Origin: an uncultured Rhodospirillales bacterium
GTDB lineage: Bacteria; Pseudomonadota; Alphaproteobacteria; Azospirillales; Azospirillaceae
Direction: 5' to 3'
NCBI GenBank assembly: GCA_903856295.1
Contig: CAIOBP010000065.1
Location: 1-44,689, forward strand
Length of the DNA: 44,689 nucleotides
Of the stretch, positions 1 to 44,689 are shown piece after piece. The translations under genes and the position numbers were made by a program. The notes under the pieces are model-generated. The model saw only the letters and a list, made by a program, of their open reading frames with translations, was not told the origin of the DNA and made no database searches. Every line of letters starts with the position of its first letter. The first letter of the stretch is position 1.

Positions 1-9
1 CTCTGCCCC

Positions 10-45
10 TGGACCCCGCCAAAGGCCGGCGGCCTTTGGAAACCG
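10..45 (+). repeat. Dispersed stem-loop repeat, left-end copy
   Basis: A perfect palindrome with 9-bp arms (CCAAAGGCC / GGCCTTTGG, loop ggc) lies at 19-39. Bases 1-12 (…GCCCCTGG) look like the 3' arm of the preceding stem of the same element. The 36 nt from 10 to 45 are identical, in reverse complement, to 44654-44689 at the other end of the window, and near-identical to 15544-15577. It lies just downstream of the PEBP gene stop and could also act as a terminator, although no T-run follows. Confidence 0.85.
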
Positions 46-48
46 GAG

Positions 49-621
49 CTAATATCTTCCGTAAATCGCCGTCAGTTTGGCTTCGGCCAGTCTGTGGCTG
101 TAGATCGCGGCGCCGACCATCGCCGCCGTGGCGCCGCTCTTGACCGGCAGAGCGTCGATGTCCAGGGCGAAGATGGTAAAGATGTAGTGGTGGGGACGGT
201 TGCCCCGGGGCGGACAGGGGCCACCATAGCCGGCGGTGCCGAAGTCGGTCCGTCCTTGCACCGCTCCCGTCGGCAGCAGCGATCGCGCCGGGTCGCCCGC
301 ACCGCGCGCCAAGCGGTCGGCCGAGGCCGGAATATTGTAGAGCACCCAGTGCCACCAGCCGCTGCCCGTGAGGGCATCGGGATCATAGACCGTGAGAGCG
401 TAGCTTTTGGTCGTCGCCGGCGCTCCCCGCCATTGCAGGGCCGGCGACAGGTTGCCGCCGCCACAGCCCCCCCCGGAATTATTGATGAAGGTCTCGGGAA
501 TGCTTCTCTGCTCGGCGATGTCCGGGCTGGAAAGCGCGAGTTCACCGGCCAGCACCGGACTCATGGCCATCAGCATCATCAGCGCAGCCACGCTCCCGAG
601 ACGAATACTTGTCCTGCCCAT
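49..621 (-). CDS. Exported PEBP (YbhB/YbcL, Raf kinase inhibitor-like) protein
   Basis: 190 residues of the bacterial phosphatidylethanolamine-binding-protein family. The family signature is visible: a ligand-pocket segment YDPDAL…GWWHWVLYNIP near residues 87-108 and a later GPCPPRG…HHYIFTIFALD segment. The first ~25 residues (GRTSIRLGSVAALMMLMAMS then PVLAG) form a clear Sec signal peptide, so the product should be periplasmic. ATG 621 is chosen over the longer frame opening at 759 because it begins the signal peptide and has AGAGGAAG about 5 nt upstream. It starts 31 nt after the stop of the DivL-like gene on the same strand, so the two may be cotranscribed. The biochemical role of bacterial PEBPs is poorly defined, and no partner is visible here. 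Confidence 0.9.
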   Translation of the reverse strand: MGRTSIRLGSVAALMMLMAMSPVLAGELALSSPDIAEQRSIPETFINNSGGGCGGGNLSPALQWRGAPATTKSYALTVYDPDALTGSGWWHWVLYNIPASADRLARGAGDPARSLLPTGAVQGRTDFGTAGYGGPCPPRGNRPHHYIFTIFALDIDALPVKSGATAAMVGAAIYSHRLAEAKLTAIYGRY

Positions 622-652
622 ATCACTTCCTCTCCGCTGTCGCTGCCCCACC

Positions 653-3088
653 CTACGAAACCTCGTCGGCCCCGGCCGTGTCGGGCCGGGGGTCCGCGGG
701 CAGCGAGCAGTGAATGCTCGTCCCCCGGCCGGCCAGATTTTCGACTCCGATCTCGCCACCGTGCAGTTCGATGTAACTCTTCACCAGGGTCAAGCCAAGG
801 CCGGAATCTTCCTCGCTGGTGCGCGAGCCGAAGGGACGCGGCGGCTCGAAGCGCTCCAGCGGCGACACCTCGACGGCGCCGCCGCTCACGGCCAGGGCGT
901 CGCGCACGGTCAACACCACGCGTTCATGGCGCCGCCGCGCCGCCAGGGTGATGGTGCCGCCGGCCGGACTCGAGCGGACGGCGTTGCTGATCAGGGTGAA
1001 CAGCGCCTGCTTCAGGCGCTTTTCGTCGGCGTTGATCTCCCCGATGCCCTCGGAACAATCGAGTTCCAGCCGCATGCCCTTCTTGGCCGTCCACTCCTGG
1101 GCCAGAGCGACGACGCCGGAGAGCAGGGTGGCCACCGCCACCGGCCGGCGCTCCAGCACCATGTAGCCGGCCTCGATGGTGGCCAGATCCAGAATGTCGT
1201 TGATCATCGCCAGCAGCGAGGCGCCCGAACTCTGGACCGAGCGCGCATATTCGAGCTGCCGCGAGTTGAGCGGACCGAAATACTGATTCGAGAGAATTTC
1301 GGCAAAGCCCATGATCGAATTGAGCGGCGTGCGCAGATGATACGAGACGTTGGCCAGGAACTCGGTCTTGAGCCGGTCGGCCTCGGCCAGCGCGGCGTTG
1401 CGGGCGCGCAGGGCCTGCTCGACCCGCACACTGTCGCTGACGTCGAGATAGGTGGTGAGCACGGCGCCATCGGGCAGCGGCACATAGGCGAAGTCGAGAA
1501 CCGAGCCGTCGGTGCGCTCCAGACGGCCGTTGCGGGCGGTGCGCTCAAGAATGGCGGCGACCATCTGCTCCTTGAGGTCGGCCCAGTCGTCGCCCCGGTC
1601 CATCAGGCCGCGTTTCTGCTCCAGCACCGCCGTGATATGGGGCTCGCCGGCCAGCGACTCGGGGTTCAATCCCCACATCGAGACATAGGCCGGATTGGAG
1701 AGCTTGAGCCGGCCGTCGCCGCCGAACACCGCCACGCCTTCGGCGAGGTTGTCGAGGGTTTCCGCCTGCACCGCCATCAGGATGTTGTAGGACGACTCGA
1801 GGGCCAGCGAGTTGGTGACGTCCTCCAGCACGAACATCAGCCCGCCGAAGGAGTGGGGCACGATCAGCACCCGCACCGTGGTGCCGTCGGGCAGGTGCAT
1901 CAAATCTTCGCGCGGCTCGATGAGATCGACGAAAAGCGCGAGGTATTCCTTCTTGTATTGGGGAAAGTCGGCGTATTCGGGCAACCGGCGGCGGTTGCGC
2001 AGCTCCTCCATAACCTCCGAGAAGCTGGGCAGGGTGGCAAGCCAGCTTTCATCCAGCCCCCACAGCCGGACATAGGCGTGATTATAGAATTTCAAACGCC
2101 GGTCGGCACCGTAAATGGCGATCGCCGAACCGAGTTGCTCCAGCACCGCCGCGTGGGCCGAAACGTGACGGGCAAGGTCGGCGCGCAGCGCCTCCTCTTT
2201 GGTGCGGTCCCAGGAAAAGCCCAGCAACGCCGGCCACTCTCCCGGCGCGACGCGATCCGGGGCCGACAGCGGCACCTCGGTGACTTCGATCATGTGGCGG
2301 TCGCAGCCGATCACCACCCGGCGAATCTCGGTCTGGGGCGCGCCGCCGTCGCAGGCCCGCTGCGCCAGCGCTTTGCCGCTTCCCAGTTCGGTGCCGGCGC
2401 GCAGCACCGTCTCGACATCGCCATCGAGGGCGGCGGCGTAGGCCCGGTTGCACCAGGACAGCGCCAGATCGCTCCGGCGCAACCAGACCGGCACCGGCAG
2501 CGCATCGAGCACCGTCTGCAAGAGATCGCGCTGCCTGGAGGCGCTGCCCAGCGCGGCCAGAACCGCGGCGCCGCGCGAGCGCTCATCGGCCAGCACCGCC
2601 GCATCCTCCAGCCACAGCACATCCAACCCGCCATGGCGGCGTCCGCTCACCACCAGTTGCCGGCCGGAAGCCGCCGCCTCGAGACGAAAGCCGGTGCCGT
2701 CGCGGCGCAGACGCTCAAGGGCGGCGCGAATACCGCTTTCCGGCGCCGCCATGAACGCCTCGGCCAACGCCTCGAAGCCGCCGACGCGCGTCACTCCGAG
2801 CATCGGCGGAAAGTCGGCGGCGACCATCAGCGGCTCCGCTCCCTCCGCCCCGATCGTCCAGGCGCAGGCGGGCGATGGCGCCGTGGCCAGCAGGGCCGCC
2901 AGACGCGCCTCAAGCTCGCGCCGGGCCGCCCTTTCCCGTCCGAGACGCCGCGACAGCCACCACACCGGTCCTGCCGCCAGGAGTGCCGCCAGGGCCAGGA
3001 AAATCGTCAGAACCAATAATGGCACAGGCTTTTCATCTCCCACGGTTGCCATCGGAACGACGGCAGCCATCTCCTTATCCACCAACAC
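653..3088 (-). CDS. divL: DivL-like PAS/histidine-kinase-fold protein with Tyr in the H-box
   Basis: 811 residues: one N-terminal membrane helix (about 20-45), PAS-like segments (about 190-300, 310-425, 435-555), a DHp helix pair (about 570-650) and a C-terminal ATPase-fold domain. Where sensor kinases read NVSHELRTPLN this protein reads NVSYHLRTPLN, so the phospho-acceptor position is Tyr583 followed by His584. Caulobacter DivL is known for exactly such a Tyr and acts as a non-catalytic regulator of CckA and CtrA. The N-box (LISNAV) and G2 box (SGLGLTLVKSY) are recognisable, but the G1 DxGxG motif is not (VRDALAVSGG). Length is close to Caulobacter DivL (about 770). Start uncertain: GTG 3088 or ATG 3070; AAGGAG abuts ATG 3070 with no spacer. 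It is divergent from nadA. The DivL call rests on motif and architecture, not alignment. Confidence 0.75.
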   Translation of the reverse strand: MLVDKEMAAVVPMATVGDEKPVPLLVLTIFLALAALLAAGPVWWLSRRLGRERAARRELEARLAALLATAPSPACAWTIGAEGAEPLMVAADFPPMLGVTRVGGFEALAEAFMAAPESGIRAALERLRRDGTGFRLEAAASGRQLVVSGRRHGGLDVLWLEDAAVLADERSRGAAVLAALGSASRQRDLLQTVLDALPVPVWLRRSDLALSWCNRAYAAALDGDVETVLRAGTELGSGKALAQRACDGGAPQTEIRRVVIGCDRHMIEVTEVPLSAPDRVAPGEWPALLGFSWDRTKEEALRADLARHVSAHAAVLEQLGSAIAIYGADRRLKFYNHAYVRLWGLDESWLATLPSFSEVMEELRNRRRLPEYADFPQYKKEYLALFVDLIEPREDLMHLPDGTTVRVLIVPHSFGGLMFVLEDVTNSLALESSYNILMAVQAETLDNLAEGVAVFGGDGRLKLSNPAYVSMWGLNPESLAGEPHITAVLEQKRGLMDRGDDWADLKEQMVAAILERTARNGRLERTDGSVLDFAYVPLPDGAVLTTYLDVSDSVRVEQALRARNAALAEADRLKTEFLANVSYHLRTPLNSIMGFAEILSNQYFGPLNSRQLEYARSVQSSGASLLAMINDILDLATIEAGYMVLERRPVAVATLLSGVVALAQEWTAKKGMRLELDCSEGIGEINADEKRLKQALFTLISNAVRSSPAGGTITLAARRRHERVVLTVRDALAVSGGAVEVSPLERFEPPRPFGSRTSEEDSGLGLTLVKSYIELHGGEIGVENLAGRGTSIHCSLPADPRPDTAGADEVS

Positions 3089-3306
3089 ACGCCACCGGGC
3101 AACCCGGTCGAAAATTCATCATCCGGCGCGGCGGCAGGCTGTTTTTGCGCCAATGTCAAAACCATGTTGACTTTAGGTCGGCGTTCGTCGTTTTGGTTTA
3201 CGCCACGGACGAACCACGATAGTAAGCCAGCGGCGTTTCGGCGCCGCCCCCTCGTTGTCCATAACCTTCGGGACGCCACTGACCGTCCCCCTACTTGGCC
3301 CGCGCC

Positions 3307-4323
3307 ATGACAGTATGCTTTACCTCCGTTGAACCGGAACCGACGCCCGAAGTTCTTCTGGCCACCCAGCACCTCTATGAGCGGGTGAAGCGGGTGATTC
3401 CGCCCATGGAGTGGCAGTTTCACGCGCCGCTGATCCAGGAGATCAACCAGCTCAAGCGCGAGCGGGATGCGGTGGTGCTGGCCCACAACTACATGACGCC
3501 GGAGATATTCCATTGCGTCTCCGACATCGTCGGGGACTCGCTGGCTCTGGCCCGCAAGGCCGCGACCACCGACGCCAAGGTGATCGTGCTGGCCGGCGTC
3601 CACTTCATGGCCGAGACCGCCAAGCTGCTGAATCCGGACAAGATCGTGCTGATTCCCGATCTGGAGGCCGGCTGCTCGCTGGCCGCCTCGATCACCGGCG
3701 CCGACGTCCGGGCGCTGCGCCAGAAATATCCCGGCGTGCCGGTGGTCGCCTATGTCAACACCTCGGCCGAGGTCAAGGCCGAGACCGACATTTGCTGCAC
3801 CTCGGGCAATGCCGTCGAGGTTGTCGAGTCGCTGGGAGTCGAGCGGGTGATCTTTCTGCCCGACCAGTATCTGGCCGCCTATGTCCGCTCCCAGACCAAG
3901 GTCGAGATCATCCCCTGGGCCGGTCAGTGCGAGGTTCACGAGCGCTTCACCGCCGCCGAGATCAAGGATTACGTCAGCCGCCACGCGGATCTGGTGGTGC
4001 TCGCCCACCCCGAGTGCCCGCCCGATGTGCTCGCCGTGGCCGATTTCGTCGGTTCGACCGCGCGCATGGTCGATTACGTCCACCAGCGCCAGCCGAAAAA
4101 GGTGCTGATGGTCACCGAGTGCTCGATGAGTGACAATGTGGCGGTGGAATGCCCGAACGTCGAGTTCGTGCGCCCCTGCAACCTGTGTCCGCACATGAAG
4201 CGCATCACCCTGGCGAAAATCCGCGACTCGCTGCGCACCTTGTCTCCGGCGGTCGAGATCGACCCCGCGATCGCCGAACCCGCGCGCCGGGCGGTCGAGC
4301 GGATGATCGCGGTCGGCAAGTAG
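3307..4323 (+). CDS. nadA: Quinolinate synthase A
   Basis: 338 residues from ATG 3307 (a TTG at 3295 would add four). NadA condenses iminoaspartate from NadB with dihydroxyacetone phosphate to give quinolinate, using a [4Fe-4S] cluster. The three cluster cysteines are visible in the usual contexts: C123 (EAGCSLA), C208 (AGQCEVH) and C294 (NLCPHMKR). Other family blocks are [23 protein letters not shown] and [10 protein letters not shown]. The length matches the long, three-Cys NadA type. It is the first gene of nadABC: nadB begins on the base after its stop. It is divergent from the DivL-like gene across about 220 nt in which I see no convincing promoter match. No clear Shine-Dalgarno sequence precedes either start. 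Confidence 0.96.
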
Positions 4324-5949
4324 ATGACCCTGGTCAGTGATGCGGAAATCGTCGTGGTCGGGTCCGGGTTGGCCGGACTGCTGACCGCCCTCAGGCTGGC
4401 GCCACTGCCGGTGACGCTGCTGACCAAGACGCCGTTTCTGGCCGGCGGGTCCAGCGATCTCGCCCAGGGCGGCATCGCCGCCGCCGTCGCCATCGACGAC
4501 TCGCCCGCCGACCATGCCGAGGATACTCTGGCGGCCGGCGCCGGTCTGTGCGACGAGGCGATGGTCCGGTTGCTGGCGGAAGACGGCGCTCGCGAGACCA
4601 GGGCGCTGATCGGCGAGGGGCTGCCGTTCGATCTCGACGATGAGGGGGTGCCCCTGCTCGGCCGCGAGGGCGCCCACCGCCGTCACCGCATTCTCCATGC
4701 CGGCGGCGACGCCACCGGCCACACCCTGGTTCAGACGCTGGTCGCCCGGGTGCGCGCCTGCCCCTCGATCCGGGTCATCGAGGAAGCCTTCGCCCTCGAC
4801 CTGATTTTGGCGGACGGACGGGTCACCGGGTTGCTCGCCACCCAGCCCAGGCTGGGCAAAGTGCTCTACCGCTGTCCGCGCGTGGTGCTGGCCACCGGCG
4901 GCATTGGCGGATTGTATCTGCGCACCACCAACCCGCCGGTAGCCACCGGCGACGGTCTGGCCATCGCGGCACGAGCCGGCGCCCGGCTCGGCGATCTGGA
5001 GTTCATGCAATTCCACCCGACCGCGCTGGCGGTGGGCGAAGCCCGGACAGCCGAGGACGAAACCCCGAAGCCTATGCCGCTGATGACCGAGGCCCTGCGC
5101 GGCGAGGGGGCGGTTCTGCTCGACGAGAGCGGGCACCGCTTCATGACCGACGAGCATCCGCTGGCCGAACTCGCCCCGCGGGATATTCTGGCCCGGACGG
5201 TGTGGCGGCGGCTCCAGGCGGGAAGGAGCGTCCGTCTCGATCTGCGCCCGGCTCTGGCGAAGGCCGGCAGCGCCCGTTTTCCCACCGTGCTCGCCTTCTG
5301 CAAGGAGGCGGGATACGACGCCACCACCACCCCGGTGCCGATCGCCCCGGCCGCGCATTATCACATGGGCGGGGTGGTCACCGACGCCGACGGCCGCACG
5401 ACGGTGCCCGGCCTGTGGGCCTGCGGCGAGATCGCTTGCACCGGCGTTCATGGCGCCAACCGGCTGGCCAGCAATTCGCTGCTGGAGGCCATCGTTTTCG
5501 CCCGCCGCATTGCCGGCGACATTGCCCGCGACCACGCCCCGGCGGCAGGCGGAACAGTGCCGCCGTCGCGTGCCGCCGCTCACGCCGCGCACCCCGACTC
5601 GGGAACGGCGCCCGAGCACCGGGCCATCGCCCACGAACTGCGCCAGATCATGTACGATCATGTCGGGCTGATGCGCGATGGCGCCGGGTTGGCCCGCGCC
5701 GCCGGCCGGATCGACGCCCTCACCCGCCGCCTTCAGGCGCTGCGTCCGCCTGAAGACGCCGGCCATGACGAACTGCTGCGCTGGGGCGAGACGCGCAACC
5801 TGCTGCTCGCCGGCCGGCTGGTCACCGAGGCGGCGCTGCGCCGCCGCGAGAGCCGGGGCGCCCATTACCGCGCCGACTTCCCGACGCCGTCGGAACCGCC
5901 CCTGCCCCGGCAGTTCCTGACCATCGCCGATCTGCCCGCCCTGTCCTGA
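4324..5949 (+). CDS. nadB: L-aspartate oxidase
   Basis: 541-residue FAD enzyme that oxidises L-aspartate to iminoaspartate, the substrate passed to NadA. The N-terminal dinucleotide fold shows VVGSGLAGLLTAL (10-22). Family blocks follow: SSDLAQGGIAAA, HRILHAGGDATGHTL, EFMQFHPTAL, AAHYHMGGVVTD and the C-terminal FAD loop WACGEIACTGVHGANRLASN. The C-terminal ~100 residues form the helical domain of the fumarate reductase/succinate dehydrogenase flavoprotein superfamily. The conserved helix loops and the position between nadA and nadC separate NadB from SdhA/FrdA. ATG 4324 directly abuts the nadA TAG (zero gap), so translation is probably coupled. Confidence 0.97.
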   Translation: MTLVSDAEIVVVGSGLAGLLTALRLAPLPVTLLTKTPFLAGGSSDLAQGGIAAAVAIDDSPADHAEDTLAAGAGLCDEAMVRLLAEDGARETRALIGEGLPFDLDDEGVPLLGREGAHRRHRILHAGGDATGHTLVQTLVARVRACPSIRVIEEAFALDLILADGRVTGLLATQPRLGKVLYRCPRVVLATGGIGGLYLRTTNPPVATGDGLAIAARAGARLGDLEFMQFHPTALAVGEARTAEDETPKPMPLMTEALRGEGAVLLDESGHRFMTDEHPLAELAPRDILARTVWRRLQAGRSVRLDLRPALAKAGSARFPTVLAFCKEAGYDATTTPVPIAPAAHYHMGGVVTDADGRTTVPGLWACGEIACTGVHGANRLASNSLLEAIVFARRIAGDIARDHAPAAGGTVPPSRAAAHAAHPDSGTAPEHRAIAHELRQIMYDHVGLMRDGAGLARAAGRIDALTRRLQALRPPEDAGHDELLRWGETRNLLLAGRLVTEAALRRRESRGAHYRADFPTPSEPPLPRQFLTIADLPALS

Positions 5950-5972
5950 CTCCCGCTCGCCGAGACACGCCC

Positions 5973-6845
5973 ATGCCTGCTTCGATCCAGGTTCCGGTAT
6001 CACCGCTCTATCCGCTGGTTTACGAGCCGCTGATGCGCCGCGCCCTTGAGGAAGATCTGGGCCGGGCCGGCGATCTCACCACCGATGCCGTGGTGCCGCC
6101 CGACGCCCTCGCCCGCGCCCGGCTGGTCGCCCGCGGTCCCGGCCGGATCGCCGGGCTGACGGTGGCGCTCTCGGCCTTCACCCTGCTCGACCCCGCCTTG
6201 CGCATCTCGAATGTCCACCGGGACGGCGAGAGCGTCGCCGCCGGCACCTCGCTGGCGGTGATCGACGGTCCGGCGCGGCCGATTCTGACCGGGGAGCGCA
6301 CCGCCCTCAACATCCTCGGCCGGATGTGCGGCATCGCCACCGCCACCGCCGCCATCGTCGCGCGGCTGGAGGGCCTGCCCACCGAAATCGTCTGCACCCG
6401 CAAGACCACCCCCGGCCTGCGCGCCCTGGAGAAATACGCTGTGCGGCTCGGCGGCGGCGGCAATCACCGCTTCGGTCTCGACGACGCGGTGCTGATCAAG
6501 GACAATCATCTGGTGGTCGCCGGGGGCATCCGTCCGGCGGTGGAGCGCGCCCGCGCCCATGTCGGCCACATGGTCAAGATCGAGGTCGAGGTCGACACCC
6601 TGGCCCAGCTGAGCGAACTGCTCGAGCTGAAGGTCGATGCGGTGCTGCTCGACAACATGCCGCCCGCGACCCTGCGCGAGGCGGTGGCCATGATCGGCGG
6701 CCGCATGATCACCGAGGCCTCGGGCGGCATCACGCCGGAAAGCGTGCGCGAGGTCGCCGAAAGCGGCGTCGACATGATCTCGCTTGGCTGGCTGACCCAT
6801 ACTGTGAAAAACTTCGACGTCGCACTGGATTTCGTGGCGATGTGA
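5973..6845 (+). CDS. nadC: Nicotinate-nucleotide pyrophosphorylase (carboxylating)
   Basis: 290 residues. NadC (quinolinate phosphoribosyltransferase) converts quinolinate and PRPP to nicotinate mononucleotide, closing the de novo branch encoded by the two preceding genes. Characteristic blocks are EDLGRAGDLTT near the N-terminus, CTRKTTPGLRALEKYAVRLGGG with the substrate-binding Arg/Lys, HRFGLDDAVLIKDNHL, and the C-terminal barrel strands EVEVDTLAQ, VDAVLLDNM and EASGGI. ATG 5973 follows nadB by 23 nt. Its TGA overlaps the ATG of the next gene by one base (TGATG), which ties a membrane protein of unknown role to the nad operon. Confidence 0.97.
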   Translation: MPASIQVPVSPLYPLVYEPLMRRALEEDLGRAGDLTTDAVVPPDALARARLVARGPGRIAGLTVALSAFTLLDPALRISNVHRDGESVAAGTSLAVIDGPARPILTGERTALNILGRMCGIATATAAIVARLEGLPTEIVCTRKTTPGLRALEKYAVRLGGGGNHRFGLDDAVLIKDNHLVVAGGIRPAVERARAHVGHMVKIEVEVDTLAQLSELLELKVDAVLLDNMPPATLREAVAMIGGRMITEASGGITPESVREVAESGVDMISLGWLTHTVKNFDVALDFVAM

Positions 6846-8332
6846 TGCCCGAGGGCGTGATGTCGGACAGCGTGATGTCGGATAGTGGTGAAACGGCTTC
6901 GGCCCGGCTGAAAGCGATTGCCCCCACGGCGGCCGCGATTTTCGGGGCCGCCCTGGTGCTGGCGCTGCCGGCGCTGTGGAACGGCTTTCCCCTGCTCTAC
7001 TGGGACAGCGCCGACTACATCGCCATGCCCTTCACCCTGAGCATGCCGCCGTTCCGCACCGCGACCTACGTCACGGTCACTCTCTTCGGCAAGCTCAGCG
7101 GCACCCTGTGGACCGTGGTGACCCTCCAATGCCTGCTCGCCGCCTGGGTGCTGCGCGAGGTGGTGGACGCCTTCGCTCCCGGCAGAACGCCGGTCGTCCT
7201 GCCCGCTCTGGCCGCTGTGCTGACCCTGCTGACCGCCCTGCCCTGGTTCACCGGCCAGATCATGCCCGACGCCTTCACCGGCATCCTGGTGCTCGGGCTC
7301 GGCGTGCTGGCTTTCGGCCCCCGGCAACCGGGCGCGGCCCGGCGCGCGGCGCTGGTCGGCGCGCTCACGGTGGCCACCGCCGTTCACACCTCCCACATCG
7401 CGCTCGGCCTGATGCTGCTGGCCGTGTTCCTGGCGCTGCGGGGCGCGGCCCGGCTCTGGGGCGATCGCGTCTGGCTCGGCGCGCGGGTGGCGCTGCCGGC
7501 GCTGGTGGTGATGCTGGGCACGCTGACGGCCACCGCCGCCAACTGGTGGGTCACCGGCCATCCCTTCATCAGCCAGCCCACCGGCAACCTGATGCTGGCC
7601 CGGCTGGTTCAGGACGGCATCGCCAAGAAATATCTCGACGCGATCTGCCCGGCGGGCGCGACCTTCCGGCTCTGCCCCTATCGGGATCATCTGCCCGACT
7701 CGGCCAACGCCTTCCTCTGGCTGCCCGGCCCGTTTTACGAGATCGGCGGCTGGATTCCCGAGGTTCAGGCCGAGTCGACCCGGATCGTCGCCGACTCGGT
7801 GCTGAAATTCCCCTGGGAGCATCTGCGCAACGCCGCGCTGCTGACGCTGGCCCAGCTGTTCGAGGTCAATACCGGAGACGGTGTGATCAGGCTCGACACC
7901 ATCTATCTCAACGAATCGGTCGACAAGAATCCGTTCATCCCGAAGATTCTCCGCGCCGATTATCCCGACTCGCTGCCGGCCTACTGGCGGAGCCGGCAGC
8001 GCACCGGCATCGATTTCGCCGGCCTCAACCGCTTTCAGGCGCCGCTGGCGCTGGCCGGCTATGCCGGCGTGATCGGCCTGCTGGTCTGGGCGGTCCGCCG
8101 GCGCGAGCGGCTGAGCGCCGGGTTGGCGCTGGTCGCGGTGCTGGCGATTCTCGGCAACGCCTTCGTCTGCGGCGCGCTGTCCAACCCCAATCACCGCTAT
8201 CAGGCCCGCATCGCCTGGATTTGTCTGGTGGTCACCGGCCTGGGCGCGGCGCGGCTCTGGCGGGCAACCGGTCAGGGCTCTTCCGGAGACCCGGCCCGCG
8301 TTCGTGAAGCCGGCTCCTCGCCCCAGCCATAG
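6845..8332 (+). CDS. Polytopic membrane protein, possible glycosyltransferase-like
   Basis: 495 residues, predominantly hydrophobic, with roughly ten membrane helices by eye. After a short polar N-terminus, a first helix (AAAIFGAALVLALPALW) is followed by an extracytoplasmic loop with LLYWDSADYIAMPF. An acidic residue just after the first helix is typical of GT-C glycosyltransferases (PMT/ArnT/GtrS types), but I cannot identify a specific family. A large non-membrane loop (about 255-350) precedes the last helices. ATG 6845 overlaps the nadC stop by one base; ATGs a few codons on are alternatives. Its last 61 nt overlap the 3' end of the convergent GtrB/DPM1-like glycosyltransferase. A shared role in transferring lipid-linked sugar is inference only. 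Confidence 0.7.
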   Translation: MPEGVMSDSVMSDSGETASARLKAIAPTAAAIFGAALVLALPALWNGFPLLYWDSADYIAMPFTLSMPPFRTATYVTVTLFGKLSGTLWTVVTLQCLLAAWVLREVVDAFAPGRTPVVLPALAAVLTLLTALPWFTGQIMPDAFTGILVLGLGVLAFGPRQPGAARRAALVGALTVATAVHTSHIALGLMLLAVFLALRGAARLWGDRVWLGARVALPALVVMLGTLTATAANWWVTGHPFISQPTGNLMLARLVQDGIAKKYLDAICPAGATFRLCPYRDHLPDSANAFLWLPGPFYEIGGWIPEVQAESTRIVADSVLKFPWEHLRNAALLTLAQLFEVNTGDGVIRLDTIYLNESVDKNPFIPKILRADYPDSLPAYWRSRQRTGIDFAGLNRFQAPLALAGYAGVIGLLVWAVRRRERLSAGLALVAVLAILGNAFVCGALSNPNHRYQARIAWICLVVTGLGAARLWRATGQGSSGDPARVREAGSSPQP

Positions 8333-9399
8333 GCGGCGCGAACGATGAACAGCGGCCGTCCCTTGACCTCGGCGAACACCCGGCCGAGATAATCGCCGAT
8401 CACCCCGAGCGCCAGCAACTGGATGCCGCCCAGGAACAGGATGGTCACCAGCAGCGACTCGTAGCCGGGAATGTCGGCGCCCCAGATCAGCGTCCGCACC
8501 ACCCGGTACAGACCGTAAAAGAAGGCGAGCAGCGATACCGTCAGCCCGAGCACGCCGCCGACCCGCAGGGGGAAGGTGGAAAAGGCGGTCAGCCCGTCGA
8601 GCGACAGGCGCAGCAGTTTGAGAAAGCCCCAGCGGCTGTCCCCGGCCACCCGTTCGCCCTGGTGATAGGGGATCGAGGTCTGGCGGAAGCCGATCCAGGC
8701 GAAGATGCCCTTCATGAAGCGGGTGCGCTCGGGCATGCGGTTGATGATATCGACCACCCGCCGGTCCATCAGCCGGAAATCGCCGGCCTCGCGCGGCAGC
8801 TTGACCTCCGACATATGGTCGAACAGCCAGTAGAACACCTTGGCGGAAATCCGGTGGCCGAGGCTCTGGCCGGTACGGTGGTCGCGCACCGCGATCACGA
8901 CGTCGAAGCCCTCGCGCCATTTTTCCAGCAATTCGGCGAGCAGTTCGGGCGGATGCTGAAGGTCGGCGTCCATCGGCACCACGGCGTCGCCCTCGGCGTA
9001 AGCCAGACCGGCCGACAGCGCCAGCTCCTTGCCGAAATTGCGCGACAGCTCGACCACCCGCACCCGGGGCTCGCGGGTGCGCACCGCCAGCAACCGCGTC
9101 AGGGTGTCGTCGCGGCTGCCATCGTTGACGCACACCACCTCCCAGGCGATTCCCAAGCCGTCGAGCACCGGAATCAGCCGCTCGAACAGCGCCTCGACGC
9201 CGGCCCCCTCATTGAAGAACGGGATCACCACCGACAGCATCGGTCCGGGCGTCTCACGCCGCGACGCGGTGGCAGGCCCTGGGGAAGCCGTGAAAAACGG
9301 CCGGTGGGAAACAGGAAAAGGCATGCTCACGTCATCCGGTGAAGGCACCTCCCGCCACCGGACGAACCCGGACGGCGACGGTGCCGCTTGATCGTTCAT
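8272..9399 (-). CDS. Family 2 glycosyltransferase, GtrB/DPM1-like
   Basis: 375 residues from ATG 9399. The catalytic domain runs from about residue 55 (LSVVIPFFNEG…VVCVNDGSRDDTL) with the metal-binding DAD at 144-146 (PMDADLQHPPE), followed by the GtrB/ArnC/DPM1-like segment EAGDFRLMDRRVVD…RFMKGIFAWIGF. Two C-terminal membrane helices (about 255-280 and 290-320) anchor it in the inner membrane. Relatives move a sugar from UDP- or GDP-sugar onto undecaprenyl phosphate, which a GT-C enzyme then uses. The N-terminal ~50 residues are low-complexity and outside the family, so the true start may be ATG 9324 or 9240; none has a good Shine-Dalgarno. It is convergent with, and overlaps by 61 nt, the polytopic membrane protein. 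Confidence 0.85.
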   Translation of the reverse strand: MNDQAAPSPSGFVRWREVPSPDDVSMPFPVSHRPFFTASPGPATASRRETPGPMLSVVIPFFNEGAGVEALFERLIPVLDGLGIAWEVVCVNDGSRDDTLTRLLAVRTREPRVRVVELSRNFGKELALSAGLAYAEGDAVVPMDADLQHPPELLAELLEKWREGFDVVIAVRDHRTGQSLGHRISAKVFYWLFDHMSEVKLPREAGDFRLMDRRVVDIINRMPERTRFMKGIFAWIGFRQTSIPYHQGERVAGDSRWGFLKLLRLSLDGLTAFSTFPLRVGGVLGLTVSLLAFFYGLYRVVRTLIWGADIPGYESLLVTILFLGGIQLLALGVIGDYLGRVFAEVKGRPLFIVRAAYGWGEEPASRTRAGSPEEP

Positions 9400-9511
9400 G
9401 TACAACACGCCCGCTCATCGGGCAACACCCGCCGTTAACGGTTGCAAGCCGGCGAGGCGCGCGGTAACGACTCGGTCCGCCCCCCGCAACCACAGTCCGC
9501 GCCCCGCCATC

Positions 9512-10159
9512 ATGATCATGTCCCCCATCGCCCCGCCGGACCTCGAGCGGATTCTCGCGGCCTTCGCCGACCGGCTGGCCGGCACGCCGCGAGCGGCGGC
9601 GGCCTTCGCGCGCATCGCCGCCACTTGGCCGGTGGCGCCGGGAACGGTCGACACCCCGGCCCAACGCGCCGACGCCATGCGCCTCGCCCGCGCCTTCGGC
9701 ATCGGCACCCTCGACGAGGAGCCCCAGCGGGCGTTCAGCTGGGACGGCAAGGTCATCCGCTGGCGCACCGAGGCTTCGGTCACCGTTCACGAGGTGGCGC
9801 ACTGGCTGCTCTGCGCCCCCGAGCGGCGCCACCTGCCCGATTTCGGTCTCGGCGCCGGTCCGGAAACCGGCTTGAGGGAGATCGCCGACGCCGCCCTCGC
9901 CGTCGGCCCCGAAGAGCGCGAGCATGAGGAGGTACTGACCTCGCTGCTGGGCATTCTCTGGGAGGCCGAACTCGGCCAGCCCGCGATTCTGGCTTTCCTC
10001 GAGCAGAACTGGCTGGAAGGCCCGGAGCGGCCGTCGACGGTGACGTTCTTCGTCGACCGGCTGGAGGAACTGCGCCGGCGCGGCCTGGTCGACGGCGGGG
10101 GGCGCCCGGTCCAGCCCGCCGAAATCCCCGCCCCCGCCTCTTTGACGGCCGCCGCGTGA
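9512..10159 (+). CDS. Small HEXXH-motif protein, EpmC-like in its core
   Basis: 215 residues from ATG 9512 (ATG 9518 is an alternative). The core reads VHEVAHWLLC with His93, Glu94 and His97, then APERRHLPDFG. This arrangement (HExAHW, about six residues, a double Arg, then DFG) is what I recall from EpmC/YfcM, the EF-P lysine hydroxylase, whose HEXXH-type site binds metal. The rest shows no family I recognise, and the protein could equally be an unrelated metal-dependent hydrolase. There is no signal peptide, so it should be cytoplasmic. It is transcribed away from the glycosyltransferase gene across about 110 nt and precedes the large oxidoreductase by 84 nt. No EF-P, EpmA or EpmB gene is in the window. 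Confidence 0.6.
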   Translation: MIMSPIAPPDLERILAAFADRLAGTPRAAAAFARIAATWPVAPGTVDTPAQRADAMRLARAFGIGTLDEEPQRAFSWDGKVIRWRTEASVTVHEVAHWLLCAPERRHLPDFGLGAGPETGLREIADAALAVGPEEREHEEVLTSLLGILWEAELGQPAILAFLEQNWLEGPERPSTVTFFVDRLEELRRRGLVDGGGRPVQPAEIPAPASLTAAA

Positions 10160-10243
10160 ACACGGACTACAATCACCCGTCGACGCCCCCCCGTATGACC
10201 GTGCTATGACAGCGCGCGCCCACTGTCTGTTACGGATACGGTG

Positions 10244-13200
10244 ATGTCACTTACCCTCGGCTTCGATCTCGTCTTCGGCGATCTTTACGATCCCGCCGGC
10301 CTCGCCCGTGTCGACAACGCCTTTGTCGGACACCTCTCATCCGTGGACCCCGCGCTGGCGGGACGGCTGCTGGCGGCGCGCTGTTTTCCCGACGGCCTCG
10401 ACGCCAAGGCCGAGAGCGGGCTGCTGCTCGACCTCGCGCCCCATCTCGAGGATTTCATCGGCCTGCTGTTCGGCATCGGCGAGGAGATCTCGGCGCTGTC
10501 CCGGCGCTATCACGATCTGGCGCCGCTCTACACCTGCAAGCGCCTGTTTGTGCAGCGTCGCGCCGCCAAGGCGCTCAAGCCCGATCAGGCGGCGCTGCTC
10601 GACGGCGATAGCCTGACCGCCGCCCTCGCCCCCCTGATCGGCGACACGTTCAACGAACTCGACTTCGCCCGTCAGGTGACCGCCTGGAGCGCCGATGAAA
10701 CCGCCAACGCCGAGCCCCTGGCCCTCGCCGAGCGCTATGCCGCCTGGGCGCTGCACAGCCCCTCGGGGCGGGCGCGCCACGGAAAGGGCATCCTCTTCCA
10801 GCAGCCGGCCAAGACCGACCCCGCGCGTCTGGTGCCGGTGGAAACGGTCGAGGTCAACGGCGCGCCGGCCATGCGCCTGCCCGATCACGATCAGCGCCTG
10901 CGCGACGGCTTCGACCTCACCGATCACGGCACCGATCTCGCCGGCGCCCTCGATCAGGCCAACTACTGCATCTGGTGCCATCATCAGGGCAAGGACAGCT
11001 GCTCCAAGGGCCTGACCGATCGCAAGACCGGCGCCTTCCAGAAAAGCCCCTTCGGCGTGCCGCTCAACGGCTGCCCGCTCGAAGAGAAGATTTCCGAGAT
11101 GCATTCGGCGATGGTCGCGGGGCAACCGCTGGGCGCCCTGGCCATCGCGGTGATCGACAATCCGCTGGTGGCCGGCACCGGTCACCGCATCTGCAATGAC
11201 TGCATGAAGGCGTGCATCTTCCAGAAGCAGAAGCCGGTCGACATTCCCCAGGCCGAGAGCCGCAATCTCAAGGAAGTGCTGCACCTGCCCTGGGGCTTCG
11301 AGATTTACGGCCTGCTGACCCGGTGGAATCCGCTCAACCTGCGCCGTCCGGTGGCGCGGCCGCTGTCCGGCTACAAGGTGCTGGTGGTCGGGCTGGGACC
11401 GGCGGGCTACACCCTGTCGCACTACCTGCTCAACGAAGGACACACCGTCGTCGGCATCGACGGCCTGAAGATCGAGCCGCTGCCCGCCAATCTTTCGGGC
11501 GTGCTGCCCTCGGGCGAGCGGGTGCCGTTCAGTCCGATCCGCCGGATCGAAAACCTGTACGACCGCCTCGACGAGCGGGTGATGGCCGGATTCGGCGGCG
11601 TTGCCGAGTACGGCATCACCGTGCGCTGGAACAAGAATTTCCTCAAGATCATCCGTCTGCTGCTGGAGCGGCGGGCAAGCATGTCGATCATCGGCGGCGT
11701 GCGCTTCGGCGGCACCCTGACCGTCGAGGAGGCCTTCGCCGCCGGCTTCGACCACATCGCGCTGTGCGCCGGGGCCGGCCGGCCGACCGTGATTCCCATG
11801 AAGAACGGGTTGGCGCGCGGCGTCCGCCAGGCGTCGGACTTCCTGATGGCGCTTCAGCTCACCGGCGCCGCCAAGGCCGAGTCCCTGGCCAACCTCACGG
11901 TGCGCCTGCCGATCGTGGTGATCGGCGGCGGCCTGACCGCCATCGACACCGCCACCGAGTCGCTGGCCTATTATCCGGTGCAGGTGGAAAAGTTCCTCAG
12001 CCGCTATGAGATTCTGGTCGCCGGCTTGGGCGAGGACGCCGTGCACGCCCGCTGGAGCGCCGAGGATCGCACGGTCGCCGGGGAGTTCCTCGGCCACGCC
12101 CGCGCCATCCGCGCCGAGCGCGCCGCCGCCGCCGCCGAGCAACGCGCCCCCCGGATCCGGGTGCTGCTCGACAGCTGGGGCGGCTCGACCGTCGCCTATC
12201 GCCGCCGCCTGACCGACTCCCCCAGCTATACCCTCAATCACGAGGAGGTGGCGCTGGCCATGGAGGAGGGCATCCGCTTCCTCGAGATGGCGACGCCGAC
12301 CGAAGTGGTCAAAGACGCTTATGGCCATGCCGAGGCGCTGCGGCTCAAGACCGGCGACGGCCGCGAGATCACCCTGCCCGCGCGCACCGTGCTGGTCGCG
12401 GCCGGCACCCAGCCCAACACCGTGCTGGCCCGCGAAACCCCCGGCCTGCTTGAACTCGACGGCAAGTATTATCGGGCGCTCGACGAAAACGGCAACCACA
12501 TCCGCCCCGATGCGTCGCCGAAGCCGTCCAAGGTCGCGGTGCTGACCTCCGAGACCAGCGATGGCCGCTGCGTCTCGTTCTTCGGCGATCTGCATCCGTC
12601 CTTCGCCGGCAATGTGGTGCGGGCGATGGCCGGCGCCCGCAAGGGCTTCCCGGTGGTTTGCCGCACCCTGGCCCGGCGCGAGCCCTCGCCGGTTCCCCCG
12701 ATGGATCTGGTCGCCAGCCTCAACCGCGAACTCCGGCCGGTGGTTCACGAGATCAACCGCCTGACCCCGACCATCGTCGAGGTGGTGGTGCGGGCGCCGC
12801 GCGCCGCCGCCGCCTTTCAGCCCGGTCAGTTCTACCGCCTGCAAAACTTCGAGTCCCTGGCCATCCGGCTCGACGGACCGGTGTACGAAGCCACCACCCT
12901 GGCCATGGAAGGGCTGGCGCTCACCGGCGCCTGGGTCGACAAGGAAAAGGGCCTGCTGTCGACCATCGTGCTCGAAATGGGCGGGTCCTCCAACCTGTGC
13001 GCGCTGCTGAAACAGGGCGAGCCGGTGGTGCTGATGGGACCGACCGGCACGCCGACCGAGATTCCCGAGGGCGAAACCGTCTGTCTGGTCGGCGGCGGCC
13101 TGGGCAACGCCGTGCTGTTCTCCATCGGTCAGGCGATGCGGGCCAAAGGGTGCCGGGTGATTTACTTCGCCGGCTACAAGAGCTTGATCGACCGGTTCAA

Positions 13201-13726
13201 GGTCGCCCAGATCGAGGCCGCCGCGGATCTGGTGGTCTGGTGCTGCGATGAGGCGCCCGGCTTCGTCCCCGGCCGCCCCGGCGACCGCAGCTTTGTCGGC
13301 AACATGGTTCAGGCGGTGCATGCCTACGCCAGCGGCGCCCTGGGCGAGACGACGATTCCGCTCGATGCCGTCGACCGGATCATCGTCATCGGCTCCGACC
13401 GCATGATGGCGGCGGTCGGCGAGGCCCGGCACACCGTGCTGCGGCCGTTCCTCGATCCCGACCACGAGGCGATCGGCTCGATCAACTCGCCGATGCAGTG
13501 CATGATGAAGGAAATCTGCGCCCAGTGCCTGCAAATCCACCGGGATCCGCTCAACGGTGAAGAAACGGTGGTTTTCACCTGTCAGAATCAGGATCAGCCG
13601 CTGGATGTGGTCGACTTCCGCAACCTTCGCGAACGGTTGGGCCAGAACAGCACCCATGAGAGGCTAAGCGCCCTGTGGATCGAACATTGTTTGACGCGAT
13701 TGTCGGTCAAGCGCGTGGCGGTGTAG
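10244..13726 (+). CDS. Fused FAD/Fe-S NAD(P)H oxidoreductase (NfnB-NfnA-like)
   Basis: 1160 residues. Residues 1-235 are an N-terminal region I do not recognise. A GltD/NfnB-type cluster domain follows, with C242, C245, C253 and C277 (GCPLEEKI) and C317, C320 and C324 (HRICNDCMKAC). Next comes a two-dinucleotide-fold flavoprotein module (VVGLGPAGYTLSHYL at ~381; VIGGGLTAID at ~559; VAAGTQPNT at ~718). The C-terminal part resembles PyrK/NfnA ferredoxin-NAD(P) reductases: FQPGQFYRLQ at ~858, LVGGGLGNA at ~948, and a C1086/C1092/C1095/C1113 set fitting a [2Fe-2S] site. In NfnAB these modules are separate subunits of an electron-bifurcating transhydrogenase. Here they are one chain. The electron acceptor is unknown. 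GTG 10241 is an alternative start. It appears monocistronic. Confidence 0.8.
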   Translation: MSLTLGFDLVFGDLYDPAGLARVDNAFVGHLSSVDPALAGRLLAARCFPDGLDAKAESGLLLDLAPHLEDFIGLLFGIGEEISALSRRYHDLAPLYTCKRLFVQRRAAKALKPDQAALLDGDSLTAALAPLIGDTFNELDFARQVTAWSADETANAEPLALAERYAAWALHSPSGRARHGKGILFQQPAKTDPARLVPVETVEVNGAPAMRLPDHDQRLRDGFDLTDHGTDLAGALDQANYCIWCHHQGKDSCSKGLTDRKTGAFQKSPFGVPLNGCPLEEKISEMHSAMVAGQPLGALAIAVIDNPLVAGTGHRICNDCMKACIFQKQKPVDIPQAESRNLKEVLHLPWGFEIYGLLTRWNPLNLRRPVARPLSGYKVLVVGLGPAGYTLSHYLLNEGHTVVGIDGLKIEPLPANLSGVLPSGERVPFSPIRRIENLYDRLDERVMAGFGGVAEYGITVRWNKNFLKIIRLLLERRASMSIIGGVRFGGTLTVEEAFAAGFDHIALCAGAGRPTVIPMKNGLARGVRQASDFLMALQLTGAAKAESLANLTVRLPIVVIGGGLTAIDTATESLAYYPVQVEKFLSRYEILVAGLGEDAVHARWSAEDRTVAGEFLGHARAIRAERAAAAAEQRAPRIRVLLDSWGGSTVAYRRRLTDSPSYTLNHEEVALAMEEGIRFLEMATPTEVVKDAYGHAEALRLKTGDGREITLPARTVLVAAGTQPNTVLARETPGLLELDGKYYRALDENGNHIRPDASPKPSKVAVLTSETSDGRCVSFFGDLHPSFAGNVVRAMAGARKGFPVVCRTLARREPSPVPPMDLVASLNRELRPVVHEINRLTPTIVEVVVRAPRAAAAFQPGQFYRLQNFESLAIRLDGPVYEATTLAMEGLALTGAWVDKEKGLLSTIVLEMGGSSNLCALLKQGEPVVLMGPTGTPTEIPEGETVCLVGGGLGNAVLFSIGQAMRAKGCRVIYFAGYKSLIDRFKVAQIEAAADLVVWCCDEAPGFVPGRPGDRSFVGNMVQAVHAYASGALGETTIPLDAVDRIIVIGSDRMMAAVGEARHTVLRPFLDPDHEAIGSINSPMQCMMKEICAQCLQIHRDPLNGEETVVFTCQNQDQPLDVVDFRNLRERLGQNSTHERLSALWIEHCLTRLSVKRVAV

Positions 13727-13822
13727 GGAAAAAGCCGGATAAACCGACGCATTGGGCTTGACTCCGGAGTATGGTTCGCGGCACCTGAAAGGGTCCCGCG
13801 ACCGGCACCGGAGTTCGCCGCG

Positions 13823-15016
13823 TTGACTTATGATCCAACCACCTATACCCAGACTCAAGAGATCGGCTTCTTCGAGCGGGTCGGCGCATCGCTGATCGGG
13901 ATTCCGCTGGGAATCCTGCTGATTTTCTTCCCGATCGCCCTGCTGTGGTGGAACGAGGGGCACAACGTCGAGACCCAGCAGGCCATCGACATGGCGGTGG
14001 CCCGGGTGATCTCCGTGCCGCCGGCATCGCTTTCGCCCGCCAACGAAGGCAAACTGGTCCATGTGGTCGGAACGGCCACCGCGTCCGGCGTCTCCGATGG
14101 CCCGATGGGCGTCGCCCTTCCCGGCTTGCTGGTGGCCGAACGCCGGGTCGAGATGTACCAATGGCGCGAAAACAAGAGCCGGGACACCAAGGACAATTGG
14201 GGCGGCAGCCAGACCGTCACCACCTCGTATAATTACGAGAAGGTCTGGAGTTCGACCGGCTATAATTCCCGCAGTTTCAAGATACCCCAGGGGCACGTCA
14301 ATCCGCCGATGCTGCTGGCCTCGGCCTTTATCGCCGCCGACGACGCCAAGCTCGGAGCCTTCCGGCTCGGGCCGAACACCCTGGCCGCCCTGACCCGCAC
14401 CTCCCTGCTGCGCGACGGCGACTCGCTGGCCTTCGAGTTCGGTGACGACTGGCTGCCCGATGGCTTCCAGGGGGTCCGCCCCGAACGCACCCCGTCCGGC
14501 TACCGCTTCGACGCCAACGGTGTGCTCTATCGCGGCGACAATCCCAAGAGTCCGGCGATCGGCGATATCCGCGTTTCATATGTCGGTGTTCCGGCCGGCA
14601 AGCTGCTGAGCGTGGTGGCCAAGCAGAGCGGTGAGGGCTTCACCGACTATCCGGTGACCCGCGGCTACACGGTGCAACTGGCCACGGTCGGCGAGCGCAG
14701 CGCCCAGGCGATGCTCGACGATCAGGCGGCGCGCGAATCGACTCTGATCTGGCTGATGCGCTTCCTGGGCATTTTCCTGATCTGGCTCGGCTTCTTGCTG
14801 CTGCTCGGGCCGCTCTCGGCGCTGGTCAGCGTCGTGCCCGTCCTGGCCACTCTCATGGAGGGGTTGACCGCCGCCGCCGCCTTCCTGCTCGCCATCGTGC
14901 TCGGAATGATCACCATCGCGCTGGCTTGGCTGTGGGTGCATCCGGTGACCTCGATCATCATGATCGTGGTGGCGCTGGCCATCGGGGCCGGCTTTCTCTA
15001 TTTGCGAAGGGCTTGA
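13823..15016 (+). CDS. TMEM43-family membrane protein
   Basis: 397 residues. An N-terminal helix (about 25-45, IGIPLGILLIFFPIALLWWN) is followed by a large soluble region (about 50-300) and three closely spaced C-terminal helices (about 305-395). This layout and the starting block FFERVGASLIGIPLG…LLWWNEGHNV fit the TMEM43/LUMA family (DUF1625), known from the eukaryotic inner nuclear membrane and from scattered bacteria, where its role is unknown. TTG 13823 is taken as the start because it puts the helix near the N-terminus, has GGAG about 10 nt upstream, and no ATG precedes the domain. The next small gene follows by 7 nt, suggesting an operon. The soluble part probably faces the periplasm. 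Confidence 0.8.
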   Translation: MTYDPTTYTQTQEIGFFERVGASLIGIPLGILLIFFPIALLWWNEGHNVETQQAIDMAVARVISVPPASLSPANEGKLVHVVGTATASGVSDGPMGVALPGLLVAERRVEMYQWRENKSRDTKDNWGGSQTVTTSYNYEKVWSSTGYNSRSFKIPQGHVNPPMLLASAFIAADDAKLGAFRLGPNTLAALTRTSLLRDGDSLAFEFGDDWLPDGFQGVRPERTPSGYRFDANGVLYRGDNPKSPAIGDIRVSYVGVPAGKLLSVVAKQSGEGFTDYPVTRGYTVQLATVGERSAQAMLDDQAARESTLIWLMRFLGIFLIWLGFLLLLGPLSALVSVVPVLATLMEGLTAAAAFLLAIVLGMITIALAWLWVHPVTSIIMIVVALAIGAGFLYLRRA

Positions 15017-15023
15017 GGCGCCG

Positions 15024-15458
15024 ATGCCCAGCCACCTGCCCGCCCTGTCCCGGTTTCGCCGTCTCGCGCTGACAGTCTGGCTGCTGCTCGGACTCGCGCT
15101 GTCGCCGCTGTCCGCCCTTCCGCCCGCGGCCTATGCCGCCGACTCCACCACCGCCACGAAATCCCAGCCGTCGGTCGATCGGGGCATGGTGCTGTTCGGC
15201 TGCATGGCCGGCATTGCCGTCGGCGCGGTTTCCCTGGTGCTGCCGCCGGTCTCGACCTGGGTGGTCGCCGGCGTCTGGTGGGGCGGGTTCGGGACCATGG
15301 TCGTGCGCGCCGGCTTCGGCTGCGCCTATGGCGGGCTGGGCGGTGCCGTCGCCTCCTCCGCTCGTTCCTTCGTGCGCTGGGTCGAAGCCGGCTGGCGCTC
15401 CTGGAAGGGCCGCCCGGACCCCCGGCCATTACCAATCGAAAACCCCGGCGGCAGCTAA
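15024..15458 (+). CDS. Small exported or membrane-associated hypothetical protein
   Basis: 144 residues, no recognised family. A signal peptide or anchor covers about 1-38 (LALTVWLLLGLALSPLSALP then PAAYAAD). Two Gly/Ala-rich hydrophobic stretches follow (about 53-80 and 85-110), suggesting a helical hairpin in the membrane. The C-terminal 30 residues are basic and Pro-rich. ATG 15024 follows the TMEM43-like stop by 7 nt, with GAGG inside the upstream stop region as ribosome-binding site, so the pair is probably cotranscribed. The stop is followed at once by the full-length dispersed stem-loop repeat. Confidence 0.65.
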   Translation: MPSHLPALSRFRRLALTVWLLLGLALSPLSALPPAAYAADSTTATKSQPSVDRGMVLFGCMAGIAVGAVSLVLPPVSTWVVAGVWWGGFGTMVVRAGFGCAYGGLGGAVASSARSFVRWVEAGWRSWKGRPDPRPLPIENPGGS

Positions 15459-15464
15459 GTCAAC

Positions 15465-15577
15465 GGGGTCTGGGGCCCAAGGCCCCAGCGGGGCTCCAAA
15501 AGGGGCAAGGCCCCTTGGTCGCCGAAGGCCAGGGCTCCGCCCTGGACCCGCCAAAGGCCGGGGGCCTTTGGAAACCA
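15465..15577 (+). repeat. Dispersed repeat with four consecutive stem-loops, longest copy
   Basis: Four perfect palindromes follow one another. CTGGGGCC/GGCCCCAG lies at 15470-15488 (loop caa). AAGGGGC/GCCCCTT lies at 15500-15516. CCAGGGC/GCCCTGG lies at 15529-15545 (loop tcc). CCAAAGGCC/GGCCTTTGG lies at 15551-15571 (loop ggg). No coding content is apparent. The last stem and its flanks match the copies at both window ends, and partial matches lie after gatA, in the 3' end of fmt and downstream of era. It sits between convergent small genes and could stop transcription from both sides. Confidence 0.9.
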
Positions 15578-15584
15578 TCATATG

Positions 15585-15785
15585 TCAGCGGACGCTGCGC
15601 TTACCGTGATCATTGGCGAGCAGGACCGCCGCCTGCTCCGCCTGTCCGACATGCTTGAACACCCGGCGATCAAGCGCGCGGAAAGCACCATCCGCGGCGA
15701 AAAACATGAAACCGCCCGGCTCAGCCACGACGATCCCCGCCGAACGGCCAAGCACCTCGATAGCGAACGCCTGCGTTGAGGACAT
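15585..15785 (-). CDS. Small conserved-looking hypothetical protein (66 aa)
   Basis: 66 residues from ATG 15785, which has AGAGGA about 9 nt upstream. The sequence is compact, with alternating hydrophobic residues: FAIEVLGRSAGIVV, then GGFMFFAADGAF, ALDRRVF and a terminal amphipathic helix (QAEQAAVLLAN). It resembles small alphaproteobacterial hypotheticals with a G-F-x-F-[FY]-A-A-D segment, from memory and without a search. The reverse-strand frame over the same bases lacks such a pattern. It ends 8 nt from the dispersed repeat. No function can be assigned. Confidence 0.5.
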   Translation of the reverse strand: MSSTQAFAIEVLGRSAGIVVAEPGGFMFFAADGAFRALDRRVFKHVGQAEQAAVLLANDHGKRSVR

Positions 15786-16101
15786 TCCTGTTCTTCCTCT
15801 GATCACCGGGCGCCAAGCGCGGCGCATCTCCCGAACCGCCGATGTTTTTCCCGGCTTTTCGGAGTGAATTCTCATCATGCCAACGACACTTGTCAACCGC
15901 CGCCGACGCCCCGGCATGCGACCTGGGGTCGCCGTCACTGAGCCGCGTTAGGTGCACCGCACAAAAGAGCGGCCTGCGATGTGAGCGGCTCCGACATCGT
16001 CAACCCCGTTGATGTGGCGACGCGCTGGCCCTATGACAAGGGCGGGCGTCGCCTTGGCGGCGCCCGCAGACCACTATTCCAACACGGGGCCGTAACCAGC
16101 C
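15786..16101. other. Gene-poor stretch upstream of gatA with one strong hairpin
   Basis: About 316 nt without a supportable gene. It holds the putative leader of the 66-residue gene (reading left) and of gatA (reading right). A long stem with 12-nt arms (GCGGGCGTCGCC paired with GGCGGCGCCCGC, one G-U pair, very short loop) lies at 16042-16067. It lacks a T-run, so it could be the remains of a terminator or an mRNA leader structure. No gatC-like frame is present, although gatC usually precedes gatA. Confidence 0.5.
16042..16067 (+). other. GC-rich hairpin in the gatA leader
   Basis: Twelve-nt arms pair with a single G-U wobble and a loop of two unpaired bases; in practice the inner pairs would open. 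It ends 34 nt before the gatA ATG. There is no following T-tract, so an intrinsic terminator is doubtful. It may influence gatA message stability. Confidence 0.5.
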
Positions 16102-17544
16102 ATGTCCGACCTGACCGCTCTCTCCCTGGCCGAGGCCCGCGACGGCCTGCGCCGCCGCGATTTCACCGCGCGCGAACTGACGGAGAGTTATCTCGGGGCC
16201 ATGGCCGCCACGCGCGCCCTCAACGCCTACATCACCGAGACCCCGGAGCGGGCGCTCGCCGATGCCGACGCCTCCGACGCCCGGCTTGGCTCCGGGACGG
16301 CGCGGCCGCTGGAAGGGCTGCCGCTGGCGGTCAAGGACCTCTATTGCACCAAGGGCATCGCCACCACCGCCGCCAGCCACATCCTCGACGGTTTCAAGCC
16401 GCCCTACGAATCGACGGTCTCGGCCAAGGTCTGGGATGCCGGCGCGGTGATGCTGGGCAAAACCAATCTCGACGAGTTCGGCATGGGCTCCTCGACCATG
16501 ACCAGCCATTTCGGCGCCACCATCAATCCGCTGAAGCGCCGGGACGACGACAAGAACCTGGTGCCCGGCGGCTCCTCGGGCGGTTCGGCGGCGGCGGTGG
16601 CGGCGCGTTCGGCACTGGCCTCGCTCGGCACCGACACCGGCGGCTCGATCCGTCAGCCCGCCAGCTTTTGCGGCATCACCGGTATCAAGCCGACCTATGG
16701 CCGCTGTTCGCGCTGGGGGATCATCGCCTACGCCTCGTCGCTGGATCAGGCCGGACCGATCACCCGCACCGTCCGCGACGCCGCGATTCTGCTGAAGGAG
16801 ATGGCCGGCTTCGATCCAAGGGACTCGACCTCGGTCGATCTGCCGGTGCCCGATTACGAAGCCGCGCTCGGGCGAAGCGTCAAGGGCATGCGCATCGGCA
16901 TTCCCCGGGAGTACCGGCTCGACGGCCTGCGCGCCGACGTCGCCGCCGCCTGGGACGAGGGCGCCCGGCGCTTCCGCGAGGCCGGAGCCGAGGTGGTCGA
17001 GGTGTCGCTGCCGCTCAGCCGCTACGCCCTGCCCTGCTATTACATCATCGCCATGGCCGAGGCTTCGTCGAATCTGGCCCGCTACGACGGCGTGCGCTTT
17101 GGTCAGCGGGTGGTCAACCAGGGCGACAGCCTGATCGAGATGTACGAAGCGACCCGCTCGGCCGGCTTCGGCGCCGAGGTGCGGCGGCGCATCCTGCTCG
17201 GCACCTTCGTGCTCTCGGCCGGCTATTACGACGCCTATTACAAGAAGGCTCAGCAGGTCCGCCGCATGATTGCCGACGATTTCGCGGCGGCGCTGAAACA
17301 GGTCGACGCCCTGGTCTACCCGACCTCGCCGGTGCCGGCGTTCGGGATCGGCGAGAAAATGGACGATCCGGTGGCCATGTATCTCGACGACATCTTCACG
17401 GTCACCGTCAACCTCGCCGGTCTGCCGGCGATTTCGGTGCCGGCCGGCCATTCGGTCGAGGGACTGCCGCTCGGACTCCAAGTGGTCGGACGGCCGTTCG
17501 AAGAAGAAACCGTGCTCCGCCTCGGCGAAACCCTGTTTCATTAG
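16102..17544 (+). CDS. gatA: Asp-tRNA(Asn)/Glu-tRNA(Gln) amidotransferase subunit A
   Basis: 480-residue amidase-signature protein. GatA hydrolyses glutamine and passes ammonia to GatB for transamidation of mischarged Glu-tRNA(Gln) or Asp-tRNA(Asn). The Ser-cisSer-Lys triad is visible: K78 (LAVKDLYC), S158 (GGSSGGS) and S182 ([11 protein letters not shown]). The GatA-specific block [27 protein letters not shown] distinguishes it from general amidases. The C-terminus stops at RLGETLFH, some 10-15 residues short of most GatA proteins, just where a degenerate dispersed-repeat copy begins. Neither gatC nor gatB is adjacent, unlike the common gatCAB order. The subunit should still work with GatB and GatC encoded elsewhere. 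Confidence 0.93.
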
Positions 17545-17546
17545 AG

Positions 17547-17606
17547 CGGGGTCTGTATCCAGGGGCGGAGCCCCTGGCCTCCGAAGGAAGGCCGGAAGCC
17601 TCCCTG
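17547..17606 (+). repeat. Degenerate copy of the dispersed stem-loop repeat
   Basis: CCAGGGGC / GCCCCTGG (loop gga) forms a perfect 8-bp stem at 17559-17577 and is followed by a poorly conserved version of the last stem (GGAAGGCC…AAGCCTCC). The order matches the third and fourth stems of the copy at 15465-15577. It lies between the convergent gatA and STAS genes, 3 nt after the gatA stop, and may serve as a bidirectional terminator. Confidence 0.7.
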
Positions 17607-17610
17607 ACGC

Positions 17611-17916
17611 TCAGTCGACGAGCCGGATCACCGTGCCGAAATTGACCAGATTCATCAGCTTGCGGACGGTGCCGTGGGCGCCGCGAATCGTGATGCCGAC
17701 ATTGACGGTGCGGGCGGCGTCTTCCAGCACGACCAGCATGCCGAGCCCGGCGGAGTCGATGAAGTCCAGGCCCGACAAATCGAGCACCACGGCCTTGGCC
17801 TTGCTGTCTTCGACCAGCGCCTTGATATCGTGGAACTTGCCGTGGTCGTCATAGGTGAGCCGGCCGACCATCCTGATTTCGGCCCCCGCGGCGGCGCTGA
17901 CGATCTGGAATTCCAT
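17611..17916 (-). CDS. STAS-domain protein (anti-sigma factor antagonist type)
   Basis: 101 residues, a single STAS domain. The signature LDLSGLDFIDSAGLGMLVVL carries the usual phosphorylatable serine, S55 (DSAGLG). Proteins of this type bind a serine kinase/anti-sigma partner when unphosphorylated and release a sigma factor or another target. ATG 17916 is preferred over the longer frame opening at 17979: it begins the domain and has GGAGG about 8 nt upstream. No HATPase-type kinase, PP2C phosphatase or sigma factor gene is nearby, so the partner is unknown. It is transcribed divergently from the TPR gene across about 280 nt. Confidence 0.9.
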   Translation of the reverse strand: MEFQIVSAAAGAEIRMVGRLTYDDHGKFHDIKALVEDSKAKAVVLDLSGLDFIDSAGLGMLVVLEDAARTVNVGITIRGAHGTVRKLMNLVNFGTVIRLVD

Positions 17917-18195
17917 GACCCCCTCCAGTGTCCGCCCCCGAAATTCGAGAGTCGGACCAACCCTGCCCGATTCAAACATAGAAGACCGGCCGCGTCCAGC
18001 CTATTCAATAGGTTGGAAGCACTATGTTGGAGGCGCTCCCAAGCGGGAAAAAGCGTGTGGAGCCGATGCCCGCCACCGGAAAGCCGTCCGGAACCGTGTC
18101 CCGGCCAACCGGCGTCGGTTCGCCGCGCGACTGTTGTCGTGACGCCAACTCGGCTATGGTCGGCGCCAGCTCGAGACAGTGATGGATGGTAACCG
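17917..18195. promoter_or_regulatory. Divergent intergenic region, STAS / TPR genes
   Basis: About 280 nt must hold the promoters of both divergent genes. The end near the TPR gene carries a short ATGGATGGTAACCGGTGGATGG stretch with overlapping small repeats just before the GTG start. I see no confident -35/-10 pair, operator or gene. Confidence 0.3.
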
Positions 18196-19326
18196 GTGGA
18201 TGGGTGGATCGAAGCGGCGCGGCAGCGCGCGACGGACCTGATCGGCGCGAACGCCGATGTGCCGGTGATTGCCGGTCTGTCGCTGCTTTTGCTCGCGGCG
18301 GCGGCCTTGACGGTGATGACGTTCCGGCGGCGCGGCCGGAGCGCCCCCCTTGGCGGTGGCACGGCTGTCGGCGCGCCGGGACCGGTCGAGGTTCCCGAAG
18401 ACGTCTCGCCGCGCGCCGAAACGCTGCTCGCCGAATGCCTCAAGCACCTCAGGAGCGGACCGAACGCCGATCCCACCGCCGGCAAACGAGCCGAACGGCT
18501 CGAGGAGCAGGGGCGCCACCTCTTTCTCGCCGCGACCACGCTGCTGGGACTTGCCGGCACCTGGTCACGCTCGGCGCGCACGATCGAACCGGCCCTGGCC
18601 GCGCTCAGGGAGGGCGACACCGGCCCGGCGATCAGGGTGCTCTCGGCGCTCGCCGAAGCCATGGCGGCGGAGGATGCCCACGATCCCGGCGCCGGCGCCC
18701 GTCTGCTCCGGCATCTGGCCGCCCTGACCTGCCTGCATGCCCCGGAAACCGCCCTCGGCCATGCCCTCAAGGCCACCGAGCTGGCACCGGAACACTCCTT
18801 GGGCTGGAGCCTGCTGGGCATCATCGCCGAGGAACTGGGCGACCACGATCTGGCCCAGGATGCTTGCGAGACCGTGCTCAAGCTCGGAGCGGGCACCGGC
18901 GGCCAGGGGCTGCTGGCGGGCGCCGTCGGCACGCTGGGGGAGATTCATCTCGCCCGGGGCCAGTTGGAGCGCGCCGAGGAAGCCTTTCGCATCGCCCTGA
19001 CCTATCAGGCCGGATTGGCCCGTCCCGAAAGCATGGTCCGGCTGTATCGCAACCTCGCCCAGGTCGAGATGGCGCGCCGCGATTGGACGCGGGCCGGCGA
19101 AATCATCGACAAGGCGATCAGTCTCGAAGCCACCCTCGGCCACCGGGAGAGCATGGCCGAGCTGGAAATCCAGGCCGGCCTGATCGCCGAGCGCTGCGAC
19201 GACCTGTCCGGCGCCCAGGCCCGCTGGGCCAAAGCCCGCCAGATCTTCGACGCGATCGGCACCCCGGACAAGGCCAAGGCCCTGGATCGTCTGATCGCGA
19301 AAACCGTCAAAAGCCGGGCGCGGTAG
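18196..19326 (+). CDS. Membrane-anchored TPR-repeat protein
   Basis: 376 residues. One membrane helix near the N-terminus (about 21-40, VPVIAGLSLLLLAAAALTVM) is followed by a basic segment (RRRGR) and a soluble helical domain. From about 130 onward the sequence is tandem helix pairs with TPR spacing (ALKATELAPEHSLGWSLLG, LARGQLERAEEAFRIAL, RDWTRAGEIIDKAI). By the positive-inside rule the TPR domain is probably cytoplasmic. TPR domains bind partner proteins; none can be named. GTG 18196 is the start because an in-frame TAA lies two codons upstream. It is single-gene: the MFS gene follows after 69 nt. Confidence 0.8.
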   Translation: MDGWIEAARQRATDLIGANADVPVIAGLSLLLLAAAALTVMTFRRRGRSAPLGGGTAVGAPGPVEVPEDVSPRAETLLAECLKHLRSGPNADPTAGKRAERLEEQGRHLFLAATTLLGLAGTWSRSARTIEPALAALREGDTGPAIRVLSALAEAMAAEDAHDPGAGARLLRHLAALTCLHAPETALGHALKATELAPEHSLGWSLLGIIAEELGDHDLAQDACETVLKLGAGTGGQGLLAGAVGTLGEIHLARGQLERAEEAFRIALTYQAGLARPESMVRLYRNLAQVEMARRDWTRAGEIIDKAISLEATLGHRESMAELEIQAGLIAERCDDLSGAQARWAKARQIFDAIGTPDKAKALDRLIAKTVKSRAR

Positions 19327-19337
19327 AACACCCCCAT

Positions 19338-19372
19338 CCGTTGCGCTTAAGCGGAAACGCCCTAACTTTTGC
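19338..19372 (+). repeat. Degenerate copy of the AAGCGGAA…CTAACTTTT repeat
   Basis: The segment shares AAGCGGAA, CGC and CTAACTTTT in the same order and similar spacing with the element at 24037-24088. It includes the small palindrome CGCTTAAGCG. It lies between the TPR and MFS genes. Confidence 0.4.
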
Positions 19373-19395
19373 TCCCGCACACAGAGGACACGGCC

Positions 19396-20601
19396 ATGCC
19401 ACCTCAAGGAACCAAGGCGACCCTGGCCTTCATCTATGTCGGTCACGCCTTCATGCATGTGCTGACCGCGCTTTATCTGACCGTGGTGCTGGCGCTGGTG
19501 CCGACCTGGAACCTCGGCTACGACGAGTTGATCAGGGTCTGGACTCTGGGGTCGCTGATGATCGGCCTTGGGGCGCCGCTGGCCGGTTGGCTCGGCGACC
19601 GCTGGAGCGACGCCCGCATGATGGTGGTGTTCTTCTGGCTGACCGGCGGCGGTTCGATCGCCGCCGGTCTTGCCAACGAGCCGGAGTCCCTGATGTTCGC
19701 GCTGGCGGCGCTCGGGCTGGGCGGCTCGATCTATCATCCGGTCGGCATGTCGTGGCTGGTCAAGAGCGCCGCCAACCAGGGCACGGCGCTGGGCCGCCAG
19801 GGGCTGTTCGGCAGCGTCGGCGTGGCCACTGCGGCGCTGGTCGCCGGCACGCTCACCGATGTGATGTCCTGGCGTGCCGCTTTCATCATTCCCGGCGCCC
19901 TGTGCGTGGCCACCGGAGTCGGGCTCGCCGCCTGCATCGCCGCCGGATGGGTCAGCGACCGTCAGGCCGATGTCCGGCCGCTGCCCAAAACCAGCCGCAG
20001 CGATACGGTGCGCGCCTTCATCGTGTTGTCGCTGACCATGACCTGCGGCGGGCTGATGTGGAATTCGGTGATGGTCTCGATGCCCAAATGGTTCAATGAC
20101 GGGTTGGGACCGCTGATCGGCGACAGCACGTTCGGGGTCGGCGGCCTCGTGACCGTGATCTATCTGGCCGGCGCCCTGCCCCAGCTTTGGGGCGGTCGAC
20201 TCGCGGACCGGTTTCAGGGCCGGCGGCTTTATTCCGTCTGCCTTTTGACCCAGGTGCCGGCGGCGCTGCTGGCCGGCTTCGCGCTCGGCGCGCCGATGCT
20301 GGGATTGGCGCTGGTGCTGGTCGGCTGCCAGAATCTCCAGATTCCCATCGAGAACCTGCTGCTCGCCCGCTTCACTCCCGGCAAGTATCGGGGGCTGGCC
20401 TACGGCGCCAAATTCATCCTCACCTTCGGTGTCGGGCCGCTGGCGGTGCAACTCGCGGCAGCCTCCTACCGCTGGACCGGCACATTCGAAGGGCTTTACC
20501 TGTGCGTGGCCGGGTTGGCCGCCATCGCCTTTCTGGCCTCGCTGCTGCTGCCCGCCGAGGGCGATGCCGGTGCCGCGGTGGCGCTGTCCGCAGCTGATTG
20601 A
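19396..20601 (+). CDS. Major facilitator superfamily transporter
   Basis: 401 residues, about 12 membrane helices with a polar centre near residue 185-200. The MFS motif A region appears in the loop after helix 2 (GWLGDRWSDARMMV), and a second, weaker copy follows in the C-terminal half (GGRLADRFQGRRLY). The N-terminal helix (FIYVGHAFMHVLTALYLTVV) recalls the fosmidomycin-resistance (Fsr) branch, but the substrate cannot be told from sequence. ATG 19396 is preferred over an upstream start at 19369 because AGAGGA lies about 8 nt before it. It precedes the rpmH promoter by only 20 nt, so its transcription may run into the rpmH operon. Confidence 0.88.
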   Translation: MPPQGTKATLAFIYVGHAFMHVLTALYLTVVLALVPTWNLGYDELIRVWTLGSLMIGLGAPLAGWLGDRWSDARMMVVFFWLTGGGSIAAGLANEPESLMFALAALGLGGSIYHPVGMSWLVKSAANQGTALGRQGLFGSVGVATAALVAGTLTDVMSWRAAFIIPGALCVATGVGLAACIAAGWVSDRQADVRPLPKTSRSDTVRAFIVLSLTMTCGGLMWNSVMVSMPKWFNDGLGPLIGDSTFGVGGLVTVIYLAGALPQLWGGRLADRFQGRRLYSVCLLTQVPAALLAGFALGAPMLGLALVLVGCQNLQIPIENLLLARFTPGKYRGLAYGAKFILTFGVGPLAVQLAAASYRWTGTFEGLYLCVAGLAAIAFLASLLLPAEGDAGAAVALSAAD

Positions 20602-20621
20602 CGGTTTATCCGGCAGCTCCA

Positions 20622-20650
20622 TTGACTCGGCCTCCCCGAGTCACTATAGA
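20622..20650 (+). promoter_or_regulatory. Sigma-70-type promoter of the rpmH operon
   Basis: TTGACT (20622-20627) and TATAGA (20645-20650) are separated by exactly 17 nt, a near-consensus pair. It lies 48 nt upstream of the rpmH GTG start, between the MFS stop and rpmH. Strong promoters before rpmH are usual. The transcription start is expected near 20657. Confidence 0.75.
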
Positions 20651-20697
20651 ACCGGTCCTTAACCTTTCAGCTTTTGATATTTGGACGGAGTCTGGTT

Positions 20698-20832
20698 GTG
20701 AAACGTACTTTTCAACCGAGCAAGATCGTGCGCGCCCGTCGTCACGGGTTCCGCGCCCGGATGGCCACCGTTGGCGGTCGTCGGGTTCTCTCCAATCGCC
20801 GGGCCAAAGGCCGCAAGCGGCTTTCGGCCTGA
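20698..20832 (+). CDS. rpmH: 50S ribosomal protein L34
   Basis: 44 residues, very basic, beginning [20 protein letters not shown] and ending [11 protein letters not shown]. This is the near-invariant L34 sequence of the large ribosomal subunit. The start codon is GTG (20698) with GGAG about 8 nt upstream. The preceding promoter-like pair at 20622-20650 and the following rnpA-yidD-yidC genes make the standard bacterial rpmH operon. Confidence 0.97.
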
Positions 20833-20859
20833 GGGTTGCCCCCAGCCACGAGGCGGCTC

Positions 20860-21318
20860 ATGACGGACAATCCCCCCAGCGGTATCGGGCGGCTTGAAGA
20901 GTCCGGCAGCGGGCAGCCTGGAGTCGCGGCGAGCGGTCGGTCTGGAATCGGTCGGCTCATGCGTCGTCCGGAGTTTCTCGCCGTGGCCGGCGCCCGCCGC
21001 AAGTGGGTGGCCCCTGGGTTGATCCTCCAGGCCCGTCGGCATGACGAACGCCAGCACCCGCCGGCCTCAGGGCCGGCGGTGCGGTTCGGTTTGACCGCGA
21101 GCAAAAAGGTTGGCAACGCCGTGGCCCGTAACCGGGCGCGGCGGCGGCTGCGTGCCGCCGCGATGGAATTACTGGCCGCTCACGGCACGCCGGGCTACGA
21201 CCTCGTGCTGATCGCACGGTCCGAGACCCTGGTCCGGGGCTATGCCGAACTCAAGGCCGATCTCGCGGCCGGGATGAAGCGGCTCGGCGCCTGGCGCGAC
21301 GGGGCGGTTTCGTCGTGA
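20860..21318 (+). CDS. rnpA: Ribonuclease P protein component
   Basis: 152 residues. RnpA is the basic protein cofactor that helps RNase P RNA bind pre-tRNA 5' leaders. The family core is clear: [18 protein letters not shown] near the start, [26 protein letters not shown] (the RNR motif, RNA binding) and YDLVLIAR near the end. The N-terminus (about 30 residues, rich in Gly/Ser, before RLMRR) is longer than usual. ATG 20860 is taken as start, 27 nt after rpmH; an upstream in-frame start at 20836 is possible but less likely. Its TGA overlaps the yidD GTG by 4 nt. Confidence 0.95.
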
Positions 21319-21617
21319 GTGTGCCCGCTCGCCTGCTGCGGGGGCTGGTGCTGGCCTATCGTTGGCTGATCTCGCCGATTCTCGGTCCGCGTTGCCGCTA
21401 TCTGCCGACCTGCTCCGAATACGCGCTCACGGCGCTGGGCCGGCATGGCGCGCTTTCGGGCGGTTGGCTGACGCTCAGGCGTTTGTGCCGCTGCCACCCC
21501 TGGGGTGGGTCCGGCTACGATCCGGTGCCGCCGGCCTCTCCCCGTTTTCACCCCGATTTTTCCCCGTCCGGGGCGCGAACCGCCCCCAGCGTGCCAGGCA
21601 CTCCCGAGGAGCCATGA
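21315..21617 (+). CDS. yidD: Membrane protein insertion efficiency factor
   Basis: 100 residues with the compact YidD core: [23 protein letters not shown], then [23 protein letters not shown]. YidD is a small membrane-associated protein helping insertion by the YidC/Sec pathway. The C-terminal ~25 residues are Pro/Ser-rich and variable, as is common. Start GTG 21315 overlaps the rnpA stop (GTGA) and the TGA overlaps the yidC ATG (ATGA), so rnpA, yidD and yidC are likely to be translationally coupled. Confidence 0.95.
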
Positions 21618-23365
21618 ACGAGCAGAATAATCTGGTGGTCGCCATCGCCCTGTCGGTCGCGATCCTGATCGGCTTCCAGTTGATCTACGAGGTGCCGCGC
21701 CAGAAGCAGGCCGAGCAGCAACGCGCCCTGCTCGCCCAGACCGAGGCGGACAAGGTGATCGCGCCTCAGGTTGCGGTGCCGGGTCAGACCGCGGCTCCGG
21801 TCGCGGGAGTCGCCGCCGCGCCCAAGCCGCGCGACCGCACCGAAATGGTCGCCGAACAAGCGGCGTCCAGCCTGCGCCTGAAGATCGCCACTCCCCGGAT
21901 CAACGGCACCATCAGCCTGACCGGCGGTCGCATCGACGACATTTCGCTGGCCGACTACCACGAGACTCCCGACAAGAGGAGCCCGGAAATCGTCGTGCTG
22001 GCCCCCGCGGGCACCGAGCACCCCTATTATGCCGATTTCGGCTGGGTTCCGGCCGAGTCCGGGGTTGCGGTGCCCGACGCCAACACCGTCTGGACCGCCT
22101 CGGCCAACAAGCTCACTCCGGACCAGCCGCTGACCCTGAGCTGGGATAACGGTCACGGCCTGGTGTTCGAGCGCGATATCGCCATCGACCTCAACTACAT
22201 GTTCCGGATCACCGACCGGGTGCGCAATACCGGCGCCCAACCGGTGACCCTGCTGCCCTATGGTCTGGTCTCGCGCCAGGGCACGCCGGCCACCGCCGGC
22301 TATTACATTCTGCACGAAGGCCCGGTCGGCGTGCTCGACGGCACGCTCAACGAAGTCAAATACAAAGACCTTCAGGAAAAGAGAACCATCGAGAAACCGA
22401 CGACCGGTGGATGGATCGGAATCACCGACAAATATTGGCTGGTTTCTTTAGTCCCCGACCAGACAAAGCCGATGACCGCGCGCTTTTTGTACACGAAGGC
22501 CGCACACGGCGAGGACCGCTATCAGATCGACCTTCTGGGCGAGGCGCAAATCGCCAAGCCCGGCGACACCATCGAGACCAAGCGCCGCCTGTTCGCCGGA
22601 GCCAAGGAAGTCAAGCTGCTCGACAAATACGCCGACAACCTTGATATCCAGAAGTTCGACCTTGCTGTCGATTTTGGCTGGTTCTACTTCCTGACCAAGC
22701 CGTTCTTCTATTGCCTCGATCTACTGCACAGCCTGCTCGGCAACTTTGGCTTCGCGATTCTGCTCTTTACCGTGATGGTCAAGGCCGTGGTCTATCCGCT
22801 GGCCAACCAGTCCTACCGCTCGATGAGCAAGATGAAGCAGCTCCAGCCGCAGATCACCGCGATCCGCGAACGGTGCGGCGAGGACAAGGAGCGCATGAAC
22901 AAGGAGATGATGGAACTCTACAAGCGGGAGAAAGCCAATCCGCTTGCCGGGTGCCTGCCGATCCTGGTTCAGATTCCGATTTTCTTTGCACTCTACAAGG
23001 TTCTGTTCGTCTCCATCGAAATGCGTCATGCGCCGTTCTTTGGCTGGATCGTCGACCTCTCGGCCCCCGACCCGACCTCGCTGTTCAACCTGTTCGGTCT
23101 GTTGCCGTTCACGCCGCCGTCGGTGCTGATGATCGGCGTCTGGCCGCTGGTAATGGGCGTGACCATGTGGTTCCAGCAGAAGCTCAACCCGACGCCACCC
23201 GACCCGATGCAACAGAAGATATTCGCGGTCCTGCCTTTCGTCTTCACCTATATGCTGGCCTCGTTCCCGGCTGGTCTGGTGATTTATTGGGCGTGGAACA
23301 ATCTGCTCTCGATCGGTCAGCAATGGCTGATCATGCGCGGCATGGGTGTGAAGGTGAACTCTTGA
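21614..23365 (+). CDS. yidC: Membrane protein insertase YidC (Oxa1 family)
   Basis: 583 residues. The first helix ([20 protein letters not shown], about 6-26) is followed by the large periplasmic domain (about 60-345) found in Gram-negative YidC. The insertase core then follows: [48 protein letters not shown] with the conserved hydrophilic-groove Arg, and further helices around [13 protein letters not shown] and [19 protein letters not shown]. It inserts and folds inner-membrane proteins alone or with SecYEG. ATG 21614 overlaps the yidD stop, and its TGA overlaps the TTG start of engB. Confidence 0.97.
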
Positions 23366-24033
23366 GCCTTGAAGGCAACCGGGTGCAGGAGTTCGTGGGC
23401 GGCGAACTCCTGGTGCCTGAGGATTTGGAGCCCGGCCGCCTGCTGTTCGCGGCCGAGTGCCGGTTCGTCTGGGGCGCCGCCAGCCTCGATCAGTTGCCCG
23501 AAGCGGCCCAGCCCGAAATCGCCTTCACCGGCCGCTCAAATGTCGGAAAGTCCAGTCTGGTCAACGCTCTGACCGGACGGACCACCCTGGCCCGCATCTC
23601 CAACACCCCCGGCCGCACCCAGCAGCTCAACTTCTTCAATCTCGGCGAGCGGTTGATGCTGGTCGACATGCCGGGCTACGGCTTCGCCCGGGAGTCGAAA
23701 TCCAAGATCGAAGCCTGGAGCGATCTGGTGCGGCGCTATCTCAAGGGCCGGGTGCCCCTGCGCCGGGTCTGCTTGCTGATCGACAGCCGCCATGGTCCCA
23801 AGCCGCCCGATCTCTCGATGATGAGCCTGCTCGACGGCGCCGCCGTGCCCTTCCAGGTAGTGCTGACCAAGGCCGACAAGATGAAACCCGGCCCGCTCGA
23901 GGCGATCATCCGCGCCACCCGGGACTCGGTGAAGCGCCACCCCGCCGCCTTCCCCGAACCCCACATCACCAGCGCCGAAAACGGCGCCGGCATTCCGGAA
24001 CTGCGGGCGAGCCTGACCGAGTTGGCGAGCTAG
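23362..24033 (+). CDS. engB: Ribosome biogenesis GTP-binding protein EngB/YsxC
   Basis: 223 residues with one GTPase domain: G1 GRSNVGKSS (57-65), the switch I region TLARISNTPGRTQ, G3 DMPGYGFA and G4 LTKADK. EngB (YihA/YsxC) assists late assembly of the 50S subunit. TTG 23362 is chosen because it overlaps the yidC stop (TTGA) and gives a normal N-terminal extension; GTG 23383 is the alternative. It closes the rpmH-rnpA-yidD-yidC-engB unit, in an order common among alphaproteobacteria, and argB follows after 145 nt. Confidence 0.96.
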   Translation: MSLEGNRVQEFVGGELLVPEDLEPGRLLFAAECRFVWGAASLDQLPEAAQPEIAFTGRSNVGKSSLVNALTGRTTLARISNTPGRTQQLNFFNLGERLMLVDMPGYGFARESKSKIEAWSDLVRRYLKGRVPLRRVCLLIDSRHGPKPPDLSMMSLLDGAAVPFQVVLTKADKMKPGPLEAIIRATRDSVKRHPAAFPEPHITSAENGAGIPELRASLTELAS

Positions 24034-24036
24034 AAC

Positions 24037-24088
24037 ATGATGCGATCAAGCGGAACCGCATCATACTCTAACTTTTTGTTTTTAGAGT
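24037..24088 (+). repeat. Intergenic double stem-loop element
   Basis: ATGATGCG / CGCATCAT (8-bp arms, 24037-24064, 12-nt loop with CAAGCGGA) is followed at once by ACTCTAA / TTAGAGT (7-bp arms, 24065-24088, T-rich loop). A degenerate relative lies at 19338-19372. It starts 4 nt after the engB stop. Similar AAGCGGAA…CTAACTTTTTG elements occur widely between alphaproteobacterial genes, to my recollection. Confidence 0.65.
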
Positions 24089-24178
24089 GGATACACGCTA
24101 CGGGGTTGCGTCCCCCCTTCGCGACCCGTTCTAACATCGCCCTTCCCCGCCGCCCCGGATTTCGCTAAACAGTCTCTC

Positions 24179-25102
24179 ATGACCCAGCCCAAGAACACAT
24201 CGCCGGTGCCGACTTCGCGCGACGAATGGTTGGCCAAGGCCCGCACGCTTTCCGAAGCCCTGCCCTACATGCGCAAGTATGCCGGACGCACCTTCGTGAT
24301 CAAGTATGGCGGCCACGCCATGGAGAACGAAGAGTTGGGCCACATGTTCGCCAAGGACATCGTGCTGCTCAAGCAGGTCGGCATCAATCCGGTGGTGGTG
24401 CATGGCGGCGGGCCGCAAATCGGGGCGATGCTCAAGCGCCTCGCGATCAAGAGCGAGTTCATCGATGGCCTGCGCGTCACCGACAAGGAGACGGTGGAAA
24501 TCGTCGAGATGGTGCTCGCGGGCTCGATCAACAAGCAGATCGTCTCGATGATCAACGCCGCCGGCGGCAAGGCGATCGGGCTCTCGGGCAAGGACGCCAA
24601 CCTGATCCAGGCGCGCAAGCTGCGCCGCACCCAGCGCGACGAAGACAGCAATATCGAGAAGATTCTCGACCTCGGCTTCGTCGGCGAACCCCAGCACATC
24701 AATCCCGACATTCTGGAAACGCTGGAACAGTCGGACATCATTCCCGTGGTGGCGCCGATCGGCGTCGGCAAGAATGGCGAGACCTACAACGTCAACGCCG
24801 ACACCGCCGCCGGAGCCATCGCCGGCACCATGAACGCCTGCCGCTTCTTCCTGCTCACCGACGTCGCGGGCGTGCTGGACAAAGACAAGACCCTGATCCC
24901 CGACATGACCGTGGAACAGGCGCGCGGCCTGATCGCCGACGGCACCGCCTCGGGCGGCATGATTCCCAAGATCGAAACCTGCGTCGCCGCCATCGAGCAG
25001 GGCGTCGAAGCGGCGGTGATTCTCGATGGCCGGGTGCCCCACGCCCTGCTGCTGGAAATCTTCACCGAGGGCGGAGCCGGCACCCTGATTCGCCACGAGT
25101 GA
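24179..25102 (+). CDS. argB: Acetylglutamate kinase
   Basis: 307 residues of the amino-acid kinase family. ArgB phosphorylates N-acetyl-L-glutamate, the second step of arginine synthesis. Visible blocks are [10 protein letters not shown] (phosphate binding), [26 protein letters not shown]…[13 protein letters not shown] and [13 protein letters not shown]. The N-terminal helix (about 15-35, [16 protein letters not shown]) fits the arginine-inhibited hexameric type, so feedback inhibition by arginine is likely from family knowledge. ATG 24179 has no strong Shine-Dalgarno. Its position after engB is conserved in related alphaproteobacteria. A 91-residue hypothetical follows by 10 nt. Confidence 0.97.
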
Positions 25103-25112
25103 GCGTCCCGCC

Positions 25113-25388
25113 ATGGCCATGAAGCCGGATCCGCGCAAAACACTGCTTCAGCAGATCGCGGATTTGCGCAAGGGCATCGATCCCAAGGTTCTTGACCGCG
25201 CCCGCCTCGCCTCCGAGGGCAAGGAGCCCTACGACAAGGAGGCCGCGCGCGCCGCCGTGCGCGGTTTTCTCGATGCCAAGAGCGCCGCGGATGGCGGAGT
25301 CTTCAAGCGCAAGTTGCTGGATGCGCTGAAAAAGCACGACGCGGCGCCACCGCCTAGCGAGCCCCCGAAGCGATCTCCGCGACGATAG
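25113..25388 (+). CDS. Small basic hypothetical protein
   Basis: 91 residues, highly charged, no signal peptide and no family I recognise. The sequence is mostly predicted helix (KTLLQQIADLRKGIDPKVLDRARLA…KEAARAAVRGFLDA) with a Pro-rich, basic tail. The reading frame has alphaproteobacterial codon use and begins 10 nt after argB, so it is probably the last gene of that transcript. ATG 25119 is an alternative start. The last 35 nt overlap the 3' end of the convergent cyclase-like gene. Confidence 0.65.
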   Translation: MAMKPDPRKTLLQQIADLRKGIDPKVLDRARLASEGKEPYDKEAARAAVRGFLDAKSAADGGVFKRKLLDALKKHDAAPPPSEPPKRSPRR

Positions 25389-26490
25389 ACTCGGCGGTCG
25401 ATGCCCGCTCGCTGGCCGCCCGCTCGCCCGATGTTCCGACCATGATCGGAATCTGCCCGCCGCGATAGATGCGCGCCGTGGCGTTGTAGGCGGTGTGATT
25501 GAGCCCGTGCTTGTCGCCGATCACCAGCTTTTCCGGCCCCCGGTCGCGGTCGGCGGTCAGCATCAGCCCGAGTTCACTGATCGGCACGCCGTTGAACTCC
25601 CGGCCAACCAGCTTGCGAAAATACTTGTCGGCTTGAAGAACGAAAGCCGGAGTCGCGATGGTCTCCGTGCCGCCCTCGCTTCTGGGGCGCTCGAAGTCGC
25701 CGATCAGCAACTGCCCGGTCTCGGTCTTCTGGATCAACCGGGCCAGGGAGATGGTGACGTCGCCGACGATGTAATCATAGCCGCGCGGCGAGAGCCCCTC
25801 GATCTGATAATAGGCGTAGTGGCGCCCAACCGAAAAGCACGAGCGCAGCAGCGGCACCAAGCCATGCCGCTCCTGGGCGCGTTCCATCTCGTTCTCGGCC
25901 AGCACCATCAGCAGCAGAATCAGCAGCGAGACCTCGGCAACCAAGCCGGTCGCCCGGTTCCAGACATAAAAACCATCGCCGGTGGTCGAGCGCGCGAGAT
26001 CGACCTTGACCCCCCAGCCCATCAGACGGCGATGAGCGGAATTAATGCAGTATTCCAAAGAGTTGAGCTGTCCGATCTGGTGCAGCGGGTCCAGCTTGGA
26101 ATAGCCGACGATATCGAACAGCATCACGGCGCGGTGCAGCGTCTCGGTGATCGAGTAGCGCTTGATGATGCCCTCGACCGTCTGCCAGGGCACGAGCCCC
26201 TCCTGGGGGCCTACACGCAAGGAGGTCTGAATGTCCACCGCCTCGAGCTTGGCGGTGCGGCACAGCTCGAGGAATTTCGGTTCATCCTGATAGCGCGGCC
26301 CCTGCAACAGATCGGGCTGGCTCGCCAGCAGTTGCAGAAGCTGGCGCACCGGGATCACCGCGACCTTGAGGCCGGTGCGCACCGATGTCCAGGCCAGAAC
26401 CGCGTTTCGACCCAGTTGCCAGAGCGGGTTCAAGTGCGTATCGAGCTGCTTGAGTGCGGCGATGGCCTCGGTGCTGATCTTGTTATTCAT
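25354..26490 (-). CDS. Class III nucleotide cyclase-like domain protein
   Basis: 378 residues from ATG 26490 (TTG 26496 possible). A helical N-terminal half precedes a region resembling the class III adenylate/guanylate cyclase fold: FDIVGYS (about 125-131) matches the first metal-Asp strand FD-x-x-G-[FY]-[ST], TTGDGFYVW (about 169-177) matches the second metal-Asp hairpin, and VGDVTISLARLI (about 243-254) matches the GxxVNxAxR helix. In the last, the Asn that stabilises the transition state seems to be Ile while the Arg is kept. It may be catalytically weak, or a regulatory nucleotide-binding domain. It converges with the hypothetical after argB and lies downstream of cpaB on the same strand (116 nt gap). 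Confidence 0.65.
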   Translation of the reverse strand: MNNKISTEAIAALKQLDTHLNPLWQLGRNAVLAWTSVRTGLKVAVIPVRQLLQLLASQPDLLQGPRYQDEPKFLELCRTAKLEAVDIQTSLRVGPQEGLVPWQTVEGIIKRYSITETLHRAVMLFDIVGYSKLDPLHQIGQLNSLEYCINSAHRRLMGWGVKVDLARSTTGDGFYVWNRATGLVAEVSLLILLLMVLAENEMERAQERHGLVPLLRSCFSVGRHYAYYQIEGLSPRGYDYIVGDVTISLARLIQKTETGQLLIGDFERPRSEGGTETIATPAFVLQADKYFRKLVGREFNGVPISELGLMLTADRDRGPEKLVIGDKHGLNHTAYNATARIYRGGQIPIMVGTSGERAASERASTAESIVAEIASGAR

Positions 26491-26606
26491 GCTCAACTAC
26501 CGATTTTAAAGTCCGACTCGATCCTTGCGATCGGACTCCTGACAATCGGACTCGTGGCCAGTCGATGTAAAGACCTTTGCGGAAAAAATTGAAGATTTCC
26601 TCTTTC

Positions 26607-27509
26607 CTATCGCACCACGGCCACCGTTTGGGCGCTGTTGCCATGATACACGGTGACGTTGTAGGTCGGCGTGGTGCGAGCCGGTGGCGGTGGCGGGACG
26701 GCGGCGCTCGCGGTAAGCGCGGCGCTGATGTCGGTCGCCGAGGTGAAGCCGCGACTCCGCTGTTGCCCCGCGGTATCGCCGCCGAAGGCGCTGCGCAGCG
26801 ACAGCGACATGGTCCCCATCACCCGGCCAAGGGACACGGTCTCGGCCTGCGCCGCGTTGACCGCCAGGGTCACGGTTTTGCCGATCTTGCTCGCCGCCTT
26901 GTCGTCGTGATGGATTTCCTGATCGATGGCGATGACGCGCAGATCCTGGGCGATGACCTCGCTGACGAACCGCTTGCTGATCGAAACGCCGCCCTGGCCG
27001 TCATCCTGTCGCACCGGCACATCGTGGGTGAGAATGACGTCGACGTGGTCGCCGGGCAGAATCAGGCCGGAAAGACCGGTCGCCTCATCGACCTTCACGG
27101 CCACCGCCCGCCCGCCCTCGGGCAGCACCGCCGCGAGAAAACTGCCATCCTTCTTCAGGACCACCTTGTCCTCGGTCACCGGTTCGCCGGTAAACAAGGG
27201 CTGGCGGGCGGCGGCGCCGGTCAGCTTGTCGATGGCGTCGGGGCGGGACTTGCGAGTGATGTAATGGGGGCTGACGCCCTGATCGGGCCAGAACTGCCAG
27301 CGCATGTTCGCGGAGCTCAACGCCCCGGCGATCTCGACGCCGTCGCGGACCACCAGCACCTCGGTCGAGGAGGTGGATGGGGCCGCCGGCTTGAGGGCAG
27401 CCGCCATCTCGACCAGTTGCTCGCGCTGGGCCGAGAGATACAGCTTGACCATCCAACCGGCCGCGGCCGCCAGCAACAGGGCGAAGCCGATGAGAACGAC
27501 GCGTACCAT
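26607..27509 (-). CDS. cpaB: Flp pilus assembly protein CpaB (RcpC)
   Basis: 300 residues. An N-terminal membrane helix (about 3-25) is followed by a periplasmic SAF-like domain: LVVRDGVEIAGALSSANM, RQPLFTGEPVTEDKVV, AVAVKVDEATGLSGLILPGDHVDVIL. CpaB/RcpC is an accessory of the Tad/Flp secretion apparatus, thought to act near the outer-membrane secretin. ATG 27509 has GGAGAA about 8 nt upstream. cpaA lies 48 nt upstream on the same strand. In full tad loci cpaC (secretin) follows cpaB; here a cyclase-like gene follows instead. Confidence 0.92.
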   Translation of the reverse strand: MVRVVLIGFALLLAAAAGWMVKLYLSAQREQLVEMAAALKPAAPSTSSTEVLVVRDGVEIAGALSSANMRWQFWPDQGVSPHYITRKSRPDAIDKLTGAAARQPLFTGEPVTEDKVVLKKDGSFLAAVLPEGGRAVAVKVDEATGLSGLILPGDHVDVILTHDVPVRQDDGQGGVSISKRFVSEVIAQDLRVIAIDQEIHHDDKAASKIGKTVTLAVNAAQAETVSLGRVMGTMSLSLRSAFGGDTAGQQRSRGFTSATDISAALTASAAVPPPPPARTTPTYNVTVYHGNSAQTVAVVR

Positions 27510-27557
27510 AGCCAGTTCTCCACAGTCCCGACATCCGGACCGTTCGTCGTCTAAGCG

Positions 27558-28067
27558 TTACGGAAACACCGACGCGACCGCCGGGCGCAGCATCACAAGA
27601 CCACCGATGCCGAGAGCGACGCCATAGGGCAACCCCTGCTCGGCCCGGTGCAGTCGCGCGATCCACGGTCTGCCGGCCCACGCCTCGGGCAGGCGAAAGC
27701 GCCGGAAGGCCAGCACCGCCACCCCCAGCACGCCGCCGGCGATCGCGACCCAAAACAGATAGCCAATCAGCACCGGCCAGCCCAGCCACAGACTCGAGGC
27801 GGCCATGAACTTGACGTCGCCGCCGCCCCACTGCCCGAGAGCGAACATCAGGACGCCAAAAGCGAAGGCTCCCAGAGCGCCCAAGGCGTGGCCGGCGAAC
27901 CCTCCCCACCCCTGACCGGCGAGCAGCGCCACGGCGCCAACCGCGACCAGAACCAAAGAGAGTGTATCGGGTATCTCGTAAGTGGCGATATCCCACACCA
28001 TCGCCACCAGCATGGTCGCGACGAACACCACCGTCAACGCTACAGGAACAAACTGGGTAGCGGTCAC
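27558..28067 (-). CDS. cpaA: Prepilin peptidase CpaA (A24 aspartic type)
   Basis: 169 residues, about five or six membrane helices. The two catalytic aspartates of type IV prepilin peptidases are visible: D26 in WDIATYEIPD and D84 in GGGDVKF. It is the short form without the N-methylation domain, as in Tad systems, and should process the two Flp pilins upstream. GTG 28067 is taken as start, with GGAGGGGG about 6 nt upstream; the open frame extends to 28151 but that part is low-complexity. It lies 106 nt downstream of the second flp gene. Confidence 0.92.
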   Translation of the reverse strand: MTATQFVPVALTVVFVATMLVAMVWDIATYEIPDTLSLVLVAVGAVALLAGQGWGGFAGHALGALGAFAFGVLMFALGQWGGGDVKFMAASSLWLGWPVLIGYLFWVAIAGGVLGVAVLAFRRFRLPEAWAGRPWIARLHRAEQGLPYGVALGIGGLVMLRPAVASVFP

Positions 28068-28173
28068 GACGCCCCCTCCACCATAGCGGCACAGCCCCGA
28101 CCGGCCCTCCCGGGAAACACGTCCCGGAAGGGCCGCCGGTTCTTCAGACAACCGCGGAAACCCGGACCGACGC

Positions 28174-28365
28174 TTACGACGGCTTGAGGGCCGTGGCGAC
28201 GGTGCCGAAATCGGTGCTGAGGTAGCCGCCCAGCGTCGACACCACGGTGATGATGGCGACGGCGATGCCAGCGGCGATCAAACCGTATTCGATGGCGGTG
28301 GCGCCACGCTTGCAGGTGAGGGCCGCGCCAGCATAAGTGGCGATGTCGCGAGTCATGGTCAGCAT
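28174..28365 (-). CDS. flp: Flp/Fap family type IVb pilin (second copy)
   Basis: 63 residues. Leader of about 21 residues ending in Gly, then ATAIEYGLIAAGIAVAIITVV, the Flp signature with Glu at +5 of the mature pilin. Processing by CpaA is expected after G21. ATG 28365 has AAGGAG about 8 nt upstream. It matches the neighbouring pilin at 55 of 63 positions by direct comparison, with all eight differences outside the signature helix. The 113 nt between the two copies holds no gene. Confidence 0.95.
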   Translation of the reverse strand: MLTMTRDIATYAGAALTCKRGATAIEYGLIAAGIAVAIITVVSTLGGYLSTDFGTVATALKPS

Positions 28366-28478
28366 GGCATAGCTCCTTGTCAGAACAGAGCCGCCGCGGC
28401 GAAGGCAGGGACAGACCGGAAGGATCGACGATCCGCGCTTCCCTGCCCTCCAGCCCCTGGCGGCAGACCTGTCGTTCA

Positions 28479-28670
28479 TTACGACGGCTTGATCGCGGTG
28501 GCGATCTTGCCGAAATCGGTGGACAGATAGCTGCCGAGGTTGGAAACCACGGTGATGATGGCGACGGCGATACCGGCGGCAATCAGGCCGTATTCGATGG
28601 CGGTGGCGCCGCGCTTGCAGTTGAGTGCCGCGCTAGCATAGGTGGCGATGTCGCGAACCATGGTCAGCAT
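28479..28670 (-). CDS. flp: Flp/Fap family type IVb pilin (first copy)
   Basis: 63 residues, the same architecture as the adjacent copy: leader to KRG, cleavage before A22, then ATAIEYGLIAAGIAVAIITVV with Glu26 at +5. It is the major subunit type of Tad adhesion pili. ATG 28670 has AGGAG about 8 nt upstream. It is the promoter-proximal pilin of the flp-flp-cpaA-cpaB run, preceded by about 180 nt of lower-GC intergenic sequence that probably carries the promoter. Confidence 0.95.
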   Translation of the reverse strand: MLTMVRDIATYASAALNCKRGATAIEYGLIAAGIAVAIITVVSNLGSYLSTDFGKIATAIKPS

Positions 28671-28852
28671 TGGGAGTCTCCTGATGATGGTTTAACTTAT
28701 TGCGGTTGCCGATATGCGGGGGTCTAAACCTGCCTGCAAAGGACATCAAATGATCTTGTCAGTCATCGCGTCCTTCGATGTGGGAATAGTGACACCGCAA
28801 CGACAATTATACAGTGATCGGGATCACAGCCCCAACAATTTTTTAGCTTCCC
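28671..28852 (-). promoter_or_regulatory. Probable promoter region of the flp-cpa run
   Basis: 182 nt between the OmpA-like gene and the first pilin, noticeably more AT-rich than the surrounding DNA. The leader just before the pilin ATG holds CAGGAG. I find no convincing sigma-54 (GG/GC) pair and no TTAA-N7-TTAA CtrA box; a single GTTAA half-site lies near 28694. The assignment is by position only. Confidence 0.35.
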
Positions 28853-29446
28853 TCACTCGCCGAGATTCGTGATCTCGACCCGGCGATTTTCAGCGGCCGC
28901 CGGGTCGTCCGTGTTGAGAAGCTCGGTCGCGCCCCGTCCCGCCACCTCGAAACGCCCGGCATTCATGCCGGCGTGGCGGACCAGGAAATCGCGCACCGCC
29001 GCCGCCCGCTGGCGCGAGAGCCGGAGGTTATCCCCGGCGCGCCCGACGCCGTCGGTATGGCCGACGATGCGAAACCGCACCTTCGACGCCTCGGGCGAGC
29101 CGAGCACGCCGCCGATCCGCCCCAGCAACTGGATGGAATCCCGGGACAGCTTGGCCGAACCGAATTCGAAGGCGACCTGGAACGACGCGGTGAAGGCCGG
29201 CGGCGGTGGCGGCGGTTCGACCACCACCACCGGTTCGGGCACCACCACCGGCGGCGGCGGCGGTTTCTTGACCATCGGCAGCCGCTGGGGCACGGCGGGG
29301 CATCCCTGCTTGGCGATGCCGAGCGCCGCGGAAATCTCGCACTCGCCGGGGTTGCGTCCCAGTTGCAGCCCCTCTTCGGCGAACGCCGCGCCGCCCTGAA
29401 ACAAGACCGCCAGCCCCGCCAGAACCATGGCCTTCACCATCCGCAT
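28853..29446 (-). CDS. OmpA-family (peptidoglycan-binding) exported protein
   Basis: 197 residues: signal peptide (about 1-24, ending GGAAFAEE), a linker with runs of Pro and Val (PPPPPVVVPEPVVVVEPPPPPP), then a C-terminal OmpA domain (about 85-197). The OmpA core shows FEFGSAKL, RIVGHTDGVGRAGDNLRLSRQRAAAVRDFL and RGATELL…ENRRVEI, with the Asp and Arg that bind diaminopimelate. ATG 29446 is chosen over the frame opening at 29503 because of the signal peptide and GGAGG about 8 nt upstream. It precedes the Flp genes on the same strand, and OmpA-like proteins often accompany tad loci, so an anchoring role for the pilus machinery is plausible but unproven. Confidence 0.88.
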   Translation of the reverse strand: MRMVKAMVLAGLAVLFQGGAAFAEEGLQLGRNPGECEISAALGIAKQGCPAVPQRLPMVKKPPPPPVVVPEPVVVVEPPPPPPAFTASFQVAFEFGSAKLSRDSIQLLGRIGGVLGSPEASKVRFRIVGHTDGVGRAGDNLRLSRQRAAAVRDFLVRHAGMNAGRFEVAGRGATELLNTDDPAAAENRRVEITNLGE

Positions 29447-29595
29447 GCTCCGCCTCCCCGCTATCCGCAGCCCTACTATGGAAGCGAATGCCGCGACGGT
29501 CAAATCCGGACGCGCGCTTCGCTTGACGCCGTGCCCCCAAGGCCATATCTCGACCTTATATGGACGATGGCGATTTCCTCAGCGACGGACGAACG

Positions 29596-30111
29596 ATGGC
29601 CCTCCTTCCCCTGATCATAGCTCCCGATCCGCGTCTCAAGAAACTGTCGATGCCGGTCGGCAAGGTCGACGCCCGGATCAACCGCCTGATGGACGACATG
29701 CTCGAGACCATGTACGCCGCCAACGGCATCGGTCTCGCCGCGCCCCAGGTCGACGAGTTGCTGCGGGTGATCGTGGTCGATGTCTCGGACAAGAACGAGC
29801 CGCCAAATCCGATCGGCCTCGCCAATCCCGAGGTGGTCTGGGCCGACGAGGAGCGAATCCTCTACAATGAGGGCTGCCTGTCGCTGCCCGAACAATATGC
29901 CGATGTCGTGCGGCCCAAGGCGGTGCGCGTCCGCTATCTCGACCGCGACAACCGGCCCCAGGAAATCGCCGGAACCGGCCTGCTGGCCACCGTGCTCCAG
30001 CATGAAATCGACCATCTCGAAGGCACACTGTTCGTCGACCGGGTGTCGCTGCTCAAGCGCAATATGATTTTGCGCCGGCTCCAGAAACTGAAGAAAGTGG
30101 GAGAGTTATGA
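29596..30111 (+). CDS. def: Peptide deformylase
   Basis: 171 residues. The three metal-site motifs are intact: GIGLAAPQ (44-51), EGCLSLPE with C94, and QHEIDHLEG with H136, E137 and H140. The enzyme removes the formyl group from nascent N-terminal fMet. ATG 29596 is preferred over ATG 29560 because [14 protein letters not shown] is the usual N-terminus. The final ATGA overlaps the fmt start. The pair def-fmt couples the adding and removing of formyl groups, and truA follows, a frequent alphaproteobacterial order. Confidence 0.96.
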
Positions 30112-31112
30112 CCGGACGGCGCTTGCGTCTCGCCTTCATGGGCACCCCCGATTTCGCGGTGCCCAGCCTGCGGGCGCTGATCGATGCCGGCCACGAGGTC
30201 GCCTGCGTCTACAGCCAGCCGCCCCGGCCGGCCGGGCGCGGTCAACAGCTTCAGCGCTCGCCGGTCCAGACTCTCGCCGAGTCCCACGGCCTGCCGGTGC
30301 GCACGCCGAAAAGCCTGCGCACCGCCGAGGCCCAGGCCGAGTTCGCCGCGCTCGGACTCGATATCGCGGTGGTCGCCGCCTACGGGCTGATTCTGCCGGT
30401 GCCGGTGCTGGAGGCGCCCCGACTCGGCTGCGTCAACGTCCACGGCTCGCTGCTGCCGCGCTGGCGCGGCGCGGCGCCGATTCATCGCGCGCTGCTGGCC
30501 GGCGACTCCGAAACCGGCATCACCATCATGGGCATGGAGGCCGGGCTCGACACCGGGCCGATGCTGCTCAAAGGCCGGGTGCCGATCACCGCCACCAGCA
30601 CCGCCACGGAGTTGCACGACGCCCTGGCCGCCATGGGCGCGCGACTGATCGTCGAGGCGCTGGAGGGGGTGGCCGCCGGCCGGCTCACAGCCGCCCCCCA
30701 GCCCGCCGAGGGCGTGACCTATGCCGCCAAGCTGGAGCGCGAGGAAGGACGGCTCGACTGGTCGCGCCCCGCCGCCGAACTGACGCGCCGGATTCGCGCC
30801 CTCAACCCCTGGCCGGGAGTCTGGTTTGAAAACGGCGGGGAGCGGATCAAGGTGCTGGCGGCGGAGTTGGGCGACGGCGCGGGCGCGCCCGGCAGTTTGC
30901 TTGGCGACGATTTCACCGTCGCGTGCGGCGAAGGGGCGCTGCGGCTGACCCGGGTTCAGAGACAGGGGCGGGGTGTGGTTGACGGCGCCGCGTTTCTTCG
31001 GGGAGTCCATGGCCTTTGGCAACCAGGGGCGCCGGCCGCCCAGGCCCCCGCTGGAGTTTTAACCATGCCCCCCGCTGGGGTCTTAACCCCAGGCCCCGCC
31101 GACAGGCCATGA
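30108..31112 (+). CDS. fmt: Methionyl-tRNA formyltransferase
   Basis: 334 residues. Fmt formylates Met-tRNA(fMet) using 10-formyl-THF. The catalytic Asn-His-Asp set is visible in [18 protein letters not shown] and the later [16 protein letters not shown]; the C-terminal tRNA-binding barrel begins at about 205. Family proteins are about 305-315 residues. Here the domain ends near AAFLRGVHG (~302) and the last ~32 residues (with PAGVLT twice) are read through sequence matching the dispersed repeat. The tail is therefore probably not homologous to other Fmt proteins. ATG 30108 overlaps the def stop, and the TGA overlaps the truA ATG, so the repeat has not broken the coupling. Confidence 0.95.
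31011..31105 (+). repeat. Dispersed-repeat relic inside the 3' end of fmt
   Basis: GGCCTTTGGCAACC at 31011-31024 matches 13 of 14 bases of the end of the repeat at 15563-15576. GCCCCCGCTGG…TTTTAACC is then followed by CCCCGCTGGGGTCTTAACCCC. CTGGGGT/ACCCCAG at 31075-31092 is a hairpin like the first stem of the longest copy. The whole stretch is translated as the Fmt C-terminus. It ends 4 nt before the truA ATG. Confidence 0.65.
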
Positions 31113-31864
31113 CGACGCGCTGGAAACTCACCCTCGAGTATGATGGGCGTCCGTTCGTCGGCTGGCAGCGCCAGGAAAACGGCATGTCGGTCCAGCAGGT
31201 GCTGGAAGAGGCAATCACCAAATTCAGTGGCGAAACCGTGCGCTTGCATGGTTCGGGACGCACCGACGCCGGGGTTCACGCCCTGGCCCAGGTTGCCCAT
31301 TTCGATCTTGAGAAAGCGGTGACGGCGGAAACCGTGGTCGGCGCCCTCACCTTCTACAACCGCCCCTGGCCGGTGGCGGTGCTCACGGCCGAAGCGGTGT
31401 CCGAGGAGTTCCACGCCCGCTTTTCCGCAACCCGGCGCAGCTATCTTTATCGGATCATCAACCGCCGGCCGCCGCTGACCCTGGAGGCCGGGCGCGCCTG
31501 GCAGGTCATGCGCCCGCTCGACGCCGACGCCATGCACGAAGCGGCGCAACTGCTGATCGGCCGCCACGATTTCTCGACCTTCCGCGCCAGCATGTGTCAG
31601 GCGACCTCGCCGGTCAAAACCCTCGACCGGTTGGACGTTCGCCGCGCCGGCCTGGAGATCGAGATCGCCGCCAGCGCCCGCTCGTTCCTGCACCACCAGA
31701 TCCGCAACATCGTCGGCACGCTGGAATTGGTGGGCGCCGGCAAATGGCGGGTGTCACGACTGCGCGATGCCCTGGAGGCACGCAACCGCGGCCACGGCGG
31801 CCCCACGGCGCCGCCGGATGGTCTCTACTTCGCCGGAGCCTTCTACGACGCCCGGAGCAGCTAG
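31109..31864 (+). CDS. truA: tRNA pseudouridine(38-40) synthase
   Basis: 251 residues. TruA makes pseudouridine at positions 38-40 of the tRNA anticodon stem. The catalytic aspartate D53 sits in [15 protein letters not shown]. Further family blocks are [25 protein letters not shown] and [13 protein letters not shown] near the C-terminus. ATG 31109 overlaps the fmt stop by 4 nt. The gene has no close downstream partner: a strong palindrome (31899-31934) follows, and then a convergent gene. Confidence 0.96.
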
Positions 31865-31898
31865 CGGTTACCGATCGCGTTGCATCGCACCGCCCCAC

Positions 31899-31934
31899 CC
31901 GTCATGGCCGGGCTTGATGACCCGGCCATGACGG
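31899..31934. terminator. Bidirectional terminator-like palindrome
   Basis: Perfect 14-bp arms (CCGTCATGGCCGGG / CCCGGCCATGACGG) surround an 8-nt loop (CTTGATGA). It lies between the convergent truA and 105-residue genes, the place where a two-way terminator is expected. No T-run follows on either side, so a role as a repeated palindrome (GTCATGGCCGGG-type elements are common in alphaproteobacteria, from memory) is equally possible. Confidence 0.6.
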
Positions 31935-31953
31935 ATAGTGGCGCCGAATCGCC

Positions 31954-32271
31954 TTACTGGAACGGCCAGTAGTGCTTTTCGTACCAGGTGTTGCCGGCGA
32001 CGGCGCCGATCACGCTGCCAGCCAGGGTGACGAGGCCGCGCTCGACGAAATTATCCACCAGCATGGCGCCCAGCGCCGCGCCGCCGAGAATCGCCACCGC
32101 CTGCTGAAGCGACATGTTCTCGACGTCGTGTGCGGTCGAGGGGAAGGCCACCAGGGTGGCGCGCACCCCGTCCGCGCCGGTCATCACCGCCGGAGAGGTC
32201 TGCGCCTGAGAAACGGCGGGAGCCGCGATGAGCCCCAATGTCAAAGCAAGAACGGGAACCAGTTTCCGCAT
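31954..32271 (-). CDS. Small exported protein with glycine-zipper-like helices
   Basis: 105 residues, family not recognised. A signal peptide (about 1-24: KLVPVLALTLGLIAAPAVSQ then AQ) is followed by a mature part with two Gly/Ala-rich hydrophobic stretches (AVAILGGAALGAMLVDNF and LVTLAGSVIGAVAGNTW) resembling a glycine-zipper hairpin. It ends with an aromatic tail (WYEKHYWPFQ). ATG 32271 has GGAG about 10 nt upstream and places the signal peptide at the start, so the longer upstream frame is discounted. It follows the membrane-protein gene by 55 nt on the same strand. Confidence 0.7.
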   Translation of the reverse strand: MRKLVPVLALTLGLIAAPAVSQAQTSPAVMTGADGVRATLVAFPSTAHDVENMSLQQAVAILGGAALGAMLVDNFVERGLVTLAGSVIGAVAGNTWYEKHYWPFQ

Positions 32272-32326
32272 GGTGAGGTCTCCGAAACAGGAAAAACGAA
32301 GCGGGATGAAAGCACGACGGACGCCC

Positions 32327-32893
32327 TTATAGCATACCATCGGCGGCACCGGTAATGAACACCGACAACACAAGGTCGAGAATCACCAATCCGGCGGCGG
32401 TAAAGCCCGAGACCTGAAGCGCGGTCTGGGTCACGAACCACTGATAAAGCAGCACCAGGATCGTCGCCGTCGTGGCGATGGTGTCGCCCAGCGCCGGCAC
32501 CAGGACACCGCTTTCACTGATCGCGATCGCCGGCAAATAAACCAGCATCTGCAAGGGAGACGACCAGTTGTAGGCCACAAGAAAGGCCGGATACCTGTCG
32601 CTGCAATCGAGCATGCGCGACAAATCATCCATGATCAGGGGGTATGCGGTCCAGCTGATGATATAGGCGATGATTTCCACCAGCATGAAGTGGATGAATG
32701 AGACGTTGCCGGATTCCTCGCCCAAGCGCATCAAAACCAGAAGAAGATAGGCCGGAACCACGAGTCCCGCCGCCCAGAACGAGCGCAAACAGCCCTCGAC
32801 GCTGCGATTGAGGAACTCCATGCCCCGGGCATCCATCAGGGCGAGGCGATAGGCGCCATAGAGGGAGTAGACCACTTCGCGCAAAGGCGGCAT
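32327..32893 (-). CDS. Integral membrane protein of unknown function
   Basis: 188 residues with about four or five membrane helices (for example AAGLVVPAYLLLVLMRLG, FIHFMLVEIIAYIISWTAYPLIM, TIATTATILVLLYQWFV and AGLVILDLVLSVFITGA). I recognise no catalytic motif. ATG 32893 is 4 nt after the dapE stop with GGGGAG about 10 nt upstream inside the end of dapE. The gene is therefore the third member of a dapD-dapE-membrane protein unit. A gene in this slot after dapE is conserved in some related genomes, as far as I recall, but without assigned function. Confidence 0.75.
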   Translation of the reverse strand: MPPLREVVYSLYGAYRLALMDARGMEFLNRSVEGCLRSFWAAGLVVPAYLLLVLMRLGEESGNVSFIHFMLVEIIAYIISWTAYPLIMDDLSRMLDCSDRYPAFLVAYNWSSPLQMLVYLPAIAISESGVLVPALGDTIATTATILVLLYQWFVTQTALQVSGFTAAGLVILDLVLSVFITGAADGML

Positions 32894-32897
32894 CGGC

Positions 32898-34070
32898 TCA
32901 GACTCCCCGGTCGCCAAAAACGGTATCGGCGAGCAGCGCGGCATAGATGGCGGTGAGGGTTTCAAGATCGGCAAGGGCGATGTGCTCGTCGACCTTGTGC
33001 AGGGTCCGCCCGACCAGACCAAGTTCGACCACCGGGCAGAACTCCTTGATAAAGCGGGCATCCGAGGTGCCGCCACCGGTGTTGAACTCGGGCAGGCGTC
33101 CGGTCACGGCGGCGATGGCGGCGGCGACCCGTTCGGTCAGCGCGCCGGGTTCGGTGACGAAGGCCTCGCCGGACAGGCTGAGGTCGAGCCGGTAGGCGCC
33201 GCCGACCGAGTCGAAGCGCTTGCGCAGCCAGCCCTCCAGCCCCGCGGCGCTATAGAGGGTGTTGAAGCGAATGTTGAAGCGGGCACAGGCCTCGGCGGGG
33301 ATGACGTTGGTCACCGGATTGCCGGTGTCGATCGAGGTCAGCACCAGCGATGAGGGCTGAAAATGCGCGGTGCCCTCGTCGAGCAGCACGTCGACCAGCG
33401 AATCGAGCATCCGCACCAGCCGGGGCAGCGGGTTGTCGGCCCGCTCGGGATAGGCGACATGGCCCTGGGTCCCGGTTACCGTCAGCTTGCCGTTCAGGCT
33501 GCCGCGCCGGCCGATCTTCACGACATCGCCCAGAGCCGAAACCCCGGTCGGCTCGCCGACCACGCAAAAATCCGGAACCTCGCCCCGCTCGGCCAGCCAG
33601 GGCAGCACCGCCCGGGTGCCGTTGACGGCGTCGCCCTCCTCGTCTCCGGTGATCAGCAGGCTGATCGAACCGGCCGGCGCGCCTCTCTCGTGAATCACCC
33701 GCGCCACGGCGGCGACGAAGGCGGCGATCGCCCCCTTCATGTCCTCGGCGCCGCGGCCATAGAGGCGGTCACCGACGATCTCGGCGCCGAACGGCTCCAC
33801 CGACCAACCGGCACGGTCGCCCGGCGGCACGACATCGGTGTGTCCGGCAAAGCAGAAATGCGGCGCGCCGCTGCCCAGGCGGGCGTAGAGATTCTCCACC
33901 GCCGCCGTGCCCGGGGCCTGGCGGGGCAAGCGGTGGCATTCGAATCCGAGCTGGCGCAACGCCTGCCCCAGCACGCCGAGCGCCCCGGCATCCTCGGGAG
34001 TCACGCTGGGGCAGCGGATCAGCGCCCGTGCCAGGGCCACCGGATCGGCCAGAGAATCGCGAGGCGCCAT
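32898..34070 (-). CDS. dapE: Succinyl-diaminopimelate desuccinylase
   Basis: 390 residues, M20 metallopeptidase fold. DapE removes succinate from N-succinyl-L,L-diaminopimelate in lysine/meso-DAP synthesis. Zinc-site blocks are [39 protein letters not shown] and [12 protein letters not shown]. The dimerisation domain follows from about 180, and the final [17 protein letters not shown] is typical. ATG 34070 is used; TTG 34082, overlapping the dapD stop as TTGA, is a real alternative that would couple translation. It sits directly after dapD, which supplies the substrate pathway. Confidence 0.96.
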
Positions 34071-34078
34071 GGGATGGG

Positions 34079-34921
<843 letters not shown>

Positions 34922-35311
34922 GGTGGCTCTCAGGCAGTCTGAAGGGGATCGCGAACGCGGTTGCACCATCCTCCAGCGGCGCGGGACTTGTCAACTCGGG
35001 GAAGTCATACTCGTGAGCCGCGATGATGCATCACGGCTTCCCTGACGCATCCACAGGCGGAATCCGTGTTCCGAACTCTCCGGCCCCAAACTCTTCCAGA
35101 CCGTTATGACCACGTTTCGCCGGGTGTGGACGGGCAGCATCTCGGGCTCGGTGATCCAGCAACTCTCGCCGCTCGGCCGATCCGCGCATCTGGTGTATCC
35201 ACATGCGGGCGAACGTGGTGACCGACTCCGTCGGCTTGAAGCCAAACCGTTCCAATATTCCTTCCGGAAGTCCTCAGGCCGCATGGCATCTGCGCCGCGT
35301 CCCGGCGATAA
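34922..35311 (-). pseudogene. Gene-poor stretch with a possible decayed coding remnant
   Basis: 390 nt between dapD and the HAD gene. On the minus strand two overlapping frames each hold protein-like text that would join only through a frameshift. One, around 35120-35255, contains ERFGFKPTESVTTFARMWIH. The other, around 34991-35150, contains EMLPVHTRRNVVITVWKSL and EHGFRLWMRQGSRDASS. Neither gives a complete domain I recognise. The pattern suggests a small gene that has decayed by frameshift, but ordinary high-GC open frames cannot be excluded. I see no clear promoter or terminator in the stretch. Confidence 0.25.
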
Positions 35312-36010
35312 TCAACGGAAAACCAGCCCGGCCAGCCATCCCGGCAGATCATCGGCCACATGATGGATGTGCGGCATGTCCTCGGGAGTGGGAAGGCCCC
35401 AGGCCGAGTCGGAGCGAATCCACACCGTGGTCATGCCGAACAGCGCCGCCGGCACCAGATTGCGCGCCATGTCGTCGATCATGCAGGCCCGCGCCGGCTC
35501 GATATCATGCCGCGCGATGAAGCCGGCATAGCTGGCGGGTTCGGGCTTGGGCTGGTAGCCAGCGTCGGCGATGTCGTACACCGATTCGAAACAGCCGGCG
35601 ATGCCGAGACGATCGATCACCCGGTCGGCGTGACCACGCGAGGCGTTGGTGAACACCAGCTTGCGTCCGGGCAGCGCCGCCAGCACCCGCCCGAGCGAGG
35701 GATTGGGCTGGACCGAGGTGAGTTCGATGTCATGGACATAATCGAGAAACTCCTCGGGATCGACGCCGTGTTCCAGCATCAGGCCGCGCAGAGTCGTGCC
35801 ATATTTCTGGAAGAAGTGCGTCCGGAGCCGGTCCGCCGCCTCGTACGAGGTCCCGAGGCGCAAGGCGATGAAGACGCCCATCCGGTGCTCGATCAGGGGA
35901 AACAGATCGCACGAAGCCGGATAAAGGGTGTTATCAAGGTCGAACACCCAGGCGGCGACTCTTTCCAGCCCCGTTTCCGTCCTGTTGTCGCCGCTATTGT
36001 CCGCTGCCAT
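35312..36010 (-). CDS. HAD-superfamily pyrimidine 5'-nucleotidase-like hydrolase
   Basis: 232 residues from ATG 36010. HAD motif I is WVFDLDNTLYPAS (D24 nucleophile, D26), motif II LVFTNASRGH, motif III/IV the KPEPASY and CMIDDMARNL region. The FDLDNTLYP start and the alpha-helical cap fit the SDT1/pyrimidine 5'-nucleotidase group, which dephosphorylates UMP/CMP-type nucleotides. Activity is inferred from family only. In related alphaproteobacteria this gene usually lies between argB and dapD. Here it keeps its place before dapD, but argB is about 10 kb away. Its divergent neighbour is the GGDEF gene. Confidence 0.85.
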   Translation of the reverse strand: MAADNSGDNRTETGLERVAAWVFDLDNTLYPASCDLFPLIEHRMGVFIALRLGTSYEAADRLRTHFFQKYGTTLRGLMLEHGVDPEEFLDYVHDIELTSVQPNPSLGRVLAALPGRKLVFTNASRGHADRVIDRLGIAGCFESVYDIADAGYQPKPEPASYAGFIARHDIEPARACMIDDMARNLVPAALFGMTTVWIRSDSAWGLPTPEDMPHIHHVADDLPGWLAGLVFR

Positions 36011-36179
36011 GTTCAAGTCTCTCGTGCCCGGGTCTCTCGTGCCCGCCCCGCGCCCCGGCGGGGGGCGTCCGGCCTCAGGGCCGCTCCGCGATCATTAAAG
36101 CAATTCGCTGGATTGTTGACATGGTAACGTTCCGGCGGCATTTCATGAACCGGTAACCCTCTCCCGATTTAGACGGATC

Positions 36180-37910
36180 GTGACCCAGCAACCAGAGCTT
36201 CCGGCCCCCAGTTTTCCGCCCGATGCCCCGCCCCGCGCTCCCGGTGTTCCAGCGTCGGGAACCGTCGACGTGAGGACGATCATCAGCGGCTATCCCGACG
36301 CGGCCATTCTGGTTTCCGACCACGACGAGATTCTGGCCGCCAACGCCCAGGCCGGGTTGCTGCTCGCCGAGGACGAGAGCTGGTGGCCCGCGCTCGCGCT
36401 CTGGCGCAATGCCGCCTTCTCCGGCCTCCAATCCACTCACTCCACTCCCGTGCTCCGGCCGTTGGGGCCGTCGGCCTACGAGTGGACGGCGGTGCTGCTC
36501 GGCCACTCCCGCCTGCTGGTGCTCGGCCGGAACGCCACCCTGGAGCGGCAACTGCGCAGCACGCTCACCGAGTCACGGCAGCGCTACAAAGACCTGGTGG
36601 AGGTTTCCTCGGATTTCGCCTGGGAGACCGGCCCCGACAGCCGCTTCGTCTTCGTGTCGCCCCAGGGCGCGCTCGGCCGGCCGGCGGAACAACTGGTCGG
36701 CCATGATCCGCACGAACTGGCGGTCGACGATCCGGGCGACCTGCCGCTGCCGTTCGAAACCCGGCGTCCGGTCGAGCGGGCGGAACTCTGGCTGCGCGGC
36801 GTCGACGACACCCCGGCCTATATCCAGATTTCGGCCAAGCCGCTGTTCGACAATGACGGCCGCTGGCTCGGCGCGCGCGGCGTCTGCCGCGACCTCACCG
36901 CCCAGATCATGCAGGATACCGAGCTGGCCAAGACCCGCAATCGCGAGCGGGTGCTCGACCGCATCGTCCACACCCTGCGCGATCAGCTCGACGCCAGCAA
37001 GGCGCTGGAAGTCGCCGCCCACGAGACCACCCGCGCCCTGGAAGCCACCGGCTGCGCCATCCACCGGGTGACCGACGACGGCGCGACGACGCTGGTGGCG
37101 AATTACGGCCTGCCCCTCGATGGTCACCTCACCGGCCTGATCCGGGAAGCGACGCAACTCGCCGACCCCCTCGAACGCCGGATGGGGCCGCTGTCGCTGC
37201 TGATCTGCCGCACCCGCTTTCGCCAGACCGTCAACGGCGCGGTCTCGGTGTGGCGTCCCCACGGCACCAGACCCTGGGACGACGACGCCCGGGCGCTGAT
37301 CTCGGGGGTCGCCGATCGTATCGGCATCACCCACGCCCAGCTCGCCTACCAGGAAAATCTGCGCCATCTTTCCGAGCGCGACAGCCTGACCGGACTGTTC
37401 AACCGGCGCACCTTCCTGGAACGGCTGGCCGAAGTGCTGGGCTGGCGCGATTTCGGCGCCTCGGCCCTGCTCTACATCGACCTCGACAACTTCAAGGCCG
37501 TCAACGATCTCAGGGGACATCACCAGGGCGACAAGGTTCTGCGCGCGGTGGCCGACCTGATCGCCTCGGGCATCCGTCCCGGCGACATCGCCGGCCGCAT
37601 GGGTGGCGACGAGTTCGTGCTCTGGCTGGCGCGCACCAACGAGCATGGCGCTTCCGCCGTCGCCCGCCGCCTGCTCGCCGGCATCAAGATGCTCCAGACG
37701 CTGTCGGCCAGCGCCGACCGGCCGCTCGGTCTTTCGATCGGCATCGCCATTCACCAGCCCGGCGAGGGCGAAGGCGTGCCCGCCCTGATGGAACGCACCG
37801 ACGCCGCCATGTATCATGCGAAAACCCGAGGCAAAGGCAACTTCTCGGTGGCGCCGCCCTATCAGCCCCAGCCCGTGCCTCTCGCTCTTCCGGAAGAACC
37901 GGCGTCATGA
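36180..37910 (+). CDS. PAS-GGDEF diguanylate cyclase
   Basis: 576 residues. A Pro-rich N-terminus precedes two PAS-like segments (about 30-120 and 130-240), then a GAF-like region (about 255-390) and a C-terminal GGDEF domain (about 400-560). The active-site motif is intact (RMGGDEFVLW, GGDEF at 475-479), and an RxxD inhibition site is present (R466-D469). A working cyclase with product feedback is therefore expected, making c-di-GMP. No EAL or HD-GYP domain is present, and there is no membrane helix. Start GTG 36180 has only a weak Shine-Dalgarno. The ATGA at its end overlaps the DUF2336 gene. Confidence 0.93.
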   Translation: MTQQPELPAPSFPPDAPPRAPGVPASGTVDVRTIISGYPDAAILVSDHDEILAANAQAGLLLAEDESWWPALALWRNAAFSGLQSTHSTPVLRPLGPSAYEWTAVLLGHSRLLVLGRNATLERQLRSTLTESRQRYKDLVEVSSDFAWETGPDSRFVFVSPQGALGRPAEQLVGHDPHELAVDDPGDLPLPFETRRPVERAELWLRGVDDTPAYIQISAKPLFDNDGRWLGARGVCRDLTAQIMQDTELAKTRNRERVLDRIVHTLRDQLDASKALEVAAHETTRALEATGCAIHRVTDDGATTLVANYGLPLDGHLTGLIREATQLADPLERRMGPLSLLICRTRFRQTVNGAVSVWRPHGTRPWDDDARALISGVADRIGITHAQLAYQENLRHLSERDSLTGLFNRRTFLERLAEVLGWRDFGASALLYIDLDNFKAVNDLRGHHQGDKVLRAVADLIASGIRPGDIAGRMGGDEFVLWLARTNEHGASAVARRLLAGIKMLQTLSASADRPLGLSIGIAIHQPGEGEGVPALMERTDAAMYHAKTRGKGNFSVAPPYQPQPVPLALPEEPAS

Positions 37911-39223
37911 CCACTCCGCCTCCCCCCAGCGTTGACGAGGAGCAGGCCAAGCGCCTCGCCCGGAGCAAAGACCCGATGGTGCGCCGCCAACTCGCGGCGC
38001 GGAACGACATCAGGCGGGAACTGCTCTATTTCCTCGCCACCGACCCCGAACCGCTGGTTCGGCGCGAGATCGCCGGCAACGCCAGCACGCCGCGCAAAGC
38101 CGATCTGCTGCTGGCCTCCGACAGCGATCCCGTGGTCCGGACCGGGCTCGCCCGGAAGATCGCGCGGCTGGTGCCCCATTTCACCCAGGAAAAGCTCGAC
38201 CGCATCGAGCGCACCACCCTCGAAATCCTTGAAACCCTGGCCCGCGATCAGACCACCGAAGTCCGGCTGATCCTCGCCGAGGAACTCCAGAACATCGCCA
38301 CGGCGCCGGCCTCGGTGATCAACCGGCTCGCCCGCGACATCGAGTTCAGCGTTTGCGGGCCGATCCTGCGCAATTCGCCGATTCTCACCGACGAGGATCT
38401 GGTCGAAATCATCGCCGGCACCCTGCCCGATGGCGCGCTGTCGGCGATCGCCCAGCGCGCCAGCGTCGGCTCTCCGGTCGCCGACGCCATCGCCACCAGC
38501 AGCGACGAGGACGCGGTGGCGGTGCTGCTCGCCAATCCCAGCGCCCAGATTCGCGAGGAGACCCTCGACCATCTGATCGACCGCGCCCCGCAGCACGAGC
38601 CCTGGCACGGACCGCTGGTCCGCCGCCCGCAACTGCCCGCCCGCGCGGCGGCCCGGCTCGCCGCGTTCGTCGCCGACACGTTGCTTCAGGTGCTTCAGGC
38701 GCGGACCGATCTGGGCAACGATGCCGCCCGGATGATCGCCGACAGTGTCCGCACCCGGCTCAGCCGGCCCAGCCCGAGCCCGTGCGCCGCCGCCCCCACC
38801 GTCTTCGACCCGCCCTGGGCGGCCGAGAGGGACGCGGCGCCGGATGGCGCCACCGCAGCCGGTGAGAAAACCCAGGAACGGCCGGCCGACCGGGCCAAGC
38901 GCTTGGCCAAGGAAGGCAAACTCGACGAATCCGTGATCGCCGACGCGCTTTCGGACGGCGACCGGACGTTCGTGCTTTCGGCCCTGGCGGAACTGGTGGC
39001 GGTGCCCTTCGCGACCGTCGAACGGGTGATCGCCACCCACAGCGCCCGCGCCGTGACCGCCCTGGTCTGGCGCGCCGGCCTGTCGATGCGGCTGGCCCGG
39101 CAAGTGCAGTTGCGCCTCGCCCAGATCTCGCCCAAGGATGCGCTCGCCCCCCGCGACGGCACCCACTATCCGCTCAGCGACCGGGATATGCGCTGGCAGC
39201 TGGATTTCTTCGGCATCACATGA
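37907..39223 (+). CDS. DUF2336-family protein with HEAT-like helices
   Basis: 438 residues, soluble, built of short helical pairs. The N-terminal half shows DUF2336/HEAT-like repeats (DPMVRRQLAARNDIRRELLYFL, DPEPLVRREIAGN, DSDPVVRTGLARKI), then RDQTTEVRLILAEEL and ARDIEFSVCGPILRNSPIL. A low-complexity Pro/Ala linker (about 285-325) separates a C-terminal helical part. DUF2336 occurs mainly in alphaproteobacteria and its role is not settled. ATG 37907 overlaps the GGDEF gene stop, and its stop overlaps the next gene (both ATGA), so the product is probably made in step with the diguanylate cyclase. A role as binding partner or output of that signal is inference. Confidence 0.88.
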   Translation: MTTPPPPSVDEEQAKRLARSKDPMVRRQLAARNDIRRELLYFLATDPEPLVRREIAGNASTPRKADLLLASDSDPVVRTGLARKIARLVPHFTQEKLDRIERTTLEILETLARDQTTEVRLILAEELQNIATAPASVINRLARDIEFSVCGPILRNSPILTDEDLVEIIAGTLPDGALSAIAQRASVGSPVADAIATSSDEDAVAVLLANPSAQIREETLDHLIDRAPQHEPWHGPLVRRPQLPARAAARLAAFVADTLLQVLQARTDLGNDAARMIADSVRTRLSRPSPSPCAAAPTVFDPPWAAERDAAPDGATAAGEKTQERPADRAKRLAKEGKLDESVIADALSDGDRTFVLSALAELVAVPFATVERVIATHSARAVTALVWRAGLSMRLARQVQLRLAQISPKDALAPRDGTHYPLSDRDMRWQLDFFGIT

Positions 39224-39900
39224 CCCCGCGCGCGCCGTCCCGATTGGCCGTGCTGGCCCGATTGGCCGCGTTGGCCCGATTGGCCGTGCTGGTGTGCTGC
39301 GGCGTGCTGATGCTGTTCCAGGCCCTGCCGGCGGCGCAGGCCGAGCCGCTCGGCGGCACCATCGACCAACGCTCCCGGCAGCAGGTGGCCGCGCTGTTCG
39401 CAAGCGTCAGGGAGGCGGCGGCCCGGGGCGACGGCGCCGCCGTGCTGGCCCAGCTCTCCCGCACCACCCTGGCGCGGGTGGAAGCGATCCGCACTGCCGC
39501 CCGGCTCGGCAGCGCCGCGCCGTTGACCGGCTTCACCCCTTCGGAAAAGCTCGGCGTGCTCGGGCTGCGCCGGCATTTCACCACGGCCCAGCTGCGCAGC
39601 CTGCGCACCCCCGAACTGGTCGGCCGCATCCTCGGATCGCACGGGCTGAAGCCCGAGACGGTTCGCGACGCCGAACTCGGTCAGGTCGCGATATCTGGTA
39701 ATCGGGCCAGCGCGCCGGTGCTGGTCAAGGGCCAGCCAACCCCCGCCCGCGCCGAATTCGTTCGCGAAGCCGGCCAATGGCGCGTCGACCTCACCCGCAG
39801 CACTGCCACCGCCGACACCCTGCTCCGAGTGCTGATTCAGCTTTCCGGTCAGAGCGAGGAGGCCTATCTCGGTCGAATACTGGATCGTTTTCGCCATTAA
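39220..39900 (+). CDS. Exported protein of unknown function
   Basis: 226 residues. A long signal peptide (about 1-41, cleavage near AAQA-EP) contains RLAVLA-RLAALA-RLAVLV, encoded by three near-identical 18-nt units. The mature part (about 185 residues) is one compact domain with alternating helices and ends in a beta-rich section (AELGQVAISGNRASAPVLVKGQ…FVREAGQWRVDLTR), as in SnoaL/NTF2-like or DUF-type periplasmic proteins; I do not recognise it specifically. ATG 39220 overlaps the DUF2336 gene stop. This completes a three-gene run in which every junction overlaps by 4 nt. Confidence 0.75.
   Translation: MTPRAPSRLAVLARLAALARLAVLVCCGVLMLFQALPAAQAEPLGGTIDQRSRQQVAALFASVREAAARGDGAAVLAQLSRTTLARVEAIRTAARLGSAAPLTGFTPSEKLGVLGLRRHFTTAQLRSLRTPELVGRILGSHGLKPETVRDAELGQVAISGNRASAPVLVKGQPTPARAEFVREAGQWRVDLTRSTATADTLLRVLIQLSGQSEEAYLGRILDRFRH
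39241..39294 (+). repeat. Three tandem 18-nt units in a signal-peptide coding region
   Basis: Units at 39241-39258, 39259-39276 and 39277-39294 all begin CGATTGGCCG and differ at only a few positions. They encode RLAVLA, RLAALA and RLAVLV within the hydrophobic part of the signal peptide. The array keeps the frame and could vary in copy number by slippage. Confidence 0.85.
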
Positions 39901-40020
39901 TGACGGCAATATCACACTATTCAGCGGTTTCGCCTCACTCTGCTCTTGACTGAACCCCAGAGTTTGAGGAGAATCGTTCCCAAGTCTACCAGCCCTTGGG
40001 ACCGGAAGCAGTGGTATCTG

Positions 40021-40902
40021 ATGTCGTCAGCCGATAAACGCCCGATCGACCTGACCGTGCCGTTTTCCGCCTTGAACCTCTCGGCGATGCCGATGGCGTT
40101 CGCCGGCCCGGCCTCCGCCGCCGCATCCGGGATGGACACGGCCTTCAGCGACATCACCGGCCGCTGCGCCCCGGCCTCGGTGGGACAGTTCGGTCCCGGC
40201 GCCATGCCGCGCCTGCGCGACGAGCGGGTGATCTACACCGTGCCCTGTCAGGCGAGCTTTCGCGGTGCCGTGCTGGCGCTGGCGAAAAAGCGTGGCGTCG
40301 ACACCGCCGAACTGGTTCGCATGGTGCTGACGCTGGTTTCGCCCGCGGTGCGCGCCAGCGTTCCCGACCCCGGCGTTCAGGTGCCCGACGATGGCGACGA
40401 TCCGCTTCGTTCCCAGACGTCCGGACGCAGGATGGTGCCAGCGCTGGTGCCGACCCTGGTGCTGCGCCTCGATCCCGACCTCGACCACCCGACCATCCGG
40501 CAGGCGCTGGCGGTGGCGCTGGCCCTCGACGACCCCAAGAGCTACCGGCTGATCTCCCTGGAGGAGCACTCCCGGCTCTCGAGCGGCGTCGAACGGCTGG
40601 AGTATCGCAACCGGGCGCTGACCAATGCCGTGGAGCGGCTGTCGTTCCGCCCCCGCCCCGGCCGGCTCGGACTGCGCGATGCCGCCCTGATGCTCGGCTT
40701 CGCCAATGAGCATGATTTCGACGAGCAGCTGGTGACCAAGCGCTTTCGCGAGTTGGCGCCGATCTTTCATCCCGACACCGGCATCATGCCCTGCCGCGAA
40801 CGCATGGCCCAGTTGATCGACGCCCGCAATCTGCTGATCAAGCACCTGCGGGCGATCCCCTCCGCCGGAATCGACGCCGCGAAACGGACGAGAGAGCGCT
40901 GA
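40021..40902 (+). CDS. Protein with C-terminal J-domain-like HPD segment
   Basis: 293 residues from ATG 40021; the frame is open back to TTG 39946 but those residues look unrelated. The N-terminal 200 residues are of unknown family and include a helical segment (FRGAVLALAKKRGVDTAELVRMVLTL). The C-terminus (about 214-277) resembles a DnaJ-type J domain: RLGLRDAALMLGF, then RFRELAPIFHPDTG with HPD at 250-252, then MAQLIDARNLLIKHL. HPD is needed for J-domain stimulation of DnaK. The final 65 nt overlap the convergent SANT/Myb gene. This is a soluble cytoplasmic protein with no other recognised motif. Confidence 0.7.
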   Translation: MSSADKRPIDLTVPFSALNLSAMPMAFAGPASAAASGMDTAFSDITGRCAPASVGQFGPGAMPRLRDERVIYTVPCQASFRGAVLALAKKRGVDTAELVRMVLTLVSPAVRASVPDPGVQVPDDGDDPLRSQTSGRRMVPALVPTLVLRLDPDLDHPTIRQALAVALALDDPKSYRLISLEEHSRLSSGVERLEYRNRALTNAVERLSFRPRPGRLGLRDAALMLGFANEHDFDEQLVTKRFRELAPIFHPDTGIMPCRERMAQLIDARNLLIKHLRAIPSAGIDAAKRTRER

Positions 40903-41641
40903 CCGGCTGTTGCGGATGAACGGTCGGTGTCGCCGAGGCTTCAGGGGCGGTCGCCACCAGTTCGAACGGCGGCAGACGCAACCAGCTCCTGCGGATGTTG
41001 ACGAAGTCGAGCAGCGCCTCGGTGCTGGTCAGCATCCGGTGATCGACCCGCCAGCCCGCTTGCGCCTCGAGATGCAGCACCATGAAGTCCCGCGACCTCA
41101 GCCAGCGGACGATGGCCTCGACAGTAACGGGAACCGCGGGCGGCGGCTCCGGCGGCCGGGGCGGCACGAATTGGATCAGCCGCTCGGCCGTCGGCGGAGC
41201 CGCGACGGCGGCCTCCGGCTTGCCCTGCCCCACCGTCTTGAACGGTGCCGGTCCGACCAGATGGCTCAGCTTGCGAAACACCGCGATCGCGCTGCGCTCG
41301 GGCAATGCCTCGGCGATGGCCGCCCAGCTCGCGCCCTCGCCATGGAGGCGCAGCAGCAGCGCGCACTCGCCTTCGGTCCAGGGCCGCACGGTGTCGTGAC
41401 GGCGGATGCCCATGCGCAGGCTCATGGCGTCGACCGCCCGCTGGGTCCGCCCCAGCCGTTGCGCAATGTCGGAACTCGGGAGTTTTTCCTCGCACATCGC
41501 GCGCAGCCGGATGCGATCCCGCTCCGTCCAGGGATGGCGCGGCGTGCGCTCCGATCCGAAACCGTCGCTTCGAATCAGGCCAGTGTCGATCTCGTCGGAC
41601 TCCGCGCCCGGCGCGGACGTCGTGACCGGCTCTCCGATCAT
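40838..41641 (-). CDS. Protein with two SANT/Myb-like DNA-binding repeats
   Basis: 267 residues. Two helix-turn-helix-type repeats begin with PWTE: one at about 37-80 (PWTERDRIRLRAM…SSDIAQRLGRTQRAVDAMSLRMG) and one at about 87-128 (PWTEGECALLLRL…SWAAIAEALPERSAIAVFRKL). This fits the SANT/Myb-like or GcrA-type DNA-binding fold. A Pro-rich linker (about 145-175) leads to a C-terminal part of unknown family with a strongly basic tail (SRRRFRRRG). ATG 41641 has GGAGG about 8 nt upstream. It lies 143 nt downstream of era on the same strand and converges on the J-domain-like gene with a 65-nt overlap. Target genes are unknown. Confidence 0.75.
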   Translation of the reverse strand: MIGEPVTTSAPGAESDEIDTGLIRSDGFGSERTPRHPWTERDRIRLRAMCEEKLPSSDIAQRLGRTQRAVDAMSLRMGIRRHDTVRPWTEGECALLLRLHGEGASWAAIAEALPERSAIAVFRKLSHLVGPAPFKTVGQGKPEAAVAAPPTAERLIQFVPPRPPEPPPAVPVTVEAIVRWLRSRDFMVLHLEAQAGWRVDHRMLTSTEALLDFVNIRRSWLRLPPFELVATAPEASATPTVHPQQPVSALSSVSRRRFRRRGSPAGA

Positions 41642-41723
41642 GCTGCCCTCCACGGTTATCTTGAGGACAAGCAAACGGCGGGCCAGAGACCGGCGGTGAA
41701 ATCAGGCTGTATACAAATCAAAT

Positions 41724-41752
41724 ACCCGCCAAAGGCCGGCAATTTTTGCCGG
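41724..41752 (-). terminator. Hairpin and partial dispersed repeat downstream of era
   Basis: CCGGCAA / TTGCCGG with a TTT loop (41736-41752) lies about 30 nt beyond the era stop. Bases 41724-41739 are identical to 16 nt of the dispersed repeat (15546-15561). It probably acts as the terminator of the acpS-lepB-rnc-era transcript. A second small stem (GGCAG/CTGCC) lies nearer to era. There is no strong T-run. Confidence 0.5.
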
Positions 41753-41784
41753 GCGGCAGAAGCTGCCGGCAAACTCTGCCGACG

Positions 41785-42699
41785 TCAATTCGCGAAATCG
41801 AGCCCCATCTCGCGGTAGCGCTCGGGGTCGTCGGTCCAGTCCTCGCGGACCTTGACGAACAGCTTGAGGTGGACCCGGCGTTCCAGCATCTCTTCCAACT
41901 CGCGCCGGCTGCTTTCACCGAGCGAGCGGATGCGCGCGCCGCCCTTGCCGATCACGATCGCCCGCTGGCTGTCGCGCTCGACATAGATCACCTGGGCAAT
42001 CCGCACCGAGCCGTCCTTGAATTCCTCCCAGGTTTCGGTCTCGACGGTCGAGGAATAGGGCAGCTCCTGATAAAGCTGGAGAAACAGCTTCTCGCGGGTG
42101 ATCTCGGCGGCGAGCAGGCGCATCGGCATGTCGGTAAGCTGGTCCTCGGGGAAATGCCAGGGACCGGCCGGCACCCGCGCCGCCAGCAGTTTCGAGAGAT
42201 CGCCGACGCCATTGCCGGTCAGGGCCGAGATCATGAAGGTATCGGTGAACACCCCCTCCTCGTTGAGCTTGGCCGAGAGCGCCAGCAACCGGTCGCGGCG
42301 GATCAGGTCGATCTTGTTGAGCGCCAGGATCGCCCCGCGCTTCTCCTCCTTCAGCCGGGCGACCAGACCGGCACTGTCTTCGTCGACCTTGCCCGAGGAA
42401 GCGTCGACCAGCACCACCACCAGATCCGCGTCGCCCGCGCCCTGCCACGCCGCCGCCACCATGGCGCGGTCGAGCCGGCGCTTGGGCGCGAAGATGCCCG
42501 GGGTATCGACGAAGATGATCTGGCTGCGTTCCGCCGTCGCGATCCCGAGCACCCGCCGCCGGGTGGTCTGGACCTTGGGGCTGACGATCGACAGCTTCTG
42601 ACCGACCAGGGTGTTGAGCAGCGTCGACTTGCCGGCGTTGGGCGCGCCCAGCAGAGCCACGAAGCCGCAGCGGGTTTCGGGAGAGGTTTCGTCGCTCAT
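41785..42699 (-). CDS. era: GTPase Era
   Basis: 304 residues. The GTPase domain has G1 GAPNAGKS (18-25), G3 DTPGIF and G4 LNKIDL. A C-terminal KH domain (about 215-304) contains VERDSQRAIVIGKGGARIRSLG, the GxxG RNA-binding loop. Era binds 16S rRNA near its 3' end and takes part in 30S maturation. ATG 42699 overlaps the rnc stop (ATGA). In many alphaproteobacteria recO follows era; here a hairpin and the SANT/Myb gene follow instead. Confidence 0.97.
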   Translation of the reverse strand: MSDETSPETRCGFVALLGAPNAGKSTLLNTLVGQKLSIVSPKVQTTRRRVLGIATAERSQIIFVDTPGIFAPKRRLDRAMVAAAWQGAGDADLVVVLVDASSGKVDEDSAGLVARLKEEKRGAILALNKIDLIRRDRLLALSAKLNEEGVFTDTFMISALTGNGVGDLSKLLAARVPAGPWHFPEDQLTDMPMRLLAAEITREKLFLQLYQELPYSSTVETETWEEFKDGSVRIAQVIYVERDSQRAIVIGKGGARIRSLGESSRRELEEMLERRVHLKLFVKVREDWTDDPERYREMGLDFAN

Positions 42700-43418
42700 G
42701 GCTTGGTGCCTTCGTTGCTGTCTTCCGCCTGCCGCAGCAGCGTCAGTGCCGCTTCGGTTTCGGCGGAGCGGCGGGTGCGGCCGATGCCGTGGGCCGGCGG
42801 AAAGCCGGCCACGATCACGGAGATTTCGAATTCGGGCTCGTGGGCCGGGCCGCTGCGCCGAATAATTTCATAGACCGGCAACGGCTTGCCCTGCCCCTGC
42901 GCCCATTCCTGAAGCCGGGTCTTGCCGTCCTGGGCCGGCAGCCGCGCCGCGCCATCCAGATGCCCGGCCCAGGCTCGGCGCACGAAGGCGCGCGCCGGCT
43001 CCAGCCCGCCATCGAGATACAGGGCGCCGATCACCGCTTCGCAGGCATCGCCGAGAATGGTCCGGTTGACCCGGCCGCCGCCATCGCGCTCGCCCGGCGA
43101 CAAGCGCAGATGATCGCCGAGCCCGATGGCGCGGGCGACCTCGGCCAGGGTTTCGCGCTTGACCATCACGGTGTGGCGACGGGCCAACTCGCCCTCGCGC
43201 TCGCCGGGAAAGCGCTCCAGCAGCCACTCGGCGACGATCAGCCCGAGCACCCGGTCGCCAAGGAACTCCAGCCGCTCATAGGCCAGCCCCGGCTTGGGGC
43301 CGCTGCCGGTCCGCGCCACTCCGGCGACGCTGGGATGGGTGACCGCCTCGGCGAGCAGGCCCGAATCGGCGAAAGCATGTCCCAGCGCCGTTTCCAGCAC
43401 CGCGAGACCGGCGGTCAA
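42696..43418 (-). CDS. rnc: Ribonuclease III
   Basis: 240 residues. The RNase III signature ERLEFLGDRVLGL (48-60) carries the metal-binding Glu and Asp, and GDACEAVIGALYLDGG holds the second acidic pair. A C-terminal dsRNA-binding domain (about 165-235) contains KTRLQEWAQGQGKPLPVYE and GRTRRSAETEAALTLL. TTG 43418 is taken as start because it overlaps the lepB TGA (TTGA) and gives the family N-terminus; GTG 43400 is an alternative. Rnc, Era and LepB are encoded together in most proteobacteria, linking dsRNA processing with ribosome assembly. Confidence 0.96.
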   Translation of the reverse strand: MTAGLAVLETALGHAFADSGLLAEAVTHPSVAGVARTGSGPKPGLAYERLEFLGDRVLGLIVAEWLLERFPGEREGELARRHTVMVKRETLAEVARAIGLGDHLRLSPGERDGGGRVNRTILGDACEAVIGALYLDGGLEPARAFVRRAWAGHLDGAARLPAQDGKTRLQEWAQGQGKPLPVYEIIRRSGPAHEPEFEISVIVAGFPPAHGIGRTRRSAETEAALTLLRQAEDSNEGTKP

Positions 43419-44188
43419 TTGACCCCCGAAAGTAGGCGGCTGCCGCGCAGATCGAACGGCCAGCGCCACAACTCCCAGAAATGGGTGCCATCCTCGAGGG
43501 AGAAGAAGATGAACTCGGCGCGCCCGACCAGATTTTCCTCGGGCACGTAACCGACGGCGCTCGGCACCCGGCTATCGAGGGAGTTGTCGCGATTGTCGCC
43601 CATCATGAAGTAATGCTTGGGCGGAACCACATAGATCGGCGTGTTATCGAGCACGCCAGTCATGGATTCCTTGTAGATTTTATGGACCTTGCCGCCAGGC
43701 AGCGTTTCCAGATACTGGGCGATGCGGACATGCTGGCCCATGTGATTGGTGGCGCCGATATCCTCGAGCCGCTGCATCCCGACCGGCTGACCGTTGATGT
43801 GCAGCACGCCGTTCAGCATTTGAATCTTGTCGCCGGGCAAGCCGATCAGCCGTTTGATGTAGTCGGTCTTGTTGTCGCGCGGCAGCTTGAAGACGATGAC
43901 GTCGCCGCGCTGCGGCTCGCGCCCCATGATCCGGCCTTCGAACAGCGGCAGACCGAAGCCGAGGGTGTATTTGCTGTAGCCGTATGAAAACTTCGAGACG
44001 AACAGGTAATCGCCGATCAGCAGCGTCGGAATCATCGACCCCGACGGGATGTTGAACGGCTCGTAAGCGAAGGTGCGGACACCGAACGCGATGACCACCG
44101 CGTAGATGAAGGTGCGCACCGTCTCGCCCAGCCCGGACTGTCCGGTCTCGGCATCGTGGTGGGCATCGGGCGGCTGGAAAAAAGTCAT
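43415..44188 (-). CDS. lepB: Signal peptidase I
   Basis: 257 residues. One membrane helix (about 25-42) precedes the catalytic domain. The Ser/Lys dyad is visible: S51 in [12 protein letters not shown] and K112 in [12 protein letters not shown]. The later block [15 protein letters not shown] is the family's box E. LepB removes Sec and Tat signal peptides in the periplasm. The single N-terminal helix is usual for alphaproteobacteria. ATG 44188 overlaps the acpS stop by 4 nt (ATGA), and its TGA overlaps the rnc TTG. Confidence 0.97.
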
Positions 44189-44628
44189 GTCGGGATGGCC
44201 ATGGTCGACTCGGGGGCTGGGACCAGCCCGGCCGGAACCGCGCTGATGATCACGAACGCCTGGGCCAGCGGATACTCGTCGGAGAGGCTCAGGTGAACGC
44301 GCGCGATCATGCCCTCTGGCGTCATGGCATTCAACCTGTGAAGCGCGCCGCCGGTCAGTTCCATCACCGGCGCGCCCTCCGGCCCGCTGATCACCCCGAG
44401 GTCGCGCCAGAACACCCCGGCGGAAAAACCGGTGCCCAGCGCCTTGGCGCAGGCCTCTTTCGCGGCGAAGCGCTTGGCGTAGGTCGCGCCCCGGTTCTTC
44501 ATCCGGCTTTCTGCGCACACCCGCTCGGCCTCGGTGAAAAAGCGGCCGATGAAGCGCTGACCAAACCGCTCCAGCGACCGCTCGACCCGCCGGATATCCA
44601 CCAGATCAGTCCCGATCCCGAGAATCAT
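44185..44628 (-). CDS. acpS: Holo-[acyl-carrier-protein] synthase
   Basis: 147 residues, including a C-terminal tail slightly longer than usual. AcpS transfers phosphopantetheine from CoA to apo-ACP. The metal-binding D8 lies in [13 protein letters not shown], and E58 lies in [17 protein letters not shown] 44628 is the first codon of the family's typical MILGIGTDL start. It heads acpS-lepB-rnc-era. In many alphaproteobacteria pdxJ comes immediately upstream; here the dispersed repeat and the end of the window lie 25 nt away. Confidence 0.95.
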
Positions 44629-44653
44629 GAGATTACGCCAAGCATGAAAGAAA

Positions 44654-44689
44654 CGGTTTCCAAAGGCCGCCGGCCTTTGGCGGGGTCCA
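44654..44689 (-). repeat. Dispersed stem-loop repeat, right-end copy
   Basis: Reverse complement of 10-45, identical over all 36 nt. The palindrome with 9-bp arms (CCAAAGGCC / GGCCTTTGG) is at 44660-44680. It lies upstream of acpS, between it and the end of the window. The opposite orientation to the left-end copy means the window is bounded by an inverted pair. Confidence 0.85.

Follow-up and report, generated by a model that had tools for sequence, protein, structure and literature searches.

We found that one gene of the window (the whole 44.7-kb stretch of DNA analyzed) probably encodes a single-chain NAD(P)H:ferredoxin oxidoreductase, in which NfnL- and NfnS-like modules are placed behind an added helical domain. 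A conserved chain, two folds in a predicted model, and conserved cluster ligands form the basis of this reading; the NAD(P)H:ferredoxin activity, which we infer only from neighboring genes and the distribution of Fpr, is the most likely one. The open reading frame (10241..13726, forward strand) offers a GTG at 10241 and then an ATG at 10244, and the latter, giving 1,160 residues, was favored because relatives mostly align from residue 2 to 5. A genome scan recovered the chain with 62 to 79% identity (best segment) across 80 loci from several phyla, and such conservation of the whole chain indicates that the reading frame did not arise by chance. The long fusion was present in all 80 loci kept from the scan (Pseudomonadota, Acidobacteriota, and Planctomycetota), and carriers range down to genomes of 1.3 to 2 Mb. 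Eight further members were added to the 80-row alignment, giving a set of 88; one locus (L056), whose frame ends before its match, was omitted from alignment A1 and the tree. The gene copies of G039, G053, and G054 are partial or interrupted, and what looked like an in-frame TGA within the G120 copy was the stop codon of that gene itself.

TABLE 1 Coordinates of the gene and of the features assigned to its product
Feature	Residues	Position in window	Strand	Basis
Whole gene, single-chain NfnL-NfnS-like oxidoreductase	1,160 aa plus stop	10244..13726	+	ORF, family model, alignment, AlphaFold2 model, structure match
Family-specific, mostly helical domain	1-235	10244..10948	+	Separate model; no outside relatives in libraries searched
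Two-cluster [4Fe-4S] domain (C242, C245, C253, C277, C317, C320, C324, E338)	236-346	10949..11281	+	Invariant in 88/88
NfnL/GltD-like FAD and NADP(H) Rossmann domains	370-811	11351..12676	+	PF07992; structure match
Insertion relative to NfnB with well-conserved DGLKIEPL	407-450	11462..11593	+	Gaps in alignment to L092 NfnB; conserved columns
Equivalent of NfnL R201 (contacts L-FAD)	R461	11624..11626	+	Alignment to 5jca_L; 88/88
Helical insertion in NADP-binding domain	577-645	11972..12178	+	Gaps in alignments; model helices 563-595 and 606-631
Site of NfnL R333 (bifurcating enzymes have Arg)	N665	12236..12238	+	Two alignments concur; Asn in 88/88
NfnS/PyrK-like FAD, NAD(P), and [2Fe-2S] part	830-1154	12731..13705	+	Structure match
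Predicted [2Fe-2S] site C1086-x5-C1092-x2-C1095-x17-C1113	1086-1113	13499..13582	+	88/88

The initial annotation had described a 1,160-residue chain with two sets of cysteines, and these were borne out at the positions given: C242, C245, C253, C277, C317, C320, and C324, as well as C1086, C1092, C1095, and C1113, are invariant both in the 80-row alignment and in the extended set. Its succession of an NfnB-like and an NfnA-like module was supported as well, since both folds of the whole-chain AlphaFold2 model (pLDDT 87.9, pTM 0.91) could be matched to solved NfnI subunits. In this predicted model, residues 187 to 811 matched NfnL of Pyrococcus NfnI (5jfc_L) with a Z score of 23.7 over 434 of 463 residues at 2.5 Å, and residues 830 to 1154 matched the corresponding NfnS (5jca_S) with a Z score of 30.1 over 274 of 279 residues at 2.2 Å. 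We checked whether the FNR/PyrK fold proposed for the C-terminal reductase might be missing and found it present, PyrK being matched with a Z score of 25 and NCBIfam PyrK-type models also matching; Pfam did not report this part at E ≤ 1. On the chain, Pfam found PF07992 above its cutoff (5e-14) and, weakly, Fer4_20 (19.4 bits versus a cutoff of 25.8). Residues 236 to 346 align to the cluster domains of two proteins, an NfnB and the GltD encoded by the window's own genome. By homology, Glu338 would be the eighth ligand beside the seven cysteines given earlier, completing the two-cluster set. Assuming that the ligands pair as in homologs, the cluster nearest the flavin would be held by C277, C317, C320, and E338 and the outermost one by C242, C245, C253, and C324.

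With both folds in one predicted chain, the product might be a true bifurcating or confurcating transhydrogenase of the Nfn type, splitting NADPH oxidation at the NfnL flavin between ferredoxin and NAD+. Both halves match the P. furiosus Nfn/Xfn subunits best by structure, both nucleotide modules have remained together in 80 loci, and the equivalents of two hallmark residues are invariant in all 88 sequences, namely, R461 and E338. The latter corresponds by alignment to NfnL E126, the glutamate ligand of the proximal [4Fe-4S] cluster (as given in an excerpt of PMC9503767). However, glutamate also occupies this site in the GltD of the same genome, and E338 is thus not specific to Nfn; the stretch around R461 is gapped differently in the alignment to L092 NfnB, and residues 448 to 460 have a pLDDT below 50. 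The other two hallmarks are replaced in 88 of 88 sequences, R333 by Asn665 and the aspartate that binds the [2Fe-2S] cluster by Cys1086. The placing of C1086 at the NfnS Asp position comes from an alignment to L092 NfnA, itself aligned to 5jca_S, and the loop around it (residues 1082 to 1091) has a pLDDT below 50. The case for electron bifurcation is weakened by the loss of two of four hallmarks in every aligned member, R333 being highly conserved only in bifurcating enzymes according to a portion of PMC12921514. Furthermore, carriers include Azospirillum and Skermanella, which are aerobic genera. We regard bifurcation as rather unlikely. The one-piece NADPH:ferredoxin/NADH enzyme suggested at the outset is nevertheless the type of enzyme that we favor too, on the grounds of neighboring genes and the Fpr profile. 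Should its flavins be coupled, Nfn-type chemistry would reach further into aerobes.

Compared with NfnAB/NfnI (5jca and 5jfc of P. furiosus, 4ylf of T. maritima), the window chain shares both folds at nearly full length, the two-cluster domain with its Glu position, the R201 equivalent, and a PyrK-type [2Fe-2S] site. It differs in being one chain in the order L-S, in its 235-residue extra N-terminal domain, in insertions at residues 254 to 276, 407 to 450, and 577 to 645, and in the replacement of R333 by Asn and of the Asp ligand by Cys. The initial annotation had stressed that these modules are normally separate; they are indeed fused here, but fusion as such is not new, since passages of Liu et al. 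2019 (PMC6405883) describe uncharacterized fused Nfn homologs in the NfnB-NfnA order ("Pattern C"). These resemble the window chain in being uncharacterized single chains with the NfnB part before the NfnA part. The same passages mention no extra N-terminal domain for Pattern C, although they make these homologs approximately 200 residues longer than other fused Nfn. If NCBI model PRK12779 covers the Pattern C homologs, which is a guess, the window chain differs from them, as it reached only 72 bits with NF009415/PRK12779 (cutoff 1519). A PRK12775-like NfnA-NfnB-ferritin fusion in L092, from the same genus, unites the same two modules in one chain, but in reverse order, with a ferritin-like end and no helical start, and it keeps all four Nfn hallmarks (D229, R489, R624, and E421).

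Residues 1 to 235, modeled separately, gave a pLDDT of 88.5 and a pTM of 0.63, with a mean column identity of 52% versus 69% for the whole chain. The observation that this region matches nothing held for Pfam, in which any single family matched at most 2 of 66 members (E ≤ 1), for PDB sequences (best E value 0.64), and for PDB folds, with no match at E ≤ 0.001 by Foldseek (best E value 1.7) and nothing convincing by VIA-align 2 (best Z score 4.5). It did not hold for NCBI models, since NF005128 spans these residues. The empty searches do not imply a new fold. Among the matches listed in 59 genomes, none was this domain standing alone.

The distribution of Fpr suggests ferredoxin as a partner of this protein. 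Fpr, the ferredoxin-NADP reductase that bacteria commonly use, was found in 6 of 40 carriers versus 23 of 40 noncarriers (Fisher P = 1.5e-4), in 3 of 29 versus 13 of 26 when counted per family (P = 0.0023), and the contrast persisted upon stratification over genome size (P = 0.0022); the 80 genomes were hand-chosen before the result was known, and related genomes among them are not independent. The window's own genome, 99% complete, had no match to Fpr. Fpr was, however, also absent from 17 of 40 noncarriers and present beside the gene in 6 of 40 carriers, and in two Azospirillum loci (L008 and L080) it lies approximately 6 kb from the gene. In a single case (L063), FdxA (NF045490, 164.7 bits, cutoff 135) lies in the same orientation as the gene, approximately 100 bp upstream of it; an FdxA-like match lies approximately 4 kb away in L028, and an RsxB-like gene lies downstream in L040, L044, and, as a partial gene, L031. 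Ferredoxin candidates picked near the gene by regular expression were mostly chance frames and were rejected. Clustering of the neighbors of all loci returned COX15/CtaA (heme A synthase) as the only common neighbor, upstream and on the opposite strand in 22 of 80 loci and the nearest called gene in 15; most loci have no shared neighbor. Yeast Cox15 requires ferredoxin and its reductase, according to part of PMC7140478.

In the mechanism that we propose, NADPH would reduce the NfnL-type FAD, electrons would exit via the two [4Fe-4S] clusters to a ferredoxin such as FdxA, and the C-terminal [2Fe-2S]-FAD module would exchange electrons with NAD(H). Ferredoxin reduced in this way would serve assimilatory sulfite reductase and probably also heme A synthase and Fe-S assembly, and by feeding these users the protein would do the work of Fpr, for which it may stand in in many alphaproteobacteria where Fpr was not found, the window's genome included. 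The proposed job is of the same kind as that of Fpr and CysJ, which are different and smaller proteins. One may go further and see in the family the ferredoxin reductase that serves many alphaproteobacteria for housekeeping, retained down to 1.3-Mb genomes and passed to Acidobacteriota, Planctomycetota, and betaproteobacteria, which would couple NADPH and NADH by flavin in aerobes and power sulfite reduction and heme A synthesis; in this full extent, the proposal is speculative and we consider it unlikely. The gene makes two questions testable, that of ferredoxin reduction in alphaproteobacteria where no Fpr was found and that of electron supply to sulfite reductase where CysJ is missing.

Assimilatory sulfite reductase (SiR) genes adjoin the gene in 6 of 80 loci and in three further genomes, in five arrangements, against a roughly estimated chance expectation of 0.12 in 80 loci. 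The first order is SiR-precorrin-2 dehydrogenase-gene (L016, L034, and L038) or SiR-gene (L009). The others are CysI-precorrin-2 dehydrogenase-gene (L021), cysI-cysH-gene (G044), cysI-sirN-cysH-cysD-cysNC-gene (G120, with a spacing of 2 bp between cysNC and the start of the gene; cysD and cysNC were named by eye), and, in L063 and G013, a cysG-DUF2849-cysI-DUF934-cysH cluster that faces the gene convergently. CysI and SirN of G440 are 100% identical to those of L021 and lie on a contig of equal length, and this genome was not recounted beside L021 but was counted in the class tallies. On a quick tree, with the sulfite-context label counted against COX15-labeled rows and 62 other rows disregarded in the count, the label required five changes (gains or losses), at least four of the changes being forced by supported branches.

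These operon-like positions (L009, L016, L021, L034, L038, G044, and G120) could also mean that the protein is a dedicated electron donor of sulfite reductase, docking directly on the hemoprotein in the place of CysJ. Two distant SiR types (24% identity) occupy the same place beside the gene, and G120 is the exception among the 42 genomes with E. coli-type CysI in a phylum sample (n = 299), the other 41 having PF00667, the CysJ-type FAD-binding domain. The window's own genome has a CysI operon and no PF00667; in the chain itself, Pfam found none at E ≤ 1. In a class sample (n = 385), E. coli-type CysI was encoded by 30 genomes, 12 of which carry the gene, versus 77 of the 355 others (P = 0.039). 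However, of the 23 CysI genomes lacking PF00667 in this sample, 10 carry the gene and 13 do not, and the gene is therefore not the one substitute for CysJ. The CysI proteins of L021 and G010 pass the cutoff of PRK13504, a model named NADPH-dependent, but they score slightly higher with TIGR02042 (ferredoxin-dependent) than with TIGR02041, both below cutoff. No sulfite reductase gene was found nearby at 74 of 80 loci, many of whose flanks are cut by contig ends, or in the window. Carriage showed no link to PF03460 (any SiR or nitrite reductase), found in 16 of 22 carriers compared with 30 of 37 noncarriers. The six carriers among these relatives without a PF03460 protein include G012 and G018, both 100% complete and with a full-length copy, as well as G039, G053, and G054 with their incomplete or broken copies. 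Retention of the gene in the very small carrier genomes also makes sulfite reduction unlikely as its sole purpose. A dedicated donor docking on the hemoprotein is an improbable reading; we keep the reading as a ferredoxin oxidoreductase.

Among NCBI models, NF005128/PRK06567, a "putative bifunctional glutamate synthase subunit beta/2-polyprenylphenol hydroxylase," is co-linear with the chain, N-terminal domain included (E = 1.7e-224; residues 4 to 963 and model positions 2 to 915 of 1,031 in the best stretch, 935 to 1028 in another), but the window chain, at 748 bits, falls below the curated cutoff of 1,072. So does the G044 member (802 bits), and the cutoff was passed by none of the 299 phylum genomes. 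The initial annotation had allowed for a described family with a known different reaction; this relative does exist, below its cutoff, but in the literature searched we found no test of either activity in its name, no mention of PRK06567/NF005128, and no co-occurrence of "2-polyprenylphenol hydroxylase" and "glutamate synthase subunit beta," while literature on solved entries 9N5U/9N5V did not touch the subject, and PMC9145763 and PMC4013037 yielded nothing of use. We take the hydroxylase wording to be an old naming of FNR-like proteins. If our reading is true, a large conserved family has so far been hidden under a misleading name, and annotation used in metabolic readings may need correcting. 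In a passage of PMC5481527, for instance, a like-named product of Neorickettsia, a possible member of the family, is taken as one of the enzymes turning glutamine into glutamate and ammonia. The activities in the name are highly improbable for the window chain in spite of the close structural match to GltD (Z score 22.6 in the predicted model): Pfam found no amidotransferase domain at E ≤ 1, the GltD model TIGR01317 gave 35.6 bits of 447.7, none of the ten window open reading frames scanned is a glutamate synthase, and the genome has its own GltD elsewhere, beside what by eye appears to be a glutamate synthase large subunit. This GltD has a lysine at the R461 site.

The window gene is intact, and its reading frame has the same codon-position bias as the neighbouring genes. 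GTG 10241 was taken as the start by the ORF finder; ATG 10244 is the next codon, and the alignments of relatives begin about there. The near neighbours that we could identify (a glycosyltransferase, a TMEM43-like protein and an amidase) gave no clue to its role.

Features with coordinates in the window and in related loci
Feature	Position	Strand	Evidence or remark
Window gene, intact ORF	10241/10244-13726	+	ORF finder and alignment of relatives
Upstream gene, start and identity unsure	9398-10159 (88 bp upstream of the window gene)	+	Weak EpmC-like match only (20.3 bits, cut-off 23.8)
TMEM43-like membrane protein	13823-15016 (directly downstream of the window gene)	+	PF07787, 1.1e-59
NfnA-NfnB-ferritin fusion (genome G001, same genus)	L092:1026-4052		PRK12775, 1877.6 bits, cut-off 1895
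Betaproteobacterial cluster upstream of the family gene	L028:933-7874
Betaproteobacterial cluster upstream of the family gene	L047:1234-7859

The eleven cysteines named in the initial annotation were all found at their positions; the allocation of cysteines to the two [4Fe-4S] clusters follows NfnL and DPD. A whole-chain model built from 80 sequences (mean pLDDT 87.9, pTM 0.91) bore out the proposed NfnB-like and then NfnA-like modules, since both predicted folds matched NfnI subunits in VIA-align 2: residues 830 to 1154 with 5jca_S, the small subunit (Z 30.1, 2.2 Å, 274 residues), and residues 187 to 811 with 5jfc_L (Z 23.7, 2.5 Å, 434 residues). For this L half, GltD (7mfm_I) followed closely at Z 22.6 and dihydropyrimidine dehydrogenase at 21.9, and Xfn and NfnI topped the Foldseek list. 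Residues 1 to 235, modelled separately (pLDDT 88.5, pTM 0.63), had been said to match nothing known; this holds outside the family across Pfam, PDB sequences and PDB folds, but the best NCBIfam model for the protein, NF005128/PRK06567 (E 1.7e-224; 748 bits, below the cut-off of 1072), spans this domain as well.

We compared the Nfn hallmark sites with those of solved NfnL and NfnS by way of the L092 fusion, which passes TIGR01316 (541 bits, cut-off 471.75) and has all four hallmarks. In the alignments, NfnL E126, the Glu ligand, corresponds to E338 and R201 to R461, the latter by phmmer, as the profile alignment was gapped differently there; R333 is replaced by N665 and the NfnS Asp ligand by C1086. 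These four residues and the eleven cysteines are unchanged in 88/88 members, and the family thus retains half of the hallmark set. The model has pLDDT below 50 at residues 448 to 460 and 1082 to 1091, adjoining R461 and C1086. GltD of the same genome shares the Glu at the E338 site but has Lys at that of R461. According to PMC9503767, replacing the Glu ligand by Cys uncouples the branches, and PMC12921514 states that high conservation of R333 is limited to bifurcating enzymes.

A GTDB genome scan gave at least 574 related stretches among at least 587 candidates. The best 80, retained as loci, are 62 to 79% identical to the window protein (best segment) and are labelled Azospirillum, Skermanella, other alphaproteobacteria, Gallionella, other betaproteobacteria, Bryobacterales, other Acidobacteriota and Planctomycetota. 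All 80 have a single uninterrupted frame (1,143 to 1,185 codons from the match start), so members of this broad family are normally fused. Strong NF005128 matches (E <= 1.6e-97) occurred in 15/299 genomes of the phylum sample, and matches to the window protein at E <= 1e-60, including partial or interrupted copies, in 89/385 of the class sample, whose carriers include genomes of 1.3 to 2.0 Mb; a few of their copies are just 35 to 45% identical. In a quick tree of 88 rows, the deepest of them long-branched and unsurely placed, the rows from Acidobacteriota and Planctomycetota, together with a single Nevskia row, and a mostly betaproteobacterial group are nested within alphaproteobacterial diversity, which suggests gene transfer. 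The copy of L024, labelled Anaerolineae (Chloroflexota), groups with alphaproteobacterial L082 of the same project, and the label is probably a binning error.

Fused Nfn homologs with the same module order are described as uncharacterised in Liu et al. 2019 (PMC6405883), from Actinobacteria, Alpha- and Gammaproteobacteria; an aerobe with an Nfn homolog named in Poudel et al. 2018 is the acidobacterium Koribacter. G001 carries the L092 fusion alongside the family gene, so at least one carrier has both enzymes, and G004 and G009 have matches in frames of similar length. A similarly named Neorickettsia product is counted among the glutamine-to-glutamate enzymes in PMC5481527, a reading that would be doubtful if it belongs to this family.

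Gene orders and tblastn over the best 80 loci placed sulfite-reductase genes beside the relative in six: L009, L016, L034 and L038 (an SiR of 722 to 744 aa), L021 (a CysI of 570 aa, 24% identical to that type) and L063, with a whole cysG-DUF2849-cysI-DUF934-cysH set convergent with the family gene, as in genome G013. The order is cysI-cysH-family gene in G044 and cysI-sirN-cysH-cysD-cysNC-family gene in G120, the ATG lying 2 bp past the cysNC stop. Counted against COX15-labelled rows, the sulfite-reductase label requires five changes on the tree, each a possible gain or loss. In the window's own genome, cysI lies on another contig and a profile search found no CysJ-type PF00667, which is present in 3/59 relatives. 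E. coli-type CysI (TIGR02041, E <= 1e-40) occurs in 42/299 phylum-sample genomes, 41 of them with PF00667 (the exception is G120), and in 30/385 class-sample genomes, seven with PF00667. In the latter sample the family gene accompanies CysI in 12/30 genomes versus 77/355 others (p 0.039); only 10/23 CysI genomes without PF00667 carry it (2/7 with PF00667), and therefore it is not the one substitute for CysJ. Carriage showed no link with having any PF03460 protein (SiR/NiR; 16/22 carriers, 30/37 others). Because small genomes retain the gene and 6/22 carriers have no such reductase, sulfite is unlikely to be its sole purpose.

Fpr (query from G006, E <= 1e-20) was sought in 80 hand-picked genomes, known carriers and non-carriers at least 90% complete and chosen before the result was known. 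It was rarer in carriers (6/40 versus 23/40; Fisher 1.5e-4), also when counted by family (3/29 versus 13/26, p 0.0023) or stratified over three genome-size classes (p 0.0022). Given the fold, the cluster set, the ferredoxin-using neighbours and the rarity of Fpr, the simplest account is that the window protein is a putative NAD(P)H:ferredoxin oxidoreductase.

FdxA lies directly upstream of the family gene in L063. In 22/80 loci, including L004, L013 and L061 and all alphaproteobacterial by label or tree position, COX15/CtaA (heme A synthase) is the divergent gene on the upstream side, and the family gene may be linked to how heme A synthase receives its electrons. In yeast, one ferredoxin and its reductase supply both Cox15 and Fe-S assembly, as stated in PMC7140478. 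An RsxB-like ferredoxin-type gene follows the family gene in three related betaproteobacterial loci (L040, L044 and, partial, L031). The L028 and L047 clusters comprise, as named by eye, an AprA-like flavoprotein, a ferredoxin-like protein, a sulfonate/nitrate-type ABC transporter and a DUF971-like small protein.
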